In this document: one piece after another, positions 1 to 64,000 of the stretch
Layout of the letters: each line of letters starts with the position of its first letter
How positions within the stretch are numbered: position 1 is the stretch's first letter
Assembly (NCBI RefSeq): GCF_003031265.1
Contig: NZ_CP019966.1
Coordinates: forward strand, 1,240,001-1,304,000
DNA: 64,000 bases
Origin: Rhodopseudomonas palustris
Lineage (GTDB): Bacteria; Pseudomonadota; Alphaproteobacteria; Rhizobiales; Xanthobacteraceae
Direction: 5' to 3'
Notes under the pieces: generated by a model
Seen by the model: only the letters and a program-made list of their open reading frames with translations
Database searches by the model: none
Told to the model about the DNA's origin: nothing
Position numbers and translations under genes: made by a program

Positions 1-21
1 ACGCCACCGGGTCCTGACAGC

Positions 22-795
22 ATGTGCGGACGCTTCGTGATCACCTCGGCTCCCGCCGCTATCCGACAGCTCTTTGGCTACGCCGATCAGCCTAATTTTC
101 CGTCACGCTACAACATCGCCCCGACCCAGCCGATTCCCGTGGTGATCGTCGACGAAGGCACCCGGCGGTTCAGGCTGATGCGCTGGGGGCTGATCCCGTC
201 CTGGGTGAAGGATCCGCGGACGTTTTCGCTGCTGATCAACGCCCGCGCCGAGACCGTCCAGGACAAGCCGGCCTTCCGTAACGCGTTCAGGCGCCGGCGG
301 TGCCTGGTACCGGCCGATGGCTACTACGAGTGGAAGGCCGGCGGCTCGCGCAAGCAGCCGTACTTCATCCATCCGGCCGGCGGTGGCCCGATCGGATTTG
401 CGGCGCTGTGGGAGACCTGGACCGGCCCGAACGGCGAGGAGCTCGATACGGTGGCGATCGTCACCACCGCGGCGCGCGGCGGCCTCGCCGATCTGCATGA
501 CCGCGTGCCGGTCACGATCGCGCCGCATCAATTCGCGCGCTGGCTGGAGACCGATGAAACAGATGCCGGGGAGGTGATGGCCCTGTTATGCCCGCCGGGC
601 GAGGGCGAGTTCGTCTGGCACCCGGTGTCGACCGCGGTCAACCGCACCGCCAATGACAATCCGCAACTGATCCTGCCGATCACCGCGGAGGAGGTCGAGG
701 CTCCGCCGCCAGCCGTTGCGAAGCCGGCGCCACCGAAGCGCGCGGCGCGGCCAAAGATCTCGGCGGATGACAGCGGGCAGGGCTCGTTGTTCTGA
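22..795 (+). CDS. SRAP-domain protein (YedK/HMCES family)
   Basis: 257-residue protein with the full SOS-response-associated peptidase fold. Family members cross-link covalently through Cys2 to abasic sites in single-stranded DNA and so shield them during replication. Seen here: N-terminal MCGRF, which places the nucleophilic Cys2 after Met removal; INARAET with Asn73; ADGYYEW with Glu103; and HDRVPV with His159. These are the known active-site positions of the family. The C-terminal 35 residues are Pro/Ala/Lys-rich and probably disordered. The ATG at 22 is fixed by the need for Cys at position 2. It stands alone: the next gene is convergent and separated by a palindromic repeat. Confidence 0.95.
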   Translation: MCGRFVITSAPAAIRQLFGYADQPNFPSRYNIAPTQPIPVVIVDEGTRRFRLMRWGLIPSWVKDPRTFSLLINARAETVQDKPAFRNAFRRRRCLVPADGYYEWKAGGSRKQPYFIHPAGGGPIGFAALWETWTGPNGEELDTVAIVTTAARGGLADLHDRVPVTIAPHQFARWLETDETDAGEVMALLCPPGEGEFVWHPVSTAVNRTANDNPQLILPITAEEVEAPPPAVAKPAPPKRAARPKISADDSGQGSLF

Positions 796-809
796 CGGTA
801 GTTAGCAAC

Positions 810-892
810 GTCATTGCGAGCGAAGCGAAGCAATCCAGCAGTGCCGAGCACTGAGCGCTGGATTGCTTCGTCGCTTCGCTCCTCGCAATGAC
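810..892. repeat. Dispersed palindromic repeat, family A, copy 1
   Basis: An 83-bp near-perfect inverted repeat. It starts GTCATTGCGAG and ends CTCGCAATGAC; inner arms read GCAATCCAGC and GCTGGATTGC. It lies between two convergent genes. A second copy with the same arms is at 54718-54801 and a diverged one near 2349-2436. Such elements are common in Rhodopseudomonas and Bradyrhizobium genomes. The hairpin could also serve as a bidirectional terminator here. Confidence 0.9.
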
Positions 893-903
893 GGTGGAGA
901 GAG

Positions 904-2331
904 CTACACCACCTTGCCGGGATTCATGATGCCGTGCGGGTCGAGCAGGGTCTTGATCGATCGCATCAGCTCGATCGCGGTCTTGTCCTTCACCTCGGGG
1001 AGTTCGTCGCGCTTCATCACGCCGATGCCGTGCTCGGCCGAGATCGAGCCGCCGAGCCGCAGCACGACGTCGAACACCACCTTGTTCACGTCGTGCCAGC
1101 GCGCCAGGAATTCCGCCTTGTCGGCCCCAACCGGCTGCGTGACGTTGTAGTGAATGTTGCCGTCGCCGAGATGGCCGAACGGCACCGGACGAGAGCCTGG
1201 GATCAGTTCCACCACCGCGGCGTTGGCTTGTTCGATGAACTGCGGCACCGCGGCGACCGGCACCGAGATATCGTGTTTGATCGAGCCGCCTTCCGGCTTC
1301 TGTGCCGGTGAGATCTCCTCGCGCAGCTTCCAGAACGCCTGCTGCTGCTGAACTGAACTCGCGATCGCCGCGTCCACCACGATGCCGTCTTCAAAGCCGC
1401 GCTCGAGGATCGACTCCAGTGCGGCGCGGGCGTCGTCGCGCGGCGACGACAATTCGATCAGCACGTACCACGGGTAGCGCGCCTCGAGCGGATCGCGGTT
1501 GTTGGCGTGGCGCACCGAGAAATCGAGCGGGGTCTCTGCAATCAGCTCGAAGCTGGTCAGGTTGCCGGCCGCCTCTCCTTGCGCGATGCCGAGCAGCTTC
1601 AGCGCGTCGTCCGGCGATTGCAGCCCGACGAACGCGGTCTCGACCGCGCGCGGCTTCGGGAACAGCTTCAGGATAGCCGCAGTGATAATGCCGAGCGTGC
1701 CTTCGGCACCGATGAACAGATCGCGCAGATCGTAGCCGGTGTTGTCCTTCTTCAGCTTGGACAGCAGGTTCAGTACCCGGCCGTCGGCGAGCACGACCTC
1801 GACGCCGAGCGCCATGTCGCGTGCGAGGCCATAGGCCAGCGCGGCAGTGCCGCCGGCATTGGTCGAGAGGTTGCCGCCGATCGTGCAGCTTCCCTGGGCG
1901 CCGAGCGACAGCGGAAACAGACGGTCGACCTCCGCGGCTTTCTCCTGCGCGCGCTGCAGGATCACGCCGGCTTCGACCGTCATGGTGTTCGACGAGGTAT
2001 CGACCTCGCGGATCTTGTCCATCCGCTTCAGCGAAATCACTACCTCGCCATTGTGCGGCGTCTGTCCGCCGACAAGGCCGGTGTTGCCGCCCTGCGGCAC
2101 CAGCGCGACGCGCGCTTCGTTCGCCAGCTTGCAGATCGCCACGACTTCCTCGGTCGAACCCGGACGCAGCACCAGCGGCGAGTGGCCGCGATACAGATTG
2201 CGCTCCTCGGTGATGTAGGCTTCGAGCTCGAGAGGATCGGTCAGCGCGTGCTTGTCGCCGACGATCGCGGTGAATCGCGCGATCAGTTCGGGCGAGAGAG
2301 GTGTGGGCGAGAGCGGGCTGACGATATTCAT
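904..2331 (-). CDS. FAD-linked oxidase, D-2-hydroxyglutarate / D-lactate dehydrogenase-like
   Basis: 475-residue flavoprotein of the GlcD/D-2-HGDH class. Enzymes of this class oxidise D-2-hydroxyacids to 2-oxoacids and pass electrons to a quinone or flavoprotein acceptor. The N-terminal half is an FAD_binding_4 (PCMH) domain with PQGGNTGLVGGQ near residue 80. The C-terminal half is the FAD-oxidase C domain, with GHLGDGNIHYN, SAEHGIG and a final MNPGKV. No N-terminal signal and no Fe-S cysteine clusters. It is a paralogue of the glcD gene at 53181 but is not in an operon with glcE or glcF, so the substrate cannot be fixed; D-2-hydroxyglutarate or D-lactate are the best guesses. Confidence 0.88.
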   Translation of the reverse strand: MNIVSPLSPTPLSPELIARFTAIVGDKHALTDPLELEAYITEERNLYRGHSPLVLRPGSTEEVVAICKLANEARVALVPQGGNTGLVGGQTPHNGEVVISLKRMDKIREVDTSSNTMTVEAGVILQRAQEKAAEVDRLFPLSLGAQGSCTIGGNLSTNAGGTAALAYGLARDMALGVEVVLADGRVLNLLSKLKKDNTGYDLRDLFIGAEGTLGIITAAILKLFPKPRAVETAFVGLQSPDDALKLLGIAQGEAAGNLTSFELIAETPLDFSVRHANNRDPLEARYPWYVLIELSSPRDDARAALESILERGFEDGIVVDAAIASSVQQQQAFWKLREEISPAQKPEGGSIKHDISVPVAAVPQFIEQANAAVVELIPGSRPVPFGHLGDGNIHYNVTQPVGADKAEFLARWHDVNKVVFDVVLRLGGSISAEHGIGVMKRDELPEVKDKTAIELMRSIKTLLDPHGIMNPGKVV

Positions 2332-2348
2332 GGTGTTTCCTCTTCCCT

Positions 2349-2436
2349 GTCGTTGCGAGGAGCGAAGCGAGCCGATGCGAAGCGCGTATTAGACGCTTCT
2401 GAATCGGTTCGTTTCGCTTGCGACGACGTCGCGATG
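2349..2436. repeat. Diverged copy of palindromic repeat family A
   Basis: Segments such as GTTGCGAGGAGCGAAGCGA and GGTTCGTTTCGCTTGCGACG resemble the arms of the 810-892 element, but the inner part differs. It lies between two genes of the same strand, just upstream of the flavoprotein start. Boundaries are approximate. Confidence 0.5.
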
Positions 2437-2450
2437 GGTTTGTTTGTTGG

Positions 2451-3449
2451 TCATGGGCGCGGTGCCGCTGCACGGCGCAGGCGATCGTTGATCGCTTCAC
2501 CGAGCCCGTGGTGCGGGATCGGCATCACCGCGATGCCGCGTGCGCCGTGATCATCGAGCGCGCGGAGAGCGCCGAACAGATGTGCGGCAGCTTCTGTGAG
2601 ATCGCCGCCGGGCGACAGGTTGTGCACGGCGACGGCCGTTTCGGCACCCGGCAGCACATCAGGACCGAATGCGAGCAGAGCTTCGCCCGGCTTCACCTCG
2701 GTCGCATTCAGCCGCACCGTTGCGCGCGGCGCGTAGTGCGAGGCCAGCATGCCCGGCGCCAGTGGCGCGTGATCATTGGCGTTGTTAGTAGCCGCTGGTG
2801 CGCCCAGCTTGTGACCGAGCACGCGTTCGATCGCTTCGCGCGGCAGGCCGCCGGGGCGGAGCAGGACAGGTGCGCCAAGGCAACTGACGATCGTCGATTC
2901 GACGCCGACCATCACTGGCCCACCGTCGACGATCACGTCGATCCGGCCGTCGAGATCGGACGCGACATGCGCTGCGGTGGTCGGCGACACGTGACCGGAT
3001 CTGTTGGCGGACGGCGCCACCACGGGGCCGCCGAAGGTGCGCAGCAGAGCTTGCGCCACCGGATGCGACGGCACGCGGAGTGCGACGCTGTCGAGGCCGG
3101 CGGTGGCGAGATCGCACACGGAGCAATTCGTTGCCTTCGGCAGTACCAACGTCAGCGGTCCCGGCCAGAGCGCTTCGGCGAGGCGCAGCGCGGCGGCGTC
3201 GAACCGCGCGATCTTGCTTGCGGCTTCGAGGCTGGCGACGTGGGCGATCAATGGATTGAATGACGGCCGCCCCTTCGCCGCATAGAGCCGCGCCACCGCT
3301 TCAGCATTGGCCGCATCAGCACCGAGCCCATACACCGTCTCGGTGGGGAACGCGACCAGCCCGCCGCCGCGCAGCACGCGCGCAGCTTCGTCCGCATCGG
3401 TCGCGGCCAGCGTCTTGGTGATCAGGTCGAGCATCATTTCGGGTTTCAT
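2451..3449 (-). CDS. sua5: L-threonylcarbamoyladenylate synthase (Sua5/YrdC type)
   Basis: 332 residues from the chosen start. The enzyme makes threonylcarbamoyl-AMP from threonine, bicarbonate and ATP for the t6A37 modification of ANN-decoding tRNAs. The YrdC domain fills about residues 10-190, with FPTETVYGLG near the start, the KGRPSFNPLI substrate loop and APSANRSG. A C-terminal Sua5 domain follows, so this is the long Sua5 form rather than short TsaC. The reading frame stays open upstream to 3500, but the first residues there are atypical; ATG at 3449 (protein beginning MKPEMMLD) puts the domain at the normal distance from the N-terminus. Transcribed towards the flavoprotein gene on the same strand. 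Confidence 0.93.
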   Translation of the reverse strand: MKPEMMLDLITKTLAATDADEAARVLRGGGLVAFPTETVYGLGADAANAEAVARLYAAKGRPSFNPLIAHVASLEAASKIARFDAAALRLAEALWPGPLTLVLPKATNCSVCDLATAGLDSVALRVPSHPVAQALLRTFGGPVVAPSANRSGHVSPTTAAHVASDLDGRIDVIVDGGPVMVGVESTIVSCLGAPVLLRPGGLPREAIERVLGHKLGAPAATNNANDHAPLAPGMLASHYAPRATVRLNATEVKPGEALLAFGPDVLPGAETAVAVHNLSPGGDLTEAAAHLFGALRALDDHGARGIAVMPIPHHGLGEAINDRLRRAAAPRP

Positions 3450-3620
3450 ATCGCAAATCGCGCGGTTGCGAAGTAGCAAAGTCGACGCGCTGCGATGCAC
3501 CGCGCGAGGAAGTTCTGCGACCGCGCTTTGCGGCTGACGGCCTCGCGCAAACCGCGAATCCGGCCGGTCCGCACGCGAAAAGCCCCGTCAAACTCGCAGG
3601 TTAGGCGGCGTTTGGGGCCC

Positions 3621-3636
3621 GGGGCTTGCAAGCCCC
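3621..3636. promoter_or_regulatory. 16-bp perfect palindrome in the sua5/araC divergent region
   Basis: GGGGCTTGCAAGCCCC lies between the divergent sua5 and AraC-family genes, 46 bp before the latter's start. It may be an operator or a hairpin in the leader. AraC proteins usually bind direct repeats, so assignment to the neighbour is uncertain. Confidence 0.4.
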
Positions 3637-3682
3637 TGCAATATAGAGTGAGGATAGTTCGTTCAAACAGGCGCCCCTTCTG

Positions 3683-4585
3683 ATGCAGCTCAATCCCCTC
3701 CTTCATGCCGAACGCGTCACCGGCCGAAGGCAATCGGCCTTGATCGATCTGTGGTCGACCACGGGATTTGCCGCGGCCGTCAGCGAGGTGACGGGGCCGC
3801 ATATCTACGAGTTTGGCGAGCTGCCGGTGCCGACCGTGGCGATCACGCTGTACGACGTGCGCCGCCATGTTCTGATGGAAAACGGCAAGGTGCGCCGTGA
3901 CGCACCGGTGCGGTCCGGGCGGTTTCGCATCGGTCAACCGGGCCGGCGCGTCGTGGTGGATGCAATTCCGGATACCCAGTGGGGCAAGCTGCTGCTGCTG
4001 TATCTCGGCGAACCGCTGCTGAAAGAAGTCGGGGCATCGCTGGGCTCCGCCGGTCCGATCAGCTTGCGCGACACTGCGTGGGACGTTGACGATCCGCTGC
4101 TCGAAGTGTCGGCCAAGCGCCTGGTCGAGGCAAGCGATAGCGGCGACCGGCCGAATGCGCTGCTCGCCGAGCAACTGGCCTATACGCTCGCACTGCATCT
4201 GACGGACCGCTATTCGGCGCCGCGCGCCGCGACGGCGGACCAATCTGCACCGCTTGAGGCGCCGGTCCGCGACCGTATCACCGAGTTCGTCCGTGCTGAT
4301 CTCGGCGCGCCGATCACGCTGGCGGCGATGGCCGAGGTCGCGGGCATGAGCCCGTCCTGCTTCATTCGCAGCTTCAAGCGTTCCACCGGCATGACGCCGC
4401 ATCGCTTCGTGGTGGAACAGCGCGTCGCTGCCGCCCGGCGGCTGCTCGAGACGTCGGATCTGCCGATCGTCGAGATCGCGCTCGGCGTCGGCTTCTCGTC
4501 GCAGTCGCATTTCGGTGTCGCGTTCCGCCAAGTCACCGGTGAGAGCCCCGCCCGGTATCGCCGGGCGCAGCGCGGGCGCGAGTAA
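3683..4585 (+). CDS. AraC-family transcriptional regulator
   Basis: 300-residue regulator with a ligand-sensing N-terminal part of about 190 residues that I do not recognise in detail, and a C-terminal AraC DNA-binding domain (about 195-297). The latter has two helix-turn-helix units: ITLAAMAEVAGMSPSCFIRS, and IVEIALGVGFSSQSHFGVAF followed by GESPARYRR. It lies 125 bp upstream of an MFS carrier and a LigI-like hydrolase on the same strand, so control of that pair is the natural guess. The product would be cytoplasmic. Confidence 0.9.
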   Translation: MQLNPLLHAERVTGRRQSALIDLWSTTGFAAAVSEVTGPHIYEFGELPVPTVAITLYDVRRHVLMENGKVRRDAPVRSGRFRIGQPGRRVVVDAIPDTQWGKLLLLYLGEPLLKEVGASLGSAGPISLRDTAWDVDDPLLEVSAKRLVEASDSGDRPNALLAEQLAYTLALHLTDRYSAPRAATADQSAPLEAPVRDRITEFVRADLGAPITLAAMAEVAGMSPSCFIRSFKRSTGMTPHRFVVEQRVAAARRLLETSDLPIVEIALGVGFSSQSHFGVAFRQVTGESPARYRRAQRGRE

Positions 4586-4710
4586 TTTTTCGACAGAAAG
4601 CCGCGGACACCGCGGGACGCTGACAATTTTCCGGCAGACGCGCTGTCGTGATTGGGAAATCTGTCGGCCGTGAGCGATCGCCCGGTGAAGGCGAGCGAGG
4701 GAGGATACGT

Positions 4711-5997
4711 ATGACGACATCTTCGAGCACGGTCGCGCCGATTACTGACACCAGCCTGACCGGCTTCTACAAAGACATGACCGTTACCGAGAAGCGCACG
4801 TTCTGGGCCTGTGCCACAGGCTGGGCGCTCGACGGCATGGACTTCATGATCTACCCGCTGGTGATCGGTACGATCATCGCGCTGTGGAAGGTCGACGCCG
4901 GTTCGGCCGGCCTTGCCGGCACTGTGACGCTGCTGGCCTCCGCGGTCGGTGGCTGGGCCGCCGGTTATCTGGCGGACCGGATCGGCCGCGTTCGCACGCT
5001 GCAGCTCACCATCATCTGGTTCTCGCTGTTCTCGCTGCTCTGCGCGTTCGCGCAGAACTTCGAACAGCTGCTGATCCTGCGCGCGCTGCTCGGCTTCGGC
5101 TTCGGCGGCGAATGGGCGGCCGGCGCCGTGCTGATCGGCGAGACGATTCGTCCGCAGTATCGCGGCCGTGCGGTCGGCTCGGTGCAGTCGGGCTGGGCGG
5201 TCGGCTGGGGCATGGCGGTGCTGGCGCAGGCTGCGCTGTTCTCGCTGCTGCCGGCCGATCAGGCGTGGCGCTGGATGTTCGCGATCGGCGCGCTGCCGGC
5301 GCTGCTGGTGCTGTATCTGCGCGCTTATGTGAAGGAGCCGCAGGTCGCCGTCGAAGCCCGCGCCAAAGCCACCGCGGCGGGCGGCAGCCGCTCGATCCTG
5401 GCGATCTTCCAGGGCCGGATTCTCAAGACCACCATCCTGGCTTCGCTGGTCGCCACCGGCTGCCAGGGCGGTTACTACGCGATCACCTTTTGGGTGCCGC
5501 GCTTCCTCACCACCGAGCGCAAGCTCTCGATCGTCGGCTCGACCGGCTATCTGGCGACGCTGATCGTCGGCTCGTTCGTCGGTTATCTGGTCGGCGCATG
5601 GTTCGCCGATCGGTTCGGCCGCCGCAGCCTGTTCCTGGCGTTCTCGCTCGGCGCGATGGTGGTGGTGCTCGCCTATACGCAGCTTCCGCTGTCGAACGAG
5701 ATGCTGTGGGTGCTCGGCTTCCCGCTCGGCTTCTTCGCCTCGGGGTACTTCTCGGGCATGGGCGCGTTCCTGACGGAGCTGTTCCCCACCAGCCTGCGCG
5801 GCTCGGGGCAGGGCTTCTGCTACAATTTCGGCCGCGGCGTCGGCGCGCTGTTCCCGTTCCTAGTCGGCTATCTGTCGCAGGTCACCACGCTCGCCAATGC
5901 GATTTGCCTGTTCGCAGTGTTCGCCTACGTGCTGTTCTTCGCCGCCGCTTACGCGCTGCCGGAGACCCGCGGCACGGTGCTGAGCGCCGATGAGTAA
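4711..5997 (+). CDS. MFS transporter, aromatic acid / sialate-type
   Basis: 428-residue inner-membrane carrier with about 12 predicted membrane segments. The first segment carries DGMDFMIYPL and the loop after segment 2 has LADRIGRVRTL, the MFS signature. The acidic DG-x-D near the first helix is typical of aromatic-acid:H+ and sialate:H+ symporters. ATG at 4711 is preceded by GGGAGGA at normal spacing; an in-frame ATG at 4648 lacks this. The stop overlaps the next gene's start by 8 bp, so the two are translationally coupled. Likely imports the substrate, or a precursor, of the downstream hydrolase. Confidence 0.9.
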   Translation: MTTSSSTVAPITDTSLTGFYKDMTVTEKRTFWACATGWALDGMDFMIYPLVIGTIIALWKVDAGSAGLAGTVTLLASAVGGWAAGYLADRIGRVRTLQLTIIWFSLFSLLCAFAQNFEQLLILRALLGFGFGGEWAAGAVLIGETIRPQYRGRAVGSVQSGWAVGWGMAVLAQAALFSLLPADQAWRWMFAIGALPALLVLYLRAYVKEPQVAVEARAKATAAGGSRSILAIFQGRILKTTILASLVATGCQGGYYAITFWVPRFLTTERKLSIVGSTGYLATLIVGSFVGYLVGAWFADRFGRRSLFLAFSLGAMVVVLAYTQLPLSNEMLWVLGFPLGFFASGYFSGMGAFLTELFPTSLRGSGQGFCYNFGRGVGALFPFLVGYLSQVTTLANAICLFAVFAYVLFFAAAYALPETRGTVLSADE

Positions 5998-6892
5998 GGC
6001 CGATACGTCCAAGGAACCGGCTCCGGCCTGTCCGGGGCCGGATCCGGCGCCGCAACGGCCGACGCGTTACGTCGTCCCGCCCGGCGCGGTCGACACCCAC
6101 GCCCACGTCATCGGGTTGCCGCCGACTTATCCGTTCGTCGGCGCCCGCAGTTACACGCCGCCTGCCGCAACGCCGGAATCGTATCTGGCGATGCTCGACG
6201 CCACCGGCATGACCTACGGCGTGCTGGTGCAGGTCAGCGTGCACGGCACCGACAATCGGCTGATGCTGGAGACGCTGCAGGCGCATCGCGAGCGGCTGAA
6301 GGGCATTGCTGTGATCCCGCTCGGGCTGCCGGACAAGGAGCTGGCGGCGCTGAAGGATGCCGGCGTCGTCGGCCTTCGCCTGAACATCCTGTATGGCGGC
6401 GGCATCGGGTTCGAGCGCGTCGGCGAATATGCGGCGATGGCCAAGGAGCTCGGCTGGCATCTGCAGTTCCTGATCGACGCCAAGGATCTGGTGCCGCTGG
6501 CGCCGCAGCTCGGGGATCTGCCGGTGCCGTTCATCGTCGACCACTGGGGGCACTTCCCGGTGTCGCGCGGGATCGACGATCCGGGCTTCCAGACGCTGGT
6601 GTCGCTGGTGCGCGACGGCGCCTGGGTCAAGCTGTCGGGCGCCTATCGGAATACGGTGGCGGGATTCCCCTATCTCGACACCATTCCATTTGCCCGCTTG
6701 CTGCACGAGACGGCGCCGGATCGTTGCGTCTGGGGCAGTGACTGGCCGCATGTCGCAACCTGGCAGCACATGATGAATGTCGGCGAGCTGCTCGATCTGC
6801 TTGCCGACTGGGTGCCCGATGCGGCCGCGCGCGACCGCGTCTTCACCGACAACGCCTATCGTCTCTACGGCTTCGAGCCCCTCCAGGGCTGA
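5990..6892 (+). CDS. Metal-dependent amidohydrolase, LigI (2-pyrone-4,6-dicarboxylate lactonase)-like
   Basis: 300-residue TIM-barrel hydrolase of the amidohydrolase-2 family. Visible motifs: VDTHAHVIG near residue 33 (HxH metal or substrate site), FIVDHWGHFPV in the middle, and CVWGSDWPH with the catalytic Asp near the C-terminus. This pattern matches lactonases such as LigI and sulfomuconolactone hydrolases rather than urease-type enzymes. The start overlaps the MFS gene by 8 bp. A hairpin follows the stop. Together with the carrier and the AraC gene it suggests uptake and ring opening of a lactone or aromatic breakdown product. The exact substrate is not visible from the sequence. Confidence 0.82.
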   Translation: MSKADTSKEPAPACPGPDPAPQRPTRYVVPPGAVDTHAHVIGLPPTYPFVGARSYTPPAATPESYLAMLDATGMTYGVLVQVSVHGTDNRLMLETLQAHRERLKGIAVIPLGLPDKELAALKDAGVVGLRLNILYGGGIGFERVGEYAAMAKELGWHLQFLIDAKDLVPLAPQLGDLPVPFIVDHWGHFPVSRGIDDPGFQTLVSLVRDGAWVKLSGAYRNTVAGFPYLDTIPFARLLHETAPDRCVWGSDWPHVATWQHMMNVGELLDLLADWVPDAAARDRVFTDNAYRLYGFEPLQG

Positions 6893-6907
6893 GCTTTCAG
6901 GCCCGCG

Positions 6908-6936
6908 ACCGCCGCCCCTGACCGGAGGGCGGCGGT
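6908..6936 (+). terminator. Hairpin after the hydrolase gene
   Basis: 10-bp perfect stem ACCGCCGCCC / GGGCGGCGGT with a 9-nt loop, starting 16 bp after the stop codon and followed by an AT-rich stretch (TGGATAAAAATCC). There is no uninterrupted T-run, so termination may be inefficient. Confidence 0.6.
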
Positions 6937-6972
6937 TGGATAAAAATCCTCTCATTATCCCCATTGGAACGC

Positions 6973-7000
6973 TTGCGAAGCCGGAAGGCGGACGCTATAA
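6973..7000 (+). promoter_or_regulatory. Candidate sigma-70 promoter of tRNA-Pro
   Basis: TTGCGA, a 16-bp spacer, then CTATAA. The -10 element ends 14 bp before the first base of the tRNA, which fits a tRNA gene with a short leader. Confidence 0.55.
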
Positions 7001-7014
7001 GCCGGGCCTCTTGT

Positions 7015-7091
7015 CGGAGTGTGGCTCAGCCCGGTAGAGCACTGCGTTCGGGACGCAGGGGTCGCAGGTTCGAATCCTGCCACTCCGACCA
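7015..7091 (+). tRNA. tRNA-Pro (anticodon CGG)
   Basis: 77 nt that fold as a complete cloverleaf. Acceptor stem CGGAGTG/CACTCCG; D-arm GCTC/GAGC; anticodon stem CTGCG/CGCAG with loop TTCGGGA (anticodon CGG at 7049-7051, reading CCG); variable loop of five; T-arm GCAGG/CCTGC with TTCGAAT; discriminator A and an encoded CCA. Confidence 0.97.
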
Positions 7092-7201
7092 AGATTTCCA
7101 GCGATTTCCCCTGGCTTTTCCCGATCCCTTCTTCGTTTCTCAGCATCATGACGCGGCCGTTGCTTTGCGCGGACGAGCGCATCGCTGCGCCGACGCAGCA
7201 T

Positions 7202-7858
7202 TCACCAACTGCCGCGGCGGGAATCGATCTGTGTGAAATCGATCGGGCTTGGTTCGCCGACCTTGGGCGGGGGCGGCGGCTTTTGCGGTTGCGCGCCACG
7301 CTGCTTGGCGGCCTTCAGGATCGCCTCGGCCAATGGACCGGCCTTGACCGGGTCAGTCGGTTGCGGCTGGCCATTGGGGCCCGGCGGGGCCTGCAGCGCC
7401 ATTGGCTGGTCGAGCCGGCCGGGGCGGACGCGGACGCCGACCACGGCGCCTCGCTCGGCATCGAACGCGCATTCATACGAGACCCGAACCCACTCCTTCT
7501 GCGGCGACAGAAAGCGGATCGAGTCGCCACGATAATTGACGATTGCGTTGTCCGGCTTGGATGGGTCGGCCTGCTGGAAAATGCCGGAGAAGGGCCTGCT
7601 GATCCACTCGAAGTCGCCGGGAGCCTGCGCCTCGATCTTGCGGGCGCAGATCGCCGAGGCCTTCTCGTTGTTGGCGCGCACGCACGCTTCCGGGCATTTC
7701 GGCGAATCGACGGCTGCCGGCCCGGGGTTTGATGGTGATTGGTTACCACCAACGTTGGCAGCCCCCGGCTTCGACGCCGGAGCGGGCTGTGAAGACTGTG
7801 CATGAGCCGCCCCGACCACACTCGAAGCCAGCACTGCCGCATAGATCAAACGGATCAT
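7202..7858 (-). CDS. Secreted protein of unknown function
   Basis: 218 residues from the ATG at 7858; an alternative ATG lies five codons upstream at 7873. The N-terminus MIRLIYAAVLASSVVGAAHA is a clear Sec signal peptide. A Pro/Ala/Gly/Asn-rich linker follows (to about residue 55), then a compact domain with two spaced Cys residues (PKCPEACVRANN) and further Cys in AICARKI and YECAFDA that could pair in the periplasm. The C-terminal 40 residues are Pro/Lys-rich. I do not recognise the domain with certainty; it recurs as a short periplasmic protein in related bacteria. It is transcribed away from the curli operon and shares its upstream region, so the two may share a control region. Confidence 0.72.
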   Translation of the reverse strand: MIRLIYAAVLASSVVGAAHAQSSQPAPASKPGAANVGGNQSPSNPGPAAVDSPKCPEACVRANNEKASAICARKIEAQAPGDFEWISRPFSGIFQQADPSKPDNAIVNYRGDSIRFLSPQKEWVRVSYECAFDAERGAVVGVRVRPGRLDQPMALQAPPGPNGQPQPTDPVKAGPLAEAILKAAKQRGAQPQKPPPPPKVGEPSPIDFTQIDSRRGSW

Positions 7859-8008
7859 TTTGATACCACCCATGGTTGGGCGCTTAGTTATTTTCTAGTC
7901 CGAAACTTCGAATGGCGCGAGTCCAATCTTGCTGCCGTCTAGTGGTCTCAACAATTATTACTTGGTTAGTAGCAGCTAATCGATGTGCGGCTGATCATAT
8001 CAATTGTT

Positions 8009-8024
8009 CTATTTCGGGAAATAG
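8009..8024. promoter_or_regulatory. 16-bp inverted repeat upstream of the curli operon
   Basis: CTATTTC-GG-GAAATAG: perfect 7-bp arms with a 2-bp centre, about 190 bp before the curlin start. This is a typical size for a dimeric repressor or activator site. The binding protein is unknown and no csgD homologue lies nearby. Confidence 0.5.
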
Positions 8025-8038
8025 GAGCTGATTACTTA

Positions 8039-8066
8039 GAAGTGTATAGTTCACTCATGAAGTGTA
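8039..8066. promoter_or_regulatory. Phased direct repeat GAAGTGTA upstream of the curli operon
   Basis: GAAGTGTA at 8039-8046 and again at 8059-8066. The start-to-start distance of 20 bp is close to two helical turns. This is the geometry expected for tandem binding of a response regulator or LuxR-type activator on one face of the helix. Confidence 0.5.
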
Positions 8067-8210
8067 CATCGCTAAAAGCATGTTTTGCCCCATAATGACA
8101 CAACTTAATCATTGTTTAACCTTTGGCTTCCCCCTAACAATTCGGGGCTCCAGGCGGGCAAAGTCCCGCTGGACATACGGCATTGATCTTTCAACAGGGA
8201 GTATTTGTCG

Positions 8211-9545
8211 ATGAAGCGTAATCTGTTTTTTGTCACGGCCAGCCTGCTGGCATTGTCTACGAGTGCTGCGTTCGCGGACGGCAACGTGGTTGTTTTGAAT
8301 CAGTACGACGTCAGTCAACACGCCACGATCGAGCAGTTCAACTCAGGTAACTCTGTCGGCGCTTACAATGGTTGGTCGGGGTTCGACCAGAACAACGGTG
8401 GCCTTGCGGGCAGTAATGTTCTCTCAGTCTCGCAGACCGGTACCGGCAATAGCGTCGGCCGCGACACCAAGGGCGTTCAGTCCGGCACCGGTAACTCAGC
8501 CGACATTAAGCAGGCTGGTGTCAGCAGCGACGTTGAGTTGCAGCAGTTCGGCACAAGCAACGGTGCCGTGCCGACCGGCTGGGACTGGACCAATGACTCG
8601 GGCGTCTTCAACAAGATCGTCCAGGATTCTTCGTCGGTGAGCAGCAAGGTTTCCGTCGTTCAGAATGGCGAAAACAACGTATTCAGCATCAAGCAGGGAA
8701 GCATCAGCAACAACACCTCGGTCACGCAGACCGGCAAATGGGCTATGGCCTATGTTCGTCAGGGGCTCGGTGCTGCCGAGACCGACGGGGCGACAAGCGC
8801 CCAAATGCCGTTCGGCGGCAACTACAACGGTGTCACGATTTCGCAGAACAGTGCCGGCCTGAACTATGCCGTTGCCGTTCAAGGCGGTGGTGATTCGAAT
8901 TCGCTGGGAATCTACCAGAATGGCGATCTGCTCGGAGCCAATGCTTGGCAGGAGGGCGCTGGCAACGTCTTTAGTTCCAATCAATCGGGCGTCGGAAACA
9001 CCGTCGGCATCACCGGGGGAATCTACGGCTCGGATACTCCGATCAAGCAGAAGGGTAATGGCAACTCGTACACTTCTAATCAGAGCGGCACCAATAACAC
9101 CGCGAATGGCACCCAGACGGGCAACGTGAATTTCGTTCTCAACAATCAGGGGGGCGCCAACAATTCGATCTCTGGTTCGCAGACCAACAACAATAACAAC
9201 GTCACAAGCAGTCAATTCGGATCGTACAGCACGCTGGCGTATACGCAGACCAACAGCGGCGGCGGCGCCAATTACATCGTCAATATTCAGAACGGTGCAG
9301 GAACTGTAGGGTCGCGGAACACCGCGGTCGTCAATCAGAGTGGCTTCGGTCAGTACAGCAGCGGACAGCAGTACGGCGGCGATGGCAATTCCGCGAATGT
9401 CACGCAGAGCGGATCGCTCCAGGCGAGCTACTACGTCCAGAACGGCGCAGCCAACACGATTGTCGTCGCCCAGACTGGCGTCGGGAACTACTCTAGTCTC
9501 AATCAGAACGGCTCCGGCAATAACGCGAATATCACGCAGAAATAA
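8211..9545 (+). CDS. csgA: Long curlin-repeat protein (major curli subunit-like)
   Basis: 444 residues. The signal peptide MKRNLFFVTASLLALSTSAAFA is followed by about 25 imperfect repeats of 10-12 residues of the type Q-x-G-x-x-N-x-h-x-h, for example SQTGTGNSVG, NQSGVGNTVGI, VQNGAANTIVV and NQNGSGNNANI. Curlin repeats stack as a beta-solenoid and polymerise into extracellular amyloid. E. coli CsgA is about 150 residues with five double repeats, so this protein is roughly three times longer. Repeats are regular towards the C-terminus and interrupted near the N-terminus by Trp/Asp/Gly-rich inserts. ATG at 8211 has an upstream AGGGAG; a TTG two codons earlier is unlikely. First gene of an operon with csgH, csgB-like, csgF, csgG and a lytic transglycosylase. 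Confidence 0.9.
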   Translation: MKRNLFFVTASLLALSTSAAFADGNVVVLNQYDVSQHATIEQFNSGNSVGAYNGWSGFDQNNGGLAGSNVLSVSQTGTGNSVGRDTKGVQSGTGNSADIKQAGVSSDVELQQFGTSNGAVPTGWDWTNDSGVFNKIVQDSSSVSSKVSVVQNGENNVFSIKQGSISNNTSVTQTGKWAMAYVRQGLGAAETDGATSAQMPFGGNYNGVTISQNSAGLNYAVAVQGGGDSNSLGIYQNGDLLGANAWQEGAGNVFSSNQSGVGNTVGITGGIYGSDTPIKQKGNGNSYTSNQSGTNNTANGTQTGNVNFVLNNQGGANNSISGSQTNNNNNVTSSQFGSYSTLAYTQTNSGGGANYIVNIQNGAGTVGSRNTAVVNQSGFGQYSSGQQYGGDGNSANVTQSGSLQASYYVQNGAANTIVVAQTGVGNYSSLNQNGSGNNANITQK

Positions 9546-9567
9546 GCCGTTGGCCTTCTGTTATTAT

Positions 9568-9593
9568 GAAGCGAGGCGTGCGCGCCTCGCTTC
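9568..9593 (+). terminator. Strong hairpin between curlin and csgH
   Basis: GAAGCGAGGCG-TGCG-CGCCTCGCTTC: 11-bp perfect stem with a 4-nt loop, 23 bp after the curlin stop. No T-run follows, so it is more likely a partial terminator or an mRNA-stabilising 3' end. It would let the abundant fibre subunit be made in excess of the assembly proteins encoded downstream. Confidence 0.65.
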
Positions 9594-9658
9594 CCTTCGG
9601 GAGTCGCGGCGTGAACATCCGTCGCCGGACTCCCAGTGGTTGCGTCGCGGAGAGTCAC

Positions 9659-9979
9659 ATGGCTGTGGATCAAGTCCCGCCGGTTGTTCAGTGTGAGGTC
9701 GAGGCTGCGGTCAGTGGCGGCCATGTCACGTTGCGCGGCGTCATCACTGCGGCGCGCGACGGTGGCGGCAGCTACACGCTGGCCGTCGACAAGACCGGCG
9801 CAACCGGGACCTCGCGGATCAAACAAGCTGGCGCCTTCAGCGCCGCCGCCGAACAGCGCGTGACCGTCGGCAACGTCGTGCTCGATTACAGCACCACCAA
9901 TCGATACGCCGCCAAGCTGGATGTGTCGTTCGGCAACATCACCATTCAATGCGATCTCGATCCGGAGACAGTCAAATGA
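9659..9979 (+). CDS. csgH: CsgH, CsgC-like inhibitor of curli amyloid formation
   Basis: 106 residues from the ATG at 9659, which has GGAGA upstream. CsgH proteins are the alphaproteobacterial counterparts of CsgC: small beta-sandwich periplasmic chaperones that keep curlin soluble. Features that fit: size, alternating beta-strand pattern, and a Cys near each end (VVQCEVEA and ITIQCDLD), which could form a disulfide. The frame is open back to an ATG at 9566, but that start lies inside the 9568 hairpin and its extra residues are basic and non-hydrophobic. No signal peptide is visible from either start, which is odd for a periplasmic protein. The stop overlaps the next start (ATGA at 9976). Confidence 0.8.
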   Translation: MAVDQVPPVVQCEVEAAVSGGHVTLRGVITAARDGGGSYTLAVDKTGATGTSRIKQAGAFSAAAEQRVTVGNVVLDYSTTNRYAAKLDVSFGNITIQCDLDPETVK

Positions 9980-10467
9980 CCGCATCAACGCGAGCGATGC
10001 GAACAGCGGTGCTTCGAGTAGCCGCGGCGATGCTCGGGGGCTTGGCGTTTGTCGGTACGGCATCGGCGCAGTCGACCGATCTCTACACCGATTTTTCCGG
10101 TTATCTTGTGAACTGGGGGCAGCAGGGAGCAGTCGCCGACGGCGCGCTGCCGAGCGGCAGCCACAATACAGCGATCGTCAGCCAGACCGGCAATGCGAAC
10201 TCCGTGACGTCCGATGTGCGCGGCTCGTTGAATGTGACGCTGCAGTCGCAGCTGGGTGCCGGCAATGACTCCAGCTTCACCGTCAACGGCAATCAGAACG
10301 TGCTGCACAACAGTCAGATCGGCGACAACAACAGCGCCAGGATTGACGTCACCGGCAACCGCAACGCCTACAGCAGCACCCAGATCGGCAGCAATCTCAG
10401 CTACGGCCTCAGCCAGGTCGGCAACAATGGCGGGGCCGTCATCGTACAAATGGGAGGTCATCGATGA
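9976..10467 (+). CDS. csgB: CsgB-like curlin minor subunit / nucleator
   Basis: 163 residues. A signal peptide with a hydrophobic core (VLRVAAAMLGGLAFVGTASA) is followed by four to five curlin repeats, such as SQTGNANSVTS, SQIGDNNSARI, TQIGSNLSYGL and SQVGNNGGAVI. Short length, fewer repeats and a basic C-terminus (MGGHR) fit a CsgB-type surface nucleator, although a second fibre subunit is possible. It starts inside the csgH stop (ATGA) and its own stop overlaps csgF in the same way, so translation is coupled along the operon. Confidence 0.82.
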   Translation: MTASTRAMRTAVLRVAAAMLGGLAFVGTASAQSTDLYTDFSGYLVNWGQQGAVADGALPSGSHNTAIVSQTGNANSVTSDVRGSLNVTLQSQLGAGNDSSFTVNGNQNVLHNSQIGDNNSARIDVTGNRNAYSSTQIGSNLSYGLSQVGNNGGAVIVQMGGHR

Positions 10468-10880
10468 AATACGCCGGCATTCTCGCTGCCTTCGCCTTGT
10501 GCGCCAGTGCCGCCGGGGCGGATGCAGGCAGCCTGGTCTATACCCCGACCAATCCGGCATTCGGCGGCAGTCCGCTGAACGGGTCGTGGCAGATGCAGCA
10601 GGCGACCGCGGGCAATCACTTCAACCGCGCGGCGCCCACCAGCGGGCCGCAGCAGCTGACGCAGTCGCAGATCTTTGCCCAGCAGCTGCAGAGCCAGCTC
10701 TACGCCTCGCTCGCCAACCAGGTCACCCAGGCGATCTTCGGCACCAACGCGCAGCAGAGCGGCACCTTCACGTTCCAGGGCACCACGATCAGCTTCGCCA
10801 AAGTCGACGGTCAGACCAACATCACGATCAACGACGGTTCGACCGTCACCCAGATCAGTCTGCCGACCGTGACGCATTGA
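10464..10880 (+). CDS. csgF: CsgF, curli secretion accessory protein
   Basis: 138 residues. Signal peptide MKYAGILAAFALCASAAGADA. The mature N-terminus (GSLVYTPTNPAFGG) is the conserved CsgF segment that threads into the CsgG pore and narrows it; FGGSPLNG is diagnostic. The remainder is Gln/Thr/Ile-rich beta-forming sequence. Known role of the family: exposed on the outer surface, it couples subunit export to nucleation by CsgB. Coupled by an ATGA overlap to the csgB-like gene. Confidence 0.94.
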   Translation: MKYAGILAAFALCASAAGADAGSLVYTPTNPAFGGSPLNGSWQMQQATAGNHFNRAAPTSGPQQLTQSQIFAQQLQSQLYASLANQVTQAIFGTNAQQSGTFTFQGTTISFAKVDGQTNITINDGSTVTQISLPTVTH

Positions 10881-10931
10881 CCCTGTGTTCACCTGCCGGC
10901 GTTGGCCGGAGGTTGTTTGAGGATATTTCGC

Positions 10932-11873
10932 GTGACACGTTATTTCAGATCGATCATTGGCCTCGCCGCAGTGGCCGCTCTGCTCGCCGGCTGCACGCGC
11001 CCCGGCCATCGCGACGCGTTCTTCGAGGAGCCGCCGGTGGTGACGCCGCCGTCGCCGACAGGTGTCAATCTCGAGACCTTGCCGCCGCCGAAGCAGAAGA
11101 TCGACATCGCGATCTATCAATTCCCCGATCTCACCGGCAAGAACGAGCCGAACGACAACGTGGCGGTGTTCTCGCGTGCCGTGACCCAGGGCGGCGCCGG
11201 GCTGGCGATCGATGCGTTGAAGCGCGCCGGTGGTGGAGCCTGGTTCCGCGTCGTCGAGCGTAACGGTCTCAACGATCTGCTGCAGGAGCGGCAGCTTGTC
11301 CGCGCCACCCGCCAGGAGTTCGACCGCGACCGCGCCAAGCCGCTACCGCCGATGCGCTTCGCAGGACTCCTGATCGAGGGCGGCATCGTGGCGTTCGATG
11401 CCAACTACATGACCGGCGGCATCGGCGCCAATTATCTCGGCATCGGCGCCGACACAAAGTTTCGCCGCGACATGGTAACCGTCGCCCTGCGGGTCGCCTC
11501 GGTGCAGACCGGCGAGGTGCTGACCAGCGTCACCACCACCAAGACGGTGTACTCGGTGTCGTTGCAGGGCAACACGTACAAATACGTCGCGCTCGACAAG
11601 CTGCTGCAGATCGAAGCCGGCATCACCCGCACCGAGCCGACCCAGCTTGCGGTGAGGCAGGCGATCGACCTTGCGGTGTATTCCACCATCATGGAGGGCG
11701 CGCGCGACAAGCTGTGGCGGTTCTCCGATCCGGTGATGGAAGCCAAGTTGATCCGCGACTATCTCGACCGCGACAAGCCGCAGCCGGCGTTCATGAAGCC
11801 GTATCTCACCAAGGAGGAGCGGATAGAAGCGGAGAAGATCGATCATTCGCCGGAATGGGCGCCGCGGAGCTGA
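10932..11873 (+). CDS. csgG: CsgG, outer-membrane curli export lipoprotein
   Basis: 313 residues from a GTG start at 10932 with GAGGAT upstream; a TTG further upstream is in frame but poorly placed. A lipobox LLAGC puts the lipidated Cys at residue 21. The rest matches CsgG: IAIYQFPDLTGKNEPND, then FRVVERNGLNDLLQERQL, and the membrane hairpin and constriction region around GGIGANYLGIGADTKFRRD. CsgG forms a nonameric pore through which unfolded curlin is exported. It is longer than the E. coli protein because of a Pro-rich stretch after the lipobox and a C-terminal tail. No csgE-like gene is seen in the window. Two bases separate it from the next gene. Confidence 0.95.
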   Translation: MTRYFRSIIGLAAVAALLAGCTRPGHRDAFFEEPPVVTPPSPTGVNLETLPPPKQKIDIAIYQFPDLTGKNEPNDNVAVFSRAVTQGGAGLAIDALKRAGGGAWFRVVERNGLNDLLQERQLVRATRQEFDRDRAKPLPPMRFAGLLIEGGIVAFDANYMTGGIGANYLGIGADTKFRRDMVTVALRVASVQTGEVLTSVTTTKTVYSVSLQGNTYKYVALDKLLQIEAGITRTEPTQLAVRQAIDLAVYSTIMEGARDKLWRFSDPVMEAKLIRDYLDRDKPQPAFMKPYLTKEERIEAEKIDHSPEWAPRS

Positions 11874-11875
11874 TC

Positions 11876-12670
11876 ATGGCAGCGCGGGCCACTCTCGCCT
11901 GGTTATGGACAGTGGCACTTGCCGCGGTCGCGATCGGTGCGAGTTTCGGCGGTGCGATGGCGCAGCAGCGCGTCGCCGAGGCCGGCGGCCTGGTGGTGAC
12001 GGCGCGCGCCGGCGACTCGTCGTTTGATGCGCCCGTTGCCCCGACCGCCCCATGGGCGCACGTGATCGCGCAAGCCGCGCAGGACAAAGGCCTGCCGCCG
12101 GCATTCCTGACCCGCCTGCTCAATCAGGAAAGCACCATGTTCACGCTGGCGGTGAGCCGCGCCGGCGCCATGGGCATCGCCCAATTCATGCCCGGGACCG
12201 CCGCAGCGCGCGGGCTCGACGATCCGTTCGATCCATTCAAAGCGATCCCCGCCGCGGCACGCTACCTCGCCGACTTGCGCCGCCAGTTCGGCAATCTCGG
12301 CCTCGCGGCCGCCGCCTATAATGCCGGCGCGGGCCGGGTATCGGCCTGGCTGCGCGGCAGCTCCGACCTGCCCGCCGAGACCCGGGATTACGTGCTGCGT
12401 ATCACTGGCTTCAGTGCCGAGGATTGGGCAGCCAACCGGGCCGACGCGACGGCTATCGCGGCAGCCGTGCCCGCCAAGCCGCCGATCACGTCGTTCGCAA
12501 CGGCCGCGTCACCCCGCGCGACTGCCGCGGCGATAACGCCGACCGTCCCGCGCGCAACGTCGCGCGTCGAGGCCGGTCGCAAGGGAGCAAAAAAGCCGAC
12601 CGCCGAGGCGGAGCTGTGTGCCTCGGTCGCGGCCGGCGGACGCAGCTGTATTCTGCAGACGGCGTATTGA
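11876..12670 (+). CDS. Lytic transglycosylase (SLT domain) in the curli operon
   Basis: 264 residues. A signal peptide to about residue 30 is followed by a single SLT/goose-lysozyme-like domain (about 60-160). Catalytic Glu85 lies in LLNQESTMF; AGAMGIAQFMPGTA and AAYNAGAGRV are the family signatures. The C-terminal 100 residues are Ala/Thr/Pro-rich and end with two Cys (ELCASVAAGGRSC). Such enzymes cleave the MurNAc-GlcNAc bond to open the peptidoglycan mesh. ATG at 11876 starts two bases after the csgG stop, so it is very probably part of the curli operon and may clear cell wall for CsgG assembly. That role is inference. Confidence 0.9.
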   Translation: MAARATLAWLWTVALAAVAIGASFGGAMAQQRVAEAGGLVVTARAGDSSFDAPVAPTAPWAHVIAQAAQDKGLPPAFLTRLLNQESTMFTLAVSRAGAMGIAQFMPGTAAARGLDDPFDPFKAIPAAARYLADLRRQFGNLGLAAAAYNAGAGRVSAWLRGSSDLPAETRDYVLRITGFSAEDWAANRADATAIAAAVPAKPPITSFATAASPRATAAAITPTVPRATSRVEAGRKGAKKPTAEAELCASVAAGGRSCILQTAY

Positions 12671-12713
12671 AGCTTCAGGTCGAAGATGTCGTGCGGATCA
12701 GCCGATGCGGCCG

Positions 12714-12992
12714 TCATGGTATGCGGTGGCGCTTGCGCTTCGGCTTGTTGGCCCTGTTGCGGTAATAGTCACGCTCGCGTTTCAGCAACGGCGCAACGTC
12801 ACTCCGCGGCGGTGGTGTCTCTGAAAACGTCGTCACGCCCTGTTGCTTCTCGATGCAGCGGCGCAGCGCCGTGGGGTCGGTCAACAGCGTGCAATCATTG
12901 ACCGCCCGCGGGTTAGGCGACAGCTGCGCCTGAACCGGGTCGGCGAGCATCACGGCGGCACTGACTAGCAGCATTCTCGGGAAACCAGACAT
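12714..12992 (-). CDS. Small secreted protein of unknown function
   Basis: 92 residues, convergent with the curli operon. Signal peptide-like N-terminus (MLLVSAAVMLADPVQAQ); the true start may be the ATG at 12974. The mature part has two Cys (NDCTLL and RRCIEKQ) and a strongly basic C-terminus rich in Arg and Lys. No recognised domain. The shared terminal region and the signal peptide support a real gene, but function is unknown. Confidence 0.6.
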   Translation of the reverse strand: MSGFPRMLLVSAAVMLADPVQAQLSPNPRAVNDCTLLTDPTALRRCIEKQQGVTTFSETPPPRSDVAPLLKRERDYYRNRANKPKRKRHRIP

Positions 12993-13773
12993 CGCGTTGA
13001 GGTCCTGAGGATCTTGTCGACAGTATCGAGTACTTGGAAAATCAACCGCCGTTAGTAATATCGCACCGTCATGCGATTGAGGGGTCGCCAGCGCTGGGCG
13101 TGCGGCGTCAATCGCTCACCGGACGATGCCAGTACCCGCCTGTGGCGATGCGCCGAAGGCGGACGTTCCTGTTCTCCTCCGGGGCAACTCTCGCATCATT
13201 GACACTGAACCCGCAACAGAAGGTTCAGACGCCCAACCATTTTCTCATCGCTCGCTCGGGTCCATGAGGACCAACGCTGTCCTGTTTGGTATCAGCATGA
13301 TGTCGATCATCACATCAGGCTGTGGCGCGGAGCGCCATAGACTTGGCGCCGATTGCGGCGAGCTTATTCCGGCTGGAGCATCTGCTGGCGTCACCGTGAC
13401 CGCGAGGCGAATTCCGGCAGGCGTCGTAGCACCATCGGAGCCTTCGCGAATCGATGGCTGGGGAGGCTGTACTAACGGAGTCGTACGGTCATAAAGCTAT
13501 GGAAGGCAGACCTTGGATAGGCGGTCGCCAGCCGTTTCAGGCCCACTATCCTAAAGTTGATACTTGCGGCGTCGATTGATGCGTCACGTCCGATTTGGAC
13601 GCAGCGCTAAGTCCTGAGACTCTGTGCAACGAGGGCGCCTTCACCGGGGCAGGATCATTAAGTTCCCGAAAGCACTCCGGTTATATCGAGGCATAACACT
13701 CACAACGGCCTCGTCCCTTCTTGGTCATCCGAACCTGATCGCGCTCACGGCCTCTCACAGAAGACGACTCATC
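12993..13773. other. 780-bp stretch without an intact gene
   Basis: Contains only short, unsupported reading frames plus the degenerate gene copy at 13229-13400. The part from 13420 to 13773 shows nothing I can name. An AGAAGACG stretch before the ATG at 13774 is the likely ribosome-binding site of the chemoreceptor. Confidence 0.6.
13229..13400 (+). pseudogene. Decayed copy of the DUF2798-like gene at 15289
   Basis: Aligns base by base with 15289-15460. The similarity begins in the untranslated leader: GAACCCGCAACAGAAGGTTC here, GAACCCGCAACAGGAGGTTC at the intact copy. The start codon ATG has become ACG at 13229; a one-base deletion after CTCATCGC shifts the frame; an in-frame stop follows; and several further indels occur near 13355. 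Conserved blocks include ACCAACGC and TGTCGATCAT. Similarity fades after about 13400. The copies flank the chemoreceptor gene in direct orientation. Confidence 0.8.
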
Positions 13774-15165
13774 ATGTTCAATCATTGGCGTAACAAGAAA
13801 CCGCAGCCCGAAATCGAGAACGAGCCGCAGGACGACGTCCTGCCCCGCCTGCAGGAGCTTGTCCGGTTTCTCGTCAATGGAGATCACGCTCCGATAGAGG
13901 CGGCTGAGGACGAGGTCGCCAAGTCTCTTCTCCCGATCGTCACCATGCTCGACGACAACCATTTTGCCTCGCTCTCTGTGCTGGCGGATATCTGGGTCGC
14001 GCAGACCACGCCGCTCCTCGCCATCGCCCGGATGAATGCCGATATGCAGGACCTTGGTTGTCGCACGCAGGCGGTCGCCGGCGCGGTCAGTGAGCTCTCG
14101 TCATCGATCGCAGAGATCGGGCGTGCGACGGGGGAAGTCGCGAATGAGGCCATCGACGTCCACAACCGCGTAAACGAGAGCGTTGTGGCGGCTGATCAGG
14201 CCGTGGATTCGATTGGTCGGTCGGCCGATGCGGTAGGAGGTCTCAGCCACAAGGTCGACGCATTGAATGGCTCGATCGAGGACATCGCAGGTATCGTCAA
14301 AGCCATCGACGCCATCGCCCGGCAGACCAATCTCCTCGCCCTCAATGCCACGATCGAGGCCGCCCGAGCCGGCGAAGCGGGCCGAGGCTTCTCGGTCGTT
14401 GCAGGTGAGGTCAAAGCTCTATCGACGCAGACCGCGCAGGCGACCGAAGACATTCGGCAACGGATCTTGGGGCTTCAGTCCGGAATGAAGGACATCGTGT
14501 CCGCGATGCGGGAAAGCGGTGAGACCGTCGAGTCGGGGTCCGCGTCCGTCCAAGGCGCCGGGACGATGATCAAGAGCATCAATGAGGCCGTCAATCGTGT
14601 CTCGCACAATATGGCGACTGTGGCAGCGGTTGTTCAGCAGCAGATGGCTGCGACGACGGAGGTCGATCAGGCGATTACCGCCACGGCAAATATGTCAAAC
14701 CATGCTCTATCGGCCATCGAACGCCTCGCCGTGACCATGGATAGGGTCGGCCAAGTGGTGCAGCCACGGCTTCGGGCTCGCGCGCAGGAAGTGGACGACC
14801 GTACGCAGGTTCAACTCGCCAGATCCGATCACGCCAGTTTCAAGAAGCGCGTGATCGACACATTGAATCGACGCGGTGAGGTGAAGGCCAGCGACCTGCC
14901 GGATCATCACGATTGCCGGTTCGGCAAGTGGTACGAGAGCCTGAAAGATCCAGCGTTGAAGAACAGTCCGGCCTACCGTCGCATCCACGACCCGCATCTG
15001 CTTGTCCACGCTGCGGGGAAAGAAGCCGTCGCGCGTTTCCAGGCGGGCGATTTCGAGGCCGCTGTGACCGCTGCCGACAAGATGGAAAAGGCCTCCGTGG
15101 AGGTCTTTACGGCACTGGATGAGATGGCTGTTCTCCTCGCGGCCGGGAAATCGAACGCTGCGTAG
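13774..15165 (+). CDS. Soluble methyl-accepting chemotaxis protein with C-terminal CZB zinc domain
   Basis: 463 residues from ATG 13774. No membrane segment and no signal peptide, so it is a cytoplasmic receptor. A helical N-terminal part (1-100) leads to the MCP signalling hairpin, with [20 protein letters not shown] near 185-205. The C-terminus (about 350-455) is a chemoreceptor zinc-binding domain: His in DHASF, the hallmark DCRFGKWY Cys near residue 381, and His residues in RRIHDPH and VHAAGKE complete the 3His/1Cys site. CZB domains sense zinc or hypochlorous acid in other bacteria. The open frame upstream to 13624 lacks family similarity. Confidence 0.92.
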
Positions 15166-15288
15166 GGGCGGGGATCTGCCCTCAGACCCCACGCGGTAGC
15201 TCACGAGCACTCCCTGCGACCGCGAGGTCGCGGTTCCGCCGGAACAAGCGGCGCTACGAGGACATTGAACCCGCAACAGGAGGTTCAA

Positions 15289-15549
15289 ATGTCCAACCGA
15301 TTTCGCATCGCTTCGCTCGTGTACATGATGACCAACGCCGTGCTGTTCGGCATTGGCATGGTGTCGATCATGACGATCCCGGCTTTGGCGCGCAACGCCA
15401 TGGACTGGGTGCCGATGGCGGTTATCGCGAGCTTCATTCTGGCTGCACCGATTGCCTGGTGGATCGCTCCGCGCCTGCGGGCCCGTTATTGGCGCCATCG
15501 CGACGGCGACGTCATCTCCGGCCCCTCGACCGCGACGGACAATCCTTAA
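15289..15549 (+). CDS. Small two-helix membrane protein (DUF2798-like)
   Basis: 86 residues with two hydrophobic segments (TNAVLFGIGMVSIMTIPAL and PMAVIASFILAAPIAWWI) separated by a short loop with RNAMDW, then a basic tail. Size and layout fit DUF2798. A perfect AGGAGG lies seven bases before ATG 15289. A degenerate duplicate lies at 13229-13400 on the other side of the chemoreceptor. Function unknown. Confidence 0.78.
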   Translation: MSNRFRIASLVYMMTNAVLFGIGMVSIMTIPALARNAMDWVPMAVIASFILAAPIAWWIAPRLRARYWRHRDGDVISGPSTATDNP

Positions 15550-15625
15550 GCGGCTCTATCGACGTTTTACACGTCCGCGAGCAACTTCCGCGCATCAGGC
15601 CGCGGCTGGTCGCCACAGTGCCTGG

Positions 15626-15639
15626 TTGATTAAGATCAA
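15626..15639. promoter_or_regulatory. Perfect FixK/FNR box
   Basis: TTGAT-TAAG-ATCAA, an exact match to the TTGAT-N4-ATCAA consensus bound by FNR, FixK and AadR. It lies 61 bp upstream of the Crp-family gene at 15701, a usual position for activation. Predicts low-oxygen control of the downstream gene or genes. Confidence 0.8.
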
Positions 15640-15700
15640 CCGGGCGCTGCGGTCCTGGCCCCTATCTTCGGCAGGTCGAGCGTGAACCTGGTTGGTCGCG

Positions 15701-16375
15701 ATGAGCTTGCCTGCATTGGATTGGTTGCGCCGTTTCCCGGCCCTGGGGGAACTGCCGGAGACGGAACGAACCTCGCTTGCGCAGGCAGCCATGGCTATGA
15801 GCCTGCCTGCCGGCGCTTCGGTGTTCGCGCCGGACCAGCCCTGCGGCATGTTCATCCTGGTGTGCCGCGGTACGGTCCGCGTGTTTCAGCTCGATCCGGC
15901 CGGCAACGAGATCGTCCTGTACCGGCTCGGGCCCGGGAGCATCTGCATTCTCACCACCTTGGCGCTGCTCGCCTCGGACAGCTACAGCGCCTTCGCAGTG
16001 ACCGAGAGCCCGGTGGAGGCGGTGGGCCTGCCCGCCGCGACCTTCCACGACCTGATGGGTCGCTCGGCGCAATTCCGCAGTTTCGTGTTCAATGCCCAGG
16101 CGGCACGGATGGCGGATCTGATGGCGGTGATCCAGAACGTGGCGTTCGCCTCGATCGAGACGCGTCTGGCGTCACGCCTGCTGGCGCTTGCGGCGGATGG
16201 CCGCGAATTGTCGATCACCCACGCCCAACTGGCCGCCGAGATCGGCTCGGCGCGCGAAGTGGTTAGCCGTCACTTGAAAACGTTCGAGCGTCGCGGCTGG
16301 GTCAGCCTCGGACGCGGACGTGTCGAATTGCGCAATGCCGCCCCACTGCGGGCCGCCGCGCAAGCCGCCCGCTGA
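15701..16375 (+). CDS. Crp/Fnr-family transcriptional regulator
   Basis: 224 residues. The N-terminal cyclic-nucleotide-binding-type beta-roll covers about 15-125 (GTVRVFQLDPAGNEIVLYRL). A long dimerisation helix follows, then a winged helix whose recognition helix is in IGSAREVVSRHLKTFERRGW. It lacks the N-terminal Cys cluster of oxygen-sensing FNR, so it is not an Fe-S sensor; Cys residues at CGMF, VCRG and ICIL are scattered. ATG 15701 is taken rather than the TTG at 15692. A perfect FixK box lies upstream, and DUF2892 and AhpD-like genes follow on the same strand. Probably a DNR-like or redox-responsive regulator of those two. Confidence 0.88.
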   Translation: MSLPALDWLRRFPALGELPETERTSLAQAAMAMSLPAGASVFAPDQPCGMFILVCRGTVRVFQLDPAGNEIVLYRLGPGSICILTTLALLASDSYSAFAVTESPVEAVGLPAATFHDLMGRSAQFRSFVFNAQAARMADLMAVIQNVAFASIETRLASRLLALAADGRELSITHAQLAAEIGSAREVVSRHLKTFERRGWVSLGRGRVELRNAAPLRAAAQAAR

Positions 16376-16414
16376 ACCTCTATTCGCAGATTTTCGACCG
16401 ATCCTTTGTCGCCG

Positions 16415-16427
16415 GTGACTTGGTCAC
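16415..16427. promoter_or_regulatory. Inverted repeat GTGAC-TTG-GTCAC, possible Crp-family operator
   Basis: Perfect 5-bp arms around 3 bp, 63 bp before the DUF2892 start. GTGA/TCAC half-sites resemble Crp-type operators, but the spacing (5 bp between GTGA and TCAC) is one short of the classical 6. A candidate target of the regulator encoded just upstream. Confidence 0.45.
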
Positions 16428-16490
16428 AGACCGTGATGGTGGCGCGCCCTAGAACGAGCGTGTCACTCAACCGAGCGAGGGGAAACGAAG

Positions 16491-16679
16491 ATGACTGTGA
16501 ACATGGGAATGATCGACCGTCTGCTGCGCGCCATCGTCGGCGCCGGCCTGATCTACTGGGCACTGACCGGCGGTCCGATCTGGGCCTGGATCGGCGTCGT
16601 CCCGCTGCTGACCGCGGGGATCGGCTTCTGCCCGGCCTACACGCTGCTCGGCATCAAGACCTGCTCGACCAAGTCTTGA
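16491..16679 (+). CDS. DUF2892 (YgaP-like) inner-membrane protein
   Basis: 62 residues. The N-terminus NMGMIDRLLRAIVGAGLIYWA and the closing GFCPAYTLLGIKTCSTK are the DUF2892 signature. Two membrane helices form a hairpin like the C-terminal part of the rhodanese YgaP. The conserved Cys residues (FCP and KTC) may be redox active. GCGAGGGGAAACGAAG before the ATG provides a ribosome-binding site. It sits between a Crp/Fnr regulator and an AhpD-like protein, a set found together in many proteobacteria. Confidence 0.9.
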   Translation: MTVNMGMIDRLLRAIVGAGLIYWALTGGPIWAWIGVVPLLTAGIGFCPAYTLLGIKTCSTKS

Positions 16680-16754
16680 CGTCACTACCCAAGTGTGGCT
16701 CTCGGGGCGGCGCAGCCCGCTCCCGGGAGTTGCCTTTGTTGAATAGGTGAAACC

Positions 16755-17126
16755 ATGCACAAGAACTGGATCGATCTGACCGGCGAGTTGTCGGTGGCGC
16801 TGCGCGAAGTCCGCACCGGCGCGCCGGACGTCATGAAGGGCTTCTCGGCGATCGCCCAGGCCGCGCTCAAGGCCAACGCGCTCGATACCAAGACCAAGGA
16901 GCTGATCGCTCTGGCAATCTCCGTGGCGACGCGGTGCGACGGCTGCATCGGCTTCCACGCTGAAGCTGCGGTGAAGCACGGCGCGACCCGCGACGAGGTG
17001 ATGGAGACGATGGGCATGGCGATCTACATGGGTGCCGGCCCGAGCGTGATGTATGCCGCCCAGGCGGTCGAGGCTTACGATCAGTTCGTGAAGAAGAAGG
17101 CCGCAGCGGCTTCGCCTGCGGAGTAA
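16755..17126 (+). CDS. AhpD-like carboxymuconolactone decarboxylase-family protein
   Basis: 123 residues, all helical. The redox motif CDGCIGFH (Cys61 and Cys64 with the following His) is that of AhpD-like peroxidases and thiol oxidoreductases. TKTKELIALAISVATR before it is the usual lead-in helix, and GATRDEVMETMGMAIYMGAGP follows. Probably reduces peroxides or shuttles thiols in the cytoplasm. Located 75 bp after the DUF2892 gene, on the same strand as the Crp-family regulator. Confidence 0.9.
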   Translation: MHKNWIDLTGELSVALREVRTGAPDVMKGFSAIAQAALKANALDTKTKELIALAISVATRCDGCIGFHAEAAVKHGATRDEVMETMGMAIYMGAGPSVMYAAQAVEAYDQFVKKKAAAASPAE

Positions 17127-17260
17127 CCGCCAACCGCGCGCGGCCCTTTCAATTCCGCTCTGCGGTAGGGAATTTCACGCAAGGCGGCCGCTCCGTCGCG
17201 CGCCTTGCGTCGCCGCCCGCGCTGCGTCATATGGTCGGGTCCTGTCTCAGAGATCCGACC

Positions 17261-18340
17261 ATGGCGCACCCCATTCAAGAAGTTCTGCAAGCCTTTGCCG
17301 CCGGCGAAATCGTCGTCGTCACCGATGACGACGATCGTGAGGGAGAAGGCGATCTGGTGGTCGCCGCCTCGCTGTGCACCGCGGAGAAGATGGCGTTCAT
17401 CATCCGCCACACCTCGGGCATCGTCTGCGCGCCCATCACCATGGACGATGCGCGGCGGTTGCGGCTCGACCCGATGGTGGCGCACAACGACAGCAACCAC
17501 ACCACCGCGTTCACGGTCTCGATCGACTACAAGCCGGACAACGGCACCGGCATCTCGGCCGACGAGCGCGCCTCGTGCTGCCGCGCGCTTGCCAATCCGA
17601 ACGCCGGCGCCAACGACTTCGCCCGGCCCGGCCACATCTTCCCGCTGATCGCGCGCGAGGGCGGCGTGCTGCTGCGTTCCGGCCACACCGAGGCCGCGGT
17701 TGACCTCTGCAAGCTCGCCGGGCTGCCGCCGGTCGGCGTGATCAGCGAACTGATGAACGACGACGGCACCGTCACCAAGGGTGCGCAGGTCGTCGAGTTT
17801 GCCAAGAAGCACAATCTCAAGCTGGTCACGATCGCGGATCTGATTTCGTACCGTCAGGCGCGCGAGAAGCTGATCGAGCGCGTCGCGACGTTTCCGATCG
17901 ACAGTCCGATCGGTCCGATGCAGGGGTATGCTTACCGCTCGCCGTTCGACGAGATCGCCCATGTCGCCTGCGTCTACAATGGGATCGGCGATGGCAAGAA
18001 TGTGCTGACCCGGTTCCACAAGCCGAACATCGTCAAGGAGCTGTTCACTGGGGCTCGGCGGATGCAGGCCGTGCTCGACCATTTCAAGGCGAACGGTTCC
18101 GGCGTGCTGATCTATCTGCGCGACGGCGCGGCGGGTGTGCCGGTCGCTCCGCTCGACGAGCAGAAGACCGCCGAAGCCGATCGGCATCGGCAATGGCGCG
18201 AGATCGGCGTTGGTGCGCAGATCCTGCGTGATCTTGGCGTGACGTCGATCCGTCATCTCACCACGTCGCAGATCGACTACAAGGGCCTGTCCGGTTTCGG
18301 CATCGAAATCGTCGGCAACGAGCACCTTGAAGGCACCTGA
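17261..18340 (+). CDS. ribB: 3,4-dihydroxy-2-butanone 4-phosphate synthase with degenerate GCHII-like C-domain
   Basis: 359 residues. Residues 1-205 are the RibB domain, which converts ribulose 5-phosphate to the four-carbon riboflavin precursor and formate. Seen: DDDDREGEGDL acidic loop, RPGHIFPL, SGHTEAAVDLCKLAG and SELMNDDG. Residues 210-359 correspond to GTP cyclohydrolase II, but the zinc-binding cysteines of that enzyme are absent: the matching region reads HVACVYNGIGDGKNVLT. This part is therefore likely non-catalytic. ATG 17261 is preferred over a GTG ten codons upstream. No FMN riboswitch is recognisable in the 134-bp leader. Confidence 0.92.
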   Translation: MAHPIQEVLQAFAAGEIVVVTDDDDREGEGDLVVAASLCTAEKMAFIIRHTSGIVCAPITMDDARRLRLDPMVAHNDSNHTTAFTVSIDYKPDNGTGISADERASCCRALANPNAGANDFARPGHIFPLIAREGGVLLRSGHTEAAVDLCKLAGLPPVGVISELMNDDGTVTKGAQVVEFAKKHNLKLVTIADLISYRQAREKLIERVATFPIDSPIGPMQGYAYRSPFDEIAHVACVYNGIGDGKNVLTRFHKPNIVKELFTGARRMQAVLDHFKANGSGVLIYLRDGAAGVPVAPLDEQKTAEADRHRQWREIGVGAQILRDLGVTSIRHLTTSQIDYKGLSGFGIEIVGNEHLEGT

Positions 18341-18400
18341 CCGAGGTCTTACCCTCCCCATCAACGTCGCCCGATGCGGCAAGGTCTGAAAGGACAATCG

Positions 18401-19615
18401 ATGAGCGTGCGCGCGCAAACCAAGGACAAGCCGGCTCCGGCGAGCTTCAAGTGGGACGATCCGCTGCTGCTGGAAGACCAGCTCACCGAAGACGAGCGGA
18501 TGATCCGCGATACCGCGCGCGCTTATGCTCAGGACAAACTTCTGCCTCGCGTCAATCAGGCGTATCTCGAAGAGAAGACCGATCGCGAGATCTTCAATGA
18601 GATGGGCTCACTCGGCCTGATCGGCGTCACGCTGCCCGAAGAATACGGCTGCGCCAACGCCAGCTACGTCGCCTATGGTCTGGTGGCGCGCGAGATCGAG
18701 CGGGTCGACAGCGGCTATCGCTCGATGAACAGCGTGCAGTCGTCGCTGGTGATGTATCCGATCTACGCCTATGGCGATGAGAACCAGCGCAAGAAGTATC
18801 TGCCCAAGCTCGCCTCCGGCGAGTGGGTGGGCTGCTTCGGCCTGACCGAGCCAGATGCCGGCTCCGATCCCGGCGGCATGAAGACCAAGGCAGAGAAGGT
18901 TGCCGACGGCTATCGCCTCACCGGCAGCAAGATGTGGATCTCGAACGCGCCGATCGCCGACGTGTTCGTGGTGTGGGCGAAGTCGGCCGCGCACGACAAC
19001 CAGATCCGCGGCTTCATCCTCGAGAAGGGCATGAAGGGCCTGTCGGCTCCGAAGGTCGGCGGCAAGCTCTCCTTGCGCGCCTCGATCACCGGCGAGATCG
19101 TGATGGACGGCGTGGTCGTTCCGGAAGACGCGCTGCTGCCGAACGTGTCGGGCCTCAAGGGGCCGTTCGGCTGCCTCAATCGCGCCCGCTACGGCATCTC
19201 CTGGGGCGCTATGGGTGCCGCGGAGGATTGCTTCCACCGCGCCCGGCAGTACACGCTCGACCGTAAGCAGTTCAATCGTCCGCTGGCTGCGACCCAGCTG
19301 GTGCAGAAGAAGCTCGCGGACATGGAGACCGAGATCACCCTCGGCCTGCAGGCCAGCTTGCGCGTCGGCCGGTTGATGGACGAGGGCAAGATGGCCCCGG
19401 AGATGATCTCGATCGTCAAGCGCAACAATTGCGGCAAGGCGCTGGACATCGCCCGCATGGCCCGCGACATGCACGGCGGCAACGGCATCCAGATCGAGTA
19501 TCACGTGATGCGCCACGCCCAGAACCTCGAGACGGTGAACACCTACGAGGGCACCCACGACGTGCACGCGCTGATCCTCGGCCGCGCCATCACTGGGCTG
19601 CAGGCGTTCGCGTAA
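18401..19615 (+). CDS. gcdH: Glutaryl-CoA dehydrogenase (acyl-CoA dehydrogenase family)
   Basis: 404 residues. Oxidative decarboxylation of glutaryl-CoA to crotonyl-CoA, FAD-dependent, used in lysine, tryptophan and anaerobic benzoate or pimelate breakdown. Family marks: the start [56 protein letters not shown] and the catalytic Glu383 in [18 protein letters not shown], which matches the glutaryl-CoA rather than the medium-chain enzyme. AAAGGAC precedes ATG 18401. It stands alone here, 60 bp after ribB. Confidence 0.95.
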
Positions 19616-19655
19616 GGCGGGGCGTAAGTCCGCGCCCTCCGTTTCCCGCTCTGCC

Positions 19656-19751
19656 GTCATCGCCCGCATAGGCGGGCGCCCCAGTATCCCAGAGCGTTCG
19701 CTATATGCGATGGCGGTGAGTACTGGATCCCCCGCATCCGCGGGGGATGAC
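19656..19751. repeat. Palindromic repeat, family C
   Basis: A 96-bp element bounded by GTCATC and GATGAC. It contains two GC-rich hairpins (CGCCCGCATAGGCGGGCG and CCCCCGCATCCGCGGGGG) and, between them, CCAGTA ... TACTGG as a further inverted pair. Located between gcdH and the MBL-fold gene. Recalls the dispersed repeats of Bradyrhizobiaceae; only this copy is in the window. Confidence 0.8.
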
Positions 19752-19804
19752 CATCCGGGTGAGTTGGTAAGAACAAACAACAATCAAATTTGGTTGGAAA
19801 CGCC

Positions 19805-20737
19805 ATGAGCGACGACAATCGCCCCGAGGACGACGTTCCGTTCAATCGCGAGTTCGGATTGCAGCCGGGCGTCGTCGAGGAAATCCGTCCCGGCCTGCGC
19901 CGCGTGTTGTGCAACAATCCGTCGCCGTTCACTTTCACCGGCACGGTCAGCTACATCGTCGGTCGCGGCAAGGTCGCGATCATCGATCCGGGTCCTGCGG
20001 ACGAGGCTCATGCCAATGCGCTGCTGGACGCCGTCAAAGGCGAGACCGTCACGCACATCCTGGTCACCCACACCCACAAGGACCATTCGCCGGGCACACC
20101 GCTGATAAAGCAGGCGACCGGCGCCACCGTCTATGCCGAAGGGCCGCATCGGGCGTCGCGGCCGTATTTCGAGAGCGAGACGGTGTCGACGGAGTCCGGC
20201 GCCGACCGCAACTTCAAGCCGGACGTCGAAATCCGCGACGGCGACATGATCGAAGGCGACGGTTGGACCATTGAATCGGTGGCGACGCCTGGTCACACCG
20301 CCAACCACATGGCGTTCGCATGGCGCGAGGGTGATGCGCTGTTCGTCGGCGATCACATCATGGGCTGGTCGACCACCATCGTGGCGCCGCCGGACGGCTC
20401 GATGCCGGACTACATGGCGTCGCTCGACCGGCTGATCGGCCGCGATGAGCAGCTCTATCTCTCCGGTCACGGCGCCGAGATTCCCGAGGGCCCGCGCTAC
20501 TCGCGGTTCCTGAAGCGGCACCGGCTGGCGCGGGAAGCTTCGATCCTGCATCGCCTTGGCAAGGGCGAGACCGATATCCCCAGCATGGTGCGGGCGATCT
20601 ATATCGGCATCGACCCGCGGCTCGTCAGCGCCGCCGGTTACTCGGTGCTGGCGCATCTGGAAGATCTGGTGATGCGCGGTGTTGTCGCCACCGAGGGCGA
20701 CCCGGTGATCAGCGGCCGCTACCGGCTGGCCGGTTAG
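19805..20737 (+). CDS. MBL-fold metallo-hydrolase (LACTB2-like)
   Basis: 310 residues. The metallo-beta-lactamase fold spans about 20-230, with the HTHKDHSPG metal motif (HxHxDH), TPGHTANHMAF, FVGDHIMGW and LSGHGAEI supplying the other ligands. The C-terminal 60 residues form a small helical or winged domain (SMVRAIYIGIDPRLVSAAGY) typical of the LACTB2 subgroup, some members of which are ribonucleases and others thioester hydrolases. Substrate unknown. ATG 19805 is preferred to GTG 19790. Convergent with the chemoreceptor gene, 12 bp apart. Confidence 0.9.
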   Translation: MSDDNRPEDDVPFNREFGLQPGVVEEIRPGLRRVLCNNPSPFTFTGTVSYIVGRGKVAIIDPGPADEAHANALLDAVKGETVTHILVTHTHKDHSPGTPLIKQATGATVYAEGPHRASRPYFESETVSTESGADRNFKPDVEIRDGDMIEGDGWTIESVATPGHTANHMAFAWREGDALFVGDHIMGWSTTIVAPPDGSMPDYMASLDRLIGRDEQLYLSGHGAEIPEGPRYSRFLKRHRLAREASILHRLGKGETDIPSMVRAIYIGIDPRLVSAAGYSVLAHLEDLVMRGVVATEGDPVISGRYRLAG

Positions 20738-20749
20738 CAGCCGACCCGC

Positions 20750-22501
20750 TCACAGCTTGTAGGCGGTGCGGAATCCTCCCCAGTGCCGGCCGCGCACGCG
20801 CACCGGCACGTCGATCTCGCGCATCATCACGGTCTGGCCGCCGCCCATGTCGCGGGCGTAGCTTTGGATCAGGAACGAGCGGGTATTGCGTCCTGCGGCG
20901 AGCCCGGCCGGGTCGTTGAAGATCCGGCGATTGCGTGAATTGGCGGTGTTGAAGGCAACATCCCCCGGCCGCTGCGGCTGCGAATACAGCTTGTTGTGCA
21001 CCGGCAGATAGCCGTTGCGGTCGATCATCACGCAGAACGCCATCCGCGGGTCCTTGGCCAGGAAGCCCTCCTGGAACGGCGGCAACGCGCGGTCGGCCCA
21101 ATCGAGATATTGCGTGCGGTATTGCTTCGGATCGGTGCCGGCGATCTCGACGTAGTTTTCGTCGAACATCTGCTCCAGCGTCAGCGCGCCGGACGCAATG
21201 CCGCGTTCGAAGATCTTCGCAAGTTCATGCCCGGCCTCGATCGCGCGGGTGACGAACTCGGTGTTCTCATTGCGGATTGCCCACAGCCGGTCCTCGATCC
21301 GCTCCTGCAGGCCTGCGTCGGGCGCGACGAACCGCGCCAGCGCGCCGGCCTTGCCGTGCTCGGCGATGCGGATGCGGCAGGCGCCGATGTCCTGAAGCTC
21401 AGCGGCCAGTTGTTGGCCGGTCGCCAGCGTGTCGGCGGACGGGCCGCTGATCAGCACGCCTTCCATCGAGATCTCGTACACCGGCGCGGTGATCCTGCCG
21501 CGCGGGGTGTCGAGATTGATCTGCAGATGGCACGGCAGCTTCTCGCGCCGCCGAACATCCTCGCGGTCGCCGAGCTTGAGCAGAACCGCGGTACGCGCCC
21601 GCAGCTTGTCGGCGAAATTGGTAACGTTCTGGCCGGCGCGTGCGACCTCGTCGCCGTGCTGCTCGGCTTCACGGGTGGCGCTGTCGATTTCCGCGGCGCT
21701 GTCACCGACCGAAGCGATGAAGGTCGAGGCCGAAGTGGCGTTGCCGGCGATGTCGCCAGTGGTGGCGTTCTGTTCGGCCACCGCGCCGTTGACGGTGTCG
21801 AACACCGGCCGGATTGCGGCGATCGCGCTGGTGATGCGATGGACGGCATCTGCCGAGCTGGAGGCATCCCGCTGCAAGGCGTCGATCTTGCGCTTGATCT
21901 CCTCGGTCGCCTCCTGGGTCTGCACCGCCAGGGCCTTCACTTCGGTCGCCACCACGGCAAAGCCGCGGCCGGCCGCGCCCGCGCGCGCCGCCTCGATCGT
22001 CGAGTTCAATGCCAGCAGCGTGGTCTGGCGGGCGATCTGGGAGATCAGATTGACCACGTTGCCGATCGCGGCCGACGAATCGCGCAGCCGCTCGACATTG
22101 GCCGTGGCCTCATTGGCGGCCGCGCTGGCGTCGTCGGCGAGCTGTGACGCCTGGCGGACCTGGGCACCGATGCCGTGGGCCGAATGGGTGAACTTGTCGG
22201 CGGCCTCGGAGAACGAGCTGGCGGTCGCCTGGGCCGCGCTGGTGCGGCCGGTGAGGGCGTCGGTGCGCTCGCGGATGGTGTGCAGCGTCGAGGTGGTCGA
22301 CTGCACGCCAGTGGTCACGGAATGGGCGGCGCGTTCGAGCTGCCGAATCAGCGAGCCGAGCTCCAGCTCCAGCAATTCGAGGATTTCACGGGCGGAATCG
22401 GCCTCCGCGACGGTCGGTTCGGCTGCCGCCGGGGGCGAAGCTGCCACGACGTTCAGGGCCGCCGTTTCCGGCGACCGCTTGCGAAATAGGCCGAACGCCA
22501 T
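20750..22501 (-). CDS. Cytoplasmic methyl-accepting chemotaxis protein with PilZ-like and C-terminal Cache-like domains
   Basis: 583 residues from ATG 22501, preceded by GGAGGAACC. A short MAFGLFRKRSP start and no membrane helix. The signalling domain comes first: [18 protein letters not shown] near 165-185 with VVATEVKALAVQTQEAT. Next is a segment around 320-395 that resembles PilZ: RRREKLP with a later YEISMEGVLISG. The usual Asp/Asn-x-Ser-x-x-Gly has Glu in place of Asp, so c-di-GMP binding is uncertain. The last 160 residues (FCVMIDRNGYLPVHNKLY, MMREIDVPVRVRGRHWGGFR) look like a Cache/PAS-type sensor. This order, output before input, is reversed from membrane receptors. An open frame upstream to 22909 is not part of the gene. 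Confidence 0.87.
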   Translation of the reverse strand: MAFGLFRKRSPETAALNVVAASPPAAAEPTVAEADSAREILELLELELGSLIRQLERAAHSVTTGVQSTTSTLHTIRERTDALTGRTSAAQATASSFSEAADKFTHSAHGIGAQVRQASQLADDASAAANEATANVERLRDSSAAIGNVVNLISQIARQTTLLALNSTIEAARAGAAGRGFAVVATEVKALAVQTQEATEEIKRKIDALQRDASSSADAVHRITSAIAAIRPVFDTVNGAVAEQNATTGDIAGNATSASTFIASVGDSAAEIDSATREAEQHGDEVARAGQNVTNFADKLRARTAVLLKLGDREDVRRREKLPCHLQINLDTPRGRITAPVYEISMEGVLISGPSADTLATGQQLAAELQDIGACRIRIAEHGKAGALARFVAPDAGLQERIEDRLWAIRNENTEFVTRAIEAGHELAKIFERGIASGALTLEQMFDENYVEIAGTDPKQYRTQYLDWADRALPPFQEGFLAKDPRMAFCVMIDRNGYLPVHNKLYSQPQRPGDVAFNTANSRNRRIFNDPAGLAAGRNTRSFLIQSYARDMGGGQTVMMREIDVPVRVRGRHWGGFRTAYKL

Positions 22502-22697
22502 GGTTCCTCCCGCAGAACTAGAACATAGCCTGCTACTCTCGCGGCGCCCCGTGAAGTTACGGTTAAATTTTCTTTCAGTGGAATTACGGATTTCGCGCCG
22601 GACGGCGGCGGCAAGTCTTTGATTTTGGCGGATGCGCCGCTTATAACCCCGCGCCGCAGCCCGAAATTCCAACGGATCGACCCGCGAGAGAGAGCGC

Positions 22698-23444
22698 ATG
22701 GCCGGACATTCGCAATTCAAGAACATTATGCACCGCAAGGGCCGCCAGGACGCACAGCGGTCCAAGCTGTTCAGCAAGCTCGCCCGCGAAATCACCGTCG
22801 CCGCCAAGCTCGGCACCCCCGACCCGGCGATGAACCCCCGGCTGCGCGCCGCGGTGCTGGCGGCGCGTGCGGAAAACATGCCGAAGGACAACATCGAGCG
22901 TGCGATCAAGAAGGCGATCGGCGGCGACAGCGAGAACTACGATGAGATCCGCTACGAGGGCTATGGCCCCGGCGGCGTCGCGGTGATCGTCGAAGCGCTG
23001 ACCGACAACCGCAACCGTGCCGCGTCGGACATCCGCTCGTTCTTCACCAAGTCGGGCGGCAACCTCGGCGAAACCGGCTCGGTGTCGTTCATGTTCGACC
23101 GCGTCGGCATCGTCGAATACGACGCCGACAAGGCCTCGGCCGACGATATGCTCGATGCGGCGATCGAAGCCGGCGCGGACGACGTGGTGTCGTCGGAGGC
23201 CGGCCACGAGATCTATGCCTCGCAGGAAACCTTCCGCGATGTCGCCAAGGCGCTCGAAGCCAAGTTCGGCGAGGCCCGCAAGGCGGCGGTGATCTGGAAG
23301 CCGCAAAACACGGTCGCGGTCGATGACGAGACCGGCGAGAAGCTGTTCAAGCTGATGGACGCTCTCAACGACCACGACGACGTTCAGAACGTCTACGCCA
23401 ACTTCGAAGTCTCCGACGCCCTGATGGCGAAGATGGCTGGCTGA
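22698..23444 (+). CDS. yebC: YebC/PmpR/TACO1-family protein
   Basis: 248 residues, full length. N-terminus [20 protein letters not shown] is the family signature; [16 protein letters not shown] and [19 protein letters not shown] follow in order. Members act as transcriptional regulators or, as shown for TACO1-like proteins, relieve ribosome stalling on proline-rich sequences. CGAGAGAGAGCGC gives the ribosome-binding site. A ruvC gene lies downstream, a common neighbourhood in proteobacteria (yebC-ruvC-ruvA-ruvB); here a small gene on the other strand intervenes. Confidence 0.96.
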
Positions 23445-23452
23445 TCAGGACT

Positions 23453-23472
23453 GCGCGGCCGCTCGGCCGCGC
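23453..23472. terminator. Bidirectional hairpin between yebC and the convergent small gene
   Basis: GCGCGGCCG-CT-CGGCCGCGC, a GC-only inverted repeat starting 8 bp after the yebC stop and 17 bp from the end of the opposite gene. No T-run on either side. Confidence 0.55.
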
Positions 23473-23489
23473 ATCCATGACTTGCCGCT

Positions 23490-23795
23490 TTAAAGCACCG
23501 CGATGTTGTACTTCGCAGGCCCGACCACCGACACCACTCGCATGTAGATGGTGTTGTTGTTGTTTCCGTCTTCGTAGATGATGGTCTGGTTCGCCGGCAC
23601 CGGTGGTGGCGGCGGCGGAGCCGGCGTGTAAGGCGTGTTCGGCACGCGTTGGGTGATGAGCACGCCCGTTGTTCCAGCCGGCGGCAAAGGGCCGACCGGT
23701 GCGAGGGTGGGAAAAGTCAGGCTCTCCACCGGCACTGCGTAGGCGTCAGTTTCCGAAACCCGTTTAACCTGACCGTGAGTGATAACTCGGCTCAT
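23490..23795 (-). CDS. Small protein of unknown function, Pro-rich
   Basis: 101 residues. No signal peptide or membrane segment. A polar N-terminus (MSRVITHGQVKRVSETD) leads to a run of prolines around residues 60-70 and then a beta-rich tail with Asn repeats (YEDGNNNNTIYMRVV). AGGAG lies at good spacing before the ATG, on the minus strand, and an inverted repeat overlaps it, both supporting a real, regulated gene. No family recognised. Confidence 0.6.
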   Translation of the reverse strand: MSRVITHGQVKRVSETDAYAVPVESLTFPTLAPVGPLPPAGTTGVLITQRVPNTPYTPAPPPPPPVPANQTIIYEDGNNNNTIYMRVVSVVGPAKYNIAVL

Positions 23796-23804
23796 GATGA
23801 TCTC

Positions 23805-23824
23805 CTATCGGCTATCTCCGATAG
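23805..23824. promoter_or_regulatory. Inverted repeat over the ribosome-binding site of the small gene
   Basis: CTATCGG-CTATCT-CCGATAG, 7-bp perfect arms, 6-nt loop. On the minus strand its 3' arm reaches into the sequence just before the AGGAG of the gene ending at 23490. It could be an operator or an RNA hairpin limiting translation. Confidence 0.45.
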
Positions 23825-23985
23825 CACTATGCAATCATCACAACTTTAGGTTGTAAAACACAATCCGCTCACCTCGGGTTTGCACGAGGGGCGTCGCGTT
23901 TGCCGGGACTCTCGATGCGGCGCTGGGGAAGGCTACGCGCAGCGCGCCGTTGCTATTTTGTTCTTAAGCTTTTCGGCGCTATCAC

Positions 23986-24516
23986 ATGCGCATGACCCCA
24001 GCGTCGATTCGTAGCCCGATCCGCATCCTTGGCATCGACCCCGGCCTTCGCCGCACCGGCTGGGGCGTGGTCGAGAGCGAGGGCAATCGGCTGGTCTATG
24101 TCGCGTGCGGCACGGTGGAGCCGCGTGATACGTTGCCGCTGGCCGAGCGGCTGCTGGCGATCCACGACGGGCTGACGAAAGTTCTGGCTGAGCACGCGCC
24201 GGATGAGGCGGCGGTCGAGCAGACGTTCGTCAACAAGGACGGCGCCGCGACACTGAAGCTCGGCCAGGCGCGCGGCGTCGCGATGCTGGTGCCGGCGATG
24301 CGCGGCCTCCTGGTCGCCGAATACGCGCCCAATCTCGTGAAGAAGACGGTGGTCGGCGCCGGCCATGCCGACAAGACCCAGATCCAGATGATGCTGAAGA
24401 TCCTGCTGCCCAAAGCCGATCCGAAAAGCGCCGACGCCGCCGATGCGCTGGCGATCGCCATCACCCACGCCCACCACCGCGGCGCCGCGCAGCGGCTGAA
24501 GGCGGTGGGGGCGTGA
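23986..24516 (+). CDS. ruvC: Holliday junction resolvase RuvC
   Basis: 176 residues. Cleaves four-way junctions after RuvAB branch migration. The RNase H-like fold shows its four acidic residues: Asp in [14 protein letters not shown], Glu in [10 protein letters not shown], and the Asp pair in [15 protein letters not shown]. The start may be the ATG at 23986 or at 23992. First gene of a ruv cluster that is interrupted by palindromic repeats before ruvA. Confidence 0.97.
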
Positions 24517-24556
24517 GGACTATCGGGACCATGCTTAGCTCCGAGCACAGACCACT

Positions 24557-24655
24557 CCCTCTCCCGCTTGCGGGAGAGGGCTGGGGTGAGGGCGAAGCGG
24601 GCACAGTGCTCAGGGCCCCCCACCCCCGACCCCTCCCCGCAGCGGGGAGGGGGGA
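24557..24655. repeat. Palindromic repeat, family B, copy 1
   Basis: About 100 bp composed of two hairpins: CCCTCTCCCGCTTGCGGGAGAG, followed by GGCTGGGGTGAGGGCGA, a middle part GCGGGCACAGTGCTC, then CCCCTCCCCGCAGCGGGGAGGGG. Lies between ruvC and ruvA and is followed directly by a second copy. Confidence 0.88.
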
Positions 24656-24670
24656 AGAGAACAGCGCGTT

Positions 24671-24773
24671 CCCTCTCCCGCTTGCGGGAGAGGGCTGGGG
24701 TGAGGGCGACGCGGGCACAGTGCTCGGGGACCCCCACCGCCGACCCCTTCCCGCAGGCGGGAGGGGAGAAGAG
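24671..24773. repeat. Palindromic repeat, family B, copy 2
   Basis: Tandem partner of the preceding element, in the same orientation. It shares the first hairpin and the GCGGGCACAGTGCTCG middle exactly; the second hairpin has drifted to CTTCCCGCAGGCGGGAG. It ends 23 bp before the ruvA start. Confidence 0.88.
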
Positions 24774-24796
24774 GCGCCTTGCCTTGGAGCCGCAAC

Positions 24797-25414
24797 GTGA
24801 TCGGCAAGCTCAAGGGCGTCATCGACAGCTACGGCGAGGATTACGTGATCCTCGACGTGCAGGGCGTTGGCTATCAGGTGCACTGCGCCAGCCGCACGTT
24901 GCAGGCGCTGCCATCGCCGGGGGAGGCGGCGACGCTGTCGATCGAAACCTATGTGCGCGAAGATCAGATCAAGCTGTTCGGCTTCCGCACCGATCACGAG
25001 CGCGAGTGGTTTCGCCTGCTGCAGACCGTGCAGAGCGTCGGCGCCAAGGTGGCGCTGGCGGTGCTGTCGACGCTGCCGCCGAATGACCTCGCCAATGCAA
25101 TTGCGCTGCGCGACAAGGCCGCGGTGGCGCGCACCCCCGGCGTCGGGCCGAAGGTTGCCGAGCGCATCGTCACCGAGCTGAAGGACAAGGTGCCGGCCCT
25201 CGGTGCGGTCGATCCGGCGGTGGTGAAACTCTCGGGCGCGATCGACGACAATCGCGCGCCGCGTGCAGTGGCCGACGCGATCTCGGCGCTGGTCAATCTC
25301 GGCTACGGCCAGCCGCAGGCGGCGGCCGCCGTCGCCGCAGCCTCCCGCACCGCCGGTGAGGATGCCGAGACGGCGCAGTTGATCAAGCTCGGCCTGAAGG
25401 AGCTGTCGAAGTGA
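24797..25414 (+). CDS. ruvA: Holliday junction DNA helicase subunit RuvA
   Basis: 205 residues from a GTG start at 24797, which gives the normal RuvA N-terminus ([20 protein letters not shown]). Domain I (OB fold) covers 1-65, the tandem helix-hairpin-helix domain II about 70-140 ([36 protein letters not shown]), and the flexible domain III that binds RuvB ends the protein ([16 protein letters not shown]). RuvA holds the junction in a square-planar form. Its stop overlaps the next gene's GTG start. Confidence 0.97.
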
Positions 25415-25836
25415 GGATCACCGACGCCGACCGCGCACTGATCGATGCCGCGATCGCGGCGATCACCAAGCGCTATCGCAATGATTGGCAGGAGGTCGGC
25501 GCCGCGTTGCTGACCCGCACCGGCAAGCGTTATGTCGCGGTCAATCTCGATGCGTATCTCGGCCGGATGGCGGTATGCGCCGAAGCGGTCGCGCTCGGCC
25601 AGGTGATCACCGAGCTTGGGGAGGCCGGGATCGACACCATCGTGGCGGTCCGTCATCCCAAGCCGCATGATTCCGACCGCGAAGTCCGCGTCGTCTCGCC
25701 CTGCGGCGCCTGCCGCGAACTGATCTGGGACTACGACCGCAACGCCCGTGTGCTGGTGCCCGGACCAGATGGTGTCGAAGCCGTCGGGATCAGCGATCTG
25801 CTGCCGAACAAATACAGCCGGGAGCGGGTGTTGTGA
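25411..25836 (+). CDS. Cytidine deaminase-family protein (blasticidin-S-deaminase-like)
   Basis: 141 residues. Zinc-dependent deaminase fold: the metal and proton-shuttle motif reads [11 protein letters not shown] (Cys-Ala-Glu) and the second ligand pair [11 protein letters not shown]. Having Cys instead of His in the first motif is the form seen in tetrameric cytidine deaminases and blasticidin-S deaminase. The body ([21 protein letters not shown]) fits a small nucleoside deaminase, so pyrimidine salvage is likely, but the substrate is unproven. The GTG start overlaps the ruvA stop, so it is coupled to the ruv cluster and placed between ruvA and ruvB. Confidence 0.85.
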
Positions 25837-25875
25837 GTGTGTTGGCCGATGAGATCGCTCCCGGAGCAGCGCGCT

Positions 25876-25974
25876 CCCTCTCCCGCCTGCGGGAGAGGGC
25901 TGGGGTGAGGGCGACGCGGGCACAGTGCTCGTGGACCCCCACCCCCGACCCCTCCCCGCAAGGGGGAGGGGAGC
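25876..25974. repeat. Palindromic repeat, family B, copy 3
   Basis: Same composite element as at 24557: hairpin CCCTCTCCCGCCTGCGGGAGAG, identical GGGCACAGTGCTCG middle, then CCCCTCCCCGCAAGGGGGAGG. Lies between the deaminase gene and ruvB, the third copy within 1.4 kb. Confidence 0.88.
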
Positions 25975-26007
25975 GCTCAGTGCTCGGCGGCATGGTACAT
26001 TTCCCCC

Positions 26008-27057
26008 ATGACTGAACCTTCCCGTCTCGTTACACCCGAGCGCCGCGGTGACGACCTCGGCGATGCGGCGCTGCGGCCGCAGAATCTGTCCGAGTTCGTC
26101 GGCCAGCAGCAGGCGCGCGCGAATTTGCAGGTGTTCATCGACGCCGCGCGCAAGCGCAAAGAGGCGCTCGACCATGTGCTGTTCGTAGGTCCGCCGGGGC
26201 TCGGCAAGACCACGCTGGCGCAGATCGTGGCGCGCGAGCTCGGCGTCGGGTTTCGCGCCACGTCGGGCCCGGTGATCGCCAAGGCCGGCGATCTCGCAGC
26301 CTTGCTGACTAATCTCGAAGAGCGCGACGTGCTGTTCATCGACGAGATCCACCGCCTCAGCCCGTCGGTCGAGGAGGTGCTGTATCCGGCGATGGAGGAT
26401 TTTCAGCTCGATCTGATCATCGGCGAAGGTCCAGCCGCGCGCTCGGTGAAGATCGACCTGTCGAAGTTCACGCTGGTCGGCGCCACCACGCGCGCCGGCC
26501 TGCTCACCAATCCGCTCCGCGACCGCTTCGGCATTCCGATCCGGCTGAATTTCTATACGATCGAGGAACTCGAAAGCATCGTCACCCGCGGCGCTCGCGT
26601 GCTCGGGACGCCGATCACGGCGGATGGCGCCAACGAGATCGCCCGCCGCGCCCGCGGCACGCCGCGGATCGCCGGTCGGCTGCTGCGCCGGGTCCGCGAC
26701 TTTGCGTCGGCTGCGGATGCCGAAGCGATCGACCGCGCCATCGCCGACCACGCGCTTGGCGCGCTGGAAGTCGATAGCGCCGGCCTCGACGCGATGGATC
26801 GACGCTACCTCACCACGATTGCGCTCAACTATGGCGGCGGCCCGGTCGGCGTCGAGACGATGGCGGCGGCTTTGTCTGAGCCTCGCGACGCTATTGAGGA
26901 CATTATCGAGCCTTATCTCATCCAGTGCGGCTACCTGCAGCGCACCCCACGCGGTCGCCTGCTGACCGACCACGCCTTTCGTCACCTCGGCCTCGCCGCC
27001 CCCTCGCGGGATCCCGCGCAGTTCGGGCTGTTTGGCGATACCGGGGACCAAGAGTAG
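26008..27057 (+). CDS. ruvB: Holliday junction branch-migration ATPase RuvB
   Basis: 349 residues. AAA+ motor that drives branch migration with Ruv[20 protein letters not shown] opens the protein; Walker [13 protein letters not shown] near residue 62; Walker [16 protein letters not shown]; sensor 1 [19 protein letters not shown]-terminal winged helix around [20 protein letters not shown]. The ATG at 26008 lies 35 bp after the third family B repeat. Confidence 0.97.
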
Positions 27058-27064
27058 CTCAACG

Positions 27065-27529
27065 ATGACTGACTCTCGCTTGCATCATCCTTCCCTCGAC
27101 GGCGCCATCATCGATGGCGCTCACCACATGCACGTCCGGGTCTATTACGAAGACACCGACTTCTCCGGCATCGTCTATCACGCCAACTATCTGCGCTTCA
27201 TGGAACGGGGGCGGACCAATTATCTGCGGCTGCTTGGGGCGGCACAGAGCGAGTTGTTCGCGGAAGCCGAAAGCGAGACCCCGGGCTTTGCCTTCGTGGT
27301 GCGGTCGATGCAGCTCGACTTCCTCAAGTCGGCCAAGATGGACGATCTGCTAGAGGTGATCACCCGGCCGGTCGAAGTCCGCGGCGCGTCGATCACCATG
27401 CAGCAGCAGATCAAGCGCGGCGACCTCGTGCTGATGGAGGCCAAGGTCAAGGTCGCGTTCGTCTCGGGCGGTCGGGCGAAGCCTATCCCGATACCGCTTC
27501 GGGTCGCCATGAAGGCGGACGTCGCCTGA
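27065..27529 (+). CDS. ybgC: YbgC-type acyl-CoA thioesterase
   Basis: 154 residues, hot-dog fold. The motif VYYEDTDFSGIVYHANYLRFMERGR carries the catalytic Asp of YbgC/4-hydroxybenzoyl-CoA thioesterases. In enterobacteria ybgC is the first gene of the tol-pal operon and its product hydrolyses acyl-CoA near the membrane. Here it follows ruvB by 7 bp and is 11 kb away from tolQ, which keeps the ruvB-ybgC link seen in several alphaproteobacteria. ATG 27065 gives a normal-length protein. Confidence 0.92.
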   Translation: MTDSRLHHPSLDGAIIDGAHHMHVRVYYEDTDFSGIVYHANYLRFMERGRTNYLRLLGAAQSELFAEAESETPGFAFVVRSMQLDFLKSAKMDDLLEVITRPVEVRGASITMQQQIKRGDLVLMEAKVKVAFVSGGRAKPIPIPLRVAMKADVA

Positions 27530-27628
27530 TCCCGCCCGGGCGGCCGTTGCCTGTTTCCCGAGCTAGGGCGCTCCGGAATTTGATGTTACAGGGGGCGAGC
27601 CGGAAGCTCGAACCCCTCGGACATCTTG

Positions 27629-28939
27629 ATGAGTGATACGCCCCATAGGATTGTTATCGTCGGCGGCGGCGCCGGTGGCCTGGAACTCGCCACCGCGCTC
27701 GGCAACAAATACGGCAAGTCGGACGCCGTTCGCGTCACCTTGGTCGACCGCAGCCGCACCCACATCTGGAAGCCACTGCTGCACGCGATCGCTGCCGGCT
27801 CGCTGCGTCGCTCCCAGCACGAGCTGAACTATCTGGCCCAGGCGCACTGGCACGGCTTTCACTACCGCCTCGGCGAGATGAATGGTCTCGACCGCGACCG
27901 CAAGGTCGTCAAGCTGGCCCCGGTGATCGATGACGAGGGCCGCGAGATCAATCCGGAGAGCGAGCTCGGTTACGACACGCTGGTGATTGCGATCGGCAGC
28001 GTCACCAACGATTTCGGCACCCCCGGCGCCCGCGAGCACGCGGTGCCGCTGGAGACGCCGGAGCAGGCGTCCCGCTTCAACAAGCGGATGGTCAACGCCT
28101 GCCTGCGCGCCCAGCATCAGCACACGCCGATCGAGCCCGGCCAGCTCCACGTTGCGATCATCGGCGCCGGCGCCACCGGCACCGAACTCGCCGCCGAGCT
28201 GCATCACACCGCGCGCGAGATCATCGCTTACGGTCTCGATAAGATCGATCCGGAGCACGATCTCAAGATCGTGCTGATCGAAGCCGCGCCGCGCATTCTG
28301 CCGGCGCTGCCGCCGCGGATCTCGGAAGCGACGCTGAAGCTGCTGCTCGATCTCGGCGTCGAGGTGCGCACCGGCGCCCGCGTGGCAGAAGTGCTCGATC
28401 ATGCGGTTCGTCTGGCCGACGGCGAAGTGATCCCGTCGGAGCTGGTGGTGTGGGCCGCCGGCGTGCGTGCGCCGGATTTCCTCGAAGGCATCGACGGCCT
28501 GGAGACCAACCGCATCAACCAGCTGGTGGTCCGTCCGACGCTGCAGACCACCCGCGACGACAATGTGTTCGGGATGGGCGACTGTGCCGCCTGCGCAATT
28601 CCCGGCTACGAGAACGGCGTTCCGCCGCGGGCGCAGGCCGCTCACCAGGAAGCCGAATTCATGCTGGAGCAGATCGAGAAGCGGCTGAAGGGTGAGCCAC
28701 TGGGAGAGTTCCGCTATCGCGATCTCGGCTCGCTGGTGTCGCTCGGCAAGTACTCGGCGGTCGGCAATCTGATGGGGTCGCTGGTCGGTAAGAGCTTCCT
28801 GATCGAGGGCTATTTCGCCCGCTTCATGTATCGCTCGCTGTACAAGATGCACGAAGCGGCGCTGTACGGCCGTGGCCGCACGCTGCTCAGCGTGCTGTCC
28901 GGCTCGACGCGCCCCACGCCTACGGTGAAGCTGCATTAG
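27629..28939 (+). CDS. ndh: Type II NADH dehydrogenase (NDH-2)
   Basis: 436 residues. Single-subunit, non-proton-pumping NADH:quinone oxidoreductase attached to the inner face of the membrane. FAD-binding Rossmann motif RIVIVGGGAGGLELATALG at the N-terminus, NAD motif IIGAGATGTELAAELH near 170, and the second FAD contact NVFGMGDCAACAIPG near 315. The C-terminal amphipathic helices (RFMYRSLYKMHEAALYGRGR) anchor it to the membrane. Single gene, start at ATG 27629. Confidence 0.92.
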   Translation: MSDTPHRIVIVGGGAGGLELATALGNKYGKSDAVRVTLVDRSRTHIWKPLLHAIAAGSLRRSQHELNYLAQAHWHGFHYRLGEMNGLDRDRKVVKLAPVIDDEGREINPESELGYDTLVIAIGSVTNDFGTPGAREHAVPLETPEQASRFNKRMVNACLRAQHQHTPIEPGQLHVAIIGAGATGTELAAELHHTAREIIAYGLDKIDPEHDLKIVLIEAAPRILPALPPRISEATLKLLLDLGVEVRTGARVAEVLDHAVRLADGEVIPSELVVWAAGVRAPDFLEGIDGLETNRINQLVVRPTLQTTRDDNVFGMGDCAACAIPGYENGVPPRAQAAHQEAEFMLEQIEKRLKGEPLGEFRYRDLGSLVSLGKYSAVGNLMGSLVGKSFLIEGYFARFMYRSLYKMHEAALYGRGRTLLSVLSGSTRPTPTVKLH

Positions 28940-29049
28940 CCTGCCCAGCGGCCTGTGGGTCGCCCCGGTGTCTCCCGGACAGCCTGTGCGTCCGCCGTCG
29001 GTTAGATTGGCGGCGTAACGGCTGATTCGGGCGCAAAGGGAGGCGAGGC

Positions 29050-30294
29050 GTGACCAGAGGAGTGCAGTCTCGCGAGGTGCCGCTGATGGGGCAGGGCGAG
29101 CGCGATTTGCGGCTCGATTTCCTGCGCGGCGTCGGCCAGTGGATGATCTTCGTCGATCACATCCCGTACAATTTCCTCAACTGGTTCACGCTGCGCAATT
29201 ACGGTTTCTGCGACGCGGCCGAGTTCTTCGTCTTCATCTCCGGCTATTCGATCGGGTTCGCTTACGGGCCAGCAGTGCGTGCCGGCGAAATGGTCGCGGC
29301 GACCAAGCGGCTGTGGACCCGCGCGGCCCAGCTCTACGTCGCGCACATCTTCCTGTTCCTGTTCTTCACCGCGCAGATCTCCCGCGCGGCGCGTCGGTTC
29401 GACAATCCGATGTACAAGGACGAGTTCAACGTCGCGCAATTCCTCGAAAATCCCGACGTGATGATCCAGCAGGCGCTGCTGCTGAAGTACAAGCCCGTCA
29501 ATCTCGACGTGCTGCCGCTGTACATCGTGCTGGTGGTTGCCGCACCGCTGATCCTGTGGGGCCTGCTGCGCCGGCCGCATCTGACGCTGGTGTGCTCCGG
29601 TGTTTTGTATTTCGCGTCCCGACACTTCGGCTGGAATCTACCGTCGTTCCCTGACGGGCACTGGTACTTCAACCCGTTCGCTTGGCAGTTCCTCTTCGTG
29701 TTCGGCATCTGGTGCGGTTTCGGCAATGGCCCGCAGATCCGCCCCTGGGTGAAGTCGCTGCCCAATCAGTTGCTGAGCTGGACCATCGTGCTGGTTGCGC
29801 TGGTGATCGCGCTGTCTTGGAATTTCGAAGCGCTGTACGGCCTCGTGCCGGAATCGATCGGCAAGATCCTTTACCCGATCGACAAGACCAGTCTGGCGCC
29901 GGTGCGGCTGATCCACTTCCTGGCGCTGCTCGCGATCGTCATAAAGCTGCTGCCGCCGGATCTGCCGGCGCTACGCTCGGAGCATCTGCGCCCCATCATC
30001 CTGTGCGGCCAGCGATCGCTGCCGGTGTTCTGCTTCGGTGTGATCCTGGCTTTCACGGCGCATTGGATCCTGGTCCAGGTGTCGAGCAGCATCGCGATGC
30101 AGATCCTGGTCAGCGTCGGCGGCATCGGCCTGATGACCGGCGTGGCCTGGGTTGCGACGTGGTACCGGACTCTGCCGACGCTGGTGACGGTTCCTCCTAC
30201 CGTGCCGGTCGAACACCACGGCGAAGAGCGGGCAGACCACACGCACAACACTGCTGCCGCCGAAACGGAGCCATCGACGACCGAGCGCGCTTGA
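29050..30294 (+). CDS. opgC: OpgC-family membrane acyltransferase
   Basis: 414 residues, about 10 membrane segments. OpgC adds succinyl groups to osmoregulated periplasmic glucans. The N-terminus RDLRLDFLRGVGQWMIFVDH and the segment AAEFFVFISGYSIGFAYGPA are characteristic of the family. The GTG at 29050 has GGGAGG six bases upstream and is favoured over the ATG at 29086. The last 40 residues are hydrophilic, with His/Glu repeats. Lies between ndh and a TetR-controlled pair, with no obvious operon partner. Confidence 0.88.
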   Translation: MTRGVQSREVPLMGQGERDLRLDFLRGVGQWMIFVDHIPYNFLNWFTLRNYGFCDAAEFFVFISGYSIGFAYGPAVRAGEMVAATKRLWTRAAQLYVAHIFLFLFFTAQISRAARRFDNPMYKDEFNVAQFLENPDVMIQQALLLKYKPVNLDVLPLYIVLVVAAPLILWGLLRRPHLTLVCSGVLYFASRHFGWNLPSFPDGHWYFNPFAWQFLFVFGIWCGFGNGPQIRPWVKSLPNQLLSWTIVLVALVIALSWNFEALYGLVPESIGKILYPIDKTSLAPVRLIHFLALLAIVIKLLPPDLPALRSEHLRPIILCGQRSLPVFCFGVILAFTAHWILVQVSSSIAMQILVSVGGIGLMTGVAWVATWYRTLPTLVTVPPTVPVEHHGEERADHTHNTAAAETEPSTTERA

Positions 30295-30299
30295 CTCGT

Positions 30300-30315
30300 T
30301 GTACCGATCGGTACA
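30300..30315. promoter_or_regulatory. 16-bp perfect palindrome, likely TetR operator
   Basis: TGTACCGATCGGTACA, 36 bp before the DUF1348 start. Perfect symmetry and size match TetR-family operators, and a TetR gene follows DUF1348 in the same operon, so autorepression of the pair is the simplest reading. Confidence 0.7.
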
Positions 30316-30351
30316 GTCTCGCTGCGTTCCGTTCGCAGTGGAGAAGCCGTC

Positions 30352-30819
30352 ATGTCGCGTCCGCCGTTGCCGCCGTTCACCCGCGAGACCGCCGCCCAGA
30401 AGGTGCGGATGGCCGAAGATGCCTGGAATTCGCGTGATCCCGCGCGGGTGTCGCTCGCCTATACGCCCGACAGCCGCTGGCGGAATCGCGCCGAGTTTCT
30501 GCAAGGCCGCGACGCGATCGTCGAATTCCTGACCCGCAAATGGACGAAGGAGCACGAATACCGGTTGATCAAGGACCTCTGGGCGTTCGACAGCCGGTTC
30601 ATCGCTGTGCGCTTCCAATACGAGTGGCACGATGACGCCGGGCTTTGGTATCGCTCCTATGGCAACGAGCAGTGGGAATTCGACGACGATGGACTGATGC
30701 GCCGGCGCGAGGCCAGCATCAACGACGTCGCGATCAGCGAGAGCGACCGCCGCTTCCATTGGCCGGCGCCCGGTCCGCGTCCCGACGATGTACCGGGGCT
30801 CGCCGCAGAGCCGTTCTAA
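30352..30819 (+). CDS. DUF1348 family protein (NTF2-like fold)
   Basis: 155 residues. The pattern [32 protein letters not shown] ... [18 protein letters not shown] is the DUF1348 signature, an NTF2/SnoaL-like cone fold of unknown function. No signal peptide. GTGGAGAAG before the ATG is the ribosome-binding site. It precedes a TetR repressor by 18 bp and has a palindromic operator in its leader, so its expression probably responds to a small molecule. Confidence 0.88.
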
Positions 30820-30837
30820 GAGCGTGTCGGGAGAGAC

Positions 30838-31383
30838 ATGAAAGACCGCGCTACCCTGCTGCCGCTGCTTGGCGAAGTATTTCGGACCCACGGCTACGAA
30901 GGAGCGTCGCTGGCGCTGATCACGGAGGCGACGGGGCTCGGCAAGGGCAGCCTGTATCACTTCTTCCCCGGCGGCAAAAAGCAGATGGCCGAAGAGGTGC
31001 TGGCCGAGATCGACGGCTGGTTCGAGGCCAACATCTTCGCGCCGTTGCGCGATCCGGCCGATCCCCGCGCCGCCATCGCGGCGATGCTCTCGGGCGTGAA
31101 CGAGTATTTCCGTTCGGGGCGTCGCGTCTGCTTGGTCGGCGTGATTGCGCTCGGCCATGCGCGCGATGAGTTCGCCGCGCCGGTGAACGACTATTTCACG
31201 CGCTGGCAGGACGCGCTGGCGGCATCGCTGCGCCGTTACGGCCTATCGGCCGCCGCGGCCCGGCGCCGCGCCGAGGATGCGGTGCTGTCGATCCAGGGCG
31301 CTCTCGTGCTGGCGCGTGCACGTAATGACGCAGCCGTATTCACCCGCGCGTTGTCCGAATTGAAGGCGCGACTGCTGCCGTAG
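30838..31383 (+). CDS. TetR-family transcriptional regulator
   Basis: 181 residues. N-terminal TetR helix-turn-helix (LLGEVFRTHGYEGASLALIT, then LGKGSLYHFFPGGKKQM). The ligand domain resembles the YxaF/LmrA group, whose C-terminal half has a conserved Cys-containing segment (RRVCLVGVIALG). Cytoplasmic dimer. Second gene of an operon with DUF1348; a candidate operator is at 30300-30315. A family B repeat follows its stop. Confidence 0.92.
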   Translation: MKDRATLLPLLGEVFRTHGYEGASLALITEATGLGKGSLYHFFPGGKKQMAEEVLAEIDGWFEANIFAPLRDPADPRAAIAAMLSGVNEYFRSGRRVCLVGVIALGHARDEFAAPVNDYFTRWQDALAASLRRYGLSAAAARRRAEDAVLSIQGALVLARARNDAAVFTRALSELKARLLP

Positions 31384-31390
31384 TCTTCGA

Positions 31391-31502
31391 CTCTCTCTCC
31401 CTGCGCACTGAGCAACGGGTGAGGGCGCTCCGCTCAGCGAGGCACTGAGTCAGTGCTTGCGACGCCCTCACCCCAGCCCTCTCCTGCAAGCGGGAGTGGG
31501 AG
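31391..31502. repeat. Palindromic repeat, family B, inverted diverged copy 4
   Basis: Carries CGCCCTCACCCCAGCCCTCT, the reverse complement of the family B core, then CCTGCAAGCGGGAGTGGGAG, an imperfect form of its first hairpin. The left part (CTCTCTCCCTGCGC) is more diverged. Orientation is opposite to the three copies in the ruv cluster. Confidence 0.7.
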
Positions 31503-31624
31503 CGCGCAGCGACCTTGGGTTCGCTGATGGCTTCACTCGACCACTCTCCCCGTGCACGGCCCAACCGCTGCCGCTGAATGGAACCGAGATGTCGTCTTGG
31601 TCGGTGCAAACTTCTCCGCCATGC

Positions 31625-31651
31625 TGTCGGCCAAGGACGACGATGATCGTC
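31625..31651 (+). promoter_or_regulatory. Candidate ECF42-dependent promoter of the DGPF-sigma operon
   Basis: TGTCGGC (31625-31631), exactly 16 bp, then CGTC (31648-31651), ending 24 bp before the ATG of the DGPF gene. The identical motif with identical spacing precedes the other DGPF gene (34951-34977). ECF factors of groups 41 and 42 are known to use TGTC-type -35 and CGTC-type -10 elements. Confidence 0.7.
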
Positions 31652-31675
31652 TTACAGCCGAGGGAGACGCACGCC

Positions 31676-32047
31676 ATGCTCTACGCCATCCTTTGCTATC
31701 ACGACGAGAATTTCGTCGGTTCCTGGAGCCGCGAAGAAGATGCCGCCGTGATGGAGAAGCTCAAGGCCGTGCACGGCAAGCTCGCCGAGGCCGGGCGGCT
31801 CGGGTCGGTGGCGCGGCTGCTGCCGACCACGGCGGCGACGACGCTGCGCAAGGATTCCGAGCCGCCGGTGGTGATCGACGGTCCGTTCGCCGAGACCAAG
31901 GAGCAATTGCTCGGCTTCTACGTGGTCGAATGCGAGGACCTCGATGGCGCGCTCGACGTCGCGCGCGATCTCGGCCGCGCTAATCCGGGTGGGGCTTATG
32001 AAATCCGTCCGATCGGATTGTTCATGCCGGGGACCATGCAGCCATGA
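31676..32047 (+). CDS. YCII/DGPF-domain protein, partner of ECF42 sigma factor
   Basis: 123 residues. Dimeric alpha-beta YCII fold with the hallmark VVIDGPFAETKEQLLGFYVVE. The start MLYAILCYHDENFVGSW is typical. DGPF proteins are the genetic partners of ECF42 sigma factors, and their biochemical role is unsettled. AGGGAGACGC precedes ATG 31676. The stop overlaps the sigma gene start (ATGA at 32044), giving translational coupling. A candidate ECF promoter lies immediately upstream. Confidence 0.9.
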   Translation: MLYAILCYHDENFVGSWSREEDAAVMEKLKAVHGKLAEAGRLGSVARLLPTTAATTLRKDSEPPVVIDGPFAETKEQLLGFYVVECEDLDGALDVARDLGRANPGGAYEIRPIGLFMPGTMQP

Positions 32048-33312
32048 CCGATCTCGCCTGGATCGAGACCGCGATCACCGCCGCGCGGCCCCAGGCGATC
32101 GGCGCGCTGCTGCGCTACTTCCGCGATCTCGACACCGCCGAGGAGGCGTTCCAGAACGCCTGCCTGCGGGCGCTGAAATCCTGGCCGCAGAATGGGCCCC
32201 CGCGTGACGCTGCCGCTTGGCTGATCATGGTCGGCCGCAATGTTGCGATCGACGATCTGCGCCGCGGCAAGAAGCAACAGCCGCTTCCCGATGACGCGGC
32301 GATTTCCGATCTCGACGATGCCGAGGACGCGATCGCCGAGCGGCTCGACGGCTCGCATTATCGCGACGACATTCTGCGGCTGCTGTTCATCTGCTGTCAC
32401 CCGGAGCTGCCGCCGACCCAGCAGATCGCGCTGGCGCTGCGCATCGTCTCGGGACTGACGGTGCCGCAGATCGCGCGTGCGTTCCTGGTGTCCGATGCGG
32501 CGATGGAGCAGCGCATCACCCGCGCCAAGGCCAAGGTCGCGCGGGCCGGCGTGCCGTTCGAGAGCCCCGGCGCGGTCGAGCGCGCCGAGCGCCTCGGCGC
32601 GGTAGCGGCGATGATCTACCTCGTCTTCAACGAGGGTTACTCGGCCGCTGGTGAGACCGCCGGGGTTCGCGCGCCGCTGTGCGAGGAAGCGATACGGCTG
32701 GCGCGGCTGCTGCTGCGGCTGTTTCCGTCCGAGCCGGAGATCATGGGGCTGACGGCGCTGATGCTGCTGCAGCAGGCCCGGGCGCCGGCGCGGTTCGATG
32801 CCGGCGGCGAGATCGTGCTGCTGGAAGATCAGAACCGCGGCCTGTGGAACGCCACCATGATCGCCGAGGGGCTGGCACTGATCGACAAGGCGATGCGTCA
32901 CCGCCGAACCGGCGCGTATCAGATCCAGGCCGCGATCGCGGCTCTGCACGCTCGCGCGCCGCGTTACGAAGACACCGACTGGGCGCAGATCGATCTGCTG
33001 TACGGCTCGCTCGAAATCCTGCAGCCATCACCGGTGATCACGCTCAATCGCGCGGTGGCGGTGGCCAAGCTGCGCGGACCGGAGGCGGCGCTGGCGATGA
33101 TCGAGCCGCTCGAAGCGCGGCTCGGCAGCTACTTTCACTATTTCGGCGCCAAGGGCGCGCTGCTGCTGCAGCAGGGACGCGGTGATGAAGCCCGCGTCGC
33201 CTTCGATCGGGCTATCGCGCTCGCTCGCACTCCCGCCGAGGCCTCGCACATCCGGATGCATCTCGATCGGCTGATGCAGGAGAGCGAAGCCGCGGGGCGT
33301 GCGAGTGCATAG
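32044..33312 (+). CDS. ECF sigma factor, group 42, with TPR-like C-terminal extension
   Basis: 422 residues, about twice the size of a standard ECF factor. Region 2 is at about 10-80 (ALLRYFRDLDTAEEAFQNAC, RDAAAWLIMVGRNVAIDDLR). Region 4 is about 115-170 (LTVPQIARAFLVSDAAMEQR, RITRAKAKV). Then a long all-helical extension with VFNEGYSAAGE, RLARLLLRLFPSEPEIMGL and YGSLEILQPSPVITLNRAVA, the DUF6596/TPR-like part diagnostic of group 42. These factors have no anti-sigma; the extension is thought to control activity. Co-operonic with a DGPF protein. Confidence 0.92.
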   Translation: MTDLAWIETAITAARPQAIGALLRYFRDLDTAEEAFQNACLRALKSWPQNGPPRDAAAWLIMVGRNVAIDDLRRGKKQQPLPDDAAISDLDDAEDAIAERLDGSHYRDDILRLLFICCHPELPPTQQIALALRIVSGLTVPQIARAFLVSDAAMEQRITRAKAKVARAGVPFESPGAVERAERLGAVAAMIYLVFNEGYSAAGETAGVRAPLCEEAIRLARLLLRLFPSEPEIMGLTALMLLQQARAPARFDAGGEIVLLEDQNRGLWNATMIAEGLALIDKAMRHRRTGAYQIQAAIAALHARAPRYEDTDWAQIDLLYGSLEILQPSPVITLNRAVAVAKLRGPEAALAMIEPLEARLGSYFHYFGAKGALLLQQGRGDEARVAFDRAIALARTPAEASHIRMHLDRLMQESEAAGRASA

Positions 33313-33332
33313 TTGTCGGATAGGCCCAACGG

Positions 33333-34121
33333 CTAACTGGTCTTGCGTTCGCCGCGTAGCGACGGCAGGCCGATGCCGGCGGCGTCGAAGCCGCCGTCGA
33401 CCGCCAGGATCTGCCCGGTGATGTAGCTGGAGCGATCGCTGCACAGGAAGAAAATCGCCTCCGCCAGCTCTTCCTCCAGGCCGTAGCGCGCCATCGGAAT
33501 CGCGTCGCGATAGTCCGACCGGATGTCCTGCGTGTGGACCTGCTTGGCCATTGCGGTGTCGACGGGGCCTGGCGCGACGCCGTTGACGCGGATGCCGAGC
33601 GCCGCAAGTTCGACCGCGCATTGCTTGGTGAAGTGGGCCAGCCCCGCTTTGCTCGATCCGTAGGCGACGCGCAACGTCGAGGCACGCAGCGATGAAATCG
33701 ACGTGATGTTGACGATGGCGCCGCCGCCGGAATCGCGCATCAGCGGCACCGCGGCCTGGGTCATCAGGAACGGACCGGTGAGATTCACGTCCATCACCCG
33801 CTGCCATTCGTCTGGTGTCGTCTCCATCAGCGGCTTGAACACCGCGATCCCGGCGTTGTTGACGAGCGCATCGAGGCGGCCGAACCGCTCGGTGACCGCC
33901 GCGATATCGCGCGCCACCGACTCGCGATCGGCGACGTCACAATGCAGCGCGATGGTTCGGTCGGGCAGCGCCAGTGCCTGCATCGCGGCGCGCAGCCCGT
34001 CATCGTCGCGGTCGAGCAGCGCCACCGACCATCCGTCGGCGAGAAAGCGCTTGGCTGCTGCCAGTCCAATGCCGCGAGCGGCTCCGGTCACCAGCGCGAC
34101 ATGGGGCGAGGATGCGGTCAT
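33333..34121 (-). CDS. SDR-family oxidoreductase
   Basis: 262 residues from ATG 34121 (an in-frame ATG at 34136 is also possible). Short-chain dehydrogenase with the cofactor motif VTGAARGIGLAAAKRFL, the NNAG motif in ALVNNAGIAVFKPL, the catalytic Ser in NITSISSLRAS and YGSSKAG (Tyr-x-x-x-Lys). The end GQILAVDGGFDAAGI is typical of classical SDRs with 3-oxoacyl reductase-like folds. Substrate unknown. Convergent with the sigma factor gene. Confidence 0.9.
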   Translation of the reverse strand: MTASSPHVALVTGAARGIGLAAAKRFLADGWSVALLDRDDDGLRAAMQALALPDRTIALHCDVADRESVARDIAAVTERFGRLDALVNNAGIAVFKPLMETTPDEWQRVMDVNLTGPFLMTQAAVPLMRDSGGGAIVNITSISSLRASTLRVAYGSSKAGLAHFTKQCAVELAALGIRVNGVAPGPVDTAMAKQVHTQDIRSDYRDAIPMARYGLEEELAEAIFFLCSDRSSYITGQILAVDGGFDAAGIGLPSLRGERKTS

Positions 34122-34331
34122 GGGCGTTCCAATCATGCGAAAGCGGGGAGGTCAGACGTGGAAGGTCGAGGCTTCACATGCCAGCGCCGTGCCATCGCTG
34201 TCCAGCGTGGCGCGCCGTCGCGGGCGATCGCGCTTGGGAACAAGTCGACGACATCTGGTTTACATCGAACTGAAATACAACTTCGCGTCCAGGCGGGCAC
34301 GACACCGCCTTTGAGGTTTGGGAGGTTTTGT

Positions 34332-34508
34332 ATGCAAGACGAACTCGAAGAGCGGATCCGCCATCGCGCGCGTGAGCTGTGGGAGGCCCAGGGCCAGCCG
34401 GAGGGGCGCAGCGACGAATTCTGGCTGCAGGCGGAGCAGGAAGTCCGTGGTGAGAAAGAAACCTACGATCGGCTGAAGTCGGATCCCAGCATCACGACGA
34501 ATAGCTGA
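34332..34508 (+). CDS. DUF2934 small protein
   Basis: 58 residues. ELEERIRHRARELWEAQGQP and EFWLQAEQEV are the DUF2934 pattern: two short helices, highly charged, soluble. Function unknown. GGGAGG seven bases before ATG 34332 supports the start; the frame is open far upstream but is antisense to the SDR gene there. Confidence 0.85.
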   Translation: MQDELEERIRHRARELWEAQGQPEGRSDEFWLQAEQEVRGEKETYDRLKSDPSITTNS

Positions 34509-34579
34509 TCTTTACGAAGCCGAAGCGCCGCCCGGTTGTTGTGCCGGCGGCGCTTCGTTTGTCGGCACCTCGCGTTGCG

Positions 34580-34681
34580 TCAACGCACGTAGAACACCAC
34601 GCCGGCGATCGTCAGCAGCGCTGCGGCGGCGAGCAGATGAGCCATCGCCCGCGAAGCAGCGAGTTTGGTAGCGTCGTTCAT
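34580..34681 (-). CDS. Candidate 33-residue single-pass membrane protein
   Basis: MNDATKLAASRAMAHLL opens a short frame whose C-terminal half is one hydrophobic helix (AAAALLTIAGVVFY) ending in Val-Arg. GGGGAGAG stands at good distance before the ATG on the minus strand. The layout (N-terminal amphipathic segment, one helix) fits a bacterial small membrane protein. No family recognised. The longer open frame back to 34846 is less likely. Confidence 0.5.
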   Translation of the reverse strand: MNDATKLAASRAMAHLLAAAALLTIAGVVFYVR

Positions 34682-35014
34682 GCGGTTCTCTCCCCAGTCT
34701 GCAGAGCCGTTGCTGCGGCCCGCGGGCATCACGATCGGAGATGACCTGCACCGCGCAGGCACAGCCCGGCGACGATGCGCCAGACCTGATCGTTGATGAG
34801 ATACGCTGAACACCCCGCGACGACCATTCGCACTTAGAGTCCCCACTCTGCGAATAGTGACGTTCGATAGGCTGGTGGCTCAATGCGGCGGCAATTTGTC
34901 GGCGGTTTGGTGCGCTGACGTGCACTGCACTGCAAATCTTTCGCATCGTATGTCGGCGCGTGCCGTTACCGATCGTCTTCAAGCTGCCAATCCAATCGAG
35001 CAGGGAGAGTGATG
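34682..35014. other. 333-bp intergenic stretch before the second DGPF gene
   Basis: Only the ECF42-like promoter motif at 34951-34977 and a tandem TGCACTGCACTGCA at 34920-34933 stand out. No other gene is supported on either strand. Confidence 0.6.
34951..34977 (+). promoter_or_regulatory. Candidate ECF42-dependent promoter of the stand-alone DGPF gene
   Basis: TGTCGGC (34951-34957), 16 bp, then CGTC (34974-34977), ending 37 bp before the ATG. Both elements and spacing are identical to 31625-31651; both -10 parts sit in GATCGTCTT or ATCGTCTT. Confidence 0.7.
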
Positions 35015-35431
35015 ATGCGTTTCATGATGCTGATGATCCCGAAGGGGTACGAGGCGGCGCAGCCGGGCGTGATGCCGGATGCCGCCGCTGTCGCCGCGAT
35101 GATGAAGTACAACGAAGCGCTGCAGCAGTCGGGAGTACTCATTACTTGTGACGGTTTGCATCCGCCCTCGATGGGCGCTCGCGTCAGCTTTGATACCGGC
35201 AAACCGGTCGTCACCGACGGCCCGTTCGCCGAGGTCAAGGAAGTTCTCGGCGGCTACTGGATGATCGAAGTTGCGTCGCGGGAGGAGGCGATCGCCTGGG
35301 CGATGCGCTGCCCGGCCGGACCGAACGAGATCATAGAGATCCGGCAAGTGCAGGAGATGGCCGATTTCCCGGCCGACGTGCAGGCCGAAGCCGCCGGCTT
35401 CGAAGCCATGCAGGCGGCCGCCCGGCGTTGA
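35015..35431 (+). CDS. YCII/DGPF-domain protein, second copy
   Basis: 138 residues. MRFMMLMIPKGYEA opens the protein and VVTDGPFAEVKEVLGGYWMIEV is the DGPF core; RCPAGPNEIIEIRQVQEMADF ends the domain. It belongs to the longer PhnB-like/YCII subgroup common beside ECF42 factors. No sigma gene follows it, but its leader has the same promoter-like motif as the DGPF-sigma operon, so it is probably a second target of that sigma factor. AGGGAGA favours ATG 35015 over 35012. Confidence 0.88.
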   Translation: MRFMMLMIPKGYEAAQPGVMPDAAAVAAMMKYNEALQQSGVLITCDGLHPPSMGARVSFDTGKPVVTDGPFAEVKEVLGGYWMIEVASREEAIAWAMRCPAGPNEIIEIRQVQEMADFPADVQAEAAGFEAMQAAARR

Positions 35432-35524
35432 GGCCGCACCTCGTGGCGGCGGGTCGATCGATCCGCCGCTGGGCCTGCCATTGGCGGCGCCTCGCTCCCA
35501 CCCGGGCAACTGGGTTAGTGACCT

Positions 35525-35543
35525 TTACACCGCCCTCATGTAA
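35525..35543. promoter_or_regulatory. Inverted repeat TTACA-N9-TGTAA before a TetR gene
   Basis: Perfect 5-bp arms around 9 bp, 11 bp before the start of the TetR-family gene at 35555. Probable autoregulatory operator; it would overlap the promoter or leader. Confidence 0.5.
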
Positions 35544-35554
35544 GACCCCTTCAC

Positions 35555-36259
35555 ATGAGCTGGCGCAAGGAACAGGGCCGCGCCGAGCGCGGCTATCATC
35601 ACGGCAATCTGAAGGAAGCGCTGCTGCAGGCGGCGCTCGGGCTGATCGCGGAGAAGGGCCCCGGCGGCTTTACCTTCGCCGATGCCGCGCGGATGGCCGG
35701 CGTCAGCCCGGCGGCGCCGTATCGGCATTTCCGCGACCGCGACGAATTGCTGTCGAACATCGCCCAGCGTGGTTTCGAGCTGTTTGAGCAGGTGCTGGCG
35801 AAAGCCTGGGATGACGGCCGTCCCGACACCGTCACGGCGTTCATGAGGGTCGGGCGGGCCTATCTGGCGTTCGCCCGCAACGAGCCGGCTTATTACTCGG
35901 CGATGTTCGAATCCGGCGTTCCGATCGACGTCAATCCGATGCTGCTGACCGCCTCGGAGCGTGCCTTCAACGTGATCCGCGCCGCCGCCGAACGGCTGGC
36001 GGCCCTGACGCCGTCGGGCGTCACCCGGCCGCCGGCCCTGATGATGGCGCTGCACATCTGGTCGATGTCGCACGGCATCGCCTCGCTATTCGGCCGGGGT
36101 GATGGTGCCCGCCGCAAGCTGCCGATGGCTGCCGAAGACCTGCTCGAGGCCGGCGTGCTGATCTATCTGCGAGGGCTCGGGTTCTCGACCGAGTCCGCCG
36201 CTGCTGCTGAAAAGCCTGCAGAACCAAAGCGGTCCGGCCCGTGGGGCCCGGCCGCTTGA
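35555..36259 (+). CDS. TetR-family regulator with WHG C-terminal domain
   Basis: 234 residues. HTH at the N-terminus (GYHHGNLKEALLQAALGLIA, FTFADAARMAGVSPAAPYRHF). The ligand-binding half is of the TetR_C_33/WHG type, with the defining Trp...His-Gly in HIWSMSHGIASLF near 170. A Pro/Ala-rich tail. An inverted repeat directly upstream suggests autorepression. The next gene (DUF2852) has a 19-bp palindrome in front and is a plausible second target. Confidence 0.92.
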   Translation: MSWRKEQGRAERGYHHGNLKEALLQAALGLIAEKGPGGFTFADAARMAGVSPAAPYRHFRDRDELLSNIAQRGFELFEQVLAKAWDDGRPDTVTAFMRVGRAYLAFARNEPAYYSAMFESGVPIDVNPMLLTASERAFNVIRAAAERLAALTPSGVTRPPALMMALHIWSMSHGIASLFGRGDGARRKLPMAAEDLLEAGVLIYLRGLGFSTESAAAAEKPAEPKRSGPWGPAA

Positions 36260-36351
36260 GGGCCGTGCTCACCGCAAGGTGAGCCCTGCGGCGAAAAATC
36301 CGCCAAACCTCCGACCGCTGTTGCTTGACAAACTGCTGGAATGCTCCAAGT

Positions 36352-36370
36352 ATGTAAATGTTATTTACAT
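36352..36370. promoter_or_regulatory. 19-bp perfect palindrome before the DUF2852 gene
   Basis: ATGTAAATGTTATTTACAT, symmetrical about its central base, 31 bp before the ATG at 36402. Its TGTAA/TTACA ends use the same five bases as the 35525 repeat but in the opposite order. Strong candidate for a repressor site. Confidence 0.65.
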
Positions 36371-36401
36371 TCACAACGGCACCGAGCCGATGGAGAAGCA
36401 A

Positions 36402-36869
36402 ATGGCCAACGCCGCTGACTACGATCGATGGGGTCCCCCGGGGGCGCGCTACCAGCCCGCGCTACGGTCGTCTTGGAGTCCGGGCTGGATCCTGCTGACG
36501 GTGGCCGGCTTCATCGTCTGGTGGCCGATCGGCCTCGCACTTCTCTTCTACACACTCTGGAGCAGAAACATGGGTTGCTGGGATCGCGATCGCTTCGCCA
36601 ACAAAATGGAGCGGATGCAGTGGAAGATGGAGCGGATGCGCAACCGCATGGATCGCGGCGGCTTCGGCTTCGGTCCGCCGTCGAGCGGCAACCGCGCCTT
36701 CGACGAGTATCGGATGGAGACGCTGCGCCGGCTCGAAGAGGAGCAGGTCCAGTTCAAGGAATTCCTCGATCGCCTGCGCCACGCCAAGGACAAGGAAGAG
36801 TTCGACGCCTTCATGGCCCAGCATCGGACCAAGCCGAACCCGTCGCCCGATAATTCGGCGCAGGGCTGA
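36402..36869 (+). CDS. DUF2852 membrane protein
   Basis: 155 residues. One hydrophobic hairpin (WSPGWILLTVAGFIVWWPIGLALLFYTLW) near residues 25-55 is the DUF2852 core. A basic stretch with repeated ERMQWKMERMRNRMDR follows, then a charged helix EYRMETLRRLEEEQVQFKEF that ends the family pattern. Function unknown. GGAGAA seven bases before ATG 36402 favours this start over 36390. The 19-bp palindrome upstream implies tight control, and a strong terminator follows. Confidence 0.88.
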   Translation: MANAADYDRWGPPGARYQPALRSSWSPGWILLTVAGFIVWWPIGLALLFYTLWSRNMGCWDRDRFANKMERMQWKMERMRNRMDRGGFGFGPPSSGNRAFDEYRMETLRRLEEEQVQFKEFLDRLRHAKDKEEFDAFMAQHRTKPNPSPDNSAQG

Positions 36870-36902
36870 TCAGCGCCCTGATCTGACCCTCCAGCGCCAA
36901 CC

Positions 36903-36941
36903 GCCGCCCGCCTGAGCCCCCAGGCGGGCGGCTTCTTTTTT
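36903..36941 (+). terminator. Rho-independent terminator after DUF2852
   Basis: 12-bp perfect stem GCCGCCCGCCTG / CAGGCGGGCGGC, 6-nt loop, followed by TTCTTTTTT. Confidence 0.93.
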
Positions 36942-36963
36942 GTCGCGGTTTCGCTCGCGGCAA

Positions 36964-36990
36964 TGTCACACCGCGCTCCGCTGTCTCGTC
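36964..36990 (+). promoter_or_regulatory. Candidate ECF41 promoter
   Basis: TGTCACA (36964-36970), 16 bp, then CGTC (36987-36990), ending 28 bp before the ATG of the CMD-like gene. This matches the autoregulatory promoter described for ECF41 factors. The ECF41 gene is the second gene of the operon. Confidence 0.78.
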
Positions 36991-37018
36991 CTATGCTCGT
37001 CAACCAAGGGAGACGACC

Positions 37019-37486
37019 ATGACACCGCGCCTCAACCCCGCCACTGCCGCGCCCGACGCCTACAAGGCGATGGTCGCGCTGGAGAAGTACATCCAGGGCA
37101 GCGGCCTCGAATCCAGCTTGATCGAACTGGTCAAGATGCGCGCCTCGCAGATCAACGGCTGTGCATTCTGCCTCGACATGCATAGCAAGGATGCCCGCGC
37201 CCGTGGCGAGACCGAGCAGCGGCTGTATCTGCTCAACGCTTGGCGGGAATCGCCGCTCTACACCGATCGCGAGCGCGCCGCGCTCGGCTGGACCGAAGCG
37301 CTGACACTGGTGGCGCAAACCCAGGCGCCGGACCCGGACTACGCAGCCGTGAAGTCGCATTTCAACGACGCCGAGCAGGTCAATCTGACGTTGCTGATCG
37401 GTGCGATCAACACCTGGAACAGGATCGCGATCGGCTTCCGGATGCTGCATTCGACCCCGGCCGCGGCGCATGCCAAGGCCTCCTGA
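37019..37486 (+). CDS. Carboxymuconolactone decarboxylase/AhpD-like protein, partner of ECF41
   Basis: 155 residues, helical. The redox motif CAFCLDMHSKDAR has Cys48 and Cys51 with a following His. The family includes peroxidases with an AhpD-like CxxC. ECF41 sigma factors are typically beside one protein of the carboxymuconolactone decarboxylase, oxidoreductase or epimerase type, and this is the first kind. AGGGAGACGACC precedes the ATG. The sigma gene starts inside its 3' end (overlap 17 bp). Confidence 0.9.
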   Translation: MTPRLNPATAAPDAYKAMVALEKYIQGSGLESSLIELVKMRASQINGCAFCLDMHSKDARARGETEQRLYLLNAWRESPLYTDRERAALGWTEALTLVAQTQAPDPDYAAVKSHFNDAEQVNLTLLIGAINTWNRIAIGFRMLHSTPAAAHAKAS

Positions 37487-38375
37487 TCCAGCTCCATCCG
37501 AAGATGCCGCAGCGAGCTTCGCGCCGCTGCGGCCGCGGCTGTTGCGCGTTGCTTATCGGATGCTGGGCTCGATCAGCGAAGCCGAAGACGTCGTGCAAGA
37601 TGCTTACTTGCGTTGGCACCGTGCTGATCGCCGCGAGGTCCGTGACCCGGCTGGCTTTCTCACGCGCACCGTCACCCGTCTGTGTCTCGACGTGCTGAAG
37701 TCGGCGCGACAACAGCGCGAGACCTATGTGGGGCCGTGGCTGCCGGAGCCGATCATCGCCCCGGAGCCTGAGCCTGATGGCGACGATATCACCCTCACTT
37801 TGATGCTGGCCCTCGAGCGGCTGTCGCCATTGGAGCGGGCCGCGTTCCTGCTGCACGACGTGTTCGGTGTCGGCTTCGATGAGATCGCGACGACGCTCGG
37901 ACGTGACGCGGCCGCCTGCCGCCAGCTTGCCGCGCGAGCGAGGGCGCATGTCCGTTCCGAGCGGCCGCGCTTTCCCGTCTCGGCAGAGCAGGGGCAGGCG
38001 ATCGCGGCCGCGTTCTTCCAGGCCTCGCGGAGCGGCGATCTTGGCGCGCTGACGTCCTTACTCGCGGACGAGGTGGTGTTCGTCAGCGATGGCGGCGGCA
38101 AGCGGCCGGCCGCACTCAATCCGGTGCGCGGCCACGATCGGGTGATGCGCCTGCTGGAGGGAATCGCGCGCAAGACAGCTGCGGGGGCGAGTTCGCTGCT
38201 TGCCGTCCAGCTGATCGACGGCCTGCCTGGCTTTGTCTCGCGGGAGCCGGACGGCCTGATCCAGACCACGGCGCTCGAAATCGCAGGCGGGCGGATCGTC
38301 GCGATCTACGTTGTTCGGAACCCCGACAAGCTCCGGCATCTGGTCCTCGGGTCGCCCTCTGGCGGTCTGCACTGA
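37470..38375 (+). CDS. ECF sigma factor, group 41, with SnoaL-like C-terminal domain
   Basis: 301 residues. Region 2 (RLLRVAYRMLGSISEAEDVV, QDAYLRWHRAD) and region 4 (LSPLERAAFLLHDVFGVGFD, EIATTLGRDAAACRQLAARA) are intact. They are joined to a SnoaL/NTF2-like C-terminal domain. The three diagnostic ECF41 motifs are all present: GPWLPEP in the linker, DGGGK in the extension, and NPDKL at the C-terminus. In this group the extension acts as a built-in modulator, replacing an anti-sigma. ATG 37470 overlaps the CMD-like gene. Upstream open frame back to 37401 is antisense of nothing but lacks similarity. Confidence 0.92.
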   Translation: MPRPPDPAPSEDAAASFAPLRPRLLRVAYRMLGSISEAEDVVQDAYLRWHRADRREVRDPAGFLTRTVTRLCLDVLKSARQQRETYVGPWLPEPIIAPEPEPDGDDITLTLMLALERLSPLERAAFLLHDVFGVGFDEIATTLGRDAAACRQLAARARAHVRSERPRFPVSAEQGQAIAAAFFQASRSGDLGALTSLLADEVVFVSDGGGKRPAALNPVRGHDRVMRLLEGIARKTAAGASSLLAVQLIDGLPGFVSREPDGLIQTTALEIAGGRIVAIYVVRNPDKLRHLVLGSPSGGLH

Positions 38376-38681
38376 CCGCATCCGGCCGTCCCGCTTCGGC
38401 CCGCCAGCCGCCGCCCGGCTCCCGATCACTGGTATTTTCCCTGTTATAGTAACCCCTTATTAACCCTGATGGGGGTTTGGTGAGGGACGTCAAAATGCGG
38501 CATCAGCCCTTGTTTTGACACGTTGACAGGGGATTGAGGGGCCGGCTTCGGACAGGCCATCCCCTGCGACAACTGAAGGCTCCCACGGTGGCGCTTGGGC
38601 CAGATCGCGGCGCGTGGCCGCGGACAGCCGGAGCCTTTGGCGGAATCGGCTGATGCCGAAACGTGTGAGAGGATTGCGACG
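38376..38681. other. 306-bp leader region of the tol genes
   Basis: Holds an AT-rich stretch (38430-38465, including TTATAGTAACCCCTTATTAA) and two close TTGACA hexamers at 38515 and 38523, without a convincing -10 element at the right spacing. Probably contains the tolQ promoter. No gene supported. Confidence 0.5.
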
Positions 38682-39392
38682 ATGAACCCGGCCGACGTGA
38701 CACAGCTTGCTCCGGCGGTCTCGACCGACGTGTCGCTGCTGTCGTTGTTCTGGCACGCACACTGGGTCGTGAAGTCGATCATGCTGGGTCTGCTCGGCTG
38801 TTCGATCTGGGTCTGGGCGATCGCGATCGACAAGCTGCTGCTGTTCTCGCGCACTAAGCGCGCGATGGATCGCTTCGAGCAGGCGTTCTGGTCCGGCGAG
38901 TCGATCGACGAACTATACCGCGCGCTGTCGGCCAAGCCGACGCATTCGATGGCGGCGTGTTTCGTCGCCGCGATGCGTGAGTGGAAGCGATCATTCGAAA
39001 GTCATTCGCGCTCGTTTGCCGGCCTGCAGATGCGGATCGAGAAGGTGATGAACGTCTCGATCGCCCGCGAGGTCGAACGGCTGGAGCGCCGCCTGCTGGT
39101 GCTGGCGACTGTCGGCTCGGCCGGCCCGTTCGTCGGCCTGTTCGGCACCGTCTGGGGTATCATGTCGAGCTTCCAGTCGATCGCCGCGTCGAAGAACACC
39201 TCGCTGGCGGTGGTCGCGCCCGGCATCGCCGAAGCGCTGTTCGCCACTGCGATCGGCCTGATCGCCGCAATTCCGGCGACAATTTTCTACAATAAGTTTA
39301 CGTCGGAAGTGAACCGGCAGACGCAGCGGCTGGAAGGCTTCGCCGACGAGTTCTCGGCAATCCTGTCGCGGCAGATCGACGAGCGTACGTGA
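38682..39392 (+). CDS. tolQ: TolQ, Tol-Pal proton channel subunit
   Basis: 236 residues. Three membrane helices: one near 30-50 (SIMLGLLGCSIWVWAIAIDK) and two near 135-160 and 170-195 (LLVLATVGSAGPFVGLFGTV, EALFATAIGLIAAIPATIFY), as in MotA/TolQ/ExbB proteins. With TolR it converts the proton gradient into movement of TolA for outer-membrane constriction at division. ATG 38682 has GAGAGGATT upstream. Confidence 0.96.
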   Translation: MNPADVTQLAPAVSTDVSLLSLFWHAHWVVKSIMLGLLGCSIWVWAIAIDKLLLFSRTKRAMDRFEQAFWSGESIDELYRALSAKPTHSMAACFVAAMREWKRSFESHSRSFAGLQMRIEKVMNVSIAREVERLERRLLVLATVGSAGPFVGLFGTVWGIMSSFQSIAASKNTSLAVVAPGIAEALFATAIGLIAAIPATIFYNKFTSEVNRQTQRLEGFADEFSAILSRQIDERT

Positions 39393-39426
39393 ACGGAGGC
39401 CAGGTGAGCACAGCGGGCATTCGATC

Positions 39427-39900
39427 ATGGGAATGAACGTAGCCACTGGCGGCGGCGGAGGCGGCCGGCGTCGCGGCGGGCGGCGACCGGTGATGGCGGA
39501 GATCAACGTCACCCCGATGGTCGACGTGATGCTGGTGCTGCTGATCATCTTCATGGTCGCGGCGCCGCTGCTCACCACCTCGATCGACATCGATCTGCCG
39601 GTCGCCCGTGGCGGCAATCAGATCCAGTCGAACTCGCCACCGCTGACCCTGTCGGTCAAGCGCACCGGCGGCACCTGCAACTCTCAGGTCGAGCTGTATT
39701 TGGGTGATAGCCCGATCGCAGCGTCCGAGCTCGAAGCCAAGATGAAGGCGATCCGTGAGACCCGGTCGGAGACCGACAACGTGGTGTATCTGCGGGGCGA
39801 CAAGGACGTCTGCTACACGGACATGATGAAGCTGCTCGGCAATATCCGGACCGCCGGCTTCAAGGCAAACATCGTCATCGTTCCCGAACAGGGGAGTTGA
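39427..39900 (+). CDS. tolR: TolR, Tol-Pal proton channel subunit
   Basis: 157 residues. A Gly/Arg-rich N-terminus precedes AEINVTPMVDVMLVLLIIFMV, the single membrane helix that carries the proton-handling Asp. A periplasmic domain follows, with two Cys (GTCNSQ and DVCYTD) that may pair. This ExbD/TolR family member works with TolQ. The TTG at 39897 overlaps its stop, but tolA more likely starts later. Confidence 0.95.
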   Translation: MGMNVATGGGGGGRRRGGRRPVMAEINVTPMVDVMLVLLIIFMVAAPLLTTSIDIDLPVARGGNQIQSNSPPLTLSVKRTGGTCNSQVELYLGDSPIAASELEAKMKAIRETRSETDNVVYLRGDKDVCYTDMMKLLGNIRTAGFKANIVIVPEQGS

Positions 39901-39950
39901 GCCGGCACCGCGCCGGCGTCGGCCGCGAAGGTGGAGCAGGAATTCTGAAG

Positions 39951-40934
39951 GTGAAGATCGACAAGACATGGGCTGCGTCGGTGGCGTTGCACGTCCTCGT
40001 GCTCGGCTGGGCCATGCTGTCTTTCACCTCCAAGGCTTTCGAGCTCGAGCCGCAGGATTCGGTTGCGGTCGATACCATCTCCGAAGATCAGCTCGCCAAA
40101 GTGATGGCCGGCATGCGCACCGGCAAGAAGGAAAACCCCAAGCCGCTGGTCGAGAAGGTCGCCGAGGCCAAGCAGGTCGACGACACCGTCGGTAAGATCA
40201 GCGAGAAGGCGCCTGTCGTCACCGACACCTCGCCGCCGCCCCAGCCCAAGCCGAAGCCGGAAGAGAAGCCGGTCGAAAAGAAGCCTGATCCGCCGAAGCC
40301 GGTGGTGAAGGAAGAGCCGAAGAAGGAAGAGCCGAAGAAGGCCGAGAAGAAGCCGGAGCCGGCAAAGGAAGAGGCCAAGGAAGCCGAAAAGAAACCGGAG
40401 CCTAAGGTCGATCCGATCGCCGAGGCGCTGAAGAAGGAAGAAAAGAAGAAGCCGCCGCCGAAGCCGACCGAGACTGCCGCCAAGCCGCCGGAGCCGACCA
40501 AGCCGAAGTCGGAGCGGGTATTCGATCAGTCGAAGATCGCGGCGCTGCTCGACAAGCGCGACCCGACCCGCAACGCGGTCACCGGCGACGTGTTGAACTC
40601 CAACGCGGCGCTCGGATTGTCGAAGGGCAAGTCCGCCGACAACTCGGCGACCTGGGGCGCGATGTTCCAGTCGCAGGTCGAGCGCTGCTGGAAGAAGCCG
40701 TATGGCGGCATCGAAGCGCAGCGCGCCGAGGCGTCCTTCGTGATCCGCCTGAAGCGTGACGGCACGCTCGAAACTCTGCCGCAGCCGGAAGGCCATCCGG
40801 CGACGCCGTATTTGCGCGTGTATCAGGAGAGTGCGCTGCGCGCGATCATCGAATGCCAGCCGTACAATCTGCCGGCGCAGTTCTTCGACGAATGGAAGTT
40901 CTTCGCGCCCGTGTTCACCGATCGACGTCCGTAA
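39951..40934 (+). CDS. tolA: TolA, envelope-spanning Tol-Pal protein
   Basis: 327 residues from the GTG at 39951 (a TTG at 39897 is also in frame). Membrane anchor [18 protein letters not shown] near the N-terminus; a long Lys/Pro/Glu-rich central region (about 60-190) that would span the periplasm; and a C-terminal TonB-like domain with [19 protein letters not shown] and [18 protein letters not shown], whose two Cys match the TolA III disulfide. It links the TolQR motor to TolB and Pal. Confidence 0.94.
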
Positions 40935-41004
40935 TGCGAACCTCCGCTCACCATTGCTCGCGCCGCCCGGCGCGGATCACCTGACCGACCGATGGATTGC
41001 CGCT

Positions 41005-42339
41005 ATGTCGTTTGACCTCAATCGCCGCCAATTGATGATTTCCGCCGCGACGGCGGCCGGTGCACTCGCGCTCGGCCCCGCCCGCGATGCGTTCGGTCAG
41101 GCCCGGGTGCAGATCACCGAAGGCAACGTCGCGCCGCTGCCGATCGCGATTCCGAATTTCGTCGCCGGCACGCCGTCGGACAATGAAGTCGGCGTCGGTG
41201 TCTCCCAGGTGATCACCAACAATCTGAAGCGCTCGGGATTGTTCGCGCCGATCGACCAGGCCGCGTATCTCGAAAAGATCACCAACATCGACGTGCCGCC
41301 GCAGTTCAAGAGCTGGGCGAGCATCAACGCTCAGGCGCTGGTGACCGGGCGGATGACTCGGCAGGGCGACGGCCGGCTCAAGGCCGAATTCCGGCTGTGG
41401 GACGTCGCCACCGGCCAGCAGCTCGCCGGCCAGCAGTATTTCACCTCGCCGGAGTATTGGCGCCGTATCGCCCACATCATCTCGGACCAGATCTATGAGC
41501 GTCTGACCGGCGAGAAGGGGTACTTCGACAGCCGCGTGGTGTTCATCGACGAAAGCGGCCCGGCCGACCGGCGCGTCAAGCGGCTGGCACTGATGGATCA
41601 GGACGGCGCCAACGTGCGCTATCTCACCCGCGGCAGCGACCTCGTGCTAACGCCGCGGTTTTCGCCGACCACCCAGGAAATCACCTATATGGAATTCGGC
41701 CAGGGTGAGCCGCGGGTGTATCTGTTCAACGTCGAGACCGGCCAGCGCGAGATCGTCGGCAACTTCCCCGGCATGTCATTCGCGCCGCGGTTCTCGCCGG
41801 ATGGTCAGCGCATCATCATGAGCCTGCAGCAGGGCGGCAACTCCAACCTGTTCGTGATGGACCTGCGCTCCAAGGCGACGACGCGGCTGACCGATACGCC
41901 GGCGATCGACACCTCGCCATCTTATGCCCCCGACGGCAGTCGGATCTGCTTCGAGAGCGATCGCGGCGGCAAGCCGCAGATCTACATCATGCCGGCGAAT
42001 GGCGGCCAGGCGCAGCGGATCTCGTTCGGCGACGGCAGCTACTCGACCCCGGTGTGGTCGCCGCGCGGCGACTACATCGCCTTCACCAAGCAGGGCGGCG
42101 GCCAGTTCGCCATCGGCATCATGAAGCCGGACGGCTCCGGCGAGCGCATTCTGACGTCCGGGTTCCACAACGAAGGGCCGACCTTCGCGCCCAATGGCCG
42201 GGTGCTGATGTTCTTCCGCGATCCGGGCGGGAACGCCGGCCCGTCACTGTTTACGGTCGACGTTTCGGGACGTAACGAACTGCGGGTGCCGACCCCGGGT
42301 TACGCCTCGGATCCGGCGTGGTCGCCGCTGCTATCCTGA
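41005..42339 (+). CDS. tolB: TolB, periplasmic beta-propeller of the Tol-Pal system
   Basis: 444 residues. The export signal has a twin-arginine ([20 protein letters not shown]), so secretion by Tat rather than Sec is possible. An N-terminal domain (about 35-165) is followed by a six-bladed WD40-like PD40 propeller with repeated motifs: [73 protein letters not shown] and [11 protein letters not shown] 41005 is the first good start. No tight link to pal: two unrelated genes intervene. Confidence 0.95.
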
Positions 42340-42499
42340 ATCGGCAAGCAGCAGAGGGTTCCCTGTCTGGAACCTCTCAGGTCGCGTTTTACGGCTCTAA
42401 GTCTCGGCGAACGTTGCAATGATCCGCTAAGCATGTTCGCTCAGAAAGACTTCATCTGCCAGGGATACAACGGAGTCCGAAAGGACACGCTCGCGCTTG
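42340..42499. other. 160-bp spacer after tolB with imperfect hairpin
   Basis: An imperfect stem AGAGGGTTCC / GGAACCTCT at 42354-42376 could end the tolB transcript. No T-run follows. The GGDEF-EAL gene therefore may have its own promoter. Confidence 0.4.
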
Positions 42500-44830
42500 A
42501 TGCTGCTCGCCAGTCACAAACGGGATTCTGAGCAAACGTCGCCTGCGATTCGCGCGGGCTTGGTCGACTCGTTGTTCATGAATCCGGCGCCGATGATCGT
42601 TGGGGCATTTGGGCCCGCGATTGCTGGCGCCGTGATCGGGATGGTTACCGGAAGCATCCTGAATTGGCTGTGTGTCCCCTTATTCGTTCTGATCGGCTTT
42701 GCGCGTGCGCTGCAGATGCATCGCTATCGGCAGCGCAATGCTCCTCTCACGGTGGAGGAAGCCGGTATATGGGAGCGACGCTATCGGCTGGGAGCCATTG
42801 CACATGGCATCTCGCTTGGCGCTTGGTCGCTCGTGGTGTTGCTCGGCACCGACGACTCGGCGGCGCATATGCTTTGCGTTGCGACCGTGGTGGCATACAC
42901 CTCGGCTGGTGTCGGGCGGACTTTCGGTCGGCCCCAGATTTTTCACCTCCAGGTGCTGCTCAGCTGCGGCCCATTGATCTTCGCGATGGTGAGGGTGGGG
43001 GGTGTCTACTATCTCACGCTCGCCTTGCTCAGTGCGGTATTCTTCATCTCGATCCGTCATCTGACGTCCAGCCTGCAACGGATCTACCTCGACGCCTGGA
43101 TCGGCCGCGAGCGCGAAGCTGCGCTCGCCAATCAGTTCGACACCGCGCTTAACAATATGCCGCATGGGTTGTGCATGTTCCGCGCAGATGGTCGTCTCGC
43201 GGTCATGAACCATCGTTTTGCCGAGATGATGCGGCTTCGCGACGAACTGGTCAAAGGATCACCGACCGCGACCGAGATCGTGTCCGCCTGCGTGGCAATC
43301 GGTGCAATTTCGGCTGCCAACGGGCGTTTGATCCTGGCTGAAATTGAAAACTCCCTGGCGGGAGAAATCGTCACCGTCGGCGACGAAACCGTTCCTCGCT
43401 CGCTGTGCTGGACGTTCCAGCCGATGGCACATGGCGGCGCGGTGGTGCTGATCGAAGATATCACCGAGCGTCGCAACGCCGAAGCGCGGATCGTTCATCT
43501 GGCGCGTTACGACGAACTCACCGCGTTGCCGAACCGGGTGAGCTTCCGCGACGAAATTGAGCGTATTCTCGAGGCCGAGCACGGCCGGGGCAAGACCCGG
43601 CTGTCGGCGCTGTTGTTCATAGACCTCGACCAGTTCAAGCAGATCAACGATACGCTCGGCCATCCCTGCGGCGATCGGCTGCTGTGCTCGGTCGCCGAAC
43701 GGCTGCGTGACATGCTGCGGCCGGACGATCTGGTGGCGCGATTTGGTGGCGACGAATTCGTCGTCTTCCAACAGAACATCGCCTCGAACGAAGATGCAGC
43801 TGCGCTGGCTCGCCGAATCGTCGATCGCCTGAGCGACCGCTATCTGATCGATCATCATGTTGTTGAGATCGGTGCCTCGATCGGCATTGCGATGACGTCG
43901 CCGGGTGCCAAGGCTGACATCCTGCTCAAGAATGCCGACATGGCGCTGTATCGCGCCAAGGCCGACGGCCGCGGCAATTACTGTTTCTTCCGCGAGGAAA
44001 TGGCGCAAACCGTCGAAGCTCGCCGCATTCTCGAGCTCGACCTGCGCAAGGCGCTCGCCAACGAAGAATTCGAACTGTACTACCAGCCGCTCGTGAATCT
44101 CAAATCGGGCAAGATCACCACGTGCGAAGCGCTGCTGCGCTGGAATCACCCGGTGCGCGGGACGGTATCACCGGTCGATATTATTCCGGTCGCCGAGGAC
44201 ATGGGTCTGATCGTCGATCTCGGTCGCTGGATCCTGCGCAAAGCCTGCATGGAATGCATGCTGTGGCCGGAGCCGGTGAGTGTCGCGATCAACTTCTCGC
44301 CGCAGCAGTTCCATCAGCGTGACGTGCTGACGGAAGTGCGCTACGCGCTTGAAGTCTCCGGCCTGCCTGCCAGTCGGCTGGAGATCGAAATCACCGAGTC
44401 CTCCCTGCTGCGTAACACGCAGTGGACGCACGACGCGTTGCAGCAGCTGCACGCCGAAGGCGTCCGGATCTCGCTCGACGATTTCGGCACGGGCTATTCG
44501 TCGCTCAGCTATCTGCACAGCTTCCCCTTGCAGAAGGTGAAGATCGACCGCTCGTTCCTCGAGGGGATCGACAGTGACCGGCCGTTGACTCTGCTACGCG
44601 GCGTCGCCCGCCTCAGCAGTGATCTCGGCATGTCGGTGGTGGTGGAAGGCATCGAAACCAACGACCAGCTCGAATTGATCAGCGCCGACGGCACCGTCAC
44701 CGAGGCGCAGGGCTATCTGTTCAGCCGTCCGGTCCCCGCCCAGCGCATTCGGCAATTGCTGAACGCGTCGCAGGGTGCACGCCAAAAAGACGGCAAAGTC
44801 CTTTCTTTGCCGACTCGATCGATCGCCTAA
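42500..44830 (+). CDS. Membrane GGDEF-EAL protein (c-di-GMP synthesis/degradation)
   Basis: 776 residues. Five to six hydrophobic helices in residues 25-190 form a membrane sensor of unknown type. A PAS-like region (about 205-325, DTALNNMPHGLCMFRADGRL) follows. The GGDEF domain has an intact RFGGDEF at about 413-419, and the EAL domain has CEALLRW near 542 and later DDFGTGYSSLSYLH. Both motifs are intact, so either activity is possible; usually one dominates. Placed between tolB and pal, which is unusual, and next to a FeeM-like synthase. ATG 42500 is three bases after an in-frame TTG. Confidence 0.93.
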   Translation: MLLASHKRDSEQTSPAIRAGLVDSLFMNPAPMIVGAFGPAIAGAVIGMVTGSILNWLCVPLFVLIGFARALQMHRYRQRNAPLTVEEAGIWERRYRLGAIAHGISLGAWSLVVLLGTDDSAAHMLCVATVVAYTSAGVGRTFGRPQIFHLQVLLSCGPLIFAMVRVGGVYYLTLALLSAVFFISIRHLTSSLQRIYLDAWIGREREAALANQFDTALNNMPHGLCMFRADGRLAVMNHRFAEMMRLRDELVKGSPTATEIVSACVAIGAISAANGRLILAEIENSLAGEIVTVGDETVPRSLCWTFQPMAHGGAVVLIEDITERRNAEARIVHLARYDELTALPNRVSFRDEIERILEAEHGRGKTRLSALLFIDLDQFKQINDTLGHPCGDRLLCSVAERLRDMLRPDDLVARFGGDEFVVFQQNIASNEDAAALARRIVDRLSDRYLIDHHVVEIGASIGIAMTSPGAKADILLKNADMALYRAKADGRGNYCFFREEMAQTVEARRILELDLRKALANEEFELYYQPLVNLKSGKITTCEALLRWNHPVRGTVSPVDIIPVAEDMGLIVDLGRWILRKACMECMLWPEPVSVAINFSPQQFHQRDVLTEVRYALEVSGLPASRLEIEITESSLLRNTQWTHDALQQLHAEGVRISLDDFGTGYSSLSYLHSFPLQKVKIDRSFLEGIDSDRPLTLLRGVARLSSDLGMSVVVEGIETNDQLELISADGTVTEAQGYLFSRPVPAQRIRQLLNASQGARQKDGKVLSLPTRSIA

Positions 44831-44913
44831 ACCCCTCTTCTTCAGGCCCTCTCAGGTCAAAACTTCCCGCAATTCCACCGCTGTCGCTGGAAATTCACTA
44901 AAGTGGAATTATA

Positions 44914-44934
44914 AGAATTAACCCTAATAATTCT
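44914..44934. promoter_or_regulatory. Inverted repeat before the FeeM-like gene
   Basis: AGAATTA-ACCCTAA-TAATTCT, 7-bp perfect arms with a 7-bp centre, about 85 bp before the start codon at 45019, in an AT-rich stretch. Candidate operator. Confidence 0.5.
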
Positions 44935-44971
44935 AATGCTTTGCCGGGCCGTTAAGGATTCGTTAACGTTT

Positions 44972-44981
44972 ACCGTACGGT
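44972..44981. promoter_or_regulatory. Short palindrome ACCGTACGGT before the FeeM-like gene
   Basis: Perfect 10-bp palindrome 37 bp before the ATG at 45019. Could be part of a LuxR- or TetR-type site, but it is short. Confidence 0.35.
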
Positions 44982-45018
44982 CGGTGTGTTGTCGGGACAT
45001 GTGGGTGGGGTGAGAGTG

Positions 45019-45765
45019 ATGGGAGTCGTACGTCCAGCAAAACAGCAAGACCGGATCGCGGCCCGAAGGCTCGCGTTGCTTGAGAAGGTCGATTATCGGC
45101 TCGCGGAAACTCCGGCAGAACGTGAGGCGATCTACCGGTTGCGATATCGCGCCTACCTCAAAGAAGGGGCGATCGATGCCAATAGCAGCGGCATTGTGAC
45201 TGACCGGTACGACGATCTGCCGAATTCATGGATCTTCGGCGTGTTCTATGAGGGGATGCTCAGCAGTTCACTGCGGATCACAGTTGCATCCCCGGATTAT
45301 CAGGACTGCCCGTCGACAGACGTCTTTCCTGACTTCCTTCAACCCTGGCTGGCTGAGGGCAAAGTCATCGTCGACCCGACAAGGTTCGTGGCTGATCCGA
45401 CAAGCGCCAACCGACTGCCCGAACTACCGTATCTGACTCTGCGTCTGGCTAATGTCTCCTGTGAGTACTTTAACGCAGACATTGGCCTCGCTTCGGTGAG
45501 GACCGAGCATCAGGCCTTTTATCGTCGGGTGATGATGCGCTTGATCTGTGAAGCTCGGCCGTATCCAGGGTTGAAAAAGCCTATCAGCCTGATGGAGATC
45601 GACTTCCCTGCGATGCGCGACAAGCTGTACGCCCGTTATCCGTTCTTACGCTCGACTGAGTCCGAGCGGCGCAGCTTGTTCGAGCACGCGAGGAGAGTTC
45701 CCAATCTGACTCTGGCCGAGGCTCCAAATCTGGTGCCGCTCGCCTTCGGTCGGACGCACCTCTGA
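45019..45765 (+). CDS. FeeM / autoinducer-synthase-like N-acyl amino acid synthase
   Basis: 248 residues from ATG 45019; a GTG at 44986 is in frame. The fold is that of GNAT/LuxI-related acyltransferases. The N-terminal YRLAETPAEREAIYRLRYRA corresponds to the Arg-containing acceptor region of FeeM/LuxI, and the centre has VFPDFLQPW and GKVIVDPTRFVADP, a region typical of this family in rhizobia. The C-terminal half is helical and Arg-rich. Known members make N-acyl amino acids or similar lipids. It follows a GGDEF-EAL gene in a place where pal is expected. Substrate not visible. Confidence 0.75.
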   Translation: MGVVRPAKQQDRIAARRLALLEKVDYRLAETPAEREAIYRLRYRAYLKEGAIDANSSGIVTDRYDDLPNSWIFGVFYEGMLSSSLRITVASPDYQDCPSTDVFPDFLQPWLAEGKVIVDPTRFVADPTSANRLPELPYLTLRLANVSCEYFNADIGLASVRTEHQAFYRRVMMRLICEARPYPGLKKPISLMEIDFPAMRDKLYARYPFLRSTESERRSLFEHARRVPNLTLAEAPNLVPLAFGRTHL

Positions 45766-46088
45766 CAACGCCGTCTTGCGGCCAATTCGATCGAATTCGT
45801 TTTCAGATCGATCGTCGGCACAGACCGACGATCGTCAATGATTGCAGGCTTGGCCTTCTTGCCAGCGCTGATGGGTGTCCACGCTGCCGGCGTATCCAAG
45901 AATGGAACGCCCCGGCTTCACTCTGGCGCCACATTTGCACCTCATTAACCATCGCGTTTGCTTTTGGCCGACCGGGGGCAATTGATCGAGTTCGGCAACA
46001 CCTCGTCAAGGTTGACGGAACGTTCGCTTAACCATCGCCCTGTAGACCGAAAACACAGTCGGAATATCGCGAGCGTGGAGGCTCCGGA
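45766..46088. other. 323-bp stretch between FeeM-like gene and pal
   Basis: Contains a perfect 14-bp palindrome AATTCGATCGAATT (45784-45797) and the hairpin at 45809-45834. The rest, rich in mixed sequence with GTTGACGGAACG near 46011, is the likely pal promoter region. No gene supported. Confidence 0.55.
45809..45834. terminator. Hairpin after the FeeM-like gene
   Basis: CGATCGTCGG-CACAGA-CCGACGATCG: 10-bp perfect stem with a 6-nt loop, 43 bp after the stop. No T-run, so its role as terminator is uncertain. Confidence 0.5.
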
Positions 46089-46586
46089 ATGACCAATCAC
46101 AAGCGAATCCTCCAGGGATTGAAGGTGGCCGCGGTGCTCGCGGTGGCCCTGTCGATGGGGGCATGCGCGAACAAGAATGGGCTCGGCGGTGCCGATGGCG
46201 CGATGGCTGGTGCGGCCACCCCGGGCAGCCAGCAGGATTTCGTCGTCAACGTCGGCGACCGTGTGTTCTTCGAGAGCGATCAGTCGGATCTGTCGCCGCA
46301 GGCGGCTGCGACCCTCGACAAGCAGGTGCAGTGGCTGCAGACCTACAGCCGCTACACCTTCACCATCGAAGGCCACGCCGACGAGCGCGGCACCCGCGAA
46401 TACAACATTGCGCTCGGCGCGCGCCGTGCGCAGTCGGTCCGCAACTATCTGGTGTCGCGTGGTATCGACGCGCAGCGGATGCGCACCATCTCCTACGGCA
46501 AGGAACGTCCGGTCGCGGTCTGCAACGACATTTCTTGCTGGTCGCAGAATCGCCGCGCCGTCACGGTGCTGAACGCCGGCGCCTGA
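46089..46586 (+). CDS. pal: Pal, peptidoglycan-associated lipoprotein
   Basis: 165 residues. Lipobox LSMGAC gives the lipidated Cys at residue 26. The C-terminal OmpA-like domain binds diaminopimelate of the peptidoglycan (EGHADERGTREYNIALGARR). Two Cys near the C-terminus (VCNDISCWSQNRR) fit the alphaproteobacterial form. Tethers the outer membrane to the wall and is recruited by TolB. It is separated from tolB by 3.7 kb. Confidence 0.96.
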   Translation: MTNHKRILQGLKVAAVLAVALSMGACANKNGLGGADGAMAGAATPGSQQDFVVNVGDRVFFESDQSDLSPQAAATLDKQVQWLQTYSRYTFTIEGHADERGTREYNIALGARRAQSVRNYLVSRGIDAQRMRTISYGKERPVAVCNDISCWSQNRRAVTVLNAGA

Positions 46587-46610
46587 TCGTCCGGCCGCAT
46601 CGAAGTCGTG

Positions 46611-46640
46611 AAACGGCGCCGCAGGGCGCCGTTTTTGTTT
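46611..46640 (+). terminator. Terminator between pal and cpoB
   Basis: AAACGGCGCC-GCAG-GGCGCCGTTT, 10-bp stem with a 4-nt loop followed by TTGTTTT. It would split pal from the downstream cpoB at least in part. Confidence 0.85.
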
Positions 46641-46741
46641 TCGGCGGGGGCTTTGGCCGTCGCCTCAGTCACATTTTTGGCGTAGTACGGCGATCAATCC
46701 AGCGCCACTCGTTTGGCCGCCCTCGAACTCGTCGGACTGTC

Positions 46742-47758
46742 ATGTCATCAGGTTTTGCCGTCTCCGCGCGCAGCCTCGCTCTGGTGGCGACGCTCGCTTT
46801 CGCCGCTCCCGCGCTGGCCCAGCAATACGGCGGCGAGGTCGATCCCGAAATTCGTATCCAGCAGCTCGAGGATCGGCTGCGGACGCTGACCGGCCAGAAC
46901 GAAGAACTGCAATACCGCAACCGGCGGCTTGAAGATCAGGTCCGGCAGTTGCAGAGCGGCGCCGGTGCGCCCGGTGCGCAGCAGCCCGCCCCCAATCAGG
47001 CTGCGACCCCGCCGGCCGCTCCGCAGCAACCTTATGGTCAGCCCGCGCAGCAACCGGCTTACGGCCAGCAGCAGGCGCCGATGGTGCAGCCGCAGCCGGC
47101 CGCGCCGCAGGGCGGCGGCCGCCGCGGCGACGCGTTCGATCCGTCGCGCGATCCGAACGCGCCCGGCGTACCGCGCGCGCTTGGCGGCGGCCAACTGCCG
47201 ATGGAGCAGGGCGGCGGCATGCCGGCCGGCCGGGCCGCCGGCGCCCCGATGGACCTGTCGAACGGCAATGGCGGTTACGTCCAAGGCGGTTATCCGCAAG
47301 GCGGTGCGCCGTCCGCGGCCCAGCAAGCGCCTGCCGCCGCAGCTGGCGGCGCCTTGACGACGCAGCCGCCGTCGCAGACGCCGCGCGACGAGTTTGACCT
47401 CGGCATCGGCTACATGCAGCGCCGCGACTACGCGTTGGCCGAAGAAACCATGCGCAACTTTGCGCAGAAGTACCCGGACAATCCGTTGACTGCCGATGCG
47501 CAGTATTGGCTCGGCGAGAGCTTCTTCCAGCGCCAGATGTATCGCGAGGCGGCCGAGTCATTTCTAGCCGTGACCAGCAAACACGAGAAGTCCGGCAAGG
47601 CGCCGGACGCGTTGCTGCGGCTCGGTCAGTCGTTGTCGGCGTTGAAGGAAAAGGAAGCGGCCTGCGCCGCGCTCGGCGAGATCGGCCGCAAATATCCGCA
47701 GGCGTCGTCCAGCGTGAAGAAGGCGGTCGATCGCGAGCAGAAGAAGCTGAAGTGCTGA
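46742..47758 (+). CDS. cpoB: CpoB (YbgF), Tol-associated periplasmic protein
   Basis: 338 residues. Signal peptide SLALVATLAFAAPALAQ. A coiled-coil segment (IRIQQLEDRLRTLTGQNEEL, NRRLEDQVRQLQSG) trimerises the protein. A long Gln/Pro/Gly/Ala-rich linker (about 80-210) follows, then three TPR-like repeats (DEFDLGIGYMQRRDYALAEE, YPDNPLTADAQYWLGESFFQ). Known role: links Tol motor activity with cell-wall synthesis at division. Starts at ATG 46742; the long upstream open frame is a shadow of pal. Confidence 0.93.
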   Translation: MSSGFAVSARSLALVATLAFAAPALAQQYGGEVDPEIRIQQLEDRLRTLTGQNEELQYRNRRLEDQVRQLQSGAGAPGAQQPAPNQAATPPAAPQQPYGQPAQQPAYGQQQAPMVQPQPAAPQGGGRRGDAFDPSRDPNAPGVPRALGGGQLPMEQGGGMPAGRAAGAPMDLSNGNGGYVQGGYPQGGAPSAAQQAPAAAAGGALTTQPPSQTPRDEFDLGIGYMQRRDYALAEETMRNFAQKYPDNPLTADAQYWLGESFFQRQMYREAAESFLAVTSKHEKSGKAPDALLRLGQSLSALKEKEAACAALGEIGRKYPQASSSVKKAVDREQKKLKC

Positions 47759-47811
47759 ACCCAGCAGGCCCGGCCGATAGCGGGGCCTGACAACCGGCAG
47801 GCAGACGGCCG

Positions 47812-48852
47812 ATGTCCGGAACCGACGACGAGGTAGTATCCGCCACCGAGGCGCGGCGTCTGTTCGCCGATTGGAAGGCGGCGCCGGCGATCGTGCTGGC
47901 GGTCTCCGGTGGGCCCGATTCGTTGGCGCTGATGTGGCTCGCCGCCCGCTGGCGGAAGGCGTTGAAGCAGGGCCCGGCATTGGCGGTTGTCACCGTCGAT
48001 CACGGCCTGCGTCCCGAGGCCGCCGCCGAGGCGCGCGCGGTGAAGCGACTGGCGGCCTCGCTCGACCTGCCGCACCGGACGCTGCGCTGGAACGGGGACA
48101 AGCCCAAGACCGGAATCCAGGCGGCGGCGCGCGGGGCGCGCTATCGGCTCCTGGCGCAGGCCGCCAAAACCCTCGGCGCCTCGCATGTGATGACCGCGCA
48201 TACCCGCGACGACCAGGCCGAGACCGTGCTGATGCGTCTGTCGCGCGGCAGTGGAATCGCCGGCCTTGCCGCAATGGCAAGGGAAATCGAGCGGGACGGG
48301 GTGGTGCTGGCCCGGCCGCTGCTCGATGTTACGAAGGCCCGGCTGGTCGCCACGCTGACCAAAGCCCGAATCGCGTTCGCCACCGACCCGAGCAATGTCG
48401 ATCCGCGCTTCACCCGGCCGCGGCTACGCGAGCTGATGCCGCAACTGGCGGCTGAAGGCTGCGATGCCCGTTCGCTGGTTCGGCTGGCGGCGCGGGCGGC
48501 GCGGGCCGATGCAGCGTTGGAACTGATGACCGACGGCGCCGAGCAATTCTTGGAAACCCTCGATGCGGGGGCGGGACGTCCCGGTGTGGATGCCCGGGCA
48601 TTTCTGGCTCTAGCTGCAGAAATCCAGATTCGCTTGTTGCTGCGTGCGCTGGCGCGGCATGGTTACGAGGGGCCGGCCGAGCTCGGGAAAGTCGAGGCGC
48701 TCTCCGAGGCGCTGAAGCTTGCAGCGGCCGGGAGGGCGCCGCCCGCCGGCAAAATCCGGTTAAAGCAGACCCTCGCAGGCGCCGTGATCACGCTCACCAG
48801 CGACCGCCTGGTGATTGCCCCAGCCCCACCGCGGCGGGCGCGGGTCGGCTGA
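47812..48852 (+). CDS. tilS: tRNA(Ile)-lysidine synthase
   Basis: 346 residues. Makes lysidine at position 34 of the CAU-anticodon tRNA-Ile so that it reads AUA. The PP-loop ATP motif VLAVSGGPDSLALMW is near residue 28; the second motif SHVMTAHTRDDQAETVLMRL near 125 carries the conserved His-Thr-Asp-Asp. No distinct C-terminal TilS-C domain is seen, so this is the short form usual in alphaproteobacteria. Confidence 0.94.
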   Translation: MSGTDDEVVSATEARRLFADWKAAPAIVLAVSGGPDSLALMWLAARWRKALKQGPALAVVTVDHGLRPEAAAEARAVKRLAASLDLPHRTLRWNGDKPKTGIQAAARGARYRLLAQAAKTLGASHVMTAHTRDDQAETVLMRLSRGSGIAGLAAMAREIERDGVVLARPLLDVTKARLVATLTKARIAFATDPSNVDPRFTRPRLRELMPQLAAEGCDARSLVRLAARAARADAALELMTDGAEQFLETLDAGAGRPGVDARAFLALAAEIQIRLLLRALARHGYEGPAELGKVEALSEALKLAAAGRAPPAGKIRLKQTLAGAVITLTSDRLVIAPAPPRRARVG

Positions 48853-49082
48853 AGGCATCTCCACGTACGTTTAACCACCTCGCTGCAGAGGCCGTTGATC
48901 GCCACGATTTGAGCGAGAAACCGGTTAGAATGCGCCAAATAGTCCTGTGTGGTTCTCTTGGCAGGGGCTCGGCTCACACCTAGATTAGGCGGGCCGGCTC
49001 TCGGGAAGCTCCCGCAGAGCCATTCGTTTCGGCGCCGCAGGGCCCACCCGGTCGCGATCCGCGCGACCCATAAGGAAGACCG

Positions 49083-50999
<1,917 letters not shown>

Positions 51000-51026
51000 G
51001 CCGACCGGCCAAGCTGACTTCGAAAA

Positions 51027-51051
51027 ACGCGGCGGCAACGCCGCGTTTTTT
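51027..51051 (+). terminator. Rho-independent terminator after ftsH
   Basis: ACGCGGCG-GCAA-CGCCGCGT stem-loop, 8 bp with a GCAA tetraloop, then six T; preceded by AAAA, so it may work in both directions. Confidence 0.95.
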
Positions 51052-51131
51052 GTTGCGTGTCGTCCGCTGCCGCCGCGCTTGACCTGATCCCGCAAAGCCC
51101 GCACGCAGAGGGCGTCGTCACGGATCCTGCA

Positions 51132-51881
51132 ATGACCACTCATGTCCCCAAGGCGCCGGCCTATTGGTCGCGCGACGCAATCTGGCCCGGCATTGTCGCG
51201 GTCGGGCCGATGCTGCCCGGCACGCTGGCGTTCGGCATGGCGTTCGGCGCGCTGTGTGCGCAGAAGAACTTCACGCTTGCCGAAGTCGAAGTGATGATGG
51301 CGACCGTATATGGCGGGTTGTCGCAATTCGTGGCCGTGCAGGCGTGGCCAGATGTCCTGACGCCGTCATCGATCGCCGCGCTGGCGCTGCTCACCACCAC
51401 GGTCAACATTCGCTTCTTCCTGATGACGGCGTCGATGCGGCCGTGGTTCGGCACGCTGCCGGCGTGGCAGGCTTATCCGCCGTTGCTGCTGGTCACCGAC
51501 GGTGGCTGGCTCGCCGCGATGCGCTATCGCGAACATGGCGGTGCCAATGCCTGGTTCTACCTCGGCGGCGCGTTGGTGCTTTATTTGGTGTGGCTGGTCT
51601 CGGCCGTTCCGGGTTTTCTGCTCGCCGAACAGCTCGCCGACCCAAAGAAGTTCGGCGTCGATATCGCGATGCCGGCGTTCTTCGCCGCGCTGTTGGTACC
51701 AGCCTGGAAGGGGCCGCGCCGGGCTATTCCTTGGCTGGTGTCGGGGATCGTGGCCCTGACGGTGCATTGGTTGGTCCCGGGCTATTGGTTCATCATCGCC
51801 GGCGCGCTGTCAGGTGCGATCACTGCGGGGCTGATGGATGAACCGCCAGCGGCGATGTCCCACGCGGGACATTCGTCATGA
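51132..51881 (+). CDS. azlC: AzlC-family branched-chain amino acid exporter, large subunit
   Basis: 249 residues from ATG 51132. Six to seven membrane segments. GIVAVGPMLPGTLAFGMAFGA and YGGLSQFVAVQAW are the AzlC signature. The family exports branched-chain amino acids or analogues together with small AzlD. The stop overlaps the next start (ATGA). An upstream in-frame GTG at 51057 would lie on the terminator side and is not used here. Confidence 0.93.
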   Translation: MTTHVPKAPAYWSRDAIWPGIVAVGPMLPGTLAFGMAFGALCAQKNFTLAEVEVMMATVYGGLSQFVAVQAWPDVLTPSSIAALALLTTTVNIRFFLMTASMRPWFGTLPAWQAYPPLLLVTDGGWLAAMRYREHGGANAWFYLGGALVLYLVWLVSAVPGFLLAEQLADPKKFGVDIAMPAFFAALLVPAWKGPRRAIPWLVSGIVALTVHWLVPGYWFIIAGALSGAITAGLMDEPPAAMSHAGHSS

Positions 51882-52195
51882 CCGACATGCTCCGCAGCGA
51901 CGTGATGATCGCCTTCGCGATCATGACTTTGGTCACTGTCGCGTCGCGGCTCGGCGGCTACTTCATGATGCGCTACGTCGAGGTCACGCCGCGGGTCAGG
52001 CGGATGCTCGACGCGCTGCCCGGCTCCATTATCGTCGCGGCGGCGCTGCCGGTCGCGGTCAATGGCGGGCCGATCGTGATGCTCGCGCTGGGGGCTGCGA
52101 TTGCGGTGAGTGTGCTGCGGCGCAATGATTTTCTGGCCGTGATAACCGGTATGTTAGTAGCGGCGTTGGCGCGCGCGCTGGGATTGCCGGGCTAG
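51878..52195 (+). CDS. azlD: AzlD-family branched-chain amino acid exporter, small subunit
   Basis: 105 residues with three to four membrane helices; FAIMTLVTVASRLGGYFM, PGSIIVAAALPVAV and FLAVITGMLVAALARALG are typical. Overlaps azlC by four bases, so the pair is co-translated. Partner of AzlC in the two-component permease. Confidence 0.93.
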   Translation: MTDMLRSDVMIAFAIMTLVTVASRLGGYFMMRYVEVTPRVRRMLDALPGSIIVAAALPVAVNGGPIVMLALGAAIAVSVLRRNDFLAVITGMLVAALARALGLPG

Positions 52196-52382
52196 TTTGC
52201 AGGAATGCTATTCATTTCATTGCCGTAAGGGCTTGCCTTCGGTTCTGAATAAGTGTTCACTTTTTTCACTGATTTGGTGAGGGTGTTCCGTCCGTTTTCC
52301 CTCGCTTCTCCAGCAACTTGATGAGCGCGCCGGTCCATTTTGTCGCAGACCGCGGGCGCGCTCGTTCCAGGACGAACGCGCC

Positions 52383-53057
52383 ATGGTTTACCGGCGAACC
52401 CATCAGGTGGTTAAGCGCTTAGCAGCGCGCCGCAGCGCTATCCTTGCTGCAGCGCGTGAAACCGCCGCCGAAGGCGGGATGGCCGCGGTGCAGATCGCGC
52501 CTGTGGCCGCGCGCGCTAAGGTCGCCGCCGGCACGGTGTACCGTTACTTTCCGTCCAAAGCCGATCTGATTTCGGAACTCATCGCCGACGTTTCGCGTGA
52601 CGAACTCGCTGCGATCCGCCGTGCAGCCGACGCAGCGCCCGGCCCGTCATCAGCACTGGCGGCCGCGGTCACCACGGTCGCGGTGCATGTGCTGTCCCAT
52701 CGCAAGCTGGCATGGGGCATTTTGGCGGAACCGGTCGATGTCGATGTATCCGCCTCACGGCTCGCCAGCCGCCGTGAGATCGCCGGCGAGATCGAGCTGC
52801 GGATCGCTGCCGCGGTGCGCGCCGGCCATCTGCCCGCGCAAGACACAGCGCTCGCCTCGACCGCGCTGCTCGGCGCGGTGCACGAGTCTCTGGTGGGGCC
52901 GCTGGCGCCGGATAATCTCGACGACCCGGCGAAACTCCGTGATGCGGTGCAAACCGTCACGCTGCTGGCACTCCGGGCAGTCGGTGTGATGGACGCCCGG
53001 GCCCGCGGTCTCGTGGTCCAGGCGGTGGTGCCGCCGCGTAGTCTGGTCGGAGCCTGA
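52383..53057 (+). CDS. TetR-family transcriptional regulator
   Basis: 224 residues. HTH with RRSAILAAARETAAEGGMAA and VAARAKVAAGTVYRYFPSKA. The ligand-binding half is Ala/Val/Arg-rich and of no assigned subgroup. In the leader, AAGTG-TT-CACTT (52251-52262) and TCAC-N7-GTGA (52266-52280) are weak operator candidates. It could control azlCD upstream or glcDEF downstream; both lie on the same strand with separate spacing, so no target is certain. Confidence 0.88.
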   Translation: MVYRRTHQVVKRLAARRSAILAAARETAAEGGMAAVQIAPVAARAKVAAGTVYRYFPSKADLISELIADVSRDELAAIRRAADAAPGPSSALAAAVTTVAVHVLSHRKLAWGILAEPVDVDVSASRLASRREIAGEIELRIAAAVRAGHLPAQDTALASTALLGAVHESLVGPLAPDNLDDPAKLRDAVQTVTLLALRAVGVMDARARGLVVQAVVPPRSLVGA

Positions 53058-53180
53058 TCAGTTCCAGTTTGCTCTGAGCGAGTGTGCTGGATATGACAAT
53101 CAGCGTATCCTGATCCGACCGTTTCCGCCCGCGGCGCTACAATCGCCTCGCGCACAGCAGCCTGCGCAGGAGTATCTCGC

Positions 53181-54674
53181 ATGACCATTCTGATGCCGGA
53201 GCCGGATCAGTCCGTGCTGGCCCGCCGCGACGAGATCATCGCGGCCTTGCGCAAGATCGTGCCGGGCGAGGGCGTGATCTCCAGCGCTGCTGAAATGAAA
53301 CCCTACGAGTCCGACGGCCTGATGGCGTATCGGCAGCCGCCGATGGTGGTGGTGCTGCCGAGCACAACCAAACAGGTGTCGGAAGTGCTGCGCTATTGCC
53401 ACCAGAATGGCATCAAGGTGGTGCCGCGCGGTTCCGGCACCTCGCTGTCCGGCGGCGCATTGCCGCTCGCCGATGGCGTGCTGCTCGGCCTCGGCAAGTT
53501 CAAGCGGATCCGCGAGATCGACTTCGACAACCGCGCCGTGGTGGTCGAGCCTGGAGTCACTAACCTGGCGATCAGCCAGGCGGTCGATCACGCCGGCTTT
53601 TACTACGCGCCCGATCCGTCATCGCAGATCGCCTGTTCGATCGGCGGCAACATTGCCGAGAACTCCGGCGGCGTGCACTGCCTGAAATACGGCATGACCA
53701 CCAATAACGTCCTCGGCTGCGAAATCGTGCTGATGACCGGCGAGATCCTCAAGATCGGTGGCAAGGCGGCCGAATGCGCCGGCTACGATCTGATGGGCGT
53801 CATCACCGGCTCGGAGGGGTTGCTCGGCGTCATCACCGAAGTCACCGTACGTATCCTGCGCAAACCCGAAACGGCGCGGGCTCTGATGATCGGCTTCCAG
53901 AGCGTCGAGGCCGCGGGCCAGTGTGTCGCCGACGTGATCAGCGCCGGCATCATTCCGGGCGGCATGGAGATGATGGACAAGCCGGCGATCCACGCCGCCG
54001 AGGCCTTCGTTCACGCCGGCTATCCGCTCGATGTCGAAGCGCTGCTGATCATCGAGCTCGACGGTCCGCAGGTCGAGGTCGACGAACTGATCGGCCGCGT
54101 CGAGGCGATTGCGCTGCGCTGCGGCTCGACCACCTGCCAGATCTCCACCAGCGAGCAGCAGCGGCTGCTGTTCTGGTCCGGCCGCAAGGCGGCGTTCCCC
54201 GCCGTAGGCCGGATTTCGCCCGACTATTTGTGCATGGACGGCACGATCCCGCGTGCACAGCTGCCGCTGGTGTTGCGGCGGATGAACGAGATGTCGGAGA
54301 AATACGGCCTGCGCGTCGCCAACGTGTTCCACGCCGGCGACGGCAATCTGCATCCGCTGATCCTGTATGACGCCAACAAGCCCGGCGAGCAGGATGCGGC
54401 GGAAGCCTTCGGCGCCGACATCCTCAAGCTGTGTGTCGAGGTCGGCGGCGTGCTCACCGGCGAGCACGGCGTCGGCATCGAGAAGCGCGATCTGATGCCG
54501 GAGATGTTCTCGGACATCGACCTCAACCAGCAGCAGCGACTGAAATGCGCGTTCGATTCCGAAGGCCTGCTCAACCCCGGCAAGGTGTTTCCGACGCTCC
54601 ACCGCTGCGCCGAGCTCGGACGCATGCATGTCCACAAGGGCCAATTGCCGTTCCCGGATATTCCGCGGTTCTGA
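53181..54674 (+). CDS. glcD: Glycolate oxidase subunit GlcD
   Basis: 497 residues. FAD-binding subunit that oxidises glycolate to glyoxylate, electrons passing via GlcE/GlcF to quinone. PRGSGTSLSGGALPLADGVL is the FAD-pyrophosphate site; GNIAENSGGVHCLKYGMT and GHGxG-type motifs near the end (GEHGVGIEKRDLM) follow. FAD-oxidase C domain includes HAGDGNLHPLILYD. First of three glc genes; a family A palindromic repeat separates it from glcE. Confidence 0.95.
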   Translation: MTILMPEPDQSVLARRDEIIAALRKIVPGEGVISSAAEMKPYESDGLMAYRQPPMVVVLPSTTKQVSEVLRYCHQNGIKVVPRGSGTSLSGGALPLADGVLLGLGKFKRIREIDFDNRAVVVEPGVTNLAISQAVDHAGFYYAPDPSSQIACSIGGNIAENSGGVHCLKYGMTTNNVLGCEIVLMTGEILKIGGKAAECAGYDLMGVITGSEGLLGVITEVTVRILRKPETARALMIGFQSVEAAGQCVADVISAGIIPGGMEMMDKPAIHAAEAFVHAGYPLDVEALLIIELDGPQVEVDELIGRVEAIALRCGSTTCQISTSEQQRLLFWSGRKAAFPAVGRISPDYLCMDGTIPRAQLPLVLRRMNEMSEKYGLRVANVFHAGDGNLHPLILYDANKPGEQDAAEAFGADILKLCVEVGGVLTGEHGVGIEKRDLMPEMFSDIDLNQQQRLKCAFDSEGLLNPGKVFPTLHRCAELGRMHVHKGQLPFPDIPRF

Positions 54675-54717
54675 CCGGGTAATGTAATCTCCGATGCACG
54701 AAGTAGAGCCTTTTACC

Positions 54718-54801
54718 GTCATTGCGAGCGAAGCGAAGCAATCCAGGGCCTCGGTGCACGTCGCTCCTGGATTGCTTCGTCGCTTTGCTCCTCGCAATGA
54801 C
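54718..54801. repeat. Dispersed palindromic repeat, family A, copy 2
   Basis: 84-bp inverted repeat with ends GTCATTGCGAG and CTCGCAATGAC, the same as 810-892, and inner arms GCAATCCAGG / CCTGGATTGC; the loop part differs. It lies inside the glc operon between glcD and glcE, and would form a strong RNA hairpin there. Confidence 0.92.
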
Positions 54802-54845
54802 GGGGGAGGGGTAGTGCACCGCATTCTGAAGGACGACGTTCGCCC

Positions 54846-56087
54846 GTGGACACGCTGAAAGTACGCGACGCCCAGGAGGTCGAGGACGCAGTGCGCGCCG
54901 CGATCGCCAATGAGCAGCCGATCGAAATCGTCGGTCATGGCAGCAAACGCACCGTCGGCCAATTGATGGCGACCAATGCGGTGCTGGAGCTGTCGGCGCT
55001 CAACGCCGTCACCGCTTACGAGCCGAACGAGCTGATCATCACCGTGCAGGCCGGCGCGCCGATGGCCGACGTGCTGTCGCTGATCGATTCCAAAAACCAG
55101 CAATTCGCCTTCGAACCGATGGACACCGCCGCGTTGCTCGGCACCACGCCGGGGGCAGGGACCGTGGCGGGGATGATTGCGGCCGGTCTCGCCGGTCCGC
55201 GGCGGATCAAGGCGGGTGGCGCCCGCGATCATCTGCTCGGCGCCAACGCGGTGTCGGGCTTCGGCGAGAGCTTCAAGGCCGGCGGCAAGGTGGTGAAGAA
55301 CGTCACCGGCTACGATCTTTGCAAGCTGCTTGCCGGCTCCTGGGGGACACTGGCGGTGATGACCGAGGTCACCCTGAAGGTCACGCCGCGGCCGGAGAGC
55401 GAGCGGACGCTGGTTCTGCGCGGGCTCGGCGACGTCGTCGCCAACAAGGCCATGACCGCGGCGCTTGGCTCGCCTTACGACGTCACCGGGGCCGCGCAAC
55501 TGCCCGGCTCCGCGCTGCGCACCACCGGCGGTGCGCTGGCGGAGATCGCCCAGCCCGATCAGTCGCTGACTCTGCTGCGGCTCGAAGGCATCACTTCGTC
55601 GGCGAGTCATCGCGCCCAGTCGCTACGCACGGCGCTGAAGAGTTTTGGCGAGGCCGACCTGATCGAGGACGATGCTTCCGCAGCGCTGTGGCGTGCGGTG
55701 CGCGATGTCGAGCCGTTCGCCGCCGCAGGTCCGCGAGCGCTGTGGCCGGTGTGGCGGATCGTCTGCCCGCCGGCGGCCGGAGGCGCTCTCGGTGAGCAGC
55801 TTAGCCGCGAGAGCGGCGGTGAGGTGATCTATGATTGGGGCGGAGGCCTGATCTGGGCGGCCTTGCCGCCAGCAACCGACGGCCACGCCAAAGCGTTGCG
55901 CCAGCGGGTCGAGAAGATCGCCGGCCATGCCACCTTGATCCGCGGCAGCGAAGCGGTGCGGGCTGGGATCGACGTGTTCCAGCCGCAGCCGGCCGGCCTC
56001 GCGGCACTCGGAAGCCGCGTCAAGCGCAGCTTCGATCCCACTAACATTCTCAATCGCGGCCGGATGTCGCGAGGATCCGCGACATGA
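54846..56087 (+). CDS. glcE: Glycolate oxidase subunit GlcE
   Basis: 413 residues from a GTG start. FAD-binding-type subunit shorter than GlcD. Family features: PIEIVGHGSKRTVGQ, PGAGTVAGMIAAGLAGPRRI and KNVTGYDLCKLLAGSWGTLA. Structurally a PCMH-type FAD domain, but with a shorter C-terminal region. The stop overlaps glcF (ATGA at 56084), so the two are coupled. Confidence 0.94.
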   Translation: MDTLKVRDAQEVEDAVRAAIANEQPIEIVGHGSKRTVGQLMATNAVLELSALNAVTAYEPNELIITVQAGAPMADVLSLIDSKNQQFAFEPMDTAALLGTTPGAGTVAGMIAAGLAGPRRIKAGGARDHLLGANAVSGFGESFKAGGKVVKNVTGYDLCKLLAGSWGTLAVMTEVTLKVTPRPESERTLVLRGLGDVVANKAMTAALGSPYDVTGAAQLPGSALRTTGGALAEIAQPDQSLTLLRLEGITSSASHRAQSLRTALKSFGEADLIEDDASAALWRAVRDVEPFAAAGPRALWPVWRIVCPPAAGGALGEQLSRESGGEVIYDWGGGLIWAALPPATDGHAKALRQRVEKIAGHATLIRGSEAVRAGIDVFQPQPAGLAALGSRVKRSFDPTNILNRGRMSRGSAT

Positions 56088-57397
56088 AGACAGATTTCAG
56101 CCTGACCCAGCTCGCCGATCCCGATATCGCCGAGGCCGACAAGATCCTGCGCGCTTGCGTGCATTGCGGTTTCTGCACTGCGACGTGTCCGACCTATGTG
56201 CTGCTCGGCGACGAACTCGATAGTCCGCGCGGGCGCATCTACTTGATCAAGGAGATGCTGGAGAGCGACAAGCCGCCGACCGCAGATGTCGTCAAGCATA
56301 TTGACCGCTGCCTGTCGTGCCTCGCCTGCATGACCACCTGTCCGTCGGGTGTGAACTACATGCATCTGGTCGATCAGGCCCGCGTCCGGATCGAGAAACA
56401 GTACCAGCGGCCGTTCTGGGATCGCGTTGTCCGCGAGGCACTGTCGTGGATGATGCCGCATCCGGGCATGTTCAGGCTCGGGATGTGGGCGGCGCGGATC
56501 GTGCGGCCGGTTGCGGCGCTGTTGCCGGGCTCGCACGACCTGACGCACCCGACGCTGCTCAGCCGGATCAAGGCGATGCTGGCGCTGGCGCCAAAGCATC
56601 TGCCGGAGCCGGGCCCTGACTCCGGGACGACGTTTCCGGCGGTGGGTCCAAAGCGCGGCCGGGTGGCGTTGCTGCACGGCTGCGCCCAGCAGGTGCTGGC
56701 CCCCCGCATCAATCGGGCGGCGATCAATCTGCTCACCCGCCACGGCATCGAGGTCGTCCTCGCCGCTGACGAGGCCTGCTGCGGCGCCCTGATCCATCAT
56801 CTCGGCCGGGACACCCGCACGCTCGAATACGCGCGCACCAACATCAAGGCCTGGCTGGCTGAAATCGAGCGCGGGGGGCTCGACGCAATCCTGGTGACCA
56901 CCTCCGGCTGCGGTACGGTGATCAAGGATTACGGCTACATGCTGCGAGAAGATCCGGAGTATGCGGCCGCGGCCGCAAAGGTTTCGGCGCTCGCCAAAGA
57001 CATCAGCGAATATGTCAGCGGCCTCGAACTGTCATCGCCACGTCCTCATGACGATGTCGTGGTCGCTTATCACTCCGCATGTTCGTTGCAGCACGGCCAG
57101 AAAATCACGCAGATCCCCAAAGAACTGCTTTCCAAGACTGGATTCGTGGTGAAAGATATCCCGGAGAGTCATTTGTGTTGTGGTTCGGCGGGCACGTACA
57201 ACATTCTCCAGCCTGACATCGCGACCAGATTGCGCGATCGGAAGGTCGCCAACATCGCTTCCGTCAAGCCGGATATGATCGCCGCGGGCAATATTGGCTG
57301 CATGGTGCAGATCGCCAGCGGAACGGAAGTCCCTGTTGTGCACACGATTGAACTTCTCGATTGGGCGACAGGCGGGCCCCGTCCTGCTCCGCACTGA
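56084..57397 (+). CDS. glcF: Glycolate oxidase iron-sulfur subunit GlcF
   Basis: 437 residues. Two 4Fe-4S ferredoxin motifs near the N-terminus (CVHCGFCTATCPTY and CLSCLACMTTCPSG). Two CCG domains follow, with Cys-Cys-Gly in DEACCGALIHHLG and in HLCCGSAGTYN near the C-terminus. Passes electrons from the flavin subunits towards the quinone pool. Last gene of glcDEF. Confidence 0.96.
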   Translation: MKTDFSLTQLADPDIAEADKILRACVHCGFCTATCPTYVLLGDELDSPRGRIYLIKEMLESDKPPTADVVKHIDRCLSCLACMTTCPSGVNYMHLVDQARVRIEKQYQRPFWDRVVREALSWMMPHPGMFRLGMWAARIVRPVAALLPGSHDLTHPTLLSRIKAMLALAPKHLPEPGPDSGTTFPAVGPKRGRVALLHGCAQQVLAPRINRAAINLLTRHGIEVVLAADEACCGALIHHLGRDTRTLEYARTNIKAWLAEIERGGLDAILVTTSGCGTVIKDYGYMLREDPEYAAAAAKVSALAKDISEYVSGLELSSPRPHDDVVVAYHSACSLQHGQKITQIPKELLSKTGFVVKDIPESHLCCGSAGTYNILQPDIATRLRDRKVANIASVKPDMIAAGNIGCMVQIASGTEVPVVHTIELLDWATGGPRPAPH

Positions 57398-57471
57398 TCG
57401 GAGCCTGGAACGCCGGTCGCGGGGCGCGTGATTGCTGGCCGAGCAGCAATCCGCACAACTGGAGGACGACC

Positions 57472-58395
57472 ATGGCGAAAGACAAGAAGTCGAAGAAGAA
57501 GGACAAGGCCGACAAGAAGGCTGAGAAGTCCAAGGCCAAGAAGAAGTCCAAACTGCTGCTGGCCGCCAAGGCAGGCAAGAACAAGAAGAAGAGCAAATCT
57601 GCCGACAAGGCATCGGCCAAGAAGGACAAGTCGAAGCCGAAGGCTAAATCGAAAGCCAAGCGGGTCCCGAAGGCCAAGTCCGCCTCCAAATCCAAGGCCT
57701 CCGCCGGTAAGTCCGCCAAGAAGGCGGTGAAGAAGGCCGCCGCTAAACCCGGCAAGAAGGCAGCCAAGCCGGCCGCCAAGTCCGCCGCTAAGTCCCCGGC
57801 CAAGTCTGTAGCGAAGCCCGCGAAGAAGAGCGCTGCCAAGTCGGTTTCGGGTAAGCCGGCCAAGGCCAAGGCCGCCGCGCCCAAGGCGCCGGCTACGAAG
57901 TCCCCTGCGGCCAAGAAGAAGGCGACCAAGGCACTCCTCGCCAAAACCGCGGCGAAGGCTCCTGTCGCTAAGCCGGCAGCGCCCAAGCCGAAGCCTGTGT
58001 CCCGCAAAGCGCCGAAACTCACTGAGGTCGCGCCCAGCGCGGCGGCCGAGCCGGTTGCTCCGCCGCCTGCTGCTCCCAAGAAACCGCGCAAGCCACGCGT
58101 GAAGAAGCCGGCGCCGGTTGCCGTCGAGTCGGAAGAGACTCCGCACGAGGCAGTGTCCGAGCAGGTCGAGGCGACGCCGGAGACCGAGGATGTTGCCCCG
58201 GCTGAGCCGTTTCCGGCCGACGAGACCACATCGGCCGCAGACAACGAGCCGATCGAGTCCGCTGCAGAGACCGATTCGATCGAGACCTCGGGTGATCCCC
58301 AGTCGCACGCCACCGAGGCGGCCGGAGAGGAGGAAACTCCCGACGAGGAGTTTGACCACGCCGAGCCGGCTAAGCCGGCGGCAGACCCGATGTAA
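57472..58395 (+). CDS. Histone H1-like Lys/Ala-rich protein
   Basis: 307 residues of very low complexity. Residues 1-200 are Lys/Ala/Ser/Pro-rich with repeats such as KKAAAKPGKKAAKPAAKSAA, like the C-terminal tail of eukaryotic histone H1 and bacterial H1-like nucleoid proteins. Around 205-215 is a Lys/Arg/Pro cluster (PKKPRKPRVKKP) similar to an AT-hook. The last 80 residues are acidic (EETPHEAVSEQVEATPETED). A strongly basic domain followed by an acidic one could mean DNA binding regulated by its own tail. GGAGGACGACC precedes ATG 57472. Chromatin-like role is inference. Confidence 0.75.
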   Translation: MAKDKKSKKKDKADKKAEKSKAKKKSKLLLAAKAGKNKKKSKSADKASAKKDKSKPKAKSKAKRVPKAKSASKSKASAGKSAKKAVKKAAAKPGKKAAKPAAKSAAKSPAKSVAKPAKKSAAKSVSGKPAKAKAAAPKAPATKSPAAKKKATKALLAKTAAKAPVAKPAAPKPKPVSRKAPKLTEVAPSAAAEPVAPPPAAPKKPRKPRVKKPAPVAVESEETPHEAVSEQVEATPETEDVAPAEPFPADETTSAADNEPIESAAETDSIETSGDPQSHATEAAGEEETPDEEFDHAEPAKPAADPM

Positions 58396-58426
58396 TTGAG
58401 ACGGTAATCTGATCCTTGTTTTGCAG

Positions 58427-58451
58427 AGGCCGCGGTCGTGGACCGCGGCCT
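58427..58451 (+). terminator. Hairpin after the histone-like gene
   Basis: AGGCCGCGGTC-GTG-GACCGCGGCCT: 11-bp perfect stem with a 3-nt loop, 31 bp after the stop; weak T content after it. Confidence 0.7.
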
Positions 58452-58815
58452 TCGTCGTTGCGGCTACCAGCGAGATCGACAACCGAGCACGCCTCGGGCG
58501 CCCCTTGGTCGTGGGTATCGCAGCGATTCGGTCCTGGGCCTGTTACTTGTTACTTAGCCAAAAGTGTTGCTCTAACCGCCCTGTCTCGTGAATTTGGCCT
58601 AAGAGCCGTTCGCAAAGCAGTGATTTTCTTGCAACACTCCCCAACAACGAATGGTTGAGTGTGCGGGATTGCACAAAAAGTCGGCATCTGCATGTGTTTT
58701 TTGCTTCACGGTTTTCGTGAGGCACCGCACAGTGATGTCACAATTGGTTTTGTGCAGGTCGATGTCGCGTCCTTGAACTTCGGGTCCGGCTGGCTTGGAA
58801 ACGATGGGGATCAAA
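58452..58815. other. 364-bp region upstream of the TorF-like porin gene
   Basis: Likely porin promoter and leader. AT-rich patches (GTTACTTGTTACTTAGCC near 58540, GTGTTTTTTGCTTCACGG near 58694) stand out; I cannot fix a -35/-10 pair with confidence. No gene supported. Confidence 0.5.
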
Positions 58816-59787
58816 ATGAAGAAGACAATCTTGTCGGTCGCGGCTTTGCTCGCAGTCGGCGTGGGCTCGGCCTCGGCGGCTGATCTGCCCGCCAAGGTGT
58901 ACACCAAGGCTCCGCCGATCGTGGCGTTCGATCCGTGGGACATCGCGTTCGGCGCGGCCGTCATGAGCGACTACGTCTTCCGCGGCGTCACCCAGTCGAA
59001 CCACAAGCCCTCGGTCACTGCCTATTTCGAGCCGCGCTACAACGTCACCAAGGACCTGCAGCTCTACGTCGGTACCTCGTTCGAGAGCATCTCGTTCGCC
59101 AACCGCGCTGCGGCTGAAGTTGACATCTACGGCGGTATCCGCCCGACCTTCGGCGCCTTCGCGTTCGACTTCGGTGTCTGGGGCTACCTGTATCCGGGTG
59201 GAAGCTGCGTTGACAGCAACGCGAATGGTTCAGCCACGCAGTGCGGCGTCGGCAGCTTCCCGATTTCGCTGCTGAACCAGAATGCCATGAAGAAGGACGT
59301 GAGCTTCTACGAAGGCTACGCCAAGGTGACCTGGACCGCGAACGACATGTTCGCGTTCGGTGCCAACGAATTCTACTCGCCGAACTTCCTGAACACCGGT
59401 GCCTGGGGCAACTACGCCTCGGTGACCGGCAAGTTCACTGCTCCGACCAGCGTGTTCGGCTCCAGCGGCGTCGGCATGTACGTGTCGGGTGAATACGGCC
59501 GTCAGTGGTTCGGTAGCACCGATGCGTTCTACGGCCCGATCAAGCTGGCCGATTACAACACCTGGAACATCGGCGTGGGCTTCACCTATAAGGTGTTCAC
59601 CCTCGATCTGCGTTACTCGGACACCGATCTGTCCAAGGGTAATTGCAATGCCTTCACCAGCGACTTCACTGCCTCCGGCAACACGGCCTGGACCCCGATC
59701 AACCAGACCGGCGTTGGTTCGAACTGGTGCGGTTCGACCTTCATCGCCAAGCTCTCGGCTGACGTGACGCTGGGCGCTCTCAAGTAA
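58816..59787 (+). CDS. TorF-family outer-membrane protein (putative porin)
   Basis: 323 residues. Signal peptide MKKTILSVAALLAVGVGSASA. The mature N-terminus resembles the rhizobial porin-like start ADLPAKVYTKAPP. A conserved TorF block VMSDYVFRGVTQSNHKPSV leads into alternating aromatic beta-strands (LQLYVGTSFESISFAN, FDFGVWGYLYPGG, FAFGANEFYSPNF) consistent with a beta-barrel. Two Cys (CVDSNANG, TQCGVG) sit in a probable loop. GGGGATCAAA before ATG 58816 is the ribosome-binding site. A strong terminator follows. Confidence 0.9.
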   Translation: MKKTILSVAALLAVGVGSASAADLPAKVYTKAPPIVAFDPWDIAFGAAVMSDYVFRGVTQSNHKPSVTAYFEPRYNVTKDLQLYVGTSFESISFANRAAAEVDIYGGIRPTFGAFAFDFGVWGYLYPGGSCVDSNANGSATQCGVGSFPISLLNQNAMKKDVSFYEGYAKVTWTANDMFAFGANEFYSPNFLNTGAWGNYASVTGKFTAPTSVFGSSGVGMYVSGEYGRQWFGSTDAFYGPIKLADYNTWNIGVGFTYKVFTLDLRYSDTDLSKGNCNAFTSDFTASGNTAWTPINQTGVGSNWCGSTFIAKLSADVTLGALK

Positions 59788-59811
59788 GACGAAATCCCTT
59801 CTGGGGGGCTG

Positions 59812-59841
59812 AGGGCGGCAGAGCAATCTGCCGCCCTTTTT
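59812..59841 (+). terminator. Rho-independent terminator after the TorF-like gene
   Basis: AGGGCGGCAGA-GCAA-TCTGCCGCCCT: 11-bp perfect stem with a GCAA tetraloop, then TTTTTGTTTGTT. Confidence 0.95.
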
Positions 59842-59979
59842 GTTTGTTCTCGCCTTGAGGGGCGGGACTTTTGACGGCCTTCTCGCGAGCCTTCTGGCTT
59901 CCCCCTCCTGGGCTTGGCAGCCTGGTGTGGGGGCCAGCGACCGACTGGAGTTCGCGCTAATCTCTCACCGAGCAGCAAC

Positions 59980-59997
59980 GGCGGCCGATCGGCCGCC
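59980..59997. repeat. 18-bp perfect palindrome near the 3' end of the ABC gene
   Basis: GGCGGCCGATCGGCCGCC between the TorF and ABC transporter genes. Could act as a weak terminator for the minus-strand gene; no T-run. Confidence 0.5.
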
Positions 59998-60051
59998 GCA
60001 CGTCGTTTCGATCTCTAGCTTACTGCCGCGTTGGATCGAGCAGATGGTGGA

Positions 60052-61812
60052 TCAGCTGCCCGCCAGCCCCACTTCCGGAGCCGCAGTTTTGGCCCGGTCC
60101 TGTAGGGTGAAGCCGTTGCCAGTGCGTGACAGCACCGCGTCGCGCTGATGGAAGGCCTCGAGTGTCGAGCGGTGGCCGATAGAGACGATCGTGGTGCCCG
60201 GCAGCTTGCGGTCGAGCAGCTTGTACAGCGCCGCTTCGGACGGCTCGTCCAGCGACGCGGTGGCTTCGTCGAGGAACAGGTATTGCGGTGCATGGAGCAG
60301 CGCCCGGGCGAGGCCGAGCCGCTGCTGCTCGCCGAGCGACAGCGTCCTGTTCCAATGGCCATGCTGATCGAGCCGCTCCGCCAGCGCCGGCAGCCCGACC
60401 TCGTGCAGCACCTCAGCGACCTGAGTATCGCTGAACGCACCGGATTCGGCCGGATAGACGATTGCGGCACGCAGCTCGCCGACCGGGAAATATGGGCGCT
60501 GTGGCAGCATCATCAGCGTCGCATCCGCAGGGATTGCGATCGAGCCGGAGCCGAACGGCCAGATCCCCGCGATCGCGCGGAATAGCGTCGACTTGCCGGC
60601 GCCCGATGGGCCAACGATCAGCGTCCGCTCGTTGTCGCCGATCTTGAAGCCGTCGGCGCTGATCAGCGGCGCTCCGGCCGGCAGCGTCAGGTTGAGATCC
60701 TTCAGTTCGATTCCGCCGGCTGGGGCCGGCACGCGCATCACGCCTGGATTGTCGCGCCGGGTGGCGGTGCCTTCGATCGCGCGCTCGAAACCGTCGAGCC
60801 GCTGCAGGACGGACTGCCATTCCGCCAGCGTCCGGTAGGCGGTGATGAAGAACGACAGCGAGTCCTGGACGCTGCTGAAGGCGGAGGCGGTCTGCATCAT
60901 GCCGCCCAGCTGCACCTTCTGGGCGAAAAAGGCCGGGGCGACGAGGATGTAGGGGAAGATGATCGACGCCTGCGAGTAGCTGGCGGTGAAGGCAGTCAGC
61001 CGCTTGGTCCGGCTCATGATCCGCATGAAGTTCTCGGCCACGTAGCTGAAGCGGGACGCCAGCTTGTCGCGCTCGGCCGGCTCGCCGCGGAGCAGCGCGA
61101 TCTGTTCGGCGTTCTCGCGGGCGCGCACCAGATTGAATCGGAAGTCGGCTTCATAACGCTGCTGGCGGAAGTTGAGATCGACCAGTGGCGAGCCGATCCA
61201 ATGGGTGAGGGCGGTGCCCAGCGCCGCATAGATCAGCGCACCCCAGACGAGATAGCCGGGGATCGGCACGTCCTGGCCGAACAGATGCAGCGGCGCTTCG
61301 TTCGACAGCCCCCACAGGATCACCACGAACGAGGCCAGCGTCACCACGGCGTTGAGCAGGCCGATGCCCAGCGCCAGCGTGCGCTCGACGAACAACTGCG
61401 TGTCCTCGGCGATGCGCTGATCAGGGTTGTCGGCGGCGTCGCCGGTGAGCTGCATCTGGTAATGGTTGGCGTCGTGCAGCCAGCCGCCGAGATAGCGCTC
61501 GGTCATCCACTTGCGCCAGCGGATCTGCAGCCACTGATTGAGGTAGAGCTGGTAAACTTTGAGGGCGATCCAGATCGCCGCCAGCACGCAGAAGTAGATG
61601 ATCTGATAGGTGAAGACGTCGTAGTTCCGCTCCTGCAGCGCGTTGTAGAACACGTTGTTCCAGCGGTTGAACAGCACCGAGAGCCCGACCACGGCGAGCT
61701 CGATGACGACAACGGCTGCGAGCAGCCCGCGGCCCATCCATTTGTCTTCGGCACTGAAATACGGCGCGGCGATCCGCCAGGCGGTCGCCAGCGTTCCTTT
61801 GATGTTGCTCAC
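60052..61812 (-). CDS. SbmA/YddA-like ABC transporter, fused permease and ATPase
   Basis: 586 residues from the GTG at 61812, with GGAG upstream. The N-terminal half (about 20-330) is the SbmA/BacA-type membrane domain with five to six helices (LAAVVVIELAVVGLSVLFNRW, WLQIRWRKWMTERYLGGWLH). The C-terminal half is an ABC ATPase: Walker A VGPSGAGKSTLFRA, the signature LSLGEQQRLGLARALL and Walker B YLFLDEATASLDE. Related proteins move peptides, bleomycin or B12, or act as unknown exporters. The open frame continues upstream to 61911 but without family similarity. Divergent from lldP. Confidence 0.92.
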   Translation of the reverse strand: MSNIKGTLATAWRIAAPYFSAEDKWMGRGLLAAVVVIELAVVGLSVLFNRWNNVFYNALQERNYDVFTYQIIYFCVLAAIWIALKVYQLYLNQWLQIRWRKWMTERYLGGWLHDANHYQMQLTGDAADNPDQRIAEDTQLFVERTLALGIGLLNAVVTLASFVVILWGLSNEAPLHLFGQDVPIPGYLVWGALIYAALGTALTHWIGSPLVDLNFRQQRYEADFRFNLVRARENAEQIALLRGEPAERDKLASRFSYVAENFMRIMSRTKRLTAFTASYSQASIIFPYILVAPAFFAQKVQLGGMMQTASAFSSVQDSLSFFITAYRTLAEWQSVLQRLDGFERAIEGTATRRDNPGVMRVPAPAGGIELKDLNLTLPAGAPLISADGFKIGDNERTLIVGPSGAGKSTLFRAIAGIWPFGSGSIAIPADATLMMLPQRPYFPVGELRAAIVYPAESGAFSDTQVAEVLHEVGLPALAERLDQHGHWNRTLSLGEQQRLGLARALLHAPQYLFLDEATASLDEPSEAALYKLLDRKLPGTTIVSIGHRSTLEAFHQRDAVLSRTGNGFTLQDRAKTAAPEVGLAGS

Positions 61813-62084
61813 GGATGAGGTCTCCGGTGCGGGCTCTCGGGGAGTTTGGTGATTAGACGAAAGTTGTAGGTAAATTAACCTACGGCGGCTTGTCGCACCC
61901 AGTTGTCGCACCCTAGCATGATCGTGCCGGCGGCAAGCTCGGCGGTCAGCTGCTTCGCGCGTTTGTGAGCAGGCACGCTAGCTCGGCCGTACTTTGAGGA
62001 GGCGTCTGCCTCCCGATTGATCTCCGTGTCGGACCGGCTCGCACCGACGCGGCCAAAAAACATAACATTAAGGGAGAGAAATGC
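61813..62084. other. 272-bp divergent region between the ABC gene and lldP
   Basis: Holds a short hairpin GGAGGC-GTCT-GCCTCC (61998-62013) and an AT-rich stretch AAAAAACATAACATTAAG just before the lldP ribosome-binding site AGGGAGAG. Promoters for both genes must lie here. Direct repeats of TTGTCGCACCC (61890-61913) lie close to the ABC start. Confidence 0.5.
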
Positions 62085-63749
62085 GTGTGGAATCAAATCT
62101 ATAATCCACTTGGCAGCGCCGCTTTGTCGACCCTGGCGGCGGCCGTTCCCGTAGTCACGCTGCTGGTGCTGATCGCGAGCGGCAAGGTGAAAGCTCACCT
62201 CGCTGCGATCATCGCTCTGGTGCTCGCTAACGCGGTGGCGATCTTCGTCTTCACGATGCCGGCCAACATGTCGGTCCGTGCCTCGCTACTCGGTGTCGTC
62301 ACCGGCTTCTTCCCGATCGGCTGGATCGTTCTCAACGTCATCTTTCTCTATCGGGTCACCGTGGCCACCGGCCGGTTCGAGCTGCTGCAGCGTGCGATTG
62401 GTGGCGTGACGACCGACCGCCGGCTGCAGCTGCTGCTGATCGCGTTTGCGTTCGGCGCATTCTTCGAAGGTGCATCCGGGTTCGGCACGCCGGTGGCGAT
62501 CACCGGCGCGGTGCTAATCGGCCTCGGCTTCTCGCCACTGGCCGCCTCGGGCCTGTCACTGATCGCCAACACCGCGCCGGTCGCCTACGGCGCGCTCGGC
62601 ACGCCGATCCAGGGCCTCGCGTCGGTCACCGGCCTCGATCCTTACATCCTCGGCGCGATGGTCGGCCGGCAGCTGCCGTTCTTCTCGCTGCTGGTGCCGT
62701 TCTGGTTGATCTGGGCGTTCGCGGGCTTCCGCGGCATGATGCAGATCTGGCCGGCGATCCTCGTCACCGGTGTGTCGTTCGCGGTCCCGCAATTCGTGAT
62801 CTCGAACTACATCAATCCGTGGATCGTCGACATCGGCGCTTCACTGATCTCGATGGGCTGCCTGATCCTGTTCCTGAAAGTGTGGCAGCCGAAAGAGCTG
62901 TGGCTGTCGCCGAAGCTGCGCAGCCACGATCCCTCCACCGAGACCATGGCCCCGCCGAAAGAGCTGAGCCGCGCCCCGCTGACACAGGCACAATTGTGGG
63001 GCGCGTTGCTGCCGTGGATCATCGTTTGCATCGTGATGCTGATCTGGGGCAACGGCGCCTTCAAGGCCTGGGCAAACTCGATCTTCGTCTGGAACTATCC
63101 GGTGCCCGAGCTGCACAACCTGATTCAGAAGGTGCCGCCGGTCGCCGCCAAGCCGACGCCTGAGGCCGCGGTGTTCTCCTTCACCTATCTGTCGTTCACC
63201 GGCACCGGCATGCTGATCGCGGCGATTATCTCCGGGCTGTTGATGGGCGTGTCGCCCGGCAAGATGGCGACCGAGTACGGCCGCACCATCAAGGTCTGCG
63301 CGATCTCGCTGATCACCATCTCGGCGATGCTGGCGATCGGCACGTTGACGCGGCTGTCCGGCGTCGACGCGACGCTGGGCCTGGCGTTTGCTGCGACCGG
63401 CGTGTTGTATCCGTTCTTCGGCACGCTACTCGGCTGGCTCGGCGTGGCGCTGACTGGGTCGGACACCGCCTCCAACGTGCTGTTCGGCAATCTGCAGAAG
63501 ATCACCTCCGAACAGCTCGGCCTGTCCCCTATCCTGATGGGCGCCGCCAACTCCTCCGGCGGCGTGATGGGCAAGATGATCGATGCTCAGTCGATCGTTG
63601 TCGCCTCGACAGCGACCAACTGGTACGGCCACGAAGGCACGATCCTGCGCTACGTCTTCCTGCACTCGATTACACTGGCGTGTTTGGTCGGCGTGCTGGT
63701 GATGCTGCAGGCCTATGTCTATCCGTTCACCGCGATGGTCTTGAAGTAA
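62085..63749 (+). CDS. lldP: L-lactate permease (LldP/LctP family)
   Basis: 554 residues from a GTG start after AGGGAGAGAAATGC. About 12-14 membrane helices. Family blocks: ALLLIASG-like start, FFEGASGFGTPVAITGAVLI, NTAPVAYGALGTPIQGLASV and TGSDTASNVLFGNLQKITS, ending LLGAANSSGGVMGKMIDAQS. Proton-coupled uptake of lactate, and in some members glycolate; the glcDEF operon is 5 kb away. An ATG at 62081 is out of frame. Followed by a terminator. Confidence 0.95.
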   Translation: MWNQIYNPLGSAALSTLAAAVPVVTLLVLIASGKVKAHLAAIIALVLANAVAIFVFTMPANMSVRASLLGVVTGFFPIGWIVLNVIFLYRVTVATGRFELLQRAIGGVTTDRRLQLLLIAFAFGAFFEGASGFGTPVAITGAVLIGLGFSPLAASGLSLIANTAPVAYGALGTPIQGLASVTGLDPYILGAMVGRQLPFFSLLVPFWLIWAFAGFRGMMQIWPAILVTGVSFAVPQFVISNYINPWIVDIGASLISMGCLILFLKVWQPKELWLSPKLRSHDPSTETMAPPKELSRAPLTQAQLWGALLPWIIVCIVMLIWGNGAFKAWANSIFVWNYPVPELHNLIQKVPPVAAKPTPEAAVFSFTYLSFTGTGMLIAAIISGLLMGVSPGKMATEYGRTIKVCAISLITISAMLAIGTLTRLSGVDATLGLAFAATGVLYPFFGTLLGWLGVALTGSDTASNVLFGNLQKITSEQLGLSPILMGAANSSGGVMGKMIDAQSIVVASTATNWYGHEGTILRYVFLHSITLACLVGVLVMLQAYVYPFTAMVLK

Positions 63750-63772
63750 CGCAGCGCGCATTGAATGGCGTC

Positions 63773-63803
63773 AAAGCCCCGCGGTCTCGGCCGCGGGGCT
63801 TTT
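63773..63803 (+). terminator. Rho-independent terminator after lldP
   Basis: AAAGCCCCGCGG-TCTCGG-CCGCGGGGCTTT: 12-bp stem with a 6-nt loop and TTTTCG after it. Confidence 0.93.
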
Positions 63804-63891
63804 CGTTGCAGGTTTCGATGGCGCCGCGGTCTGGCAAGCCGGTGCGGTTCGCGATAAACAGCGGACCGTCCTGAACAACGGCCGAGGCACC

Positions 63892-64000
63892 ATGCACCGT
63901 CAGTCGATCTTTCGTTTCGCCGCCATCGCCGTGGTGCTGGCAGCCGGCTTCGCGACGCCGTCGCTTGCGCAATCCGACCAGGAGTTTCCGTTCGGTCTGG
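63892..64000 (+). CDS. Secreted protein, cut by the window end
   Basis: Only the first 36 codons are present. FAAIAVVLAAGFATPSLAQ is a clear signal peptide with an Ala-x-Ala-type cleavage site; the mature part begins SDQEFPFG. Incomplete at 3' end. Family cannot be told. Confidence 0.65.
   Translation, partial: MHRQSIFRFAAIAVVLAAGFATPSLAQSDQEFPFGL

Follow-up and report, generated by a model that had tools for sequence, protein, structure and literature searches.

Matching promoter-like sites before two DGPF genes of Rhodopseudomonas palustris point to a small scattered ECF42 regulon, with sigma factor residue 155 covarying with the -35 element

The two promoter-like sites found upstream of the DGPF genes in the R. 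palustris window (by which we mean the whole stretch of 64,000 nucleotides analysed) are very likely promoters of one ECF42 sigma factor that would serve a small scattered regulon and whose -35 specificity would reside in the sigma4 recognition helix; this reading is drawn from sequence comparisons. The first predicted ECF42 promoter (31625..31651, plus strand; TGTCGGCCAAGGACGACGATGATCGTC), with the -35 element TGTCGGC and the -10 element CGTC, precedes the DGPF-sigma operon, and 24 bp separate it from the ATG at 31676. The second one (34951..34977, plus strand; TGTCGGCGCGTGCCGTTACCGATCGTC) precedes DGPF gene 2, with 37 bp between the site and the ATG at 35015. Inspection of the window confirmed the positions, spacing, strand and distances to the ATG codons that the first-pass annotation had reported for the two sites, but the bases common to both, TGTCGGC-N13-GATCGTCTT, make up a longer stretch than it had stated.

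DGPF gene 1 (YCII, PF03795; 31676..32047, plus strand) overlaps with its stop the start of the gene for the 422-residue ECF42 sigma factor (32044..33312, plus strand). In this protein Pfam recognised Sigma70_r2, Sigma70_r4_2 and DUF6596 (PF04542, PF08281 and PF20239), and no sigma3 family was found among the Pfam families of the sigma factor (window:32044-33309), PF04542 and PF08281 being present. The long C-terminal extension comprises about 250 residues past sigma4; DUF6596 occupies residues 183-284, and Pfam gave no TPR family. The DGPF/YCII gene in front of the sigma gene and the form of the presumed target promoter, TGTCG(A/G)-N-CG(A/T)C, seen at both window sites, are consistent with ECF42 membership. 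No anti-sigma gene was seen among the neighbours examined with Pfam (DUF1348, two TetR, CMD and short-chain dehydrogenase genes). DGPF gene 2 (YCII, PF03795; 35015..35431, plus strand) lies only 1.7 kb past the sigma gene in this genome, the interval being occupied by a short-chain dehydrogenase gene on the opposite strand and small ORFs, and it is followed by a TetR gene and then by a CMD gene and an ECF41-like sigma gene at 37.0-38.4 kb. The genome contains exactly two PF03795 matches at E <= 0.001, both of them the DGPF genes of the window; what had been annotated as the only two DGPF genes of the window are thus the only two of the whole genome.

An 11-base pattern may recur by chance when a genome is rich in G+C, and this has to be weighed as an explanation for the two sites. 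TGTCGGC-N16-CGTC has two exact matches in the window, which are these two sites only; when up to two mismatches were allowed, 52 matches were observed in the window versus 51.5 expected. Genome-wide (one contig, 5,269,926 bases) there were 10 exact copies, compared with 7 for the reversed-pattern control, which implies that the 11 bases by themselves are near background and that the evidence is borne by the placement of the motif, not by its rarity. The initial claim that chance was improbable is therefore upheld by position and conservation and fails for the bare motif; the situation named at the outset as speaking against the promoters, numerous matches of equal quality scattered at random, was in part encountered, as 8 of the 10 exact copies lie elsewhere, one of them before a PF06983 gene. 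That copy (G000:C1:4787135-4787161) is located 40 bp before the gene and has GATCGTC at the -10 position, as do the two window sites and none of the other exact copies (3/10). The shorter pattern TGTCGG-N17-CGTC gave 22 matches in 5.27 Mb (reversed control 10). From these 22 matches, the chance of finding one on the right strand within 60 bp before a given gene can be calculated as about 1.3e-4, a post hoc figure, since the motif was picked after both sites had been seen. Four of the 22 matches are situated 24-40 bp before genes, namely the two DGPF genes, the PF06983 gene and a DUF899 gene. The remaining 18 were checked for a nearby downstream gene start, and a long open frame runs across most of them; one match is found 67 bp before an ABC-transporter-like gene (L081). 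Because scanning with the motif alone performs near background, conservation was used in its place, and the conservation described below (10/10, 8/8 and 7/7 orthologs in the genus, and 17/20 distant DGPF genes versus 0/20 on the reverse strand) makes chance exceedingly improbable.

Close orthologs of DGPF gene 2 (83-100% identity) were found in 10 of the 16 genus genomes, the source genome included, and all ten are preceded by the relaxed motif TGTCG[GA]-N-CG[TA][CT]. In nine of them the motif is located 31-37 bp before the start, with CGTT as the -10 element in G011, and in G012 it lies 259 bp upstream, with additional DNA in between. At this G012 locus (L192, G012:C1:2065020-2065306), the motif and the DGPF gene are set apart by repeat-like DNA of about 200 bp, in which a CCCCGGATCAAGTCCGGGG palindrome occurs. 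The genome G009 has a frameshifted DGPF copy only, and the motif is retained before it (L184, G009:C33:14125-14500). The description of DGPF gene 2 as a second, remote target is supported as far as a second target is concerned; at a distance of 1.7 kb it is hardly remote here, but in G002 and G012 the ortholog and the sigma gene, although they share a contig, are more than 2 Mb apart. In addition, a close ECF42 sigma gene (88-100% identity) was present in 11 genus genomes. The motif directly precedes the DGPF gene in seven of them, and in the other four (G002, G006, G011 and G012; L049-L052) a different gene heads the operon, with the motif 30-33 bp before this head. In G002 and G012, the two examined, the heading gene was assigned by Pfam to the glyoxalase family PF00903.

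These comparisons also bear on the possibility that the sites are a by-product of duplication, in which DGPF gene 2 and the DNA upstream of it would have been copied as one piece, the common bases being what remains of this event. The two proteins do belong to the same family and their genes are 3 kb apart. However, the identity of the proteins in the part that could be matched is only 33%, the 13-base spacers of the two sites differ, the spacers of the DGPF gene 2 orthologs have diverged across the genus while both motif blocks have been kept, and the PF06983 and DUF899 genes bear the motif too. We consider duplication extremely unlikely.

The association between the motif and ECF42 was examined with 79 DGPF matches from 61 genomes, classed by distance to the ECF42 gene (E <= 1e-20). 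TGTCG[GA]-N16-18-CG[TA][CT] was searched for up to 300 bp upstream, with reverse-strand matches as the control. Among DGPF genes more than 2.5 kb away from the sigma gene in genomes with ECF42, the motif was detected in 17/20 cases (reverse strand 0/20). Five of these 20 genes are within 5 kb of the sigma gene (in G006, G009, G013, G051 and G053), and of those located beyond 5 kb or on another contig 13/15 had the motif. The three distant genes that lacked it by our rule were that of G009, one in G032 and one in G041; the G009 failure concerns the frameshifted copy, whose motif falls just within the stretch excluded from the scan. Within 2.5 kb of the sigma gene, a class that includes DGPF gene 2 of the window, the motif was present in 36/55 cases (reverse strand 4/55), and the 19 near-sigma genes without a motif directly upstream include some that are later genes of an operon. 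In genomes without an ECF42 match, the motif was found before none of the four DGPF genes.

A further candidate for the control of DGPF gene 2 is the neighbouring ECF41-type sigma factor (37.4-38.4 kb), since its gene is about 2 kb downstream and the -10 element and spacing of its promoter are identical. This operon has, however, its own ECF41-type promoter (36964..36990, plus strand) before the CMD gene at 37019, which corresponds to the ECF41 consensus TGTCACA-N16-CGTC given in the available part of PMC3426412. The -35 element of DGPF gene 2 is TGTCGGC, whereas TGTCACA precedes the CMD gene, and the DGPF gene 2 orthologs likewise have TGTCGG. The 0/4 result for DGPF genes of genomes lacking ECF42 would also argue against ECF41, provided that these genomes have an ECF41 sigma factor. 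Control by the ECF41-type sigma factor is in our judgement very unlikely. The ECF41-type unit of the window (36964-38375), which begins less than 4 kb from the end of the ECF42 gene, comprises the sigma factor and the CMD gene, has a textbook TGTCACA-N16-CGTC promoter and no visible anti-sigma, and is best regarded as a separate system that provides a contrast. In summary, duplication, ECF41 control and chance were rejected as explanations, duplication and chance being already contradicted, the latter by conservation. The predicted ECF42 regulon with DGPF gene 2 as a member, as proposed in the first-pass annotation, agrees with the domains of the sigma factor, a promoter resembling that of Sinorhizobium meliloti, conservation and the co-occurrence with ECF42.

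The regulon in the genus is probably larger than two units, as the PF06983 (VOC-like) gene (G000:C1:4786618-4787094, minus strand) and the DUF899 gene (G000:C1:2403629-2404192, plus strand), both with the motif upstream, can be added as predicted ECF42 targets. In the genus, the motif was found before 8/8 scanned PF06983 orthologs (reverse strand 0/8; the count leaves out one partial match in G006) and before 7/7 DUF899 orthologs (reverse strand 2/7). Altogether 29 of the 34 PF06983 matches and all 22 DUF899 matches were scanned. Outside the genus, only 4/15 scanned PF06983 relatives and 3/8 scanned DUF899 relatives from genomes with ECF42 carried the motif within 200 bp, and the case for these two targets is therefore confined to the genus, the link outside it appearing weak. 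In genomes lacking ECF42, no motif was detected before the PF06983 (0/6) or DUF899 relatives (0/7). PF06983 relatives adjoin ECF42 genes in G017, G018, G019, G034 and G051. The DUF899 gene (L077 1560-2123) ends early, and a DUF899-like tail could be recognised by eye in another frame; it may be frameshifted relative to its relatives, and its ECF42 motif is intact.

The -35 element varies among ECF42 systems, and this variation tracks residues of the sigma factor. Sigma factors at least 50% identical to that of the window have TGTCGG promoters, with the exceptions of TGTCTG (nG464) and GGTCGG (G046a, nG569), and those below 50% have mostly TGTCGA and in a few cases TGTCGT, with TGTCGG in nG571 at 48%. 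In the window sigma factor, the codons for E155 and Q156 of the sigma4 recognition helix are at 32506..32511 (plus strand), and the amino acid at 155 changes together with base 6 of the -35 element. In a first count, Glu155 was present in 63/63 sigma factors with TGTCGG and in 0/54 with TGTCGA/T; for this count five promoter labels among the 89 first-batch proteins were overridden by hand (one changed and four removed, the motifs being judged to be due to chance), one short protein was omitted, and 57 sigma factors were without a label. A second count followed a single rule with no overrides, -35 bases 5 and 6 being left free, and comprised 243 ECF42 proteins of more than 330 residues; 58 of the matches listed were retrieved by their position, which gave 29 new loci, all but one of which (L272) entered the set. 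The motif preceded a DGPF ORF in 161/243 cases, 47 had no motif, and 35 had no DGPF ORF in the fetched DNA. When residue 155 was Glu, base 6 was G in 102/103 and T in one; when it was another residue, base 6 was A in 51/58, G in 4/58 and T in 3/58. Residue 156 behaved similarly towards base 5, which was G for 113/116 sigma factors with Gln156, and C (35/43), T (5/43) or G (3/43) for those with Lys156.

Among the positions whose residue is invariant in the TGTCGG group and rare in the TGTCGA/T group, only 155 is unchanged in both G061a, which is sister to that group and has the promoter GGTCGG, and G019c, which is nested among the TGTCGA types and has the promoter TGTCCG. A scan based on G019c yielded 75 loci, including ones from Acidobacteria, Gemmatimonadetes, Myxococcota and Bacteroidetes, most of them Glu155-Lys156. 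In the combined tree, the Glu-Gln proteins formed one clade (70/70, support 0.98-1.0), and a clade of 65 had 62 Glu-Lys members (support 0.66) and was placed inside a group that contains non-Glu sigma factors (support 0.998). Glu155 is not explained by any one split of this tree (49 errors for the best split), and parsimony requires four changes. By tree splits and parsimony, Glu155 together with G at base 6 thus appears to have arisen separately at least twice, and the independent evidence consists of a few events, not of 103. As the Glu155-Gln156 group is a single clade, other fixed residues are confounded with Glu155, and the second origin differs at 156 as well. A strict motif of the TGTCG type was missing from the 1.5 kb upstream of 27 of the 40 ECF42 genes fetched from further classes of the phylum (L283-L322); the recognition helix of these 27 resembles that of the TGTCGA group. 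A promoter one or two bases away from the S. meliloti YCII-sigma site was found in 3/394 genomes of the family and in 0/61 of one rhizobial genus, and the sigma factors of the three genomes read MEQRITRAK, in line with the prediction.

An alignment to sigmaE suggests how residue 155 could act. By phmmer (E 3e-4), Glu155 and Gln156 align with Arg and Ser of the sigmaE-type helix VRSRIFRAR, and Glu155 aligns with R171 of Escherichia coli sigmaE. In the available part of the structural report, R171 of sigmaE is described as bonding G'-31 on the template strand and S172 as bonding G-34, and R173 and R176 as bonding to G-35 (PMC6713349). Counting the invariant G at base 2 as -35 would place base 6 at -31, and residue 155 would then follow a sensible series, Arg pairing with G', Glu with C' and Ala with T'. 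The sigmaE structures offer no basis for pairing residue 156 with base 5 (-32), which is the weaker half of the proposal. One amino acid, residue 155, thus probably sets which promoter variant is read, judging by the covariation. The general matching of ECF sigma residues to promoter bases is prior art; the covariation of residue 155 with base 6 of the -35 element is apparently new in the open-access literature searched. Todor et al. (2020, PNAS) reportedly matched ECF sigma residues to promoter bases and footprinted regulons. In the larger picture, which we favour with some reservation, ECF42 would be a modular distributed regulon in which a two-residue switch in sigma4 insulates paralogs, Glu155-Gln156 reading TGTCGG, Ala/Ser/Gly155-Gln156 reading TGTCGA, Glu155-Lys156 reading TGTCCG and perhaps Gly155-Lys156 reading TGTCCA, so that a DGPF gene anywhere would join the paralog that matches its -35 element. 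The genome G019 has four ECF42 genes and three -35 variants, but it is metagenome-assembled and might represent mixed organisms.

We propose that RNA polymerase carrying the ECF42 sigma factor would transcribe the DGPF-sigma operon, to which the sigma gene itself belongs (autoregulation), and would also act in trans on DGPF gene 2, the PF06983 gene and the DUF899 gene, and that the C-terminal extension would gate sigma activity, by analogy with studied ECF42 proteins. Glu155 would pair with G at base 6 (presumed position -31, C on the template strand) and Ala/Ser/Gly155 with A at this base, and replacement of Gln by Lys at 156 would pair with C in place of G at base 5. Transcription from the motifs, direct residue-base contact and the position numbering are presumed here, and the regulon may serve small-molecule or oxidative-stress detoxification. 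The motif could instead belong to another regulator or sigma factor, making the link to ECF42 indirect, given that in this organism the motif and ECF42 are linked by sequence evidence; but ECF42 target promoters of S. meliloti bear the motif and the -35 variants track the sigma factor's own residues, and we regard an indirect link as unlikely. With direct ECF42 control, four conserved transcription units in one genus would offer readouts for finding the signal of this widespread sigma group, and the rule that places distant DGPF genes in the ECF42 regulon would supply further ones. Should the residue 155 switch be borne out, the sequence of an unstudied ECF42 would allow its target promoter to be predicted, and it would become possible to distinguish paralogs within one cell or to employ them as insulated parts.

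In Streptomyces venezuelae, Liu et al. (2018) reportedly found that DGPF genes are the main targets of ECF42 sigma factors, that the promoter lies upstream of the operon, that the C-terminal extension is essential and that the -35 element is TGTCGA. This is the variant found here with Ala/Ser/Gly155, whereas the window sites read TGTCGG. A review, in its available part, also describes the ECF42 extension as essential and proposes control through interaction between proteins, the YCII protein being a possible partner (PMC8999054). ECF41 with its CMD target, as far as described in PMC3426412, resembles the ECF42 system here in the apparent lack of an anti-sigma gene, the fused extension and CGTC at 16 +/- 1 bp, and differs in its -35 element TGTCACA, its SnoaL-type extension and its CMD/oxidoreductase/epimerase targets. 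Among the closest known systems is also RpoE10, an ECF42 of S. meliloti, for which the following is taken from the available part of PMC6180224. Its overexpression raised two glyoxalase-like operons, one of them on a different replicon, and the target promoters have TGTCGGA or TGTCGGC followed by CGTC at start sites determined by RNA-seq or 5'-RACE. The TGTCGG..CGTC motif and distant ECF42 targets are therefore already known from S. meliloti (PMC6180224), which qualifies the first-pass statement that ECF42 targets are usually the adjacent DGPF gene only. The YCII-sigma operon of RpoE10 itself was not raised, and at this operon the mapped start and the motif overlap (PMC6180224), which counts against simple autoregulation in S. 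meliloti. Unlike here, the targets named in that part of the report do not include a second DGPF gene or a DUF899 gene (PMC6180224). At the same time, the S. meliloti system shares with the present one the YCII-sigma operon, the TGTCGG..CGTC promoters and a distant target (PMC6180224).
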